Source: Paracoccaceae bacterium | GTDB taxonomy: Bacteria > Pseudomonadota > Alphaproteobacteria > Rhodospirillales > Rhodospirillaceae | Direction: 5' to 3' | Assembly (NCBI GenBank): GCA_020446775.1 | Contig: JAGREB010000034.1 | Span: forward strand, 1 to 39,259 | DNA: 39,259 nucleotides | Shown: positions 1-39,259 of the stretch, piece by piece | Layout of the letters: each line of letters opens with the position of its first letter | Numbering within the stretch: the stretch's first letter is position 1 | Made by a program: the position numbers and the translations under genes | The notes under the pieces: model-generated | Database searches by the model: none | What the model was told of the DNA's origin: nothing | Seen by the model: the letters and a program-made list of their open reading frames with translations, nothing else

Positions 1-23
1 TTCGATCCCTTGTGCGCCCACCA
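1..23 (+). tRNA. 3' end of a tRNA gene (partial)
   Basis: The first 23 bases read as a tRNA 3' terminus: a T-loop TTCGATC, a T-stem half CCTTG, an acceptor half TGCGCCC, discriminator A and an encoded CCA. The rest of the tRNA lies left of the window, so the anticodon is not visible and the isotype cannot be named. The acceptor predicts a 5' end of GGGCGCA. Phages often integrate at tRNA 3' ends, so this may be an attachment-site half, but the matching copy is not in the window. Confidence 0.75.
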
Positions 24-182
24 TCAAAAGCCTTTTCTACCAGCCACTTTTTGGATTTCACCGCCCGACGCCATCCGGCAGTTATCGGCAAACGAAGGCG
101 GAACACGGCAACTCGATCCGGGGAAAATCCGGAGACAATTCCTCTGTTTCGTTCTCGTGATGTTCCGATGCATAATCGTCCC

Positions 183-566
183 ATGCACATCGTCGGCGCC
201 CCCACTCTCCGCTTCCTCGGCCGGAAAGACTTCCGGCGAATGCCGATCGCGGTGCTGACGCCGCGCGGGACCGTGCGGACCCGGAAACGGCCGGACCGCT
301 GGGGCCAGCAATACCAGGCGGGCGGCCCAGCGTCGTGGATCGCGCAGGGGTTTGTCACGGTCGGCCTGCATTGCATCGCCGGACGCTGCGGCCATTACAC
401 CAAAGTGAACCTGGCCGACCTGCCGCAGGATCTGCGATGGCGCGAAATCGGGCCGCGCCTGCTGTGCAGCGCCTGCGGCGCGGTCGGCGCCGTCAGCCTC
501 GAACCGCACTGGCACACCAACCCGACTCACAGGGCGCCGTTTCAAAAGGGCTGGCGTGGAAATTAA
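183..566 (+). CDS. Small putative zinc-binding protein, unknown function
   Basis: About 127 residues. The conserved-looking part is C-terminal: a CIAGRC pair and a CSAC pair about 30 residues apart could bind one zinc ion, linked by a segment rich in Leu, Arg and Trp. The N-terminal third is basic. The start is uncertain: ATGs at 168, 183 and 240 are all in frame and none has a strong ribosome binding site; 183 is a compromise. It is followed at once by another short plus-strand gene, and together they face the phage late operon. Whether they are host genes beside the tRNA or phage accessory genes cannot be decided from sequence. A nucleic-acid-binding role is only a guess from the paired cysteines. 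Confidence 0.55.
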   Translation: MHIVGAPTLRFLGRKDFRRMPIAVLTPRGTVRTRKRPDRWGQQYQAGGPASWIAQGFVTVGLHCIAGRCGHYTKVNLADLPQDLRWREIGPRLLCSACGAVGAVSLEPHWHTNPTHRAPFQKGWRGN

Positions 567-582
567 ATCGCGAGGACAGGCA

Positions 583-801
583 ATGCTCGGCAAGCTGTTC
601 AGTTTCCGTCAGCAGACCGTCGATCGAAAAACGATCGAGCACTTCACCCGCGTTTGCCACGACATGGGACTCGATCTGGATTACGCACGCAACGCCGACC
701 GCATCAAGGAACTGATCGAGCAGCCCGGCGACGGGCCGGAAGGCATCGAAGAACTGGCGCGACTGTTAGACCGGGACGATCCGAACAAAAGCAGGTTCTG
801 A
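583..801 (+). CDS. Short acidic helical protein, unknown function
   Basis: 72 residues starting with MLGKLFSFRQQ. The ATG at 583 is preferred to an upstream in-frame GTG at 556 because GAGG lies about eight bases before it. The protein is mostly charged helix, ending in a run rich in Asp, Glu, Arg and Lys. No domain is recognised. It starts 16 bases after the preceding plus-strand gene stops, so the two are probably cotranscribed, and it ends 12 bases from the converging end of the phage late operon. No obvious terminator separates the converging units. Confidence 0.55.
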   Translation: MLGKLFSFRQQTVDRKTIEHFTRVCHDMGLDLDYARNADRIKELIEQPGDGPEGIEELARLLDRDDPNKSRF

Positions 802-813
802 CCTTACCGGCCC

Positions 814-1299
814 TCACGCCGCCCGCGCACCGCGCGGCAGCGGCAGACCGAGATCCCGCTCCAGTTCCTCCTGCAACAGCGCCATGGCCCGCCAGGCCAG
901 CGCCGCGCTGTGCCGCACCTTGTGCGACACGCCCTCGATCACGATCACGTCGAAGCCGCCGCGCTCGGTGAGGTGGCGCATGATGCAGTCCGGATGATCG
1001 GCCGATTTGCCGCGCGCGTGGTGCATCGGCTCGCCCGGATTGTGCTTTTCGTTGCCGAGATACGAAATCCGCGCCACCTCGGCGCATGCGTCCGGAAAGT
1101 AATCGAGCAGCCCCGTCGCCATCGGAAAGGTCTTACGCATCGCGCTATCGCCATCGATCACGCGCTGCCGCGATGAAGTTTGCATTTTTTGCAAAGAACT
1201 CGACTCAGCCGCCACCCGCAAGGCGTCGAGCGCCTGGCGCCCTTCGGCCACCACGTCATTGGCGTGATTGCGCAGATCGTCATGATCCCACTTCGCCAT
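814..1299 (-). CDS. DUF5664-type dATP/dGTP diphosphohydrolase-like protein
   Basis: 161 residues. The central and C-terminal parts match the pattern of the phage family named dATP/dGTP diphosphohydrolase, N-terminal domain (DUF5664): LLDYFPDACAEVARISYLGN, then a HARGKSADHPDCIMRHL segment and a C-terminal VRHSAALAWRAMALLQEEL helix. Family members are thought to act on purine deoxynucleoside triphosphates in the cytoplasm and reshape the dNTP pool during phage DNA synthesis. The first 45 residues are low-similarity helix. It is the last gene of the late operon, four bases after the previous stop, which is an unusual place for a nucleotide-metabolism enzyme. A second candidate dNTP hydrolase sits at 35799-36131 in the early region. 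Family assignment is by remembered motif pattern, not by a search. Confidence 0.65.
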   Translation of the reverse strand: MAKWDHDDLRNHANDVVAEGRQALDALRVAAESSSLQKMQTSSRQRVIDGDSAMRKTFPMATGLLDYFPDACAEVARISYLGNEKHNPGEPMHHARGKSADHPDCIMRHLTERGGFDVIVIEGVSHKVRHSAALAWRAMALLQEELERDLGLPLPRGARAA

Positions 1300-1302
1300 A
1301 TC

Positions 1303-1539
1303 TCACCTGCCTTTCTTGTTCGCGCGTCGCGCCGCGGCCGTCAGCCGCCGGTCAATCCGCGTCCTGAATTGCACCCGGCCAGCACCGCGACCGCCGGGCA
1401 TCACCTTGAAATCGAGGACGTGCACCAGCGCGCAGCCGCAGCACGCATGGACAAAGCCGCGCATCGCCGGCTGCACCCATTCGCCCTCGTAAATCTGCTG
1501 ATAGGGCGCCGCCGGCGCCCGCTTGCCTTTCCGCACCAT
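1303..1539 (-). CDS. Small cysteine-containing phage protein, unknown function
   Basis: 78 residues, strongly basic at both ends. The middle holds a HACCGCALVHVLDFKV segment: three cysteines within four residues beside a beta-strand-like stretch. This suggests metal binding or a compact redox-sensitive fold, but no named domain is recognised. The ATG at 1539 lies four bases after the stop of the metallophosphoesterase gene, and the next gene begins four bases after its stop, so it is embedded in the late operon. Similar small proteins are common in alphaproteobacterial phages. No function is proposed. Confidence 0.6.
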   Translation of the reverse strand: MVRKGKRAPAAPYQQIYEGEWVQPAMRGFVHACCGCALVHVLDFKVMPGGRGAGRVQFRTRIDRRLTAAARRANKKGR

Positions 1540-1543
1540 GGCG

Positions 1544-2773
1544 TCACCGCAAGGCCGGAGGCGGGATATTGACGCGATAACGGCTGTCCTCGCCGGTGCG
1601 CTTGTGCAGCATGATCACCTGCAAGGCCTGCGCGTTGCGCCAGCCCCCGGCAAAGGCATGGCTGTCCTTCTCTGCGATGGTCGAGAACGATTCGACCCTG
1701 ACATCGCCGACCGTATCGAGCTTGTCCTTGTGAATATGCCCGAACAGAAACCAGTGATAAGCGGTCGCGCCCCACGCTTCCCGCTCGTCCACCGCCATCG
1801 CCATCGCCATCCGCGCCGGCGGCAGCTTGTCGCCATGGGCCGCGCCGATCAGCGTGGCGCCGAAGCGGCGATAATAGATGTCGGCCGGGAAACCGATCTG
1901 CACCCGCTTGTTGCGCTCATAGAAGCCGGCCAGCGCCAAGGCCAGCGCGCCGGCGGCCTCCGGATCGTGATTGCCCGGAATGTTGACCACCTCGACGCGC
2001 TCGTGCTTGGCGAGCACCATGTCGATGATCGAGCGGAACACCCGCACGCCGGCCTGCTGCACCTTGAACCATCGCCCATCGACATCGAGCTGATGTTTCG
2101 ATTTCGGCGTCACATTACGCTGATCGTTGGCATGATACCAGTCGCCGAGATTGACCAGCAGCGCCTCGCGCGCCCGATCGGCTTTAGCGACGATCGTTGA
2201 GGCGCAATCCAGCATGCGCTCGGTCGCGATCCTGAGATCATAATCGGCGCCGGTCTGCGGGTGCCACGACAGCATGCCGATATGCGGGTCGGCGATCGGA
2301 TAGACGGCGAGCAAGTCGCGCTCGACGCGGCGCGGCGCCGGCACAATCTTCGCCAGGCCGCGATAGGCCTCGAACTCGGCCTTGAGCGCGGCGATCAGTT
2401 CCGGCGCAGCGCTGTCGGTTTTCGTCTTGATCCACTGGTGCCGGATGCGCCCCTCGGAATCGACAAAGGCCGACACGCCTTTCAGCACCTGGCCCGCCGG
2501 CATCGCGAACGTCGGGCCGGATTCCTTGTGCTGCGTCACCCATTCTTTCTGCACGTTGCCGGCGTCGTCAAGCTGCGCCGAGGTGCGCTTGATCTCGTAG
2601 CCCGGCAGTACCGGCGCGAACCCCATCATGCCGCGCTCAGCAGCCCGCGCCAGCCGGTTATGAAGCGTGGTTTTCGACAAGCCGAGCGCGGCAGCCGCCT
2701 TGCGCTCGCTGCCATACAGTTCCTTCGCGCGGACGGCCGCGCGACATTGCTCGTCCGAAAGACGATCCGTCAT
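1544..2773 (-). CDS. HTH-metallophosphoesterase fusion protein
   Basis: 409 residues in two parts. Residues about 5-45 form a helix-turn-helix (GSERKAAAALGLSKTTLHNR) of the kind that reads DNA in phage regulators. Residues about 155-395 carry all calcineurin-type metallophosphoesterase motifs in order: ADPHIG, GDWYHAND, PGNHD, AAHGD and FGHIH. These residues bind two metal ions, so the protein probably hydrolyses a phosphodiester or phosphomonoester; the substrate is unknown. The link between them includes a beta-rich module of about 100 residues. The gene follows the lysis genes and precedes two small late genes. A site-directed nuclease or phosphatase on DNA, or use of the HTH for autoregulation, are both possible. 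Confidence 0.8.
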   Translation of the reverse strand: MTDRLSDEQCRAAVRAKELYGSERKAAAALGLSKTTLHNRLARAAERGMMGFAPVLPGYEIKRTSAQLDDAGNVQKEWVTQHKESGPTFAMPAGQVLKGVSAFVDSEGRIRHQWIKTKTDSAAPELIAALKAEFEAYRGLAKIVPAPRRVERDLLAVYPIADPHIGMLSWHPQTGADYDLRIATERMLDCASTIVAKADRAREALLVNLGDWYHANDQRNVTPKSKHQLDVDGRWFKVQQAGVRVFRSIIDMVLAKHERVEVVNIPGNHDPEAAGALALALAGFYERNKRVQIGFPADIYYRRFGATLIGAAHGDKLPPARMAMAMAVDEREAWGATAYHWFLFGHIHKDKLDTVGDVRVESFSTIAEKDSHAFAGGWRNAQALQVIMLHKRTGEDSRYRVNIPPPALR

Positions 2774-2807
2774 TCTTGTGATATCCTGAAAAACAAGCCG
2801 GCCGGCG

Positions 2808-3209
2808 TCAGCCCAGCCGGAATACGCGCAGCACGAAGGCTTTCAATTCGGCCCCGAACAAATGCAGCGCATAGGTGAGAATCCACAGCGCGCCGGCGCC
2901 GATCGAGGCCGCCAGGGCCACCTTTTTCATCAACTGATCGACGGCCCTCGACAGCACGGCGACGCGCGATTCCAGCGAAGTGGCGGCCTCGCCATCGAGC
3001 GCATCAAGGCGCCTGGCCAGCACCGGAATCTCGGCGGTCTGCGCCTGCAGCGTGGCCAGCGAGCCGCGAATTTCCTTGCGATACACCGCCGACGCGCGCC
3101 GATCGTTCTCCCGTTCGGCCTCGTTGCGCTCGTATTCGCGCAGGTGACGATCGAGCTTGCCGTCGATCTGGCCCAGCATCAACGCCAAGGCATGGCTGTC
3201 CTCGCCCAT
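2808..3209 (-). CDS. Coiled-coil protein with C-terminal membrane segment; holin-like candidate
   Basis: 133 residues. Residues about 10-90 are charged helix with heptad character, and residues about 97-118 are hydrophobic (ASIGAGALWILTYALHLFGA), followed by a short basic tail. This is the architecture of XhlA-type accessory lysis proteins, in which a coiled coil is held at the inner membrane by one C-terminal segment. It starts at the stop of Rz1 (TGATG overlap) inside the lysis cassette. No classical holin is recognised in the window, so this protein and the two-segment Rz are the holin candidates. The assignment rests on position and topology only. Confidence 0.6.
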   Translation of the reverse strand: MGEDSHALALMLGQIDGKLDRHLREYERNEAERENDRRASAVYRKEIRGSLATLQAQTAEIPVLARRLDALDGEAATSLESRVAVLSRAVDQLMKKVALAASIGAGALWILTYALHLFGAELKAFVLRVFRLG

Positions 3210-3517
3210 CAGCGCCCGCCCCGCGCGAATCTGTCGGCCTGCTTGTCCTCGCAGCGCCGCGTCGCGTCGAGCCGCCGGTTGGCCTTGTGAAAGGCGCCCT
3301 TGTACCGCGCGGCGATGTCGAAACCGTCATCGCCGACCCTGGCGCCCGGATCGGGCACCGGCCGCGCCAGGCGCTGACATTGGCGCGGCACCGTCACCTG
3401 TGTGGCGGCGCGCGGCTTGAGATCGTAAGCGGCCTCCTTAACGGATGGCGCGCAGCCGCCTAATGTCGTCAGCAGTAGCGCGCCGACAAGGGCAGGTTTT
3501 TGGATTGTCCGATGCAT
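3209..3517 (-). CDS. Rz1-like outer-membrane lipoprotein (o-spanin)
   Basis: 102 residues from the ATG at 3517, which lies inside the Rz gene in another frame. The N-terminus MHRTIQKPALVGALLLTTL is followed by a lipobox LGGC, so signal peptidase II should cleave before Cys and the mature protein would be lipid-anchored in the outer membrane. The mature part is short, basic and has further Cys residues. In gammaproteobacterial phages Rz1 pairs with Rz to fuse the inner and outer membranes at lysis. Overlap of about 80 bases with Rz, in a different frame, supports the assignment. A longer upstream start exists but would bury the signal peptide. Confidence 0.8.
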   Translation of the reverse strand: MHRTIQKPALVGALLLTTLGGCAPSVKEAAYDLKPRAATQVTVPRQCQRLARPVPDPGARVGDDGFDIAARYKGAFHKANRRLDATRRCEDKQADRFARGGR

Positions 3518-3887
3518 GCTTTTGGACCTCGGCATCATTGGTTTTGTTGTACCGGTCGAGCGCTTCAAGCTGCGCATCGACATCGGCTTTCATCTCGCGT
3601 CCGATCGCCGCCTCTGATCGCGCTTTCGCTTCCGCCGCGGCCACCTGCGCCTTGCGCCAGGCGGCGCGGGTGGTGTTGGTGCCGTGCAAATCGCCACCGA
3701 TCCAGCCGGCCGCGTAAATCAGAAACGCCCCGGCGATCCCGCCGACAATGATGCCGATCGGCGATCTCAGAAAATCGAGCGCAGCCTTCAAAAACAGCGC
3801 GAACGACGGCACGAACAGCGCCGTCGCCACGATTCCGCCGCCGGCCGTCACCAAGCCGGCCAGCGTCCACAACATCGATTGCAACAT
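3438..3887 (-). CDS. Rz-like inner-membrane spanin with two membrane segments
   Basis: 149 residues from ATG 3887, five bases after the muramidase stop; the open frame extends upstream but has only basic low-complexity shadow there. Two hydrophobic segments are seen, residues about 6-35 and 43-64, joined by a loop containing Lys and Arg (LKAALDFLRSP). The rest is a charged helix (AAAEAKARSEAAIGREMKAD) and a C-terminal CPCRRATADDIRRLRAI, a pattern seen in Rz-type proteins. Canonical Rz has a single N-terminal anchor. By the positive-inside rule both ends of this protein would face the periplasm, which keeps the spanin helix on the correct side. The extra segment could add a holin-like function. 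Confidence 0.75.
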   Translation of the reverse strand: MLQSMLWTLAGLVTAGGGIVATALFVPSFALFLKAALDFLRSPIGIIVGGIAGAFLIYAAGWIGGDLHGTNTTRAAWRKAQVAAAEAKARSEAAIGREMKADVDAQLEALDRYNKTNDAEVQKHASDNPKTCPCRRATADDIRRLRAIR

Positions 3888-3892
3888 CGCGA

Positions 3893-5104
3893 TCAACCCT
3901 CCGCGCCCGCATAAACGCCGGCGCGATAGTCGGCGACGTTCTGATTGACGATGCGGCGCGACAGCAGCCAGACCGCAACGCCGGCGCCGATCAGCACCAC
4001 CGCGGCCACAAGCGTGGCCGGATGGCCGAACAGAGGCGCGGCCAGATCGCAGAAAGACTCCCACACGCCCTTGGCCTGATGCACCTTGTCGAGGCCATCC
4101 TGTGCGGTGTCGAGCAGGCCCTCGTGCGACGCGGCGCCGCCGGCGAGGAAGAATGCGCCGATCACGCCCTTGGCCTTGCCGAGCAGGCCGCCGGCCTGCG
4201 CCGCCTTCACCACCTTGTCGCCGCCGGCCGCGAGATCGGCCGCCGTTGCCCGCTCACGCTCGATCGCCTGATCGACCGGCTCGGCGCTCCGCATCGCATC
4301 GCGCGTCGCCGCGTCATAGACGCCGGTCATCGGCAGGCCTTCATGACGCTGGAACGCGGTCAGAGCCGCCGAGGTGTTGCGGCCGGCGATGCCGTCCGGC
4401 CTGCCGACCATGGCATAGCCGAGCTTGCGCAGCTTGCGTTGCAGATCCTCGATCTCGGCGCGCGACAGGTCCGGCGCCACCTCGACGCGCGCGGCCGGGT
4501 TGGCCAGTTTGCGCGACCAGCGCTTGTAGGCACTGGCGAGCTTCACGTCGTAGCGGTTCGCGGCATAGCCGGCGCCGTTATAAACGCGCGCCACCCTGAC
4601 CCAATCGTGCCGGTTGAGCGGATCGATCAGCTTTGAACGGCGCAACTCGCGCACCATGCAGTCGATCTGGCCGGCCAGGTTGCCGGTCATGTGATCGACC
4701 ATGGCGCAGGCGTCGACAAAACCCAGTTCCTCGGCCAGGAATCCCATGGTCTGACCGACACCCCACGACGCCGAGCGGTTGGCGACCTCAGCATCGATCG
4801 CCCGCGCACGCGCGATCAGCGCCAGGCGCGCCGCCGAACTGCCCTGATCCTTGTACTGCGTCTTGCGCGACCATTTCGGAATCGCCAGGCCGGCTTTGGC
4901 GAACAACGCCTGCAGCCGCTTGGATTTCTTCGCCGCCTCGCGCCAGGCGACATGCCGCTCATAGAGCAGTTGCGGGGTGCGGCCGTCCCGCTCGAAGGTG
5001 ACGCCACGGGTCTCGGTTTCCACGATCGCGAGAAGCGCCGCCGGCTCGATTCCGTTGGTTTCGGCCGCAGCGATCAGCGCCTTGACCAGCGTTTCGGAAA
5101 TCAT
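3893..5104 (-). CDS. Muramidase endolysin with peptidoglycan-binding domain and C-terminal membrane segment
   Basis: 403 residues from ATG 5104, preferred because AAAGG lies seven bases upstream; an ATG at 5119 is also in frame. Residues about 1-190 match the N-acetylmuramidase family (DUF3380): ALLAIVETETRGVTFERDGR near the start, with candidate catalytic Glu, and SWGVGQTMGF later. Residues about 205-265 form a peptidoglycan-binding repeat (IEDLQRKLRKLGY, AALTAFQRHEGLP). A linker follows, and residues about 355-380 are strongly hydrophobic (LVAAVVLIGAGVAVWLLSRR). The enzyme should cut glycan strands. The C-terminal membrane segment is unusual for this family and may tether it until lysis. 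It is the first gene of the lysis cassette. Confidence 0.85.
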   Translation of the reverse strand: MISETLVKALIAAAETNGIEPAALLAIVETETRGVTFERDGRTPQLLYERHVAWREAAKKSKRLQALFAKAGLAIPKWSRKTQYKDQGSSAARLALIARARAIDAEVANRSASWGVGQTMGFLAEELGFVDACAMVDHMTGNLAGQIDCMVRELRRSKLIDPLNRHDWVRVARVYNGAGYAANRYDVKLASAYKRWSRKLANPAARVEVAPDLSRAEIEDLQRKLRKLGYAMVGRPDGIAGRNTSAALTAFQRHEGLPMTGVYDAATRDAMRSAEPVDQAIERERATAADLAAGGDKVVKAAQAGGLLGKAKGVIGAFFLAGGAASHEGLLDTAQDGLDKVHQAKGVWESFCDLAAPLFGHPATLVAAVVLIGAGVAVWLLSRRIVNQNVADYRAGVYAGAEG

Positions 5105-5175
5105 ACTGTTGCCTTTCATGCAGACACGCCGCCGCGGCGCCTCGATCGAGGGCGGATCGCGGCGCGACGCGCCAT

Positions 5176-5199
5176 GTGCAGGTTTAAGTGCAGATTTAA
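5176..5199. repeat. Tandem 12-base repeat between fibre and lysis genes
   Basis: GTGCAGGTTTAA (5176-5187) is followed at once by GTGCAGATTTAA (5188-5199), one mismatch. A small inverted pair GTTCG/CGAAC (5200-5215) adjoins it at the fibre stop codon. The 110-base gap separates the tail-fibre gene from the muramidase and may control lysis-gene expression, but no promoter is clear. Confidence 0.5.
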
Positions 5200-5214
5200 G
5201 TTCGACGCAGCGAA

Positions 5215-6405
5215 CTATTGGCTGCAATACTCGGTGATGATCACAATGCCGGCCTTGCCGCCTCCACCGATAGCGGATGCATTTGACGAGCTACTGTTTG
5301 AAGATGCGCCGCCGCCACCGGCGCCATACCCGTCAGCAGCGTAACCGGGCTGTGTAGAGCCGGCCGCGTTCCGCGCCAGCGCGCCGCCGCCGAATACGCT
5401 CGACGCGCCGCCGCCCCCCAGCGCGAGCGATCCGGCCGCCGTGGACCAAAACCCCGGATAGCCGGGACTGCCCGGCATCGCGAGATCGCCCGTGCCGGCA
5501 ACCGCCCCAGCGCCAGGGCCTCCGGATGCTGACGAACTGATGCCGCCGCCGCCGCCGCCGACGCACTCAATGTCCGCGAACAGCAGATTGGCATCGGGCT
5601 CGTACGTGCCGGAAGCGGTGAAGGTCCGCCGTCGCACAGCACCGACGACGCCCATGTTCACGGCGGCCGTTTGCTGCTGCACGGGGGATAGCGTCTGCGC
5701 CTGATCGAAGCGCACAGCGCCTTCAAGCTGGATGCCGGTCACCTGCGTCCCATCGACTGCCGGCAATCGTCCGGCCCCATCAAGCTGAACCACCTGGCCG
5801 GCCGATGTGCCGACATCGAGCGCGGCCGCGGTGCCGAGCGTCGGCTTACCGATCAGGTCCGCATACTCGATCGCCAGATTTGCGATGGCGAATGCCCGCT
5901 GCGTTGGCAAAAGACCCTGCGCCGCATCGACGCGAAGCCGGTTGCCGAGCGCCGTGGCAATCGTGGTGGCGAAGTTCGGATCGTCGCCTAGCGCCGCCGC
6001 CAGTTCCTGCAGGGTGTCGAGCGTCGCCGGCGAACTGCTGACGACGGCGGCGACGATCGCCTGCACAAATTCAGTGGTGGCAAGACGGGTCGAGTTATCG
6101 GTGAGCAGCGGCGTCACCGCGCGCGGCGCGTTGAGGAAATTGGGACTGTCGAGCGGCGCCGCTCCCAGCGCTTCCAGCAGCGCCGCGTAACTGGCGACCT
6201 TGAGCAGCGCCAAGCCGGCAGCCGTCAGTTCGGCGACGCCCGCCGATCCATCCTCCTTGAGGTAGGGGACACCCGGCACGGTCGCCAGCTTGTCCAACGC
6301 ACCGAGCATGCCGCTGATAACATGCTCGTCGTTCCAGTCGCTCGGCTGCACGCGGCCGGCGTCGTCACCATCCGCCTTTGGCGTGGTCTTCTTGTGCCTG
6401 ATCAT
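5215..6405 (-). CDS. Tail fibre / receptor-binding protein with glycine-rich tip
   Basis: 396 residues. The middle holds fibre-type motifs: a TPLLTDNSTRLATTEFVQ segment and TLQELAAALGDDPNFATTI, common in shafts of P2- and lambda-like side fibres. The C-terminal 110 residues are dominated by glycine runs (CVGGGGGG, LALGGGGAS, YGAGGGGASS, IGGGGKAG), the pattern of polyglycine adhesin tips in which short variable loops between glycine helices contact the receptor. It lies at the end of the tail module, after a DUF4376 gene and before lysis genes, as expected for an adsorption protein. Host range probably depends on the variable loops. The target receptor cannot be inferred. Confidence 0.85.
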   Translation of the reverse strand: MIRHKKTTPKADGDDAGRVQPSDWNDEHVISGMLGALDKLATVPGVPYLKEDGSAGVAELTAAGLALLKVASYAALLEALGAAPLDSPNFLNAPRAVTPLLTDNSTRLATTEFVQAIVAAVVSSSPATLDTLQELAAALGDDPNFATTIATALGNRLRVDAAQGLLPTQRAFAIANLAIEYADLIGKPTLGTAAALDVGTSAGQVVQLDGAGRLPAVDGTQVTGIQLEGAVRFDQAQTLSPVQQQTAAVNMGVVGAVRRRTFTASGTYEPDANLLFADIECVGGGGGGISSSASGGPGAGAVAGTGDLAMPGSPGYPGFWSTAAGSLALGGGGASSVFGGGALARNAAGSTQPGYAADGYGAGGGGASSNSSSSNASAIGGGGKAGIVIITEYCSQ

Positions 6406-6417
6406 GTTTTGCCTTTG

Positions 6418-6942
6418 TCAGACGCCGGCGAAGGCCGCGTCGATTTCTGCCACAGACGTGATCGCGCCGGCGGCAATCTGCGCCAACACGAAGGCCTCCT
6501 TGTCGAAACACGCCTGCACATGCGCGCCCACAGCATCGGCGATCGCCTTCACCTGATCCGCCGTCAGCGACACGAAACCGCCGGCCGTCTTGTAGCTGAT
6601 GACCTTGTCGAGATTGACGGTCACATAGTTGAACGCGCCGCTGGTCATCGCCTGACTTCCGCGGTCGGTTGCGATCGTCGCGCCGTTGATGACGACGCCG
6701 CCGGTTTCCTTGCGAAAACGGCAGTCCGCCGCGTACACGTCGAGCATGCCGGCCGGAAAGCTGTCGGCGAACACCTGCGCCAGCTCGGCGACGCTGTTGA
6801 TCTCCTGCACGCCATGGCCGGCGGCAGTGAAGGCCTGCAGGTCCGGATCGTCGGCATTGACGAAGCGCGCCCTGGCGCTCGACCACGCGCGCGAGCGATC
6901 GCCGCCGACAAACCAGTACCAGTCCGCAATGTCGAACATCAT
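6418..6942 (-). CDS. DUF4376-type tail-associated protein
   Basis: 174 residues. The C-terminal half follows the DUF4376 pattern found in tail-fibre-associated proteins: a CRFRKETGGVVINGATIATD strand region, then TAGGFVSLTADQVKAIADAV and a helix ending HVQACFDKEAFVLAQI. The N-terminus (MMFDIADWYWFVGG) resembles the start of short fibre-assembly proteins. It overlaps the upstream beta-helix-like gene by four bases (ATGA), implying translational coupling, and precedes the fibre gene by 12 bases. A role in fibre folding or attachment is likely by position and family, but no biochemical activity is known for DUF4376. Confidence 0.75.
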   Translation of the reverse strand: MMFDIADWYWFVGGDRSRAWSSARARFVNADDPDLQAFTAAGHGVQEINSVAELAQVFADSFPAGMLDVYAADCRFRKETGGVVINGATIATDRGSQAMTSGAFNYVTVNLDKVISYKTAGGFVSLTADQVKAIADAVGAHVQACFDKEAFVLAQIAAGAITSVAEIDAAFAGV

Positions 6943-8279
6943 GCGTATTGCCCTCCGGTGATTTGTATTCCATCAATGGACCCCGGAAAGTAGCTTGCGC
7001 CGGCGCCGACAGTGTTGATGACGCCGTTCAATTCTGACTTGAACCGGTAGCCGGTAAGATTGCCGGGATTAACAAATATGGCGCGCGGCGCCGGCGCAAG
7101 CACGGCACCGGAAACAGTGGCATAGACAGTCGCGGTGACCGCGATCGCGCTGGCGAGCGTCAAGATCACGTTGGGGCTGATCTGAACGGTGCCGCCGCCC
7201 CCGTAGCCGACGAACAGATATGCGCTGTTTCCGGTGAAGCGATGATTGCCGCGAATTTCCACGTTGCCCCAAAACGACTGGAACACGCCGAACTGGCAAT
7301 AGCCGCTTTCGGTATATTGCGTGATCAGCGTTGAACTCGGCCCGGCGCTGGCACCCGACACCGCAGAAGTCGGGTTTCCAGTCGTCCAGCGCACCCCTTC
7401 CACCGTCATCGTGTTCGGGCCATTGACCCGAATGGCCGCGCTATTGCCGCCGTTAATGACGACATTCGACGGCGTGACCGCGTCGCCTGTGATCAGCAGG
7501 TCCGGCCCGCCCCGCAACGGCGTCGCAACAGGTCCGTATATACCGGGGGCGACGTGGATCGTAACCGTGTACTGGCTGGGCGGATACGAAAACGCGCGAT
7601 CGACGGCCACCTGAATGCTCGCCAGCGCCTTGCCGGCGACGTTGGCGGTCCCGTCATTCACATCGCTGCCGATCGCCGCGTTGACGTACAGATGCAGATT
7701 GCGCACCAACAGCCCGCGGCCGACAGCCGACAAAAGTTGGAAGTTGGTGCCATCAAACACATACTCCTGCACCGCGCCGGCCACCACGTCGCCATCGAGC
7801 AGGATGGAGCCGTCCCGCCGCACCACGTTGCGCGCACCAAGGCCATTGACGTTGAGCGTGGTGGCGCCGAAATTGGTTGTCGCCGCCTTGATCAGCAGGC
7901 GCAGGCCGGCCTTGTACTCGATCAGCGCCGGCGCCAGCGACACCTGCATCGCGCCGGCGACGCCGGTATCGACGCCATAGACAACCTGGCCGCGCTGCAC
8001 CAGTTGCTGCAGCGACTTGACCAGGCCGAAATCATCCAGGCCGTTCTCCGTGACGAGCGGCGTCGCCGCATCGTTGCGAACACCATTCATGCGCCACAGG
8101 TTGCGCAGAGCCGCCGCCATCCCATTCAGGAACGCGGCCGAGATATCGGTGCCGTCCTCGATATCCGGCGAGGTGCAGTCCTTAAACCAGGTGTCGGCGA
8201 CACCGAACGTCCGCGTGTCCGCCGGACGATCGGTGACGGAATAGGCGGCGTTTGCCGGCCCGAGAATATCATTCATCAA
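6939..8279 (-). CDS. Tail protein with beta-helix-like C-terminus
   Basis: 446 residues. The first 200 form an attachment region with the pattern of phage tail proteins (TDISAAFLNGMAAALRNL, then SLAPALIEYKAGLRLLIKA, TLNVNGLGARNVVRRDGS). Residues about 205-440 look like a right-handed beta-helix: VNAAIGSDVNDGTANVAGKA is the usual entry of pectate-lyase-like folds, followed by repeated short strands with Asn, Gly and Val (VVINGGNSAAIRVNGPNTM, NVEIRGNHRFTGNSAYLFVG). Such proteins bind or cut surface polysaccharide. No catalytic triad can be identified, so it may be a structural spike rather than a depolymerase. It overlaps the gp48-like gene by four bases. Confidence 0.75.
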   Translation of the reverse strand: MMNDILGPANAAYSVTDRPADTRTFGVADTWFKDCTSPDIEDGTDISAAFLNGMAAALRNLWRMNGVRNDAATPLVTENGLDDFGLVKSLQQLVQRGQVVYGVDTGVAGAMQVSLAPALIEYKAGLRLLIKAATTNFGATTLNVNGLGARNVVRRDGSILLDGDVVAGAVQEYVFDGTNFQLLSAVGRGLLVRNLHLYVNAAIGSDVNDGTANVAGKALASIQVAVDRAFSYPPSQYTVTIHVAPGIYGPVATPLRGGPDLLITGDAVTPSNVVINGGNSAAIRVNGPNTMTVEGVRWTTGNPTSAVSGASAGPSSTLITQYTESGYCQFGVFQSFWGNVEIRGNHRFTGNSAYLFVGYGGGGTVQISPNVILTLASAIAVTATVYATVSGAVLAPAPRAIFVNPGNLTGYRFKSELNGVINTVGAGASYFPGSIDGIQITGGQYA

Positions 8280-8998
8280 TGGACCTCATAGGTGATCTGG
8301 ATTTCGGCATGCACCACGCGCCCGAGCAGACATTCGAGCGGCCCAAGATTGGGACCGCAGGCGAGCCGGCGGCCGGCCTTCAAGCGCCCGGCTTTCGGCC
8401 GCGCATGGGCGGTGCCGACAAATGCGGGACTGTTCTGCAAATCAACGGCGATGATCAGTTGCGCCGCCTTGAGCCGGCCAGGCTTGGCCATGCCGGCCTT
8501 GGCACGGCGGCTCCCGACCAGCGCACCGCAGTGGCCGATATCGTTGCGGCAGAAAATCGACCAGCCCGCACGGCCGGCAATGAACTGATAGAACTCGCAG
8601 CGCGTGCCGCCCTGCGCCGCGACCTTGCTGCACAAATCCGGGAACGGATCACAGCCATCGGGCAGGCCGTATTCCGCGAGCCACAAATCGTGCGTCTCGC
8701 TGTGCGTCGCGCACCAAAGCTCAAGCCGCAGCGCGCACAGCCGCTGATGCAGATAGAACAGCACCACGGCGATCGCGCGCCAGAACTGCCACAGCACCGA
8801 TGCGCGTCGCGCCGTGGTCGAGAAGCCGTCCGGCTCGAACGCCTCGGGATTGAAACCGATCTCGCTGCCCGGCCTCGGGCCGCCTTCATGACCCTGCCAC
8901 GCGCGGCCCTTCGGCAGCAGCGCAAGGGCCGCGTCCGTCAATTCGTCCACGGTCGGGCACCGCAGCGGTGCCCGACGCGCCGTTTCGCATATAGTCAT
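8276..8998 (-). CDS. Mu gp48-like (YmfQ/DUF2313) baseplate-tail protein
   Basis: 240 residues. The N-terminal LTDAALALLPKGRAWQGHEG and the central WLAEYGLPDGCDPFPD followed by a RCEFYQFIAG region are marks of the YmfQ/DUF2313 family, which includes Mu gp48. In Mu-like and P2-like tails these proteins sit at the baseplate rim and connect it to the fibres. The C-terminal 90 residues are rich in Lys, Arg and Gly and less family-like, with several Cys residues. It follows the gp47-like gene by nine bases and overlaps the next gene. Order gp47, gp48, then fibre matches Mu. Confidence 0.85.
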   Translation of the reverse strand: MTICETARRAPLRCPTVDELTDAALALLPKGRAWQGHEGGPRPGSEIGFNPEAFEPDGFSTTARRASVLWQFWRAIAVVLFYLHQRLCALRLELWCATHSETHDLWLAEYGLPDGCDPFPDLCSKVAAQGGTRCEFYQFIAGRAGWSIFCRNDIGHCGALVGSRRAKAGMAKPGRLKAAQLIIAVDLQNSPAFVGTAHARPKAGRLKAGRRLACGPNLGPLECLLGRVVHAEIQITYEVH

Positions 8999-9007
8999 GA
9001 CGCCTGC

Positions 9008-10129
9008 TCAGATGAAGGTGACGGAGCCGAGTGTCGCGAACTCGCCGGCCGCGAGCGCGACATCGTCGGCCGGAACCGTGATGACGTGGCGCTGCTCGCC
9101 GCTCGCATTGGCAACCGCCTGCCAGAGCCACGAGCGCGAGAAGGTGGTCGGATAAGCGAGGTACGGCATGCCCGCGATCTTGCGGTCGTTGCCGGCCACG
9201 CGCGACAGCCGCCGGAACGCCGCCCGCAACGCCACCACAACCGCCTCGCGCACGTCCGACCGATCGGGCGTCAGGCCGGATATGGTGATATCGATCTGCC
9301 TGGCCAGCGGCACCGCAACGGTCACCGTTGCGCCGGCGGGCTGCACCGCGTCGAGATAGTCCGCCACGCGTCCGACATCGGCCGCAGACGGAATGCCGTC
9401 CGCATAGAGATCGAACATCAGCGGGAATACCCGCACGGTGCCGGGACCGGCCCACAGCCGCTCGACAAACACGGTCGAGCGATCGCCGTCGAACGACACG
9501 CCGGACACCTCGCCGGCCCACTGCACGTAATCGGCCGCGGCCCCGCCCATCGGCGGGTTGCGCTTGCGGAACAGAATGCGCGCGCGGAACGTCTCGTCAT
9601 CCTCAACGTCCAGGCCGTTGACGATCCCGCCATCGGCGACGCTCGCGGCGGCATCCGGATCGCTGATGCCGGACACGATCTCAAGCGGCGCACCGGCCGG
9701 CGTCACCGTCTGCTTGCCGTCAATGGTCGCAATCACCTCCACCGACAGCGTGCCGGCGCCGGTCAGGCTGCCGCCGGCGATGGCGCGGAACTCGACGCCG
9801 TCCGCCCGCCGCAGGATCGCACCGGCGTCACAGACGATCGCGCCGGATGCGACGATATCGACGAAGCCCTGCGCCGGCGCCGCCGGGCGACGCGCAAGTC
9901 CCAATTCCTCGCCGTGCAGATCGAGGTTTTCCGAGTCCGCCGTTAGCGCAAAACGCTGGCGGAAGATGTAATCGGCAAAGCCCATGACGCCGTGCGCCAG
10001 GCCGGCGAACACCTTGGCGGTCGGATTGATATTGTTCGGCCACAGCCATGCGTCGGAACCAGGGAGGTTGACGCGGAACGCCTGGCGCGTGCGCTCAACC
10101 AGTTCTTTCAAGGTCGGAATTACGAACAT
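9008..10129 (-). CDS. Baseplate J / Mu gp47-like protein
   Basis: 373 residues. The N-terminus IPTLKELVERTRQAFRVNLP and the following NINPTAKVFAGLAHG and NLDLHGEELGLARRPAAPA segments are characteristic of the gp47/Baseplate_J family, the wedge protein that links the tail hub to the baseplate periphery. A DDETFRARILFRKRNPPMGG segment, the family hallmark around residues 170-190, is present. Later strands give VRVFPLMFDLYADGIPSAAD. Length is in the usual range. It overlaps gp46-like by one base. The assignment is firm by motif and by position. Confidence 0.92.
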   Translation of the reverse strand: MFVIPTLKELVERTRQAFRVNLPGSDAWLWPNNINPTAKVFAGLAHGVMGFADYIFRQRFALTADSENLDLHGEELGLARRPAAPAQGFVDIVASGAIVCDAGAILRRADGVEFRAIAGGSLTGAGTLSVEVIATIDGKQTVTPAGAPLEIVSGISDPDAAASVADGGIVNGLDVEDDETFRARILFRKRNPPMGGAAADYVQWAGEVSGVSFDGDRSTVFVERLWAGPGTVRVFPLMFDLYADGIPSAADVGRVADYLDAVQPAGATVTVAVPLARQIDITISGLTPDRSDVREAVVVALRAAFRRLSRVAGNDRKIAGMPYLAYPTTFSRSWLWQAVANASGEQRHVITVPADDVALAAGEFATLGSVTFI

Positions 10130-10683
10130 CAGCGCGCCACCTGATTCCAGAGCACATCGAACTTGCGGTCGTAGATTTTCGTATCGTCGCGCCCGTAAAG
10201 CGCGACCGTCAGATCAAGCCGCCCGGCGAACGCATCGGCGACGGCCTGCGCCTCGATCCGCACGCACGCGCCTTGCGCTTGCAGCGGCGCCAGCGCTTCA
10301 AGCGCGAACTGTTCGGTCCATCGCGTGATGGACATGCCGCGCACCGTGAGCGGCGCCCGTTCCAACAGCCAGAGCACCGAGCCCAGATCGGTTTCGCCGA
10401 GATCGTCGCGCACATCGACGCCGTCGCCGAAATAGCCGCGGACATCGCCATCGGCGAGATAGGCCAGCGGATGCTCGGGATCGACACGGCGATCCGTGAA
10501 CAGGGACAATACAACTGCGGTTTCAATCGCCGCCGTGGCGCGCAGGCCGCCGCGATTGGCCGCCTCATCGGCGCCGGCGAGCGCCCAATCGGCCTGACCC
10601 GCCTCCGCGTCCCACACCGAGTCCCACAGGACGTTGACATCGGCGGCGCAACCTTCAGCCGCCCGGATCACCACGTCCGACAT
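10129..10683 (-). CDS. Mu gp46-like baseplate protein (GPW/gp25-type role)
   Basis: 184 residues. The centre carries GDVRGYFGDGVDVRDDLG and LGSVLWLLERAPLT, typical of the GP46 family of Mu-like phages; a later ALEALAPLQAQGACVRIEAQ region corresponds to the conserved C-terminal helix and strands. Proteins of this family occupy the gp25-like wedge position in the baseplate. An acidic N-terminus precedes it. The gene overlaps both neighbours by one base, showing tight coupling in the order gp45, gp46, gp47. Length agrees with the family. Confidence 0.9.
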   Translation of the reverse strand: MSDVVIRAAEGCAADVNVLWDSVWDAEAGQADWALAGADEAANRGGLRATAAIETAVVLSLFTDRRVDPEHPLAYLADGDVRGYFGDGVDVRDDLGETDLGSVLWLLERAPLTVRGMSITRWTEQFALEALAPLQAQGACVRIEAQAVADAFAGRLDLTVALYGRDDTKIYDRKFDVLWNQVAR

Positions 10684-11198
10684 CAGCCGATCCTCGCCTT
10701 GACGTTGATGCTCGGGCCGCTTGGCGTCGAGATGAAATCATAACTGCCGGTCTGGCCGTCGCCGCCGAGATAGACGATCTTGCCATCGCCCGGCACAACG
10801 GTGACCTTGTCGGCCTGCGCGCGCACCTCGACGGAACCGGTCTTGGCGTTGACCGAAAGACCGTCGCCCTTCATGAAAACGACATTGCCCTTGTGGTCGT
10901 ACAGCTTTGCCTGCCCCTCGGCCAAATCCTTCGGCCGGTGATCCTTATGCTCGAAGCCGATCGCGAGCAGCCGATCGGAGCGACCGCCGAGCGCCAGGAA
11001 CAGGCCCTCCGATCCCGCGGGCGGATGCGACGAGAACCCATGCGTCTGCGGCCGGTGAATATCCTCGAACGCTTCCGACTTGAGGCCGGTGGCGCGCTTG
11101 AGAAACTGTTGCGTGCCGCTGTCGTCGATCTTCTGCACGGTGCCGCGCCGCAGCGAGCCGATCAGGCCTTCGATGCCTTCCGGGAACCACACCCACAT
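10683..11198 (-). CDS. Baseplate assembly protein V / Mu gp45-like spike
   Basis: 171 residues. An N-terminal OB-like part contains SLRRGTVQKIDDSGTQQFL and EDIHRPQTHGFSSHPP, followed by a FLALGGRSDRLLAIGFEHKD segment and repeated short beta strands rich in Gly, Asp and Lys, as in the Mu gp45 central spike. In the trimer the OB domain sits on the hub and the beta-helix points out to pierce the membrane. The C-terminus ends with IVYLGGDGQTGSYDF and a short tail. Position between gp44-like and gp46-like genes agrees. A metal-binding tip motif HxH is not obvious. Confidence 0.88.
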   Translation of the reverse strand: MWVWFPEGIEGLIGSLRRGTVQKIDDSGTQQFLKRATGLKSEAFEDIHRPQTHGFSSHPPAGSEGLFLALGGRSDRLLAIGFEHKDHRPKDLAEGQAKLYDHKGNVVFMKGDGLSVNAKTGSVEVRAQADKVTVVPGDGKIVYLGGDGQTGSYDFISTPSGPSINVKARIG

Positions 11199-11201
11199 GG
11201 C

Positions 11202-12260
11202 TCAATCCTCGCCCGCCGAACTGTTCCACGCCGCGCCGGCGCTGCCACCCTTGGCGCCCTTGCCGCCGAGCGCCCGCGGATCGACCAGCGACAGCGCGGT
11301 AATCGACCCGTCGCGGCGATCCTGCGAGAACGTCGCCGCCTCGATCGCCATGTCCTGCGACACCGCAAGAAACTGACTGTCGAGGAAAACCAGATGGCCC
11401 GGCTCCCACAGCATGCCGCCGGCATCATGAAAGCCCTGCACGGTAACCGTCGCTTTCAGGCTGTTGCCGGCTTCGCGGTCGCGGCGGGTACGGGCGCGCT
11501 TCTTCGCGCGTTGCTTGTCGGTGTCGGCATCTTGGAACACGATCACCGGGCGATAGCGGCCGATCTCGGCGTCGCGCGCGATGCCCTCCACCTGCAGCGC
11601 GTCGGCGCCGTGGCCGTACGGCGCCTGGCCGCGCACAATCACCTCGGAGTGACGCCCGCTCCAATTGTGATCAGCCTCGCCCTTTTTCATCTCCACACCC
11701 TCGCGGATCGCGCCGGCATGGCGGCGCTTGCCGCCCTTGGTGATCTTGATCGAGCCATCGGCCTGGCCGACCAGAAACACGCCCTGCTCGCGGCACAACC
11801 GCTCGACGGCGCGGAACGCCGTCTCGCCCGGCGCGATGCGATACACCTTCACCCTGTCGAGGCTTTCATCGGTCGAAACCCCGACGCCGAACTTGTCGAG
11901 CGCCTGGCCGATCTCGGCCGGCGTCTTGTCCTTGAACTGCCCGGTGTCATGCACCGCGCTAGAATCGATGAAATCCTGCGCGCGCGATCGGCCGGAAATG
12001 GTGATCTCGGACTCGTCGTGTTCACCGATCCGCGGCTGATAGCGATCGACGAAGCCATCGCACACCAGCGACTGCGAGAGGAATATCTGCACGCGGGTGC
12101 CGGCCTTGAAGGCCCACGCGGTCGCGGCGCCGCCAGGCTCGGCCGCCGCCTCGATCTGGAACGTGCGCGCCGCATCCTTGAACGAGGCGCGCACCATTAC
12201 CCGGCGCCAGGCCGTCCATCGCCGCCCGCCGGCGACGACGGTCACAACTTCATGACCCAT
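11202..12260 (-). CDS. Mu gp44-like baseplate hub protein
   Basis: 352 residues. The pattern matches the Mu gp44 hub (gpP/D-like): FQIEAAAEPGGAATAWAFKA with a GTRVQIFLSQSLVCDGFVD barrel near the N-terminus, SEITISGRSRAQDFIDSSA in the middle, and AVERLCREQGVFLVGQADG and RARTRRDREAGNSLKATVTV later. Homologues form the trimeric hub that caps the tube and holds the spike. A C-terminal Gly/Ala/Lys-rich tail is variable. The gene is three bases upstream of the gp45-like gene and three after gp43-like, in Mu order. Confidence 0.9.
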   Translation of the reverse strand: MGHEVVTVVAGGRRWTAWRRVMVRASFKDAARTFQIEAAAEPGGAATAWAFKAGTRVQIFLSQSLVCDGFVDRYQPRIGEHDESEITISGRSRAQDFIDSSAVHDTGQFKDKTPAEIGQALDKFGVGVSTDESLDRVKVYRIAPGETAFRAVERLCREQGVFLVGQADGSIKITKGGKRRHAGAIREGVEMKKGEADHNWSGRHSEVIVRGQAPYGHGADALQVEGIARDAEIGRYRPVIVFQDADTDKQRAKKRARTRRDREAGNSLKATVTVQGFHDAGGMLWEPGHLVFLDSQFLAVSQDMAIEAATFSQDRRDGSITALSLVDPRALGGKGAKGGSAGAAWNSSAGED

Positions 12261-12263
12261 GAA

Positions 12264-13505
12264 CTACCTCGACAGCGCCTCGATCCGGTGCGGTACAAAC
12301 AGCGGGTTGCGGACGGCGTTGCGCGCGACCAGTTCATCGCCGCGCGACGGATCGGCATAGAGCACCCAGGCCAGATCGAGCGCCGGCCGGATGCGCGCGC
12401 TTTCCACCATGACGATCGGCGCCAGATCATTGATCGTGCGCGTCAGCCACTCGATCACCGAGCCGCGCAATTGCTCGATCGCCAGATACAGCGGCGCATT
12501 CGCCGCGCCCGTGGTGTCGTAAAGCTCGGTCTCAAACCGCTCGGCCACAACCCCGCGGGCGGTGACACCCTCGGGCCGCGACCGGAACGTCATGCGCAAC
12601 ACCGCCTCTGCATAAGCGGTCAACGCGGCCAGCCGAACCACGCGTGTCGATGCGGCAGCGTTGCGGGATTCCGGCGTCAGACGATTCGGATCGCCGATCC
12701 GCGCGGCCGTCGAGGCGAGCGGATCGGCGAAGGCATCGGCCAGGTCCGCCATGGCCCGCTGCGCGGATGACGCTGGCAACGCATCGGCAAACTGCCGCAC
12801 CAGTGCAACCACCGCACCACCGGCGGACACCGCAGCGGCGGCCGGCGGCGCAGCACCGGAAATCGCGGCTGGCAACGCCGCCAGGATATCGGCCACGCCC
12901 TGGCGCACTTGCGCCGAAGCGGCCGGCTCGGTCGGATAGCTCTGCCGCAGCACGGCGATCGCCGCGACACCGCGGGCCAGCGGATCGATGGCCGCAGCGA
13001 CGACGTGATCGGGCTGTTCAAAGGTCACCAGCGTCTGCGGAAACAATTGACCTGCCAGCACCGCAAGCTTTTCGGCCGCGACATAGCCGGCATTCTGCAG
13101 GAGCGGCACCGACACCAACGCGCTCGCCGCACCGGCCCGGACGAACTCTACCTCGAAGGCGACATAGCCCATCTGGTCGCGCTGCGTATGCCGCTCGAAG
13201 GTCTGGCAGTGCACCGTCACCGGGCCGAAATACGGCACCACAAGGGTGCCTGCACCACGCGAGGCCAGGGCCGATTTCAGCGTGTCGGCCCAGCGGTCGG
13301 CGTCGTCGCCATGGACATAGGCCAAGCCGGAATAGAGCCGCGGCGCTTCGCCCAGGTCCTCGACGAAAGGCTGATCGCGATTCGGAAAGACGTGCACCAC
13401 ATTGTCACGGCCGCCTTTTTCCTTGTCCGATTCGAAGTAGAACGGCACCCCCTTGAAGGAGGCCGCCCACAAAGTGGACAGCCAGTCACGGCACTCGGTC
13501 GCCAT
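12264..13505 (-). CDS. Mu gp43-like protein with DNA-circularisation N-domain
   Basis: 413 residues from ATG 13505. The start is chosen because the family-like segment begins there: residues 8-40 give STLWAASFKGVPFYFESDKE, the DNA_circ_N pattern found at the N-terminus of Mu gp43-type proteins; an ATG at 13565 is in frame but adds only basic residues. The middle has TLVVPYFGPVTVHCQTFERH and GYVAFEVEFVRAGA. Despite the domain name these proteins are now regarded as tail/baseplate components. The C-terminal 250 residues are alanine-rich helix and end with an unusual LAWVLYADPSRGDELVARN segment. It follows the tape measure after a 100-base gap that holds a hairpin. Confidence 0.85.
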   Translation of the reverse strand: MATECRDWLSTLWAASFKGVPFYFESDKEKGGRDNVVHVFPNRDQPFVEDLGEAPRLYSGLAYVHGDDADRWADTLKSALASRGAGTLVVPYFGPVTVHCQTFERHTQRDQMGYVAFEVEFVRAGAASALVSVPLLQNAGYVAAEKLAVLAGQLFPQTLVTFEQPDHVVAAAIDPLARGVAAIAVLRQSYPTEPAASAQVRQGVADILAALPAAISGAAPPAAAAVSAGGAVVALVRQFADALPASSAQRAMADLADAFADPLASTAARIGDPNRLTPESRNAAASTRVVRLAALTAYAEAVLRMTFRSRPEGVTARGVVAERFETELYDTTGAANAPLYLAIEQLRGSVIEWLTRTINDLAPIVMVESARIRPALDLAWVLYADPSRGDELVARNAVRNPLFVPHRIEALSR

Positions 13506-13578
13506 ATCCGCAAAACCCCACAAAAATGCCCGCGCGAAGGACCGGTAAGACGTGCCGCGCCGCATGGATAGCGGCGCA

Positions 13579-13602
13579 CCGGCGACCAACCTCGGTCGCC
13601 GG
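13579..13602. other. Perfect 9-bp hairpin after the tape-measure gene
   Basis: CCGGCGACC and GGTCGCCGG flank the loop AACCTC. The stem starts three bases after the tape-measure stop codon in the minus direction. There is no T-tract, so it is more likely an mRNA-stabilising or attenuating hairpin than a full intrinsic terminator. Confidence 0.6.
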
Positions 13603-13605
13603 CGG

Positions 13606-15642
13606 CTACATCGGCGCGGTCGCCTCAGGCATCGATCCGCCGGTCGATCCGGTCGAGCCGGACGACGGGCCGCCCGACGCGCGAAAAGCGTTGATCTTGT
13701 TGTCGATGTGCTGATCCACCATGGTCCGGAACAGCGGTGACGGCTCGACCTTGATCGTCGCATCCAGTGTCGCGTTGCCGACAACCTCGGCCCTGACCGC
13801 CTCCTGCGGGCCGGCCGCCGGGCCGCCGATCGCCTTGCGGATATCCTCGACCGTGTATTGCCCGGCCATCAGGCCACGCCCTGGCGCCGACGGCCCGGCA
13901 AAGCCGAGATCGCGCAACTCGGCCTCGATCTTCTCACGCTCGGCCTCGTGGCCGGCGCGGATCGCGCCGACATAGCGCCCGAGCCACGATTCCGGCCGGA
14001 CCTTCGGCAGCAGCGAATCCGACCGATCGAGATCGGAGAGTTTCGACAGCTTGTCGTGATGCAGCGGCGCATAACGGCTGAAATGCGGGTCGTTGGGATC
14101 GAGCACATCGGGGCGCGTGGCGATATCGATGATCGGCCACGCCGCCGCCGTGAGTTTCGACAGACCGAACCTGGCGGCACCGCCGAGCGCCTCGCCGCGA
14201 AACAGCCGGCCGGCCGAGCCGAGCGCCGCCGACATGCTGTCGAGGCCGAGCGCGCCGATCATGGCGGTGAGCCAGCCCAACTCGCCGGCGGCCCGCACCG
14301 GATTCTTTGCCGCACGATCGCTCATATAGGCGAGGCCAGACGACAACCAGTTCATGCCGGTGGTCGCCGCCGGCACGAACGGGTTGGCAGTGCTACTCAG
14401 ATAATTGTCAACCTGCGCCTCGACCGCCCGGCGGGCGATCTTCGGATCGCTTTTCTGGAACTTGTCGGCCGCCGACATACCGTCAGCATTGGCGACAAGA
14501 TGCGCATCCTTCTCGATGCGTGCCGCCTGCGCCGCGAAGATCGACAGCATCTGCGCCGTCGTCGCCTGCGAGGCGATACCGGCAATGATCTCCTGCACCT
14601 TGGCAGGATCGGTTATGCCCTTTGCCGCCAATGCCGGCAAAAGCACCTTCTGCACCCACAGGTACGGGTTTTCCTTGCCAGGCGTCAGATATTCGGACCC
14701 GACGATGCCACCCGGCTTCACGCCCTTGACGTTGCCGGTCTTGGTTTTGATGACCTTGCTTTCGTCAAGCAGACCGATCTCGTTGAGCGCTTCGACAGCC
14801 TTATTCGACATCTTGCCGCCGACGAACTGCGTGTGGAAGCTCGACAGCGCCTTACCGGCACTCGATCCACCCAGTTCCTGCGCCAGCGTCGGCGCCGTGG
14901 ACAATATGAAATCATCGCTCAACGCATTGGTCGCGGCGCGCCCATACTTGAACATTTCATAATAATCGATCGGCCGCAACGTGTCGCCGAACACGTTAAG
15001 GGCCTTGGCCATGTTGTCGATATAGTGCAGGAATTGAGGCATGTGCTGTGTCACGCCCTTGATTTCCATGCCTTTCACCAGCTTATCGAAATCCTCGCCG
15101 ATCTCTGCCGCGCGCTCCGGATGCGCGCCCTGCGCCACCACGCGCAACTTAAGCAGCGGGTCGATGATATGAGCGGCTTCCTCGAACGTGCCAACCACCG
15201 AGCGCATGTTGCGCAGAGTGTGCATGATCTCGGTCTGCGAAATCGACTTGTATTTCGCCGACAGCTTACCTGCCAATTCGTTCGCCTCGCGGATTTCGTG
15301 CTCGGGCATGCCCGAGGTGGACATGCGCACTTCCTCGTGCGCGCGGTCGGATGCCGATTTCGCCGTATGCGAGGCAATGGCCCGCACCGCGCGCGACCCC
15401 TCATAGGCGGCCGTGGCCGCCGCGGCCGACTTCGCGCCATGACCGATCGCCATCCGACCGCGATGCAGCCGCTCGGCGGCGATCTCGGCGCGCGAGGCGG
15501 TCGCAAGCTGCTTGTTCACATCGCGGTTGAGCGTCTTGGCGGCGCGCGACAGGCGATTGATCTTGTTGGCGACCGAATCGAAGGCGCCGCCGGTCGCATC
15601 CTTGCCCTTGATGACGGCAAGCGCCTCAAGAATGGTGTTCAT
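13606..15642 (-). CDS. Tail tape measure protein
   Basis: 678 residues from ATG 15642, which has an AGGAGGTGG ribosome binding site nine bases upstream. The N-terminal 250 residues are long charged helix (NKINRLSRAAKTLNRDVNKQ, HEIREANELAGKLSAKYKSI). Hydrophobic segments around residues 430-480 (ELGWLTAMIGALGLDSMSAA) probably insert into the host membrane. Tape measures set tail length at roughly 0.15 nm per residue, which would give a tail near 100 nm. The gene lies directly after the tail assembly chaperone frameshift pair, its standard place, and its ATG overlaps the stop of the -1 frameshift product (ATGA). No lysozyme or peptidase domain is seen. Confidence 0.9.
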   Translation of the reverse strand: MNTILEALAVIKGKDATGGAFDSVANKINRLSRAAKTLNRDVNKQLATASRAEIAAERLHRGRMAIGHGAKSAAAATAAYEGSRAVRAIASHTAKSASDRAHEEVRMSTSGMPEHEIREANELAGKLSAKYKSISQTEIMHTLRNMRSVVGTFEEAAHIIDPLLKLRVVAQGAHPERAAEIGEDFDKLVKGMEIKGVTQHMPQFLHYIDNMAKALNVFGDTLRPIDYYEMFKYGRAATNALSDDFILSTAPTLAQELGGSSAGKALSSFHTQFVGGKMSNKAVEALNEIGLLDESKVIKTKTGNVKGVKPGGIVGSEYLTPGKENPYLWVQKVLLPALAAKGITDPAKVQEIIAGIASQATTAQMLSIFAAQAARIEKDAHLVANADGMSAADKFQKSDPKIARRAVEAQVDNYLSSTANPFVPAATTGMNWLSSGLAYMSDRAAKNPVRAAGELGWLTAMIGALGLDSMSAALGSAGRLFRGEALGGAARFGLSKLTAAAWPIIDIATRPDVLDPNDPHFSRYAPLHHDKLSKLSDLDRSDSLLPKVRPESWLGRYVGAIRAGHEAEREKIEAELRDLGFAGPSAPGRGLMAGQYTVEDIRKAIGGPAAGPQEAVRAEVVGNATLDATIKVEPSPLFRTMVDQHIDNKINAFRASGGPSSGSTGSTGGSMPEATAPM

Positions 15643-16093
15643 TTCTTCCACCTCCTGGCCATGGCGACAGCACGCGCGGCCCACGCCTCGATTTCAGACA
15701 GCGCCATGCGCCCGCAGGCTTCGGCATCGACAATGCGCGCCACCATCACCAGGTAATCGCACATCAGCCCGATGGTGCTGTCGCCGCCACGCTCGTCGAT
15801 GTATCGATAAAAAAACCCTTGATCGCCTCGCGCACCGCCAGCGCGTCAAGCACACCCATCTGCGCCATGGCGAGCACCGGATCTGGCTTGACGATGCAAC
15901 GCTCCGCATAAGCCATGATGGCCTGATCGTTGTCGATCAGCGCCATGCCGCCGCCAGAACGTACCCAGGTCTGCGGCTCACCGAGCAGGAACACCTCTTT
16001 CCCGGTCGGCTCGCGCAACTCGATCGCGGTAATCGGCACACCGTCACCGCCGATGATCGGCTTGCGCAGCGACACGGTTGTCTTGTCGCTCAT
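15639..16093 (-). CDS. Tail assembly chaperone, -1 frameshift product
   Basis: Predicted fusion of the first 95 residues of the gp41-like protein with 56 residues read in the -1 frame. The shift occurs on GGT TTT TTT ATC (plus-strand 15806-15817): after slipping back one base the reading continues Tyr-Arg-Tyr-Ile-Asp-Glu and runs open to a TGA that overlaps the tape-measure ATG. The extension has a clear protein-like pattern (IGLMCDYLVMVARIVDAEAC, LSEIEAWAARAVAMARRWKK). This corresponds to lambda gpGT and Mu gp41-gp42-type chaperones, made as a minor product and needed to fold the tape measure and recruit tube subunits. The slip and the extension are read directly; its use in vivo is inferred. 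Confidence 0.82.
15764..16093 (-). CDS. Tail assembly chaperone, unshifted product (Mu gp41-like)
   Basis: 109 residues. The start ATG 16093 has a strong GGAGGGTGAG site. The sequence TVSLRKPIIGGDGVPITAIE and ELREPTGKEVFLLGEPQTW is the standard N-terminal strand-rich pattern of the Mu-like tail assembly chaperone family (gp41/TAC). The C-terminus of the zero-frame product, FIDTSTSVAATAPSG, is short and unlike the family, as expected when the true second part is reached by frameshift. It lies between the tail tube and tape-measure genes. It would be the abundant form, with the shifted form minor. Confidence 0.88.
   Translation of the reverse strand: MSDKTTVSLRKPIIGGDGVPITAIELREPTGKEVFLLGEPQTWVRSGGGMALIDNDQAIMAYAERCIVKPDPVLAMAQMGVLDALAVREAIKGFFIDTSTSVAATAPSG
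15809..15818 (-). promoter_or_regulatory. Slippery run for -1 ribosomal frameshift
   Basis: Seven T residues in the message (A7 at 15809-15815 on the plus strand) preceded by GGG, read in the zero frame as GGT TTT TTT ATC. Two tandem Phe codons can re-pair in the -1 frame without loss of anticodon match. The open -1 frame downstream ends exactly at the next gene. A downstream stem-loop stimulator was not confirmed by eye. Confidence 0.8.
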
Positions 16094-16127
16094 CGTCTCA
16101 CCCTCCTGCCTTGCAGCGACTGCGCGA

Positions 16128-16514
16128 TCAGCCGACCAGCGGCCGATAGTTCGGCCCCGCGATCATCACGCCATCGACTTCTCCGGTGGACAGGTTGAGT
16201 TTCGGCGTGCCGACGAAGCGGGCGCCGGTGAACATATGCGTGCGCGCGTTATCTTCCTCGGCGATCGTCACGTCGATCTTGCACTTGCGCAGCTTCTCCG
16301 ACCACGCAATGCCGCAGCCATTGCGAAACTTGATGTCGGCCACATACAGTTTCGGTTTCGCCATGTAGCACGGCGACCCGTCCTGATTCGCCTTGTGCTC
16401 GATTTCGGTATTGGCGACTTCGAGCGTGATTTCCGCCTCGGTCGGCGTCAGGCGCTCGCCATCGACGGTGATCGACACGATGCCGCCGAAGCTGTCGCAG
16501 CAATTATCAGCCAT
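16128..16514 (-). CDS. Tail tube protein (Mu gp40-like)
   Basis: 128 residues. The pattern IVSITVDGERLTPTEAEITL near the N-terminus, then a VANTEIEHKANQDGSPCYMA region and a C-terminal FTGARFVGTPKLNLSTGEVD followed by VMIAGPNY, matches the Mu-like tail tube family. The protein polymerises as hexameric rings inside the sheath. Five cysteines are present, two adjacent near the N-terminus (DNCCD), which is odd for a cytoplasmically assembled tube and could reflect metal binding or disulfides after release. It sits between the sheath and chaperone genes with hairpins in the upstream gap. Confidence 0.9.
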   Translation of the reverse strand: MADNCCDSFGGIVSITVDGERLTPTEAEITLEVANTEIEHKANQDGSPCYMAKPKLYVADIKFRNGCGIAWSEKLRKCKIDVTIAEEDNARTHMFTGARFVGTPKLNLSTGEVDGVMIAGPNYRPLVG

Positions 16515-16549
16515 AGCTCAAAAACCCCGTTTCAAAACGAATGGAAAGC

Positions 16550-16572
16550 GGCGCGGCCGTGATGGCCGCGCC
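16550..16572. other. Perfect 9-bp hairpin between sheath and tube genes
   Basis: GGCGCGGCC and GGCCGCGCC flank the loop GTGAT, six bases beyond the sheath stop codon in the minus direction. A weaker CGTTT/AAACG pair follows, and the tube start is about 40 bases away. There is no clean T-tract. A role in message stability or stoichiometry is plausible. Confidence 0.6.
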
Positions 16573-16578
16573 GAATGA

Positions 16579-18087
16579 TCAGATCGCCACCTGCACGGTG
16601 TCACCGGCCGGCGACGCATATTGCAGGAACGCGGTGACGTTGGCCGCGAACACCCGCAACTGATTGACCACGTCGAACGGCAGATAGGCGTTGAGCCGCG
16701 TCGCGTTGTTCGGATCGCGCTCCACCACCACATACTTAGCGAACAGATCGACATTTTCGAGCACGCCCAGCGCGACCAAGTCGGTGTAGGCATGGATCAG
16801 CGTGTCGCGCACCGATTTCGGCGTCGCGATGGTCGAGACGTTGAAAGGATTTTCATCCGCCAGCGCCTGCCGGCCGTGCCGATCGCTGACGACGCCGCGC
16901 GTGTAGCGCGTGGCGAACATCAGTTGAAACATGGTTTCGACGTCGCGGAACGTCGCGTCCGGCACACCGGAATCGGACGTTTGATAGGTCGTGACAATGC
17001 GGTCGATCGCGACCTGTCCATCGGCGCGCACCACGCAACCGGCGATGCCATCAGCATAGAGTGCCTGGCGATCGGCCTTGCCAAACCACAGCGCGCGATC
17101 GGCTGGCGGCAGCACACCGGACAGGATCAGCGTCTGTAGCGGGCGCGAGACTTCCGGCGCGTCGCTCAGGTGCAGCGCCGCCTGGCCGCCGAGCGCCGCG
17201 GCGTATTCCCATTCCGGCGTCGGCGCGCGCTGCAGGCCGAGGATGCTTGCATGCGGGTCATTGCGGCCGTTGCCGAATGACACCAGTGCCGACAGCGTGC
17301 CGAACTGCGCCGTGAAATAGTGGCCATAAAGCTGCTGCGCCGGCGACCAGCGCCCCGACGAGTCGTCGAGGAAATCACGCACCGCGTTGAGCGAAGTAGC
17401 GTCCGAATAAGGACCCGCAATGAAATCGAACTCGTCGTCGCCGAGATTGGCCAGCGGCGTGATCAGGTCCGGCACACCGGTGGCGCCGGTCAACGCCACC
17501 ACAGTGCAGTTCGCGGCCGTCAACGCATTCGGCTCGTCAGCGGCAAAGGTGACCTCCTGGTCATTGCCGAGCGTGCCATTATGCCGCGCGGTGACATTGA
17601 CCTTTTCCGCCGTGACGCCATCGACGGCGGCCGTCACCGGAAGGTTGGCCGCGTTGATGGTCGCCGCAATCTTGGTCGCGACCTGCGCCCCGGTATCAGC
17701 CGCGTTGATCTGGAACGTCAGCCGGCGACCCATGACATGCAGCACGCCGGCACCGGTGACGCCGGGCGCCGACATCGTGATCGAGCCGACCGCCGCCGCG
17801 CCGGCGGGATCGGCCAGCGCGAGCGCCCAAATCGGCTGATTGGGCGCGTTGCGGCGCGCGATCGCGCACATCGCCGCCAGCATCGAGCCGATGCCAAAAA
17901 AGGCGTTGGCCTCGCGCTGGCTCTGGATCGGGCCGATCACTTTGCCGGATTCGGCACTGCCGGCGGCGGTTTTCTGGCCGACCAGCAAGAGGCGGGCCTG
18001 ATTTTCGTAAGGCGAGCCGCCGGAATTGATTTCGGCATACCAGAACGGAACCAACTGGTTCCCGGGAATTGCGTTGAAAGACACCAT
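16579..18087 (-). CDS. Contractile tail sheath protein (Mu gp39-like)
   Basis: 502 residues. Sheath motifs are clear: the N-terminal FNAIPGNQLVPFWYAEINSG with YENQARLLLVGQKTAAGSAE, the central DEFDFIAGPYSDATSLNAV and the C-terminal VSTIATPKSVRDTLIHAYTD and DLVALGVLENVDLFAKYVVV. Residues about 100-200 form an inserted Ig-like surface domain rich in Ala, Thr and Val. The protein makes the outer contractile tube of a myovirus, so this phage has a contractile tail. It is preceded by DUF2635, the usual neighbour in Mu-like tails, and followed by a GC-rich hairpin and the tube gene. Confidence 0.93.
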   Translation of the reverse strand: MVSFNAIPGNQLVPFWYAEINSGGSPYENQARLLLVGQKTAAGSAESGKVIGPIQSQREANAFFGIGSMLAAMCAIARRNAPNQPIWALALADPAGAAAVGSITMSAPGVTGAGVLHVMGRRLTFQINAADTGAQVATKIAATINAANLPVTAAVDGVTAEKVNVTARHNGTLGNDQEVTFAADEPNALTAANCTVVALTGATGVPDLITPLANLGDDEFDFIAGPYSDATSLNAVRDFLDDSSGRWSPAQQLYGHYFTAQFGTLSALVSFGNGRNDPHASILGLQRAPTPEWEYAAALGGQAALHLSDAPEVSRPLQTLILSGVLPPADRALWFGKADRQALYADGIAGCVVRADGQVAIDRIVTTYQTSDSGVPDATFRDVETMFQLMFATRYTRGVVSDRHGRQALADENPFNVSTIATPKSVRDTLIHAYTDLVALGVLENVDLFAKYVVVERDPNNATRLNAYLPFDVVNQLRVFAANVTAFLQYASPAGDTVQVAI

Positions 18088-18164
18088 CGAGACAAGACTC
18101 CATGTTCGCCGCGCGGCGCGCCGCCGGCGAGATCAGGCAGAGAAGTGAAAGAACATCGCCGGCG

Positions 18165-18386
18165 TCAGTCGGCGGTCGGCTCAGGGCGGCGCTTGCGCGG
18201 GCGATCGACGGCGTCGGCAACCGGCGTCGCGTCGATCACGTCACCGTCCCGCAAGCGGCGCATCCAGTAGGGCACCGCCTGTTTCCACTCGCCAAGCGCC
18301 GACAGCGGAACATGGGTTTCGGGATCGCGCACCAGCACCGGTGCACCATCGGCGCCAAGCGCCGGCTTCAAGAAAAAATTTGTCAT
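18165..18386 (-). CDS. DUF2635 protein (Mu gp38-like)
   Basis: 73 residues with the family pattern LVRDPETHVPLSALGEWKQA then PYWMRRLRDGDVI. The C-terminus is short and basic (RPRKRRPEP). DUF2635 proteins lie beside the sheath gene in Mu-like tails; their function is unproven, probably tail assembly. The 77-base gap before the sheath contains GC-rich symmetric sequence (around 18106-18124) but no clear promoter. It starts three bases after the preceding gene stops. Confidence 0.85.
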   Translation of the reverse strand: MTNFFLKPALGADGAPVLVRDPETHVPLSALGEWKQAVPYWMRRLRDGDVIDATPVADAVDRPRKRRPEPTAD

Positions 18387-18389
18387 GCG

Positions 18390-19151
18390 TCACTCATCAA
18401 GGTTGTCGGCCGACGCTTCGATCGGCTTGGTATCAGACACACCCGGCTGCGGTGCCAGCGTCAGGCCGACACGATCGATCGGCACACGCAACGGCATCAC
18501 CGGCGTGGCGGCAGCAACGCCTCGCGCCAGATCGGCGAGATAGGTGGAAACGCCGAGCGCTTGCGCGATCTCGCGCAAGCCGGCCGGCAACCGATCGAGG
18601 CCGGCCGGCATCGTCGCCGGCGCAGCATCGTAACAGCTTTCCTTGACACGGATGCGCCCGCGCAAGGTGCGCCGCGCGATCCGGATCGCTTCCTCGCCCG
18701 AACGCTGCACCGATGATACCCACTCTGCGAAGGGCAGCTTGACCATCTTGCGGAATAGCGATCCGGTCGGCCCGCCGTGCAGGCAAAAGAACACCTGTTC
18801 CTCAAGCGCATCGAGCTGCGCTTCGCTCGCCGCATCGGTATCGGCGAAATCGACGACGGGGCCGCCGTCCGCCGAAAACTGCTGCACAACTGACAGTTCA
18901 AACACCAGATCGACCTCGCCGAAATAGAACTGCGGCCCGGCCTGCGCGATCTTGTTAAGCGAGGAATCCTCGGTGAAAACGCCGATCAGAGGCCGCCGCT
19001 CATCGGCGCCGAGATCGTCGATCGGATCGATGCGCGAGTCAGACACATATTGCGCCGCCAGGGTCGGCCATGCCGGCGCAGGCTCGGCGAGCAGCGAAGA
19101 TGGCCGTAAGGCCTCAAGCGTGCACAGCCGCAAGAAGGTTCGCGCCAGCAT
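18390..19151 (-). CDS. Head-tail or tail-terminator protein, unknown family
   Basis: 253 residues. The position, between the short connector protein and DUF2635/sheath, is where Mu gp37-type tail terminator or completion proteins lie. The sequence shows alpha/beta character: RRPLIGVFTEDSSLNKIA near residue 52, a QFYFGEVDLVFELSVVQQFS strand pair, DAASEAQLDALEEQVFFCLH and a helical segment VSSVQRSGEEAIRIARRTLR. The VDLVFELSVV segment resembles the Mu gp37/DUF1834 style of tail completion proteins but the match is not firm. It is coupled to both neighbours with gaps of one to three bases. Confidence 0.6.
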   Translation of the reverse strand: MLARTFLRLCTLEALRPSSLLAEPAPAWPTLAAQYVSDSRIDPIDDLGADERRPLIGVFTEDSSLNKIAQAGPQFYFGEVDLVFELSVVQQFSADGGPVVDFADTDAASEAQLDALEEQVFFCLHGGPTGSLFRKMVKLPFAEWVSSVQRSGEEAIRIARRTLRGRIRVKESCYDAAPATMPAGLDRLPAGLREIAQALGVSTYLADLARGVAAATPVMPLRVPIDRVGLTLAPQPGVSDTKPIEASADNLDE

Positions 19152-19152
19152 G

Positions 19153-19548
19153 TCAGGCCCCGTTCAAGCTGATCCGGACAAAGCCCGGCGTCGATGGCAA
19201 CACCTCGAAAATCCGATACAGCGTCTCGGCTTCCTGCCGCCAAACCAGATCACCAACGCTTGGCCGGTACGGCAGGCGCGAGAGCTGCAGCGAGATATAA
19301 GGCCGCGTCGTCGAGTGCCCGGCGCGCTCGGGTTGCACGCCGACTTGATGAAACGGCCCGGCACCGGCGCGCGCCGCAGGATCGCCCCACACCGCCAGCG
19401 CGGTGACGACGGGCCGCGAGTCATCGACGACGCGCGGCGCATTGCGGTCGGCCTGGTGTTTCATCGGCCGAAACTCGAAAGCCTCGCCGTGCACCTTGTC
19501 ATGCGTCACCGCCGCGACAGCCGCGAGACGCGCAAACGGTGACGCCAT
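19153..19548 (-). CDS. Head-tail connector-like protein
   Basis: 131 residues. The region after residue 85 has strand-rich pattern ISLQLSRLPYRPSVGDLVWR and ETLYRIFEVLPSTPGFVRIS, resembling small beta-barrel head-tail attachment proteins (stopper or gpFII-like) that bind the connector. The N-terminal half, FARLAAVAAVTHDKVHGEAF and EFRPMKHQADRNAP, is typical of related phage proteins of this length. Its place after the DUF2190 cement gene and before a probable tail terminator agrees. No search could be run; this is a position- and fold-based guess. Confidence 0.6.
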   Translation of the reverse strand: MASPFARLAAVAAVTHDKVHGEAFEFRPMKHQADRNAPRVVDDSRPVVTALAVWGDPAARAGAGPFHQVGVQPERAGHSTTRPYISLQLSRLPYRPSVGDLVWRQEAETLYRIFEVLPSTPGFVRISLNGA

Positions 19549-19563
19549 GACAACGATCCCCGA

Positions 19564-19905
19564 TTAGCCGATCGCCGGGCCGACCTTCACCGTCCCGACC
19601 GCGTCACCCGAAGCCGCCGCGGCAACGGCCACGCCGACGCGCGTATTGGCGGTCGCCGTCTTGGTGAAATTCTTGGCGGCGGCATCCCAGTAAAGGATAT
19701 CGCCCTGCACCCAGGCTGCACCGGCCGCCTTCGGCACATCCTCGAACACGCCCGTGGTCTTGATCTCGACATCGGCGCCGGCGGCGGCGTCGGTGACGCA
19801 CACGCCGAAAAGCGCAGCGCCGATCAGCACCGCCTGGCCGCTGGTGACACCGCCAGCCGGTGCGGTCACCGTCAGCGTGTCACCATGTTTCACGTAGTTT
19901 TTCAT
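19564..19905 (-). CDS. DUF2190 capsid cement-like protein
   Basis: 113 residues: MKNYVKHGDTLTVTAPAGGV, then TSGQAVLIGAALFGVCVTDA, VEIKTTGVFEDVPKAAGAAW, VQGDILYWDAAAKNFTKTAT and RVGVAVAAAASGDAVGTVKV. This ordered pattern is DUF2190, a beta-rich protein that decorates or cements the outer capsid in many lambda-like and Mu-like phages. It follows the major capsid gene after a hairpin, the usual place. The assignment is strong. Confidence 0.92.
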   Translation of the reverse strand: MKNYVKHGDTLTVTAPAGGVTSGQAVLIGAALFGVCVTDAAAGADVEIKTTGVFEDVPKAAGAAWVQGDILYWDAAAKNFTKTATANTRVGVAVAAAASGDAVGTVKVGPAIG

Positions 19906-19938
19906 CGCTCGAATTCCTGAAAAGCGGTTGCAACGCAG

Positions 19939-19966
19939 AGCGGCCGGCGCATCAGCACCGGCCGCT
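19939..19966. other. Perfect 9-bp hairpin after the major capsid gene
   Basis: AGCGGCCGG and CCGGCCGCT are separated by a ten-base loop, 26 bases beyond the capsid stop in the minus direction. No T-tract follows directly. It may protect or partly terminate the abundant capsid message before the DUF2190 gene. Confidence 0.6.
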
Positions 19967-19991
19967 ATTCGAAGGGGGGTGAAATCCCGAA

Positions 19992-21668
19992 CTAGACGCC
20001 GGGATTCTTGTACATGCCGCGCCAGTCGATCGCCTTGGCCGCGAAATCGAGCCGGCCCTTGACCTCGACGCCGTCGATCTCAAATCCGAGACGCTGTTCA
20101 GTGAACAGGCCTTCCTCGCCTTCGAGATAGGCATACTCGATGGTGTCGATCGTCGCCGGGTCGGCGAACAGATACCAGGCATTGCCGGTCAGCCGCGCTT
20201 CGGTGATCTGCGTCATCGATCCGGCGAACGGGTTCACCTTCGCGCCTTCCTGCGGATAGAGCGTGGTCGCGAGGAACTGCTGCGCCTCGGTTTCCTTGTC
20301 CGGCGACACCACGAGATAAGCCGGCGTCAGGTTGAGCGGGTCGGCATCCGCCGCCTTGGCCGCAAAGCCCTTCTGCTTGCGCATCGCAGCCCGGCCGGCG
20401 TTGAGCGCCGCCACGTCGATCGCCGCGCCGGTGCCGAGATTGCCGTGATTGGCGTGGAACAGCGCCGTTCCGTCGCCCATCGCGGCATTGGTCAGAATGA
20501 TCGACCAGAACAGCGAGGCCTCGGTTTCCGCCGCCGCACGGCCGAGCAGCATCGGCAGGCGATCGAAGGCGCCGAGATCGTCGTTGATCAGAGTCTGCCG
20601 GGTGATCGCGACGATGCGGCCATAGGTGGACAGCGCATACTGCTCGGCGCTGTCCGCCAGCGCCGCATGGCTGTATTCGCCGCCCTCCTGCACCTTCTTG
20701 AACTGCGGCAGGTTCGAGAGCTGCATCACCGCCCGCGATTTGAAGTCCGGCGCATTGCTCTGGCGCGCCAGCTTCTTCCAGTGCTGCGGCGCCGTCTCGT
20801 AAGCGTTGCGCAGGCGCTTGGCCACGACGTTGGCGAGAATGTTCGGGAAGTCCGACGTGGACATCATGCCACCGCCCGAACGCAAGCCGGTGTCGAGATT
20901 GAGCAGCCGGGTTGCCAGTTCCATGCGGCCGAGTCCGCGCATCCGCTGGCCCGTGGTCTGCTCGACGAAAGCGCGGCCCATTTCGAGCAGCGACATGCCG
21001 CGCCACTGCCGCGCCGCATCGTCAAGTTGCACCGACGCCGGATTGGCGCGATGCTGGATCGCGACCTCGACCGCCGCGCGGATGGTGTCGCCCTCATCCT
21101 GCAGGATTTCGACGCGCGGATTGAGCGGCGGCGTGGCCGAGCGCGCCGCGACCGCATCGAGCACCAGGCCGCGCACCTTATCGAGCGAGATCCCGGCGGC
21201 GATGTGCTGCGAGGCGAAGTCGGCCGGCATGCCGTGGCGGATCGCAAGGGCGATGATCTCGCCGCTGCGGGCACGCTCCGCATCGATCGCCGCGCGCGTC
21301 GAATCGGCCGGCGTCGGCGACGGCGATGCGGATTCGGCGGTGCGGATTTCCTCCGCTTTCGCGGTCACCTGGCGCAACAGGTCGGCATGCTCGGTTTCGA
21401 TGGCGCGGATTTCATCCGGCGTCATGCCATCCTTGACGGATGCAAGCTTCGCAGCGGCGCGTGCGACAAGATCGGAGTGCTCGGCGCGCAGCGCGACCAG
21501 CGCCGGCGTGGCCTGATAGATCAGGGACGTGAGCACATCGTGGCCGGCCACGTGCGCGGCCGAGACATGGGCGAGCGGCGCGGCGAAAGCGTCGGCCGAG
21601 AGCAGAAACATGCTGGCGGCGATGGCAGCACCGACCACAAGCATCAGGATGGATTTCGAGAACTTCAT
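19992..21668 (-). CDS. Major capsid protein with signal-peptide-like leader
   Basis: 558 residues from ATG 21668, preceded by GAGAG. Residues about 250-555 are a HK97-fold capsid protein in the style of gpT / protease-capsid fusion families: SDFPNILANVVAKRLRNAYE, VQEGGEYSHAALADSAEQYA, YGRIVAITRQTLINDDLGAF, LFHANHGNLGTGAAIDVAAL, and YLEGEEGLFTEQRLGFEIDG. Residues about 50-240 are helical and scaffold-like, ending in the LDKVRGLVLDAVAARSATPP segment seen in fusion-type homologues. Residues 1-29 look like a Sec signal peptide: Lys2 and Lys5, a hydrophobic core ILMLVVGAAIAASMFLLS, and an AFA cleavage site. A leader on a capsid protein is very unusual. In related phages the protease and capsid form one polypeptide; here they are separate genes. 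Confidence 0.88.
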   Translation of the reverse strand: MKFSKSILMLVVGAAIAASMFLLSADAFAAPLAHVSAAHVAGHDVLTSLIYQATPALVALRAEHSDLVARAAAKLASVKDGMTPDEIRAIETEHADLLRQVTAKAEEIRTAESASPSPTPADSTRAAIDAERARSGEIIALAIRHGMPADFASQHIAAGISLDKVRGLVLDAVAARSATPPLNPRVEILQDEGDTIRAAVEVAIQHRANPASVQLDDAARQWRGMSLLEMGRAFVEQTTGQRMRGLGRMELATRLLNLDTGLRSGGGMMSTSDFPNILANVVAKRLRNAYETAPQHWKKLARQSNAPDFKSRAVMQLSNLPQFKKVQEGGEYSHAALADSAEQYALSTYGRIVAITRQTLINDDLGAFDRLPMLLGRAAAETEASLFWSIILTNAAMGDGTALFHANHGNLGTGAAIDVAALNAGRAAMRKQKGFAAKAADADPLNLTPAYLVVSPDKETEAQQFLATTLYPQEGAKVNPFAGSMTQITEARLTGNAWYLFADPATIDTIEYAYLEGEEGLFTEQRLGFEIDGVEVKGRLDFAAKAIDWRGMYKNPGV

Positions 21669-21767
21669 CGAATATCTCTCATTTTGCGGATGGCCGGGGC
21701 AAAACGCCGTGATCCTGCGGCCCCGACCGAGCGCAGGTGACAAATCAAGGAAGAAAGAAAAGCGCAG

Positions 21768-22424
21768 CTAGGGCTGCAGCGCCCTCATGCGCATGCGAGC
21801 AAGCGCCGCGTCGGCATGCGTGCGGGTTTCGCGAATGATCTCGCAAGGATACTGATCGAGATCGGCCCGCCGGGTTTGTGCTGCAGGATCGGCCGGCACG
21901 GTCACGAACGAAATCTCGTAAGGCGTCCACTTCGTCACGATGCGCTTTTCGACCTCGCCGGCCTTCTCAGGCGCAACCACCCGCACCTCGTTGATCGCGT
22001 AACCGACCGATACGTTGCGAATGATCCCTTCAGACACCAGGCCGAACATGCGATCGGCGCGCTCGTCGAGGCCTTTGCTCGGAAAGCGGATCAGCGCCCG
22101 CCCCTCACTGCCGGCGATCCACGCCCGCTCCACGACGCCGACCTGCGAGGCCGTCGTGTAGGCGGAATGGCTGTCGAGCGCCGGCCCGCAGGCATTGAGG
22201 CGATCTAGATCGATCGCCTGGCGCGAGACGGTGAGGATTTCATCGAACGGGATCGACGTATCCCAGCCGATCCAGCGCCGGCGACGCACCGCGGCGCCGC
22301 TGGTGAACGTCACCTCGACGGTGCGCTTGTCGGCATCGATCGAGCCGAGCGGCGCCGCGCGGGTCTGCATTGGCAGAATGTGCGGATCGACCGCATCACT
22401 TTGCGGCTTTTGCAGGTTTGACAT
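21768..22424 (-). CDS. Prohead protease (S78/HK97-like)
   Basis: 218 residues from ATG 22424 (GAGG 11 bases upstream), overlapping the portal gene end by 29 bases. The pattern fits the protease half of protease-capsid fusion proteins: AAPLGSIDADKRTVEVTFTS, DRLNACGPALDSHSAYTTAS with the catalytic His, and SEGIIRNVSVGYAINEV with the catalytic Ser, then WTPYEISFVTVPADPAAQTR. It would cleave scaffold during prohead maturation. The C-terminal 30 residues are basic and variable. A stop codon and about 100 bases separate it from the capsid gene, unlike the fused arrangement in relatives. Confidence 0.88.
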   Translation of the reverse strand: MSNLQKPQSDAVDPHILPMQTRAAPLGSIDADKRTVEVTFTSGAAVRRRRWIGWDTSIPFDEILTVSRQAIDLDRLNACGPALDSHSAYTTASQVGVVERAWIAGSEGRALIRFPSKGLDERADRMFGLVSEGIIRNVSVGYAINEVRVVAPEKAGEVEKRIVTKWTPYEISFVTVPADPAAQTRRADLDQYPCEIIRETRTHADAALARMRMRALQP

Positions 22425-23925
22425 CAGTGTTGACCTCAGTTTGTGATTCCGCCGACGCACCCCCTTTGGTCGAGGCGAGCGCGCGGCGCGGGTCGGTGTC
22501 GAGCACGATCTTGCGGCGATCGATGTCCTTGAACCACGCCTCGATTTCATCGAGTTGCGTGTCCGGATCGATGCCCCATGCGGCAACGAACTGGTGCCAG
22601 GTCATGCGGCCGGAACGCACGGCAAGGATATCTGCCTGCATATCCTTGATCGGATCGATCGGCTCATTCGCCGGCATGATCCATTCGACCGGATAGCCGG
22701 CCGCCCGCTCTGGCAGGATGCCGGCGAGGATGGCCGTCTCAATGAAGCGGTCCCACAGCGGCTCAAGCAGCATCGGCACCAAGGTGAGGTGTTGAAATTG
22801 TTCCACGATGCGCCGAAACTCGATCTTACCGGCCTTGAGCGAAGAAAAATTCGCTTGGGTGAAATCGCCAGTCAGTTGATCGTAAGTGATGCCGGCGCCC
22901 GCAGCGAGCGCCAGAAACGCGGTACGCAAGACGCCTTCAAACTGGATCGACGACGACGGATTGACCGTCACCACGTCCTCGCCCTGATCGAGATATCCGA
23001 TCATACCTGGCGAGAACGTCTCGATCCGCCGGCGCTGTCCGTTGGATGCAGTTTCCGTCTTGGCGTCGCCGAGCGTACGAGCGGTGTTGTTGGTCTTGAT
23101 GAAGGCGGACAGGCAAGCCTCGATCCGCGCCTTGACAACAACCGCTTCCTCAAGGTCGGCGACATCACGGCCCTTGAGCAGGAAGGCCGCGCACCACGGC
23201 ACGCCGCGCCCCTGTCCGATGCGCTCTTTGCGATAGACATGGAGCATGTCTTGCGCATCAATGCGCACCGACGTGGACGGCATCACCAGGCCGCGCGCGC
23301 CGGGATGCGTCGTGAAAATCCAAAAACCCTTACGTTTGCCGCGTGCGTCGTACTCGATACCCTGATCAACGATCGTATCGGATCGCATCACCCGGTCGCG
23401 CGACGAATCAAGATGATCCGGTTCCAGCAACTGGATTTCGAGCGGAACCACGCCCTTGCGACGCTCGGCGCTGGACAGCATCTGAAAGCGCGCCAGCACC
23501 TCGCCGGATTCGATGATGCAGTCGGTCGCGAGCTTGATCAGCCCGTCGATATTCAACTGGCCTTCGGCGTCGCAGTGCTTGCCCCACTCCTTCCAAGCCG
23601 CCTTGACCTTGCGATCAAGCTTTTTGTCGCCGGTATCGGGTTTCGGCATAATGCCGGCGCCGACCGCGTGCGCGCTGAAAACTTCCTTGATGCGCCGGCC
23701 CCACCACGTATTGCGCGCCACATCGCGCGAGCGCGCGCGCAGGTGCGGCAACGCGCCCCTGATCGCCACATTGGCGCTGGCGTTGGTGGCACGCCAACCG
23801 GCGGTGCGGCGGCCGAACATCGCGCCGTCATAGTTGCGCACCTGATCGAGGCCGGCGCGCGCCGCCGCGCGGCGCAAACCGGAGGCCGGCGCGAAATAGG
23901 CGACGACGCGGTCAATTGCATTCAT
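22396..23925 (-). CDS. Portal protein, lambda family
   Basis: 509 residues from ATG 23925, with a GAGGGG site. Lambda-portal motifs are in order: NASANVAIRGALPHLRARSR with DVARNTWWGRRIKEVFSAHA, KPDTGDKKLDRKVKAAWKEW, the CDAEGQLNIDGLIKLATDCI region, SGEVLARFQML, VPLEIQLLEPDHLDSSRD, and PSSSIQFEGVLRTAFLALAA. The ITYDQLTGDFTQANFSSLKA segment is a hallmark of this family. Portals form the dodecameric DNA gate at one capsid vertex. The gene lies between gpW and the prohead protease, as in lambda. Confidence 0.95.
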   Translation of the reverse strand: MNAIDRVVAYFAPASGLRRAAARAGLDQVRNYDGAMFGRRTAGWRATNASANVAIRGALPHLRARSRDVARNTWWGRRIKEVFSAHAVGAGIMPKPDTGDKKLDRKVKAAWKEWGKHCDAEGQLNIDGLIKLATDCIIESGEVLARFQMLSSAERRKGVVPLEIQLLEPDHLDSSRDRVMRSDTIVDQGIEYDARGKRKGFWIFTTHPGARGLVMPSTSVRIDAQDMLHVYRKERIGQGRGVPWCAAFLLKGRDVADLEEAVVVKARIEACLSAFIKTNNTARTLGDAKTETASNGQRRRIETFSPGMIGYLDQGEDVVTVNPSSSIQFEGVLRTAFLALAAGAGITYDQLTGDFTQANFSSLKAGKIEFRRIVEQFQHLTLVPMLLEPLWDRFIETAILAGILPERAAGYPVEWIMPANEPIDPIKDMQADILAVRSGRMTWHQFVAAWGIDPDTQLDEIEAWFKDIDRRKIVLDTDPRRALASTKGGASAESQTEVNTDVKPAKAAK

Positions 23926-23935
23926 GTACCGCCCC

Positions 23936-24148
23936 TCACTCGCGACTATGCGCGATATACGATGTCCGGATCGGCTGCGGTGCATTCGGCTGCACCTCGT
24001 TGACGATCAGCGCCAGCGTGTCGATCATGTCCTGCAAGGATCGATACTCGACCTCGCGGCTATCCGGCCCGGAGCCGAACTTGACGCGCCGCGCACCCGT
24101 CGCAATCGCTTCTTTCAGCGCGTCGATATCTGCTTGCGTGCACGTCAT
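23936..24148 (-). CDS. gpW-like head-tail joining protein
   Basis: 70 residues from ATG 24148, which overlaps the previous stop (ATGA). Lambda gpW is 68 residues. The sequence CTQADIDALKEAIATGARRV is helix 1, KFGSGPDSREVEYRSLQDMI is the beta hairpin and second helix, and the C-terminal tail is variable. gpW seals the portal after DNA packaging and builds the site for the tail connector. The position between terminase and portal is canonical. Confidence 0.9.
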   Translation of the reverse strand: MTCTQADIDALKEAIATGARRVKFGSGPDSREVEYRSLQDMIDTLALIVNEVQPNAPQPIRTSYIAHSRE

Positions 24149-24303
24149 CACGCCACCTGCTTGGGTTTGATCGCCTGCGGGTTGGCGATCAGCTTCGACC
24201 AATCGGACAGGCTCATTTCGGCCTCGCGATCGCCGAGCCGCAGCACAACTGTTTGCCGCTCGCTGTCGAGCAACAGCACCACCGTATTCTCACCGGTCTG
24301 CAT
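24148..24303 (-). CDS. 51-residue protein beside gpW, unknown function
   Basis: From ATG 24303 with AAAGG seven bases upstream; the frame is open further upstream but runs through the non-coding gap. The sequence is beta-strand-rich at first (NTVVLLLDSERQTVVLRLGD) then helical (AEMSLSDWSKLIANPQAIKP). It is coupled to gpW by ATGA overlap. Nothing in it identifies a domain. Its start lies seven bases from a 24-base near-palindrome, so its expression and that of the downstream head genes may be controlled there. Confidence 0.6.
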   Translation of the reverse strand: MQTGENTVVLLLDSERQTVVLRLGDREAEMSLSDWSKLIANPQAIKPKQVA

Positions 24304-24310
24304 GGGAGCC

Positions 24311-24334
24311 TTTTTGTTTCGTACGATACAAAAA
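24311..24334. promoter_or_regulatory. 24-base near-palindrome, candidate operator
   Basis: TTTTTGTTTCGTAC followed by GATACAAAAA reads nearly the same on both strands; a single position pair breaks the symmetry around the core TCGTACGA. It stands seven bases before the start of the 51-residue gene. The TTCGTAC half resembles the TTCGTACATACATT repeats of the brnT promoter, so the same repressor might bind both, which is inference. Confidence 0.5.
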
Positions 24335-24669
24335 CGGAACGGCCGCCCGATCCCGCCGCAAAGAACGGAACATCGAGCGGCCGACGATGCGGGGCGCTTG
24401 AGTATACATCCGCGCGAAAACCACATCGTTGCCGTGTCGCCCACGGCCGCACGTCGAGCTAGTCGGGAACGCCCCGGCAGGTACGAAAGCTGCCTTCACG
24501 CCCTCGACGTGCGAAAAGAATGGGCGGCGGGATCATGGACAACGCCATGATCAGCAACCGATCGCCGCCCCGCTCGCTTGGTATTCAAGCTTTGCGCCGG
24601 CGGGACCGACGCTTGCGCGGCAGGCTATCGGAAGCCTCGACCGCGCGACAAGTATCGACGTTGCTGCAA
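24335..24669. other. Non-coding gap between terminase and head genes
   Basis: About 335 bases with no convincing gene on either strand; short ORFs have poor coding character. It holds a compound hairpin at 24522-24570 and the palindrome adjoining at 24311-24334. In an otherwise tightly packed operon a gap of this size implies a regulatory or structural RNA function, or decayed sequence. Confidence 0.6.
24522..24570 (-). terminator. Compound hairpin, possible terminator
   Basis: Outer arms GGGCGGCG (24522-24529) and CGCCGCCC (24563-24570) enclose inner arms GATCATGG (24531-24538) and CCATGATC (24545-24552) with loop ACAACG. On the minus strand the outer arm is followed by ATTCTTTT, a moderate T-rich tract, so partial termination of terminase messages is possible. 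It could instead be a structured RNA element. Confidence 0.5.
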
Positions 24670-24777
24670 TCATCGTCGTTGTGACAATTCGGGCAGCTTG
24701 CCGGCGCGGTACACCGCGAGAACAGCGCCGCCCACAATAGGAGCGGCCAATAGAACAACAGCACTACAGATCCTCAC
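24670..24777 (-). CDS. Possible 35-residue membrane peptide after terL
   Basis: A GTG start at 24777 overlaps the terL stop as GTGA, the same coupling seen across this operon. The translation ICSAVVLLAAPIVGGAVLAV followed by YRAGKLPELSQRR has one membrane segment and a basic tail. The overlap and plausible topology argue for a gene; the small size, GTG start and weak ribosome binding site argue against. Unknown function. Confidence 0.35.
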   Translation of the reverse strand: MRICSAVVLLAAPIVGGAVLAVYRAGKLPELSQRR

Positions 24778-26861
24778 CTGTTCAACCACCCGCCGGTATT
24801 CCGGCCGATCCATCCGTCATTGACCGGCGCGGTTGCCGCCGGCGGTGCATCGTCACTGGCATTTGCGGGCGGTGACGACGGCTCGGCCGCCGGCGGATCA
24901 TCCGCTGATGCCACAGCGGAATTTGCGGACTCAGAACCTGCCGCAACGGACGGACGCGCGAACAACGTAATCTCGGTGGCATCCGCCGGAAGCCCGCGCC
25001 GCAACGCCAGCGCGCGCCATTGTTCCGGCGTGATTGTCGAAATGCCGAGATATTCCGCCATTGCCAGATTGTAGATGCGGCAATCGTGAAAGTGGTTGTT
25101 CTTGATCTGCACCCACTTCTGGCCGGCGACGCGCCCCTGCACTTTCACCTGCTCAAGGCGATCGCCGGTCAATTGCTTGAAATAGACCTCATCGACCCAC
25201 ATGCCGAAATGGCAATAGCCGTCCGGATCACGCGCCGCGCCGGACTTGACGCCCTCCTGCCGCAGAAACGAATAGAAATCCGATTTGAGGGGCCAGGTGC
25301 CGACGCCCCATACCTTGCAACCTTGCTTCACCTTGCGCCCGCCAAGGTCGATATCAACCAGCGTTGGCGTGCCGACCGCAGGCTTGCCCCAGCCTGGCGT
25401 GCCCTTGATCGCAAGGATCAGGTCCTGACCCGTGTCAGGGTGTTGCCGCTGGTTCTCGCGCACCCAAGCATAAACCTGATTTGAGCGATAACCCGAGTCG
25501 ACCGCCAGCGCGTCGAGCTTGCGCTTGCCGCCGAACGCATCCGGAAAAGTCGCGTCGATCGTGCGCCGGCGCAGCTCGTCAAACACCGGGTTGCGGTGAT
25601 TGTCGGTGTCGCCGTCGAGATAGCGTGCATCGACCACCCACGTTTCGCGGTTGACGCCATGCGCAATGATTTCCAGCCAGATGCCGCGCATCTGCACGTC
25701 GGCTGCGGCCGTCAGGATCAACCCGCGCGGCGGGACATGCCCGCATTTGAGCCATTCCTCCCGGCGCAGCATCAGCTTTTCATGATCCGGCGCGTCGCCG
25801 CTCGGCTTGCGCGGTAGGCCATAGACAAGATTCCACAGGTCTTTCTTTGCGGTTTCCGTCTTGGCCGCGATGGTGTCCTCGGCAATCGCCTCGTAGCTCA
25901 TCATTTTTGAAATGAAGGCGTCGATATGAAAGCCGGGATGGTCGCCATCCTCGCGTGTCGCGATCCATGCCCCGTTGTCGATCGCCACAATGCGCTCGGC
26001 CTCGGAAATGTGATGCCCGCAATCGCAGCGATAGGCCGATCGATGCGGATGCTCCGCATCAATCACAAGATTGTCCGCTTGGTGCACGAACAACTGGCCG
26101 CACTCCGGGCAAAGACAGTGCCAAAAACGCCGATCGGACGCCTTGAAGCGACGATCGATGCGGCAATGCCCTTCCGTCTCGCCGCTTTCGTCGCCGGTGT
26201 CGATTTCCGGCGTCGAAATGTCGAGAATCTTAAAGGTCTTGAAGCGCCGGAACGCCGTAAAGCGGCCGAAAAACAGGTTGCCGGGGTCGCCGTAACCGGG
26301 AATGTCCGTCCACTTCGAATATTCGTCGCGGACTCCTTTCTTGATCGTCTTTGACGACAGGTCCATCACGGCATTCGCGTTGCCGAGATAGAGTCGGCCG
26401 CCGGCGAACACCTTTTCAAACGTCGTTGAGCCGGCGCCAGAACGCGCCGTCTGCGGTAAGATCACCTGACGCTTGGTTTTCTTATGCCAGGCGTCGATCA
26501 GCGGTTGCAGCTTGCCGCTGTTGAGATCGCGCAGCGCTTCGATGCCCGGCACGGCATAGAGCATATTGGCCGGCTCGACCGCAGCAACATAGAGGCACCA
26601 TCCCAACGCCAGTATCGAGGCTCCGGATTGCTGCGATTTCCGCACCGTGACGAAATTGCAGGGATGATCATCCGAAAGGCAATCGGCGATCTCGACGAGA
26701 TACGGCGCACCGGCGACCGACCAGAGATTGCCGGCGACAGGACCATCGACCAGAACAAGATTTTCTGAAAGCCAACGCGACAACGCCATCGGCTCGGCCG
26801 GGCGCACATTCGCAGCTAACCGCGCGGCCATCACTTTCAACGCTGATGGATGGCCGCTCAT
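24774..26861 (-). CDS. Terminase large subunit, GpA family
   Basis: 695 residues from ATG 26861, five bases after the small-subunit stop. GpA-family order is clear: PMALSRWLSENLVLVDGPVA, CNFVTVRKSQQSGASILALG as the divergent ATP loop (lambda also departs from the consensus here), RDEYSKWTDIPGYGDPG as the Walker B region, a zinc-finger-like pair CLCPECGQLFVHQ and CDCGHH, and the nuclease half with LTAAADVQMRGIWLEIIAHG and DALAVDSGYRSNQVYAWVRE. The protein translocates DNA into the prohead and cuts at the packaging site. The C-terminal 60 residues are low-complexity Ala/Pro/Ser. The family suggests cos-type packaging. Confidence 0.95.
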   Translation of the reverse strand: MSGHPSALKVMAARLAANVRPAEPMALSRWLSENLVLVDGPVAGNLWSVAGAPYLVEIADCLSDDHPCNFVTVRKSQQSGASILALGWCLYVAAVEPANMLYAVPGIEALRDLNSGKLQPLIDAWHKKTKRQVILPQTARSGAGSTTFEKVFAGGRLYLGNANAVMDLSSKTIKKGVRDEYSKWTDIPGYGDPGNLFFGRFTAFRRFKTFKILDISTPEIDTGDESGETEGHCRIDRRFKASDRRFWHCLCPECGQLFVHQADNLVIDAEHPHRSAYRCDCGHHISEAERIVAIDNGAWIATREDGDHPGFHIDAFISKMMSYEAIAEDTIAAKTETAKKDLWNLVYGLPRKPSGDAPDHEKLMLRREEWLKCGHVPPRGLILTAAADVQMRGIWLEIIAHGVNRETWVVDARYLDGDTDNHRNPVFDELRRRTIDATFPDAFGGKRKLDALAVDSGYRSNQVYAWVRENQRQHPDTGQDLILAIKGTPGWGKPAVGTPTLVDIDLGGRKVKQGCKVWGVGTWPLKSDFYSFLRQEGVKSGAARDPDGYCHFGMWVDEVYFKQLTGDRLEQVKVQGRVAGQKWVQIKNNHFHDCRIYNLAMAEYLGISTITPEQWRALALRRGLPADATEITLFARPSVAAGSESANSAVASADDPPAAEPSSPPANASDDAPPAATAPVNDGWIGRNTGGWLNR

Positions 26862-26865
26862 GATC

Positions 26866-27441
26866 TCATTCCGTAACTTTATTGCCCTCCGCGATGGCAT
26901 CCAGCGCCGTAGCGATCGCCGACAGCATCTTTGTTTCGATCGCCTTCAAGGCGATGCGCAGTTCATGCGGGCCGCCGCGCGCCAGCGCGGAAGCGAGGAT
27001 GTCCGTTTCGTTCTGCAAGGTGCGCACCGTGCTGGTGATCGTTTCGCTCAAAGCATCAACCGCCGCGATCACATCATCGACCGGTACTAACCGCTTAAGT
27101 GCTTCCTCAAGGTCAAGGCGCTTGCGCTCGGCCTCGTACCAGGTCTTTTGCCGCAGCGCCTCGTCATACGAATCCCGCGCCGGTTCCTGTTCTTCCTCGC
27201 GCTCGGGCCGCTGATCTTTCGAGGGGTCACCATGGCGCTCGCGCAGCATGTCGTATTGCGCGACATTGACCTGAGCGACACGGCCGCGCTCGTCGCGATC
27301 GACATGCAGTCCATGCTGCTCGACCAGGCGCTTAACCTGTTGCGACACCGCTGGTCGCGACACGGCGTCGCGTGCGGCGATCTCGGCGATCGTCATCATC
27401 ACCGCCGCTGCCGGGGTGTTAAGCTCAAGCGCGCCGGTCAT
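26866..27441 (-). CDS. Terminase small subunit, Nu1-like
   Basis: 191 residues. The N-terminus has a winged-helix motif (MTIAEIAARDAVSRPAVSQQ, VKRLVEQHGLHVDRDERGRV), the middle is charged coiled coil (EREEEQEPARDSYDEALRQK and TWYEAERKRLDLEEALKRLV), and the C-terminal part helical. This is the design of lambda Nu1-type subunits that bind the cos region and recruit the large subunit. It lies directly before terL. It follows a 135-base GC-rich gap that could contain the packaging site. Confidence 0.82.
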   Translation of the reverse strand: MTGALELNTPAAAVMMTIAEIAARDAVSRPAVSQQVKRLVEQHGLHVDRDERGRVAQVNVAQYDMLRERHGDPSKDQRPEREEEQEPARDSYDEALRQKTWYEAERKRLDLEEALKRLVPVDDVIAAVDALSETITSTVRTLQNETDILASALARGGPHELRIALKAIETKMLSAIATALDAIAEGNKVTE

Positions 27442-27576
27442 TAAGGCTATAAACCCTGATTTGCGAACTGATCGACTGGCGCGATTTCGGGCCGCCTAAG
27501 CGCCGCGAGGGGTGGGGGCCGGGGAAGGACCCGCCCGACCTCGCCCGATCGGCCGGCCGGCCGCCGGCGGTTCCCG
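27442..27576. other. GC-rich gap before terminase, candidate cos region
   Basis: 135 bases without a gene, with GGCCGGCCGG-type symmetric sequence at about 27551-27570 and purine-rich GAGGGGTGGGGGCCGGGG at about 27509-27526. Nu1/GpA phages normally carry cos next to the small-subunit gene. No lambda cosN match is visible, so this is only a place to look. Confidence 0.35.
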
Positions 27577-28140
27577 TCAGCCCGCGCCGCCTAGGATGCG
27601 GGCGATCTCGTGACGCAACCGCACCGGCAGCACGGTGCGCACGGTGTTGAGGAACGACGCCTTGCTGGCGCCACTCACCATCTCTTTCGGAATGAACAAC
27701 CCCGACTTTTGCTTGACGATCGGCAACCGCCCACGCCCACTACGGGCATAAACATGACCACCGAGATCGAGCGGCACACGGTGCGGAAAGCGCCCGCCGC
27801 GCGTGAACGTGCCGCTAAACACGCGCCTCTTATTCCAAGGAGCGGCCGACACGCCGCGGCGCGTCTCACGCGCACCGAAGTATTTCAACGACACGTCACC
27901 GCCGCGCGTAAGCAGCGTATAGGTTTCAACTGCCGGCCTGGCCTTCACCGCCTTGACGATGACGCGGCGCTTGAGGCCGGTCTGTTTCACCAGCGTGCGG
28001 ATGACGCGCGTTTTCGTCATGTCACCGGTGCGCCGCACGGCGCGGCCGATGGCGCGCGGGGCGCGATGCCGCGCCATGCGGAACAACTCGCCGAGGTGAT
28101 CGATCTGCGTCGCGTCGATCTCAAGTTTTGCAATCGCCAT
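27577..28140 (-). CDS. Minor tail protein Z-like protein
   Basis: 187 residues from ATG 28140. The pattern KTRVIRTLVKQTGLKRRVIV, then SLKYFGARETRRGVSAAPWN, KRRVFSGTFTRGGRFPHRVP and LPIVKQKSGLFIPKEMVSGA matches prophage minor tail protein Z (lambda gpZ-like, HK97 gp10-type fold). In lambda gpZ completes the tail top. Placing it before the terminase instead of within the tail module is unusual and shows mosaic organisation. It overlaps the preceding small gene by one base (TGATG). Confidence 0.75.
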   Translation of the reverse strand: MAIAKLEIDATQIDHLGELFRMARHRAPRAIGRAVRRTGDMTKTRVIRTLVKQTGLKRRVIVKAVKARPAVETYTLLTRGGDVSLKYFGARETRRGVSAAPWNKRRVFSGTFTRGGRFPHRVPLDLGGHVYARSGRGRLPIVKQKSGLFIPKEMVSGASKASFLNTVRTVLPVRLRHEIARILGGAG

Positions 28141-28340
28141 CAACGCCCCCGCGTGATCGAGGCGCGAAGCTTCGCGAGTTGATGGCCGGCCGCCGTGCGC
28201 AGCGCCCCCGAGCGCGCGTCTTGCGCCAGCGTTCGGGACACAAAGGCTGCGGCGCTCGCCGCCGCCTTCACGTCACCGCGCACGGCGGCCGTCGCGCCGC
28301 GCACGATCGCTTGTTTGCGTTCAGCGCAGCGGCAACCCAT
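28140..28340 (-). CDS. Small basic protein at the head of the late operon
   Basis: 66 residues from ATG 28340, with GAGG ten bases upstream; the frame is open further upstream but less protein-like. It begins MGCRCAERKQAIVRGATAAV and continues as alanine-rich amphipathic helix. A CxC near the N-terminus recurs in small phage proteins next to gpZ-type genes. Function unknown; it is the first gene of the late operon and is coupled to the gpZ-like gene. Confidence 0.6.
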   Translation of the reverse strand: MGCRCAERKQAIVRGATAAVRGDVKAAASAAAFVSRTLAQDARSGALRTAAGHQLAKLRASITRGR

Positions 28341-28609
28341 GGCATCAACCTCGAAAAACAACATCAGCCCGCGCCGCTTCGTGAGCGACATCGTGAGGTA
28401 CAAGGCAACATGGCATGGACGATGACCACGCGCAGCGCAGGCTGATGATCTGTGAAACTTGGGACCGATATTTTTCGCGCGTCGGTCAAGCGCGAGCGCC
28501 GTGTTTTACAACCATGCGATAGGTTGGCCGTCAGGCATTCGTTGCGATGGCCGGCAGTCCGGCACCTCCGGCTCGCCGAACCGATCAGAGAGAGCAGGAT
28601 CGTTGAAAC
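28341..28609. other. Leader region of the late operon, no gene
   Basis: About 270 bases without a convincing ORF; reading frames that cross it run through the terminator or have poor coding character. It lies between the terminator (28611-28634) and the first late gene and would be the untranslated leader if an antiterminated transcript enters. Confidence 0.55.
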
Positions 28610-28610
28610 G

Positions 28611-28634
28611 AAAAACCCCGCCAGCGCGGCGGGG
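28611..28634 (-). terminator. Strong intrinsic terminator
   Basis: On the minus strand CCCCGCC, loop GCGCT, GGCGGGG then TTTTT, all perfect. It lies about 95 bases beyond the stop of the 309-residue gene and upstream of the late operon, so it should block read-through from the early/replication genes unless antitermination occurs. Confidence 0.9.
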
Positions 28635-28678
28635 TTCAAGCTATTTCAGATATAGCCACTCTACATCAACGACGCATG

Positions 28679-28706
28679 TGTATACGGCCAACCACGTTCC
28701 GGTCAA
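28679..28706 (-). promoter_or_regulatory. Candidate late promoter
   Basis: On the minus strand TTGACC, a 16-base spacer, then TATACA. This is close to the sigma-70-type consensus. Predicted initiation is near 28672, only about 40 bases before the intrinsic terminator, so the unaided transcript would be roughly 60 nt. Confidence 0.55.
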
Positions 28707-28729
28707 TCACCCCTGACATACTTCGCACA

Positions 28730-29659
28730 TTAAGCCCGCGCCGCAAGGCGTTTCGCGCGCACCGCCGCGCGGTAATTCACCTCGCCGCGCCGCGCTTCGC
28801 GCTCGATCGACGATTCGACCGGCGGACCGGCAGCCGGCCGCTGCGGTTGCAAGCGCAGCTTTTCACCGAGCAGTCCCGGCGGCAAACCGTCCGACAGCAC
28901 GCGGGTGACAATCTCATCGTCCAGAATCCATGGCATCGCCGGCGCGGCCGGCGGTGTCGGTTCGAAAGATGTCAACTGGCCGGCCAGACCCGCAGCCAAT
29001 GACGCGAGCGCCGCGCGCCACGCAAAGTATTCGGCCCTCGCATCCCCCACGGCGAGAGGCGCCGGATCGTTCCAAACCAGGTGACAACGCGGCGCGCAGG
29101 CCAGATCATAGACACCGCGCGCTTGCGCCGCCCGGCCGCGGCGCGGGCGCAATTCGACCAGATGACCGTCCATCCCATATCCCTCAACGCGAGTCCGGGT
29201 GCGGAGCGACCCCGCCTTATCGCGGTATTCGTATTGCGCCGGATACGGCGACGCCATTTCAAACTGCCATGGCGGACGCCTGTGCAGCACGGCGTGAGAC
29301 ACAACAATCGCCTGCGGATTCCAGACCTTCATCAACAACGCAGCCGCAGCATCCCCCGCAATCGGCGCGAACTCACCCAGCATCAGCACCGCGTCGTCCA
29401 AGGTTTCGAGCCGCCCTTCCGTCACCAAACCGGACACAGCCTCCGCGACGAGCCAGGCATCGGGATGCGGCTCGCCCGGCACAAATCCAAAGCAGTCAAC
29501 GTCAGGCAAGACACCAGCGTTCAGCGCAAGAGAAAATGGACGCCGGCGGTGACGCCGACCGATGACGTGACCGATCTCGGCAGATACCGGCCGGCCCTTC
29601 GGCAATTCGTCGCGCATCGCCCACTGCAACAGCTTTTCGATGTCGATAAGTTTTTTCAT
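28730..29659 (-). CDS. Unknown 309-residue protein beside the iteron array
   Basis: From ATG 29659, with GAGG 11 bases upstream. No domain is recognised. Residues 1-45 are basic and helical (LIDIEKLLQWAMRDELPKGR). The middle has hydrophobic strands (WNPQAIVVSHAVLHRRPPWQ) and a segment of aromatic and charged residues (FEMASPYPAQYEYRDKAGSL). The C-terminal 60 residues are Arg- and Ala-rich helix. It is the only gene between the putative origin and the late operon and is probably expressed with the replication genes, whose transcript would cross the iterons, or from within the array. A DNA-binding or replication-control role is possible but unproven. Confidence 0.65.
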   Translation of the reverse strand: MKKLIDIEKLLQWAMRDELPKGRPVSAEIGHVIGRRHRRRPFSLALNAGVLPDVDCFGFVPGEPHPDAWLVAEAVSGLVTEGRLETLDDAVLMLGEFAPIAGDAAAALLMKVWNPQAIVVSHAVLHRRPPWQFEMASPYPAQYEYRDKAGSLRTRTRVEGYGMDGHLVELRPRRGRAAQARGVYDLACAPRCHLVWNDPAPLAVGDARAEYFAWRAALASLAAGLAGQLTSFEPTPPAAPAMPWILDDEIVTRVLSDGLPPGLLGEKLRLQPQRPAAGPPVESSIEREARRGEVNYRAAVRAKRLAARA

Positions 29660-29685
29660 CTGTTTTCGCCTCGATCGATAAGAGT

Positions 29686-29987
29686 GTGTAGGGTGTGTAG
29701 GGTGAGGGCCATTTTGTGTAGGGTCACGATCGACCCTACACACCAAAATTCCTTTTTAATTTCATATACTTATTTACTCGTGTGTAGGGTGTGTAGGGTT
29801 AAGCCTTGCGTTACGTGTGAAATTTATCTGAAAAGCATGCCCCCGAACCCCCAAGGTGAAATTTGCATAGTATAGGGTCCGCAACCCTACACACCCTACA
29901 CGCCACCAGATAACATCTTGATCCGCCGGCGCTTTTCGGCCGTGTAGGGTTGCCTGCGACCCTACACACACCCTTCACACCCTACAC
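29686..29987. repeat. Iteron array of 9-mer GTGTAGGGT, candidate replication origin
   Basis: Thirteen copies in 302 bases. Top-strand copies start at 29686, 29695, 29716, 29782, 29791, 29870 and 29942; reverse-complement copies start at 29733, 29884, 29893, 29959, 29970 and 29979. Eleven are exact; those at 29870 and 29970 have one mismatch. Several are head-to-tail pairs at exactly 9 bases and others form inverted pairs. The array begins one base after the helicase stop codon and ends just before the next gene start. P4-type replication proteins bind short iterons of similar size beside their gene, so this is probably the origin. It may also act as an operator. Confidence 0.8.
29742..29780. 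other. AT-rich island within the iteron array
   Basis: About 39 bases of mostly A and T between the third/fourth and fifth/sixth repeats, in a strongly GC-rich genome (CTTTTTAATTTCATATAC is its core). Such islands beside iterons commonly serve as the strand-opening site. It could also hold a promoter for the 309-residue gene. Confidence 0.6.
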
Positions 29988-29988
29988 A

Positions 29989-31824
29989 CTAGACGGGCGC
30001 CAACTCGTCATTGTCGGCCGGATGCGGCGGATCGTCGTCACGGCGACGGCGCGTCGGCACGTTCTTCAAGGTGACATGCAGGTAGCGCACGCCGTCGCGG
30101 TGCCGCTCTTTCTGAAAGCCTTTGGTTGCCATGGCCTCGGCGAAGCTCTTTTCCCGCCACGGCCGCACCGCGCTGTTTTCCGCCCACGCGGCGAAAGCGT
30201 CATACATCTGGCGGGCCGGCACCGTGCTCGCCGGCGTGCCGTCCGGGTGCGAGGCCACCGCCTCGACGCAGATGCCACAGAAGGTGCCGACCGGGTCCAT
30301 TTCCTCGCGGTAATCGGCGGTCGCGTCGATCACCTCCTGCGGCGGGCGCAAGCCATGATTGAGGTAATCGAGCGCGCCAGCGATCAGCCAATTGAGGATG
30401 CCGGCGCGTTCCTCCCACAGTTCGGCCAGCACCTCGTTCATCGGCCGCCGCTCGTGCTTGGCGATCGACACCGGCCACGGCACGAAGTTGATCCGACGCC
30501 AGATGCCCTCATCGACGCCGCTGATTTGCGGCTTGTGGTTGCCCGCGAGCGACAGCTTGAAATCCGGCGTGAACTCAAAAAAGTCCTTGAAGTTGTGCCG
30601 CGTCAGCATCGGCTCGCCGCCGGTCAACGACTTGATCAGCGCTTCCTTGAACTGCACGCCGCGCTCCGGTTCGGAGGCCCGCACCAGTCGCGCGCCCGGC
30701 AAGCGCGCAATGTCGGGCGAGGCCTGCGAGCCGTTCTTTTGCCCGTCGCCGGCGAGCGATTCGAACGCGATGGTGGCGCAATACGGCCCCATGATCCGTG
30801 CGACAATCTCGGTAAAGGTCGATTTCCAGTTCGATCCTGTTCCATAATTGAAGATCAGGCATTGCTCGCCGGTCAGGCCGGTGAGCGCATAGCCGTGATA
30901 ACGCTGCACGAACTTGCGCACCGGCTCGATCGGCTGAAACCGCTTGACCGCCGCCAAAAAGCGCGGGCACGTCGCCGCGCGGTCATATTCAACCGGCGCC
31001 ACCTTGCTGATATTGTCGGCGCGATCGTGCGGGCGTAGCTCGACGCGGTAGCGCTTCACGGTGCGGTCGGAATGATCCGAGGCGTCCGGGTCCGGCTCGT
31101 CGGTGCCGATGAAATGCAGGGTGCCGTTGGCGACGTTGAACGCGCGCTTGTTGCCGTCCAGTTCATCGGTGCGGATGGTCCGATGCGGCAAGGCCTGATC
31201 GAGCATGCCGCGTATCTTTCCCGCGTTGCCCGAGGACACCGCATATTTGCGCCGCGCGATCTGCCGCGCCTGCAACTGCGCGCGCGCCCAGGCGCCGGCA
31301 TCGACCGCCTGCTGCAGGTCGCGCTTGCGCGCCTTCTGTTCGTCGGTCAATTCCTTGACCTTGTCGATCGCCGCAAGCGCGGCGGCGGTATCGTCGGCGG
31401 CTTCGATCAGCGCGGCCTCGTGCGGCGTGTGCGCAAGGAAGTCCGCTTCGAGCACGATCCGCGTCGCCGTGGCTTGGGCGCGACGCACCGCGATCTCCTG
31501 ACCGCCTTCGCGTTCCCAATGCGTCCCGGTCCACGCGTGCCAGCCCACATCGCGCACGTTGAGCAGGTCCTGGCCGAAATGATGCAGCAACCGCTGGCCG
31601 TTGCCGGTGTCGTTCTGAGGCTCGCGCGCGCACACGGCGATCACCTCAAGGCTAATCGAGGCGGCATCGTCGGGCGGCGTTCCTTCCGATTCGCCATCGT
31701 CCTCGCCCAGCCATTGGGGGGACCCCGCCAACGCGGGGTGTGGGGCGACGACGGGCGCGGCAGCGGGCGCGCCTTCGATGTAGTCGGCGAGATCGGAATA
31801 GGGATCGGAATCGTGGTCGGTCAT
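29989..31824 (-). CDS. P4/D5-type SF3 replicative helicase
   Basis: 611 residues from ATG 31824. Residues about 60-270 form a D5_N-like region (NDTGNGQRLLHHFGQDLLNV, WHAWTGTHWEREGGQEIAVR). The SF3 ATPase follows: FNYGTGSNWKSTFTEIVARI as motif A, RLVRASEPERGVQFKEALIK as motif B and LAGNHKPQISGVDEGIWRRI as motif C with the arginine finger. The conserved Gly before Lys in motif A is Trp here. The C-terminal 100 residues contain a winged-helix pattern (YDAFAAWAENSAVRPWREKS) suited to DNA binding. It should unwind the phage origin and probably recognises the iterons just downstream. It is coupled to the separate primase gene by a 29-base gap. Confidence 0.9.
   Translation of the reverse strand: MTDHDSDPYSDLADYIEGAPAAAPVVAPHPALAGSPQWLGEDDGESEGTPPDDAASISLEVIAVCAREPQNDTGNGQRLLHHFGQDLLNVRDVGWHAWTGTHWEREGGQEIAVRRAQATATRIVLEADFLAHTPHEAALIEAADDTAAALAAIDKVKELTDEQKARKRDLQQAVDAGAWARAQLQARQIARRKYAVSSGNAGKIRGMLDQALPHRTIRTDELDGNKRAFNVANGTLHFIGTDEPDPDASDHSDRTVKRYRVELRPHDRADNISKVAPVEYDRAATCPRFLAAVKRFQPIEPVRKFVQRYHGYALTGLTGEQCLIFNYGTGSNWKSTFTEIVARIMGPYCATIAFESLAGDGQKNGSQASPDIARLPGARLVRASEPERGVQFKEALIKSLTGGEPMLTRHNFKDFFEFTPDFKLSLAGNHKPQISGVDEGIWRRINFVPWPVSIAKHERRPMNEVLAELWEERAGILNWLIAGALDYLNHGLRPPQEVIDATADYREEMDPVGTFCGICVEAVASHPDGTPASTVPARQMYDAFAAWAENSAVRPWREKSFAEAMATKGFQKERHRDGVRYLHVTLKNVPTRRRRDDDPPHPADNDELAPV
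31718..31745. repeat. Palindromic GC element, copy 1 (inside helicase gene)
   Basis: GGGGACCCC then CCAACGCGGGGTG with a perfect ACCCCGC/GCGGGGT stem around CAAC. A closely related sequence is at 34082-34111. It encodes the low-complexity HPALAGSPQ linker of the helicase, where an inserted element would do little harm. Confidence 0.45.
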
Positions 31825-31853
31825 TGCTCTTGTCAGGTTTGTGGCCCGGTTTG

Positions 31854-33167
31854 TTAATCTCGCGCCGGGCGGGGAAGCATGTCGTTGAAATCGTGACCAT
31901 CGGCGGCAAAGCATACGCGCACGATGCGATTGTCCCGCGCGTGGCGGACACCGGCGCGCGCAAGCGCGTGCCGCGTCAGCACGGGATCGGAATCGCCGTC
32001 GCCGAGCAGGATCAGATCCTCGATCGTCTCTGGCACCGGCATCGCCGGCGACGACAAATCAGGCTCGGGACCGGGCACGCGCTGCGGCCGTCCAGCGTCG
32101 GCTTTCAAGGTCGGATGCGCGACCGTCGCCGACGCCTTGCCGGCGAGGTTGCCGAGATCGCCGGCGCAGCGGAACAGATCGCCCGGCTTGAGACGCCGGG
32201 CGCGCGCCATCGCCGTGAAGGGCGACAGCACGGTTTCGATCCCCTCGCCCGAGATCATGCGGCGATAGCTGCCATCGTTGCACGGCCAGCCGCCGAGATC
32301 GATGTAGCCGCCGCGTTTGGTGCCGCGCATCTTTTTCGCGATCAGCACCTCGCCGGTGTCGGGATGGACGATCAGCGCCTTGCCCTTGTTCTTGCGCAAG
32401 GCGGCGACGATCGCGTCCGGCGCCGCCGCGCCATCGGCAAACACCGGATCGAGCCAGGTGATATGCAGGCCGATAAAGGCGCCGGCGATATCGAAGAAAG
32501 GCGCCAGCATCGCCGGGCCGGTGTGGATCAGCAGCGGCTCGTTTTCGCGGCCGTCCGCAAAATACGGCATCGCGGCGTGCGTGCGCAGTTGCGCCGAGCG
32601 CGGCACCAGCAGGCCGCGCCCGGCCAGATAGCGGCGATGCGCATCACCGGCCGCCTCATTCCAGAACCGCAACAGCCGCTTGCGTTCGCGCTCGCGGGCG
32701 AACATCTCATAATCGGCGCGGCGCTTTGCGGTGCGCCAACCGTCGCGCCAGGCCGCGACCAGCTCGGGCCGTCCGTCATAGGCCGGCGGCACGTTGAGCG
32801 GATCGTCGAGCGCGACGCCGGCGTCATAGTCTTTCATACCGCGCTTGCGAGCGAGCGCCGGCGTCGGCGCTTCATCGCGCACACCGCCGAGGCGATCAAG
32901 CGCGGTGCGAAAATCGACACCCTCGCGCTTCATCACCAGCCGGATCACGTCACCGCCATCCCCGCACACCGCGCACACCCACTTGTCGGCGTCACATTCG
33001 AAACGACCGGCGGATTTCGAGTTGCTGTTGCGCGAGCAGATCGGGCACGGACCGACGAATTGACCTCGCCGCTCGGGACCCTTACGGCGCAGCGTCACCC
33101 ATTGTGCGGCCACCTGATCGACCGGATTGCGATCTTTCAGCGCAGCGAGCGCATCATCGGAAATCAT
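31854..33167 (-). CDS. Zinc-finger/Toprim DNA primase
   Basis: 437 residues from ATG 33167, with AGAGGTG upstream. Residues about 28-75 carry a CHC2-type zinc finger in which two CxxC pairs are seen (CPICSRNSNS and CAVCGDGGDVIRLVM). Residues about 300-430 hold a Toprim domain: MISGEGIETVLSPFTAMARA with the metal-binding Glu, LILLGDGDSDPVLTRHALAR with the DxD region and FAADGHDFNDML. Together these make RNA primers on single-stranded DNA. In phage P4 primase and helicase lie in one protein; here they are separate, adjacent genes. The promoter probably lies in the 69-base divergent region shared with brnT, so antitoxin binding there might also regulate replication. Confidence 0.9.
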   Translation of the reverse strand: MISDDALAALKDRNPVDQVAAQWVTLRRKGPERRGQFVGPCPICSRNSNSKSAGRFECDADKWVCAVCGDGGDVIRLVMKREGVDFRTALDRLGGVRDEAPTPALARKRGMKDYDAGVALDDPLNVPPAYDGRPELVAAWRDGWRTAKRRADYEMFARERERKRLLRFWNEAAGDAHRRYLAGRGLLVPRSAQLRTHAAMPYFADGRENEPLLIHTGPAMLAPFFDIAGAFIGLHITWLDPVFADGAAAPDAIVAALRKNKGKALIVHPDTGEVLIAKKMRGTKRGGYIDLGGWPCNDGSYRRMISGEGIETVLSPFTAMARARRLKPGDLFRCAGDLGNLAGKASATVAHPTLKADAGRPQRVPGPEPDLSSPAMPVPETIEDLILLGDGDSDPVLTRHALARAGVRHARDNRIVRVCFAADGHDFNDMLPRPARD

Positions 33168-33183
33168 CCGCGCACCTCTTTTT

Positions 33184-33230
33184 TTCGTACATACATTTTT
33201 GTTGACGCGGTTATTTTTCGTATGTACATT
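33184..33230. promoter_or_regulatory. Paired operator-like repeats in the brnT/primase intergenic region
   Basis: TTCGTACATACATT (33184-33197) and TTCGTATGTACATT (33217-33230) share 12 of 14 bases, 33 bases apart, about three helical turns. The first lies before the -35 box and the second covers the -10 box of the brnT promoter. Antitoxin autoregulation is the likely purpose. Both also lie upstream of the primase gene on the other strand. Confidence 0.65.
33202..33230 (+). promoter_or_regulatory. Promoter of brnT-brnA, predicted leaderless
   Basis: TTGACG, a 17-base spacer and TACATT. Initiation seven bases beyond the -10 box falls on or beside the brnT ATG at 33237, so the message may have no leader. 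The -10 box lies within an operator-like repeat. Confidence 0.65.
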
Positions 33231-33236
33231 TAAGAC

Positions 33237-33515
33237 ATGGACATCACCTTCGATCCCGCCAAGCGCAACGCCACCCTCGCCGAGCGCGGCCTTGCGTTCG
33301 AGGATGCGGCACTGGTGTTCGCCGGCCGCACCTATACGGCCGAGGATCGCCGCTTCGCCTATCCGGAGCCGCGTTTCCAGACCATCGGCTTTCTGGCGGG
33401 GCGCATGGTGATGGTCGTGTGGACTCCGCGTGGCGCGGCCCGCCACATCATTTCGATGAGGAAGTGCAATGCCAGGGAACAAGCGAAGCATCAAAAGCGA
33501 TTTGGCGAAGGTTGA
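33237..33515 (+). CDS. brnT: BrnT-family toxin
   Basis: 92 residues: MDITFDPAKRNATLAERGLA with FEDAALVFAGRTYTAEDRRF, then RFQTIGFLAGRMVMVVWTPR and RHIISMRKCNAREQAKHQKR. This is the BrnT pattern: a DPAK start, a strand carrying Gly-Arg, and the IISMRKCNAREQ C-terminal helix. BrnT is a type II toxin ribonuclease of the RelE-like fold. It is on the opposite strand to neighbouring phage genes and overlaps the antitoxin gene by 47 bases, an arrangement typical of brnTA. It may stabilise the prophage or exclude other phages. Confidence 0.9.
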   Translation: MDITFDPAKRNATLAERGLAFEDAALVFAGRTYTAEDRRFAYPEPRFQTIGFLAGRMVMVVWTPRGAARHIISMRKCNAREQAKHQKRFGEG

Positions 33516-33771
33516 CCGGCGCCGGATCAAGCCGCGCGAATACGACGACGCGCCGGAACTCGATGACGACTTTTTCGAGCGCGCCGAGATTCGCGACGGC
33601 GAGACGGTGATCCGACGCGGCCGGCCGCCGCTCGGCAGCGATGCCAAGCAGCCGGTAACGATCCGGCTCGATGCCGATGTCGTCGCCGCATACCGCGCGC
33701 TCGGCCGCGGCTGGCAGACGCAGGTGAATGCCGACCTGCGCAAGGCGCGGAAGCTGAAAAAGACGGGATAA
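33469..33771 (+). CDS. brnA: BrnA-family antitoxin
   Basis: 100 residues. A charged N-terminal half (RRIKPREYDDAPELDDDFFE) wraps the toxin and a C-terminal ribbon-helix-helix (KQPVTIRLDADVVAAYRALG then RGWQTQVNADLRKARKLKK) binds DNA. The order, toxin before antitoxin with overlapping frames, is that of brnTA. The protein probably represses its own promoter through the repeats at 33184-33230. It ends 16 bases from the converging small gene. Confidence 0.9.
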   Translation: MPGNKRSIKSDLAKVDRRRIKPREYDDAPELDDDFFERAEIRDGETVIRRGRPPLGSDAKQPVTIRLDADVVAAYRALGRGWQTQVNADLRKARKLKKTG

Positions 33772-33787
33772 TGCCAGGCCGGATATT

Positions 33788-34121
33788 TCATTCCGCTGCC
33801 TCGATCGCTACGCCATCATCCGCTGACGCGGCACGCTCGGCTGTTGCGATCTCGCGCAGACGCGCCTTGATCGCCGCGTCGGCGCTGACGCGCTCGATCA
33901 GCCGGCAGATCGCGGCAAAGACATCGCGCGCGTGGATCGCATCGCGGATAGCGCCGCGCAGCACCGGCGACCGATCGGTGAGGCTGCGTTCGGTGAGCGA
34001 GCGCAACCTCACGTCGGCGCGCGTATACTCGCTTTCCGACGCGCGCCACAGCACGCCCCATGACAGCGCAGACGCAACCTCGGGGACCCCTTCCAACGGG
34101 GGGGTGCGGGGTATCAGTCAT
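33788..34121 (-). pseudogene. Small helical protein with a probable frame break in a C7 run
   Basis: The ATG at 34121 overlaps the stop of the upstream methyltransferase-like gene (ATGA), as elsewhere in this operon, and reads MTDTPHPP before a run of seven C. Staying in frame gives an arginine-rich non-protein-like sequence. One base fewer in the run joins MTDTPHPP to the frame that encodes LEGVPEVASALSWGVLWRAS and a helical domain (VFAAICRLIERVSADAAIKA, RLREIATAERAASADD) ending at 33788. Either the gene is broken, the run is mis-sequenced, or ribosomes shift. A separate TTG start at 34096 is possible. No function known. Confidence 0.5.
34082..34111. repeat. Palindromic GC element, copy 2
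   Basis: GGGGACCCC then CCAACGGGGGGGTG with an ACCCC/GGGGT stem, resembling the element at 31718-31745. It contains the seven-base run at which the small gene loses its frame. Confidence 0.4.
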
Positions 34122-34738
34122 GCCGCAAACCTTTCCGGCGCGAGATCGCCCCATTGATTGGCCATCGCCGCGGCAATGCCGGGAAAGAACCGGCTTCGCT
34201 CTTTCCAACGCAACGGGCCAGGTGACATGCGATGCACCCGCGCCACACGACCGGTGACAATCTCTGTCGGTTGCAGCAGCGGCAGATTGCGCAACCAGAA
34301 ACAAGTGCGCTTGACCTCGCCATGGCCGAACTGCCAGGGCTGCACCGATTGCGCTGGCGGCTCATAGTTGACGACGCGTGCCTTGGCGTGACGGTGCATA
34401 ACCGGATTTTCAATACACACACGCGAGATTGGCGCATTCCAGAACGCGGAGAACAACGCTGCCGCCTCGTCAAGCTCGCGCCACATCTGTTCCAGCGTCT
34501 TGCCGGCCGGCGGCGCTGTGAGCCAACGCACGCCGCTGTTACACAAGCGCGTGCACGGCGGATGCGCCACCATCAACAAATCCCAATCATCGTCGAGCAC
34601 GTCGCGCGCGTCGCCTACAATATGCTTATTGCTGCCATCTTCGGCCGGCAACAGGTCGCACGACCAAGCGTCGCAACCCCGCGCGGCAAAGGCCCGGCGT
34701 ACGATTCCGGAGAACTCACAAGCGACCAGCACCCGCAT
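34118..34738 (-). CDS. C5-cytosine-methyltransferase-like phage protein
   Basis: 206 residues from ATG 34738. It starts MRVLVACEFSGIVRRAFAAR with GCDAWSCDLLP, a shortened AdoMet-binding loop with acidic Asp; the DWDLLMVAHPPCTRLCNSGV region carries PPC, and VCIENPVMHRHA carries ENP, analogous to the catalytic PPC and ENV loops of C5-methyltransferases. WQFGHGEVKRTCFWLRNLPL and RSRFFPGIAAAMANQWG are typical of this widespread phage family, often annotated as DNA cytosine methyltransferase. Its target and activity are unproven, and the usual target-recognition domain is absent. Two bases separate it from the upstream gene. Confidence 0.75.
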   Translation of the reverse strand: MRVLVACEFSGIVRRAFAARGCDAWSCDLLPAEDGSNKHIVGDARDVLDDDWDLLMVAHPPCTRLCNSGVRWLTAPPAGKTLEQMWRELDEAAALFSAFWNAPISRVCIENPVMHRHAKARVVNYEPPAQSVQPWQFGHGEVKRTCFWLRNLPLLQPTEIVTGRVARVHRMSPGPLRWKERSRFFPGIAAAMANQWGDLAPERFAA

Positions 34739-34740
34739 GA

Positions 34741-35136
34741 TCACCCCCGCCGCACCGAGATCAGCCTGGCGGCCTCGCACCACTCGCGCACCTTTCGCAC
34801 GATGGCCGCCTCGGCCTTGGCGCAATCGGCGGCGGGACGCGGGGTGCGGGGCATGTCGGGCAGGAATACCGCCCACAGCCAACCGCGCGTGGTCGGATCG
34901 TGCGTGATGCGGCCGACCGTCACCGCGCCGAGCCGCACATCCATATGAGAGGCGACATCGTGAAACGTCGGCGTCACGACGGCCGCGCCGCGCGCCGGCG
35001 CATCGACGCGGCCCTGCCGGAGCGGGTCGCCGGCCTTCGACTTGTAGGCTTCCGGATTGAACGCACCGTCGCCGCCCTCGACGCGCCGTGGACGGCGCGC
35101 GACAAACTGCACAGTGAAGCTTTGCCCTTTGATCAT
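34741..35136 (-). CDS. Unknown protein of the early region
   Basis: 131 residues. The first 35 residues are strand and basic loop (MIKGQSFTVQFVARRPRRVE), with a GGDGAFNPEAYKSKAGDPLR segment, an AVVTPTFHDVASHMDVRLGA stretch and a C-terminal helix (AKAEAAIVRKVREWCEAARL). No domain recognised. It sits between the deoxyribosyltransferase-like gene and the C5-methyltransferase-like gene with short gaps on both sides, so it is part of the nucleotide/DNA-modification run. Its function is not known. Confidence 0.65.
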   Translation of the reverse strand: MIKGQSFTVQFVARRPRRVEGGDGAFNPEAYKSKAGDPLRQGRVDAPARGAAVVTPTFHDVASHMDVRLGAVTVGRITHDPTTRGWLWAVFLPDMPRTPRPAADCAKAEAAIVRKVREWCEAARLISVRRG

Positions 35137-35147
35137 GGGATGACCGA

Positions 35148-35630
35148 TCAGTTCGACTGACGATTGTCGGCGATCGCCCTGACGACATGGATCGCCTCGG
35201 ACAGCGACGGCACGCGGAACCCGATCGCCTCGGTGATCATCGCGTGCTCATGCGGATTGCCGTGCGGTTCGATCGCCACCACGATCGGCGTGCGGCACTG
35301 GTCGGCCCAGGCGATCTCCATCACGGTGCCGATCGAGACACGCTCCGCACCGATCAGATTCACCAGCAAGGTATCGCAGCGCGTCGCGTCGAAACGGTCG
35401 CGGGTCATGATTCCGCGTGGCGACGACATGCAATTGAGATCGCCATAGCCGGCACAGTCGGCCGTCAGCGCAGGCATGCCGCGCAAATAATCCTTGCCGC
35501 GCAGCGGCGACACCGCCTTGATGCCGTGGCCGGCAAGCGAGGCTTTCGCCAGCTTGCGCCAGTCCTCGGCACCGTCATAGGTGAGGCCGGAAATCGGGCC
35601 GGCGAGATACACCAGAAAATCGCTATTCAT
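35148..35630 (-). CDS. Nucleoside 2-deoxyribosyltransferase-like protein
   Basis: 160 residues. MNSDFLVYLAGPISGLTYDG and AEDWRKLAKASLAGHGIKAV form the first Rossmann-like strand and loop; CDTLLVNLIGAERVSIGTVM with EIAWADQCRTPIVVAIEPHG carries the family Asp and Glu region. These enzymes move deoxyribose between bases or hydrolyse the glycosidic bond, in the cytoplasm. In phages they are tied to nucleotide salvage or unusual bases. It overlaps the small membrane-protein gene by four bases. Catalytic Glu is assigned by pattern, not by structure. Confidence 0.78.
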   Translation of the reverse strand: MNSDFLVYLAGPISGLTYDGAEDWRKLAKASLAGHGIKAVSPLRGKDYLRGMPALTADCAGYGDLNCMSSPRGIMTRDRFDATRCDTLLVNLIGAERVSIGTVMEIAWADQCRTPIVVAIEPHGNPHEHAMITEAIGFRVPSLSEAIHVVRAIADNRQSN

Positions 35631-35815
35631 CGGGAAAACCTTTCGAGAAAGCGGACGAAGGCAGCGCCCGCAAAGAACCGAATGCAGCCGCCGGCCACAG
35701 TCAGGACGAACAGCGCCACGCCGAACACCGCGAGCGCGCCGATCAGGAGCCGCGCCGACAGCAGCAAGGCGTGCGTCGAGGCGATCGCGAAGGCGATGTC
35801 AGGATTTCCGGACAT
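35627..35815 (-). CDS. Small membrane protein
   Basis: 62 residues from ATG 35815, overlapping the end of the upstream gene by 17 bases. One long hydrophobic region (ALLLSARLLIGALAVFGVAL then FVLTVAGGCIRFFAGAAFVR) could span the membrane twice. A short basic tail follows. No family recognised. Position between two nucleotide-metabolism genes gives no clear role; superinfection exclusion is one possibility. Confidence 0.55.
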   Translation of the reverse strand: MSGNPDIAFAIASTHALLLSARLLIGALAVFGVALFVLTVAGGCIRFFAGAAFVRFLERFSR

Positions 35816-36131
35816 GCTCGATCGCCTTGTCGGGATCGGCAGTGCGCCAGTCCGGCCAGTCGCGAAGCTCGTTGCGCACCTGCTTGTCGGCGAGCGCCGC
35901 AACCACCACCTCGATCGAAAACCCACACGACTCTGCGCGGCGCCACGCGCCATCGAGCGCCAACAGGATCAGATCGACCCATTCGGATAGATCATCAGGC
36001 TTGGCCTCGATCTCTTTCAATTCCTTGCAGATATGATCGAGAACACCCGCCGTGCGCGCGCCGGGACCGAACGTCGCGCGCGAGAAAGCACGCTGCCGAT
36101 AAAGATGCGCGATCAGATCGAATTGCTGCAT
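35799..36131 (-). CDS. MazG-fold dATP/dGTP pyrophosphohydrolase-like protein (DUF550)
   Basis: 110 residues. FGPGARTAGVLDHICKELKE then IEAKPDDLSEWVDLILLALD and GAWR is the DUF550 signature, and the ELKE...EWVD spacing reproduces the ExxE/ExxD metal site of all-alpha NTP pyrophosphohydrolases. The family includes the MazZ proteins of 2-aminoadenine phages, which hydrolyse dATP and dGTP to monophosphates. The C-terminal half is a helical segment of unknown part. It is close to a deoxyribosyltransferase-like gene and two methyltransferase genes. PurZ and DatZ, the other parts of the aminoadenine pathway, are not in the window. Confidence 0.78.
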   Translation of the reverse strand: MQQFDLIAHLYRQRAFSRATFGPGARTAGVLDHICKELKEIEAKPDDLSEWVDLILLALDGAWRRAESCGFSIEVVVAALADKQVRNELRDWPDWRTADPDKAIEHVRKS

Positions 36132-36167
36132 GTCTCACCTCTGAATTTCGCTAAAGCACCGCCGCGC

Positions 36168-37088
36168 TCAGATCGCGCGACTGAAAAGATCGGAAGCAGG
36201 CCCGGCCACCTCGGCCTCGCGCAGATGCTTCACGGCCTGGCCGTAGTAGGTCGGATTCAGTTCGGTCCCGATGAACTTGCGGCCGTTGCGCAACGACACT
36301 ACGCCCTCGGAACCGATGCCCATGAACGGCGAATAAAGCGTCTCAGCCGGATTCGAATATTGAATCACCATGCGCTCGGTGAGATCGAGCGGCATCGGGC
36401 ACAGGTGTTTCTCCGCGTCCGGATCGCGAGCCACGCGAACATTAAGAGTGTCGGTTTCGTCAGTGTCGTTCCATAGATCAGTGATAAGATAGGACGGCTG
36501 CGCCATGTGCTGCCACGACTCAACGGGATACTGCGCAGCCTCGTGAACGACCGGTGACGTGTCCGCCATTTCGTCGGCCCATTTGCGGAAAACCACGAGA
36601 TATTCCGGCATGCCGCCGCCGGTGCGCGCCGCATCCTGCCGAAAATTCTTGTAGAGCAGCCGGTCGCTCTTGGTCTTTTGCATCTCGCGCACCGGGCAGC
36701 GCCAGATCGTGATGCGGCGATGATAAGTCCAGCCTTCGGCAACGTGGGTGCGGATGCAATCGCCAGTGAAATCGCGTAGGCCACGATCACCCTTGGACGA
36801 CGCATTCGAGTAGTACACCAGATCCTTGACGTGGATCGCCGTACAGCGTCCCGGCCGGGTGACCCGAAACAGATCGCGCACCAGAGGCCGATAACACTCC
36901 TGAAATTCGTCATCGTTGGCGACGTTGCCCATGTCGCGCTCAGATTCGGAATAGATGTAGAGCGATGAGAACGGAGGCGAGTACACGGACAAGTCAATGC
37001 TGTTGGCCGGCATCGCCGCGGTGAACTCGACCGTATCGACGTTGTAAGCCGCGAACTGTTCGGAGATCGCCGAATCGAAAACCTTCAT
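36168..37088 (-). CDS. N4/N6-type DNA methyltransferase
   Basis: 306 residues. IDLSVYSPPFSSLYIYSESE gives the catalytic SPPF motif IV, and the C-terminal SNPAETLYSPFMGIGSEGVV then NGRKFIGTELNPTYYGQA gives the AdoMet-binding FxGxG motif I. The order (IV before I) is the beta class. It methylates either N4 of cytosine or N6 of adenine; the target cannot be told. It overlaps the helicase gene by four bases (ATGA). It may protect the phage genome from host restriction or mark it for the helicase. Confidence 0.9.
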   Translation of the reverse strand: MKVFDSAISEQFAAYNVDTVEFTAAMPANSIDLSVYSPPFSSLYIYSESERDMGNVANDDEFQECYRPLVRDLFRVTRPGRCTAIHVKDLVYYSNASSKGDRGLRDFTGDCIRTHVAEGWTYHRRITIWRCPVREMQKTKSDRLLYKNFRQDAARTGGGMPEYLVVFRKWADEMADTSPVVHEAAQYPVESWQHMAQPSYLITDLWNDTDETDTLNVRVARDPDAEKHLCPMPLDLTERMVIQYSNPAETLYSPFMGIGSEGVVSLRNGRKFIGTELNPTYYGQAVKHLREAEVAGPASDLFSRAI

Positions 37089-38494
37089 GCCTCAAGCCAC
37101 GCCGGAAGCGCAGCCTCCCTCGTTGGTTCATAGGTGTGCAGAACAGAGTGCTGGATCGCCGCGCGCCGCATCGCGGCGGACATCTCGGCTTTCATCCGGT
37201 CGTGATCTTCGGTCTTGCGCTGAACGACGGCCGCGATGTCGGCCTCGGTATCGGCGAGCACCACATGCGCATTGACTGGCCGCTTCTGGCCGAACCGCCA
37301 GAACCGGCGCACGGCCTGATAGAAGCTCTCATAGCTGAACGACAGGCCGCAAAAGATGGTGTTCGCACAATGCTGCCAGTTGAGGCCGTAGCCGGCGATG
37401 CTGCTTTTCGTCAGCAGCACCCGCACTTCGCCGAGCGTGAAGCCATGAAGGATGTCCTCCTTCTGATCCGGCGTCATGCGGCCATGCACTTCGATAGCCT
37501 CAGGCACCGCAGCGCGCACGGCCTCGGCCTCGTAATCGGTATCGACCCAAATGCAGATCGGTTCGCGCCGATCGATGCCGGCGACCAGCTCGGCCACCTT
37601 CGCGGCACGCGCCGAAGCCGTCAGCCGTTTTTCCTTATGGATCGACGTCGCGCTACGCTCGGGCAACCGGAACAGCCTGGCCTGGCCGTCCTTCTCGGCG
37701 CCGCGATCCACCGATCTATCGCTCGCCACGATATGCCGCTGCAGCTCGAGCGGCGGCAACACGTAGCCGTCATCGGGAAAGCCGAGATCAGACGGCTTAG
37801 ACACGCACCGGGCCCATGAGGCGACCCAATCCCAGAACGGCCGCACCGCGGCCCGTTTCAGGCGATACGCTCCCGCATTGGCCTGATCCGCAATGAAAAA
37901 CCGCGTCAGCATTTCAGCGGATGGCATCACAGAGAGAAACGCCGAATGCTGGCCAAGCTCGGTATGATCGTTCGGCGCCGGCGTCGCCGACCCGGCCAGA
38001 CGGAATGGCGTCTGCGCAAAAGCCTCGATCAGCGCCCGCGTCGTGGTGCCGGTAAAGCTCTTGAGGATCGAGCTTTCATCAAGAATCACACCGGCATAGT
38101 CGGCGGAATCGAACTTCTGCAAACGCTCATAATTGCTGATCGCGACACAAGGGACACTCGGCGCCACGCCGAGGCGGGAAATCTTGGCCTCGACGCCAAG
38201 ACGCTCGGCCTCGATCAGGTGTTGCTTGCCGACCGCGAGCGGCGCCAGCATCAACACCGGTCGATTACTGTGCTCGACAATCACCCGACCCCATTCGAGC
38301 ATCTGCGCGGTCTTGCCGAGGCCGGTGTCATAAAACAACGCCGCACGCCCACAGCGCAGCGAGAACTCGACGCCATGACGCTGGTGCGGGAACAGCGTCG
38401 GATTGAGCGCGGGGATTTTGGCGATGCCGGTAGACGCCGGCGCAGGCCGCTTGGCGCTGCACAGCGCCCGATACGCGTCAAGATGAGCGGTCAT
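37085..38494 (-). CDS. SNF2/SF2-type DNA helicase
   Basis: 469 residues from ATG 38494. SF2 motifs are in order: LFPHQRHGVEFSLRCGRAAL with FYDTGLGKTAQML as motif I, VILDESSILKSFTGTTTRAL as motif II (DESS), RLAGSATPAPNDHTELGQHS as motif III, and GLNWQHCANTIFCGLSFSYE with FYQAVRRFWRFGQ as motifs V and VI. SNF2-like phage helicases remodel DNA-protein complexes or replication forks. Translation is coupled to the methyltransferase gene downstream and to a 45-residue ORF upstream. A role in late recombination or fork restart is possible; no nuclease domain is fused. Confidence 0.92.
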   Translation of the reverse strand: MTAHLDAYRALCSAKRPAPASTGIAKIPALNPTLFPHQRHGVEFSLRCGRAALFYDTGLGKTAQMLEWGRVIVEHSNRPVLMLAPLAVGKQHLIEAERLGVEAKISRLGVAPSVPCVAISNYERLQKFDSADYAGVILDESSILKSFTGTTTRALIEAFAQTPFRLAGSATPAPNDHTELGQHSAFLSVMPSAEMLTRFFIADQANAGAYRLKRAAVRPFWDWVASWARCVSKPSDLGFPDDGYVLPPLELQRHIVASDRSVDRGAEKDGQARLFRLPERSATSIHKEKRLTASARAAKVAELVAGIDRREPICIWVDTDYEAEAVRAAVPEAIEVHGRMTPDQKEDILHGFTLGEVRVLLTKSSIAGYGLNWQHCANTIFCGLSFSYESFYQAVRRFWRFGQKRPVNAHVVLADTEADIAAVVQRKTEDHDRMKAEMSAAMRRAAIQHSVLHTYEPTREAALPAWLEA

Positions 38495-38628
38495 TTCGAG
38501 AACCACCACGCCATTTTGAGGGAGAGCAGGCGCGGCGCGCCGTACAGCCGCCACAGCCGATAGATGTCGAGGAAGCGATCGAACCGATCAGCCGGCCAAC
38601 GGCCATGGCAGATGCACGGGTACATCAT
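38491..38628 (-). CDS. 45-residue protein, unknown function
   Basis: The ATG at 38628 overlaps the previous stop and its TGA overlaps the helicase ATG, a perfect chain of couplings. The sequence is aromatic and basic (CICHGRWPADRFDRFLDIYR, LWRLYGAPRLLSLKMAWWFS) with a CxCH near the N-terminus that could bind metal. No family is recognised. It is probably real because of the double overlap. Confidence 0.55.
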   Translation of the reverse strand: MMYPCICHGRWPADRFDRFLDIYRLWRLYGAPRLLSLKMAWWFSK

Positions 38629-38888
38629 GCCGCTCGACCCAATTGCGCATCTGACCAGCCGAACAGTGACTTGATCAGCGCCCAACCGCGTGATGACGGA
38701 CGATAGAACGGCCCACGGCTCCCCTCATCCGGCACCAAGCGGTGCCAGACCTCGATTGCGCCAGCGCGCCAAAGCGGCACCATGGCTTCGCGTTGAGCAC
38801 GGGTGAGCGCGACCTGCCCGCCATTTGCAGTGCAGATCGCGACCTGACGCAAGGTCGCGATCTGAAAGCCGGAGAGGCGATCGACCAT
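38625..38888 (-). CDS. Small helical DNA-binding-like protein, unknown family
   Basis: 87 residues from ATG 38888 (GGAG ten bases upstream; an ATG at 38897 is also in frame). The sequence FQIATLRQVAICTANGGQVA with LTRAQREAMVPLWRAGAIEV looks like a small winged-helix arrangement, followed by GPFYRPSSRGWALIKSLFGW. The gene contains a perfect 13-base inverted repeat. It is coupled to the next ORF by ATGA overlap. Function unknown; a DNA-binding role is inferred only from the helical pattern. Confidence 0.55.
   Translation of the reverse strand: MVDRLSGFQIATLRQVAICTANGGQVALTRAQREAMVPLWRAGAIEVWHRLVPDEGSRGPFYRPSSRGWALIKSLFGWSDAQLGRAA
38833..38864. repeat. Perfect 13-bp inverted repeat inside a gene
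   Basis: CAGATCGCGACCT and AGGTCGCGATCTG flank a six-base loop GACGCA. It is within the reading frame of the 87-residue protein. It could be a transcript hairpin, an operator or a palindromic insertion. Confidence 0.7.
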
Positions 38889-39259
38889 CAGAGGCATTCT
38901 CCGATGACCTCGCGCTTGAGTGCGCCGACCTTGTCGGACAGAGACTGCACTTCCCCATGCAGCGCAACAATCCACCAACGCTTCCCCTTCCACTTCGGAG
39001 GAATGAACGTCGCGTGAAGTGCCTGCTCTGTGCAGATTTCAAGTGGACCCTTGATTTCCTCGATCGTCCCCGCAGACACCGGCTTGTTATTGCCGCCATT
39101 GCACGCACGGCCGTTTGCATTGGATCGCCAGAAGGCGATGACAACACCGTCCCGCTGCAGATCGGCAAGCCGCTGCTGCTGGTCTGATGACCACTTCGCC
39201 GCAAAGTACGGCACGGTGCCAAGCCAATACTCCTTGGAGCCGTAGCCGTAGCCGTAGCC
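38888..39259 (-). CDS. Partial unknown phage protein with Gly-Tyr repeat start
   Basis: The frame is open from the window edge, so the start is missing. The visible part begins with alternating Gly-Tyr residues (GYGYGYGSKEYWLGTVPYFA) encoded by the GTAGCC repeat, then a helical region (AAKWSSDQQQRLADLQRDGV) and a strand-rich segment (PLEICTEQALHATFIPPKWK, then WIVALHGEVQS) often found in phage proteins of unknown function. The latter resembles the DUF7666-type pattern but is not certain. A GTG at 39214 is not needed as a start because coding continues upstream. Confidence 0.6.
   Translation of the reverse strand, partial: GYGYGYGSKEYWLGTVPYFAAKWSSDQQQRLADLQRDGVVIAFWRSNANGRACNGGNNKPVSAGTIEEIKGPLEICTEQALHATFIPPKWKGKRWWIVALHGEVQSLSDKVGALKREVIGECL
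39242..39259. repeat. GTAGCC hexanucleotide repeat at window edge
   Basis: Three perfect units encode Gly-Tyr pairs. The array continues outside the window, so its length and phase are unknown. Such repeats can vary in copy number by slippage. Confidence 0.75.

Follow-up and report, generated by a model that had tools for sequence, protein, structure and literature searches.

Organization of the locus

The window, the whole 39,259-nucleotide stretch of DNA that we analyzed, carries a dense cluster of 9-base repeats beside a helicase gene. A motif search of the window allowing one mismatch found 13 copies of GTGTAGGGT within positions 29686 to 29987, 11 of them exact and two with one mismatch (GTATAGGGT at 29870 and GTGAAGGGT at 29970), in agreement with the 11 exact and two near-exact copies in 302 bases counted in the first-pass annotation. 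Elsewhere in the window there was a single copy, with one mismatch, at 7353, and shuffles of the whole window gave a mean of 1.8 copies and a maximum of 6. Copy pairs at a pitch of exactly 9 bases, also reported earlier, occur at 29686/29695, 29782/29791, 29884/29893, and 29970/29979. The array is separated from the end of the helicase open reading frame (29989 to 29991, minus strand) by one base, 29988, as had been noted, and its repeated short sites thus begin at the helicase stop, the placement of an iteron origin directly 3′ of its initiator gene. The AT-rich island described between the copies was found at 29744 to 29781; it is 79% A+T, tied for the highest value among 38-mers of the window, whose overall A+T content is 36%. 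The features are as follows.

29686 to 29987, no strand, iteron array and proposed replication origin, mirror axis at 29841.5
29686 to 29724, plus strand, outer copies of the helicase-distal half (three, with one empty slot)
29733 to 29741, minus strand, inverted copy of the helicase-distal half, about 104 from the axis
29744 to 29781, no strand, AT-rich island (79% A+T), candidate melting region
29782 to 29799, plus strand, inner tandem pair of the helicase-distal half
29840 to 29852, minus strand, GGGGGTTCGGGGG element at the mirror axis, on the helicase-sense strand
29870 to 29878, plus strand, extra one-mismatch copy GTATAGGGT in the central spacer, without a mirror partner
29884 to 29901, minus strand, inner tandem pair of the helicase-proximal half
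29942 to 29950, plus strand, inverted copy of the helicase-proximal half, about 104 from the axis
29959 to 29987, minus strand, outer triplet of the helicase-proximal half, with one mismatch in the middle copy
28730 to 29659, minus strand, phrog_9306 gene, first past the array, with conservation confined to the vicinity of close relatives
29989 to 31824, minus strand, D5/SF3-type helicase, probable initiator, with its start taken at MTDHDSD (the frame is open from 31914)
30057 to 30225, minus strand, C-terminal winged-helix domain of the helicase (residues 534 to 590), probable iteron reader
31854 to 33170, minus strand, separate primase with a CHC2 zinc ribbon and a Toprim domain, upstream of the helicase

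Past the phrog_9306 gene lie terminase, portal, capsid, tail sheath, and baseplate genes, and because of these the window is identified as a contractile-tailed phage or prophage rather than a PICI satellite, which would lack capsid and tail genes of its own. Upstream of the replication genes, between 34118 and 38554 on the minus strand, are a putative DNA methyltransferase gene (phrog_757) and deoxyribosyltransferase-like, N6/N4 DNA methylase, and SNF2-type helicase genes.

GC skew did not switch at the array; DnaA boxes numbered 10 in comparison to 7.9 expected by chance, with none in the array, which is not the picture of a DnaA-dependent origin. Rfam contained no family matching the array locus, querying phage records with the nucleotide sequence of the array returned no match, and a text search of the literature with the 9-mer GTGTAGGGT returned unrelated papers only.

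The helicase and its C-terminal domain

The identification of the neighboring gene as a P4/D5-type helicase held up: the D5_N (4.3e-18) and Pox_D5 (9.7e-05) domains, with the ATPase between them, both scored above the Pfam cut-offs, and the model fold of the protein resembles hexameric D5-type helicases. The helicase also matched PDB entry 7ola by sequence (E=8e-12); the PDB table entry reads just "DNA primase", and we take it to be SaPI5 Rep. The C-terminus had been suspected of being a winged helix, and the model of this domain (pLDDT 91) aligned to the P4 origin-binding domain 1ka8 with a Z of 8.7, an rmsd of 2.3, and 22% identity over 78 of 100 residues. This alignment came from a later VIA-align comparison; in a Foldseek search with the C-terminal model, the P4 domain was not among the best 50 matches. 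Because other winged helices score close by, the fold alone is not decisive. From the model, the protein is predicted to have the C-terminal winged-helix domain characteristic of origin-binding helicases of the D5/SF3 type.

Mirror symmetry of the array

The first-pass annotation had described the copies as being of mixed orientation, and both orientations are indeed present; what it missed is that the array forms a single, imperfect mirror image centered on 29841.5, the copies running +,+,+,−,+,+ on one side and −,−,+,−,−,− on the other. Each half has six copies; the copy at 29870 is additional to these, and one slot is empty. The two opposed iteron sets are clear, and the AT-rich island lies inside one half, off the mirror axis.

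When motifs were refined, at least eight sites were mirrored about an axis in 41 arrays found beside related helicases (the survey is described below), and these fell into two layouts. The layout of the window array, shared by 24 arrays, has copies facing the axis at distances of about 45, 54, 120, 130, and 140 bases and an inverted copy at about 102; the second, seen in 17 arrays, has copies at about 42, 51, 60, 128, 149, and 157 and in most cases lacks the inverted copy. Six was the modal number of copies per half in both layouts (23 of 48 and 16 of 34 halves, with a range of 4 to 8), and it is a mode, not a rule. Mirror symmetry reached p<0.05 by gap shuffling in 43 of the 82 arrays found independently of the motif, and by orientation shuffling, a test with little power, in 9 of 87. 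Choosing symmetrical arrays would not by itself fix the distances that they share. A geometry template derived solely from arrays of other motifs and run blind over the whole window placed its best axis at 29841.5 with a score of 101 out of 108 (next best 78, mean 64, sd 3.8), and the consensus that it returned was GTGTAGGGT. An axis at 29837 (score 85), obtained with whole-number axes, was superseded when half-base axes were allowed, giving 29841.5 and the score of 101.

The central spacers of several arrays (L073, L077, L092, L101, and others) contain alternating purine-pyrimidine runs beside the axis, for example TACGCGTATGCGCGCGCG, and are flanked about the axis by CATATGAG / CTCATATG arms; these are possibly easily deformed DNA.

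A G-rich element at the axis

Also overlooked earlier was a G-rich element at the center of the array, GGGGGTTCGGGGG, which lies at the axis on the helicase-sense strand (29852 to 29840). A sequence of the form GGGGnnnGGGG occurred near the axis on the helicase-sense strand in 30 of 57 arrays (among them L023, L026, L027, L044, and L083) and on the other strand in none; at random places the frequency was 1.9%. Across loci, GGGGnnnGGGG clustered in the 250 bases nearest the helicase stop, and the complementary CCCCGCACCCC type was found no more than 60 bases from the stop in 36 of 155 loci. The element was present in 25 of 39 arrays with a separate Toprim primase and in 5 of 18 without (p=0.02), a weak test, given the limited flanks, to which we attach no weight. 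The element may serve as the start of priming, mark a strand for melting, or bind a host factor. We also observed CCCCGCACCCC, the reverse complement type of the axis element, immediately after the stop in many arrays of the second layout (L101, L071, L094, L111, L034, and others), and two more G-rich copies of the axis type, GGGGGGGTGCGGGG and GGGGTGCGGGG, far from the array at window positions 34098 and 34841.

Arrays beside related helicases

An array was present directly past the stop in all seven close relatives of the helicase (52 to 68% identity, from viral contigs), so that the absence beside close homologues which the first-pass annotation had named as evidence against its reading was not seen. 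The repeats in these relatives had drifted or were different, being CTGTAGGG in L024 and L026, GTGTAGGGATGTAGGG in L029, and GGTGACGGA in L027 and L028; repeats of relatives also include GCGAGGGT and GGTGACGG. When the doubled 9-mer alone was searched for, without regard to any protein, 18 stretches came up; in eight of them a distant D5 helicase (26 to 34% identity by tblastn) ended about 0 to 180 bases from the repeats, and several of the others are contig ends. The exact 9-mer is not conserved, and because of this searching with GTGTAGGGT alone understates the conservation of the array. The genes beyond the array differ in these eight loci, and for this reason we assign the array to the helicase. 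Doubled GTGTAGGGT was also seen in viral contigs with no D5 helicase in the fetched stretch, in L007, L012, and L017, which are one family, and in L006, L013, L011, and L020; in L006 and L013 it lies close to a gene for an ATPase with a Walker A motif, possibly a terminase.

For a survey independent of any one motif, 198 loci with a helicase frame were reduced to 155 non-redundant loci with sufficient downstream sequence. In the 450 bases after the stop we took the 9-mer family with the most members, counting both strands and allowing one mismatch, and scored an array when it had at least two copies more than in all 40 shuffles. The test was positive in 87 of 155 loci; when the eight loci that had been found by motif were left out, an array immediately followed the stop in 82 of 147. 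As controls, regions further downstream were positive in 5 of 133 and 3 of 122 cases, upstream regions in 1 of 136 and 1 of 125, and the last 450 bases of the gene in 0 of 147. By the same test no array was found in 65 of the 147 relatives, nor beside the BPP-1 and RcRhea helicases. The repeat sequences were very diverse across the surveyed loci.

These results bear on whether the repeats are instead operators, through which the helicase or another phage protein controls downstream transcription while replication starts elsewhere. The repeats do lie between two genes of the same direction, and initiators of the D5 helicase kind can also regulate by binding. Against this, no sigma-70-like promoter was found in 29500 to 30200, 13 sites over 302 bases in a fixed mirrored geometry would be large for an operator, and among distant relatives it is the downstream gene that varies while the array stays with the helicase; we consider this explanation very improbable.

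Co-change of repeat and winged helix

Over 57 arrays, the distance between motifs correlated with the distance between winged helices (r=0.50) and with that between ATPase domains (r=0.42). In partial Mantel tests, which correct only partly for the kinship of helicases with similar winged helices, the correlation was 0.32 for the winged helix given the ATPase (p=0.001) and 0.11 for the ATPase given the winged helix. The most telling single residues included 577 to 579, in the wing, and 554 to 560, at the start of the recognition helix in the model. On sequence comparison, this co-change is the pattern that would be predicted if the winged helix read the repeat directly.

Comparison with known origins

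In the P4 record, type 1 repeats occur in both orientations at a pitch of 9 to 11 bases in ori and crr, and the earlier statement that mixed orientation sets the array apart from P4 therefore fails. The likeness includes 9-base iterons in both orientations read by a helicase C-terminal winged helix (here predicted), and crr lies just past the alpha gene as the array lies past the helicase gene. The six sites of P4 ori (+,+,+,−,+,+ at 0, 10, 21, 42, 86, and 96) and the helicase-proximal half of the window array (the same signs at 0, 9, 20, 37, 86, and 95) correspond closely. P4 crr provides a looser match: its tandem pair is reversed and is followed after 44 bases by a copy in the opposite orientation, as expected of the far half. 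In P4, however, ori is about 4.7 kb from crr, whereas here the two halves adjoin in one mirror structure, and the P4 motif GGTGAACAG differs from GTGTAGGGT. The P4 primase is fused to the helicase in alpha; here the primase is a gene of its own (31854 to 33170, with the helicase at 29989 to 31824), a difference that the first-pass annotation had recognized correctly.

The P4 comparison raises the alternative that the repeats bind the helicase but act chiefly in copy control, in incompatibility, or, as crr does, as an accessory cis site, and that replication starts elsewhere, since P4 has both ori and crr and crr occupies the place of the array. We found no second GTGTAGGGT cluster in the window, so that it does not have two cis sites in the manner of P4 ori and crr, and no further site with the doubled repeat in the 3.2-Mb assembly; the array, moreover, contains equivalents of both P4 halves together with the AT-rich island. 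We regard an accessory role as very improbable.

Other helicases of this type provide further parallels. The C-terminal domains of SaPI Rep and of Cch2 of SCCmec bind repeats just past their genes (PMC7581432); PICIs, for which the same placement is reported with plasmid assays, have two iteron sets around an AT-rich region (PMC6092414); and for the oppositely oriented SaPI repeats, two head-to-head hexamers have been proposed to load (PMC9894130). According to these papers, the iteron origin directly follows a D5-type helicase gene, as here. The present locus differs in belonging to a tailed phage that itself encodes terminase, capsid, sheath, and baseplate and in having a Toprim primase, whereas that of SaPI/PICI is archaeo-eukaryotic.

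In Lactobacillus phage A2 a mirrored array lies inside the annotated rep_origin, immediately after a D5-type primase/helicase gene, and in Streptococcus phage Sfi21 the annotated 302-bp origin follows the primase and has six mirrored RGTTACT pairs (gap-shuffle p=0.05). PMC6356513 cites work in which the Sfi21 origin functioned as an independent origin. These origins differ from the window array in their repeats (ACGGGAGGA in A2, RGTTACT in Sfi21) and in an AT-rich center from which the GGGGnnnGGGG element is absent. Sfi21 also bears on whether the repeats serve instead for packaging (pac/cos) or for binding terminase, which the terminase genes about 2.2 kb from the array (TerS 26866 to 27441) might suggest: the annotated cos of Sfi21 is 6 kb from its annotated origin. 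As the array accompanies helicases in loci with other neighbors, and its motif changes along with the helicase winged helix, a packaging site is in our judgment very improbable.

Arrays of this kind are thus already known from P4, A2, Sfi21, and SaPI/PICI. New here are the geometry common to different motifs, the match to half of the P4 origin, and the one-stranded GGGGnnnGGGG at the axis.

A model for origin function

We think it very likely that the array is the replication origin of the tailed phage, that the adjoining D5 helicase binds it, that two opposed hexamers load there, and that the Toprim primase starts replication bidirectionally. The first-pass annotation had read the array as an origin, and this reading is supported by the conserved placement of arrays, by the co-change of motif and winged helix, and by the same arrangement in phages with annotated origins. 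Weighing against it are the lack of a GC-skew switch, the off-axis position of the AT-rich island, the relatives in which no array was scored, and the variable number of copies per half. We propose that the helicase would bind the 9-base repeats through its C-terminal winged helix, about six repeats per mirror half positioning one hexamer, and that two hexamers would load face to face around the central spacer. Once loaded, the rings would open AT-rich DNA lying between them or to one side, after which the Toprim primase, the product of its own gene, would begin synthesis both ways.

A broader proposal, which we put forward tentatively and with slightly less than even confidence, is that such origins share a fixed scaffold of about 12 slots, six per mirror half and one for each subunit of two hexamers, in which the repeat is swapped wholesale along with the winged helix. 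P4 ori and crr would be the halves of this scaffold moved apart, and the strand-specific GGGGnnnGGGG at the axis would be a further, undescribed part of the origin.

For many phage genomes, these results offer a rule for finding the origin, namely to seek a mirrored array just past the stop of the D5 helicase gene. The loci also form a natural series of matched protein-DNA pairs in which to study how a winged helix picks its site. The suggested correspondence of one repeat to one helicase subunit provides a testable loading geometry for opposed hexamers, and the mirror arrangement may explain why P4 needs two separate sites.
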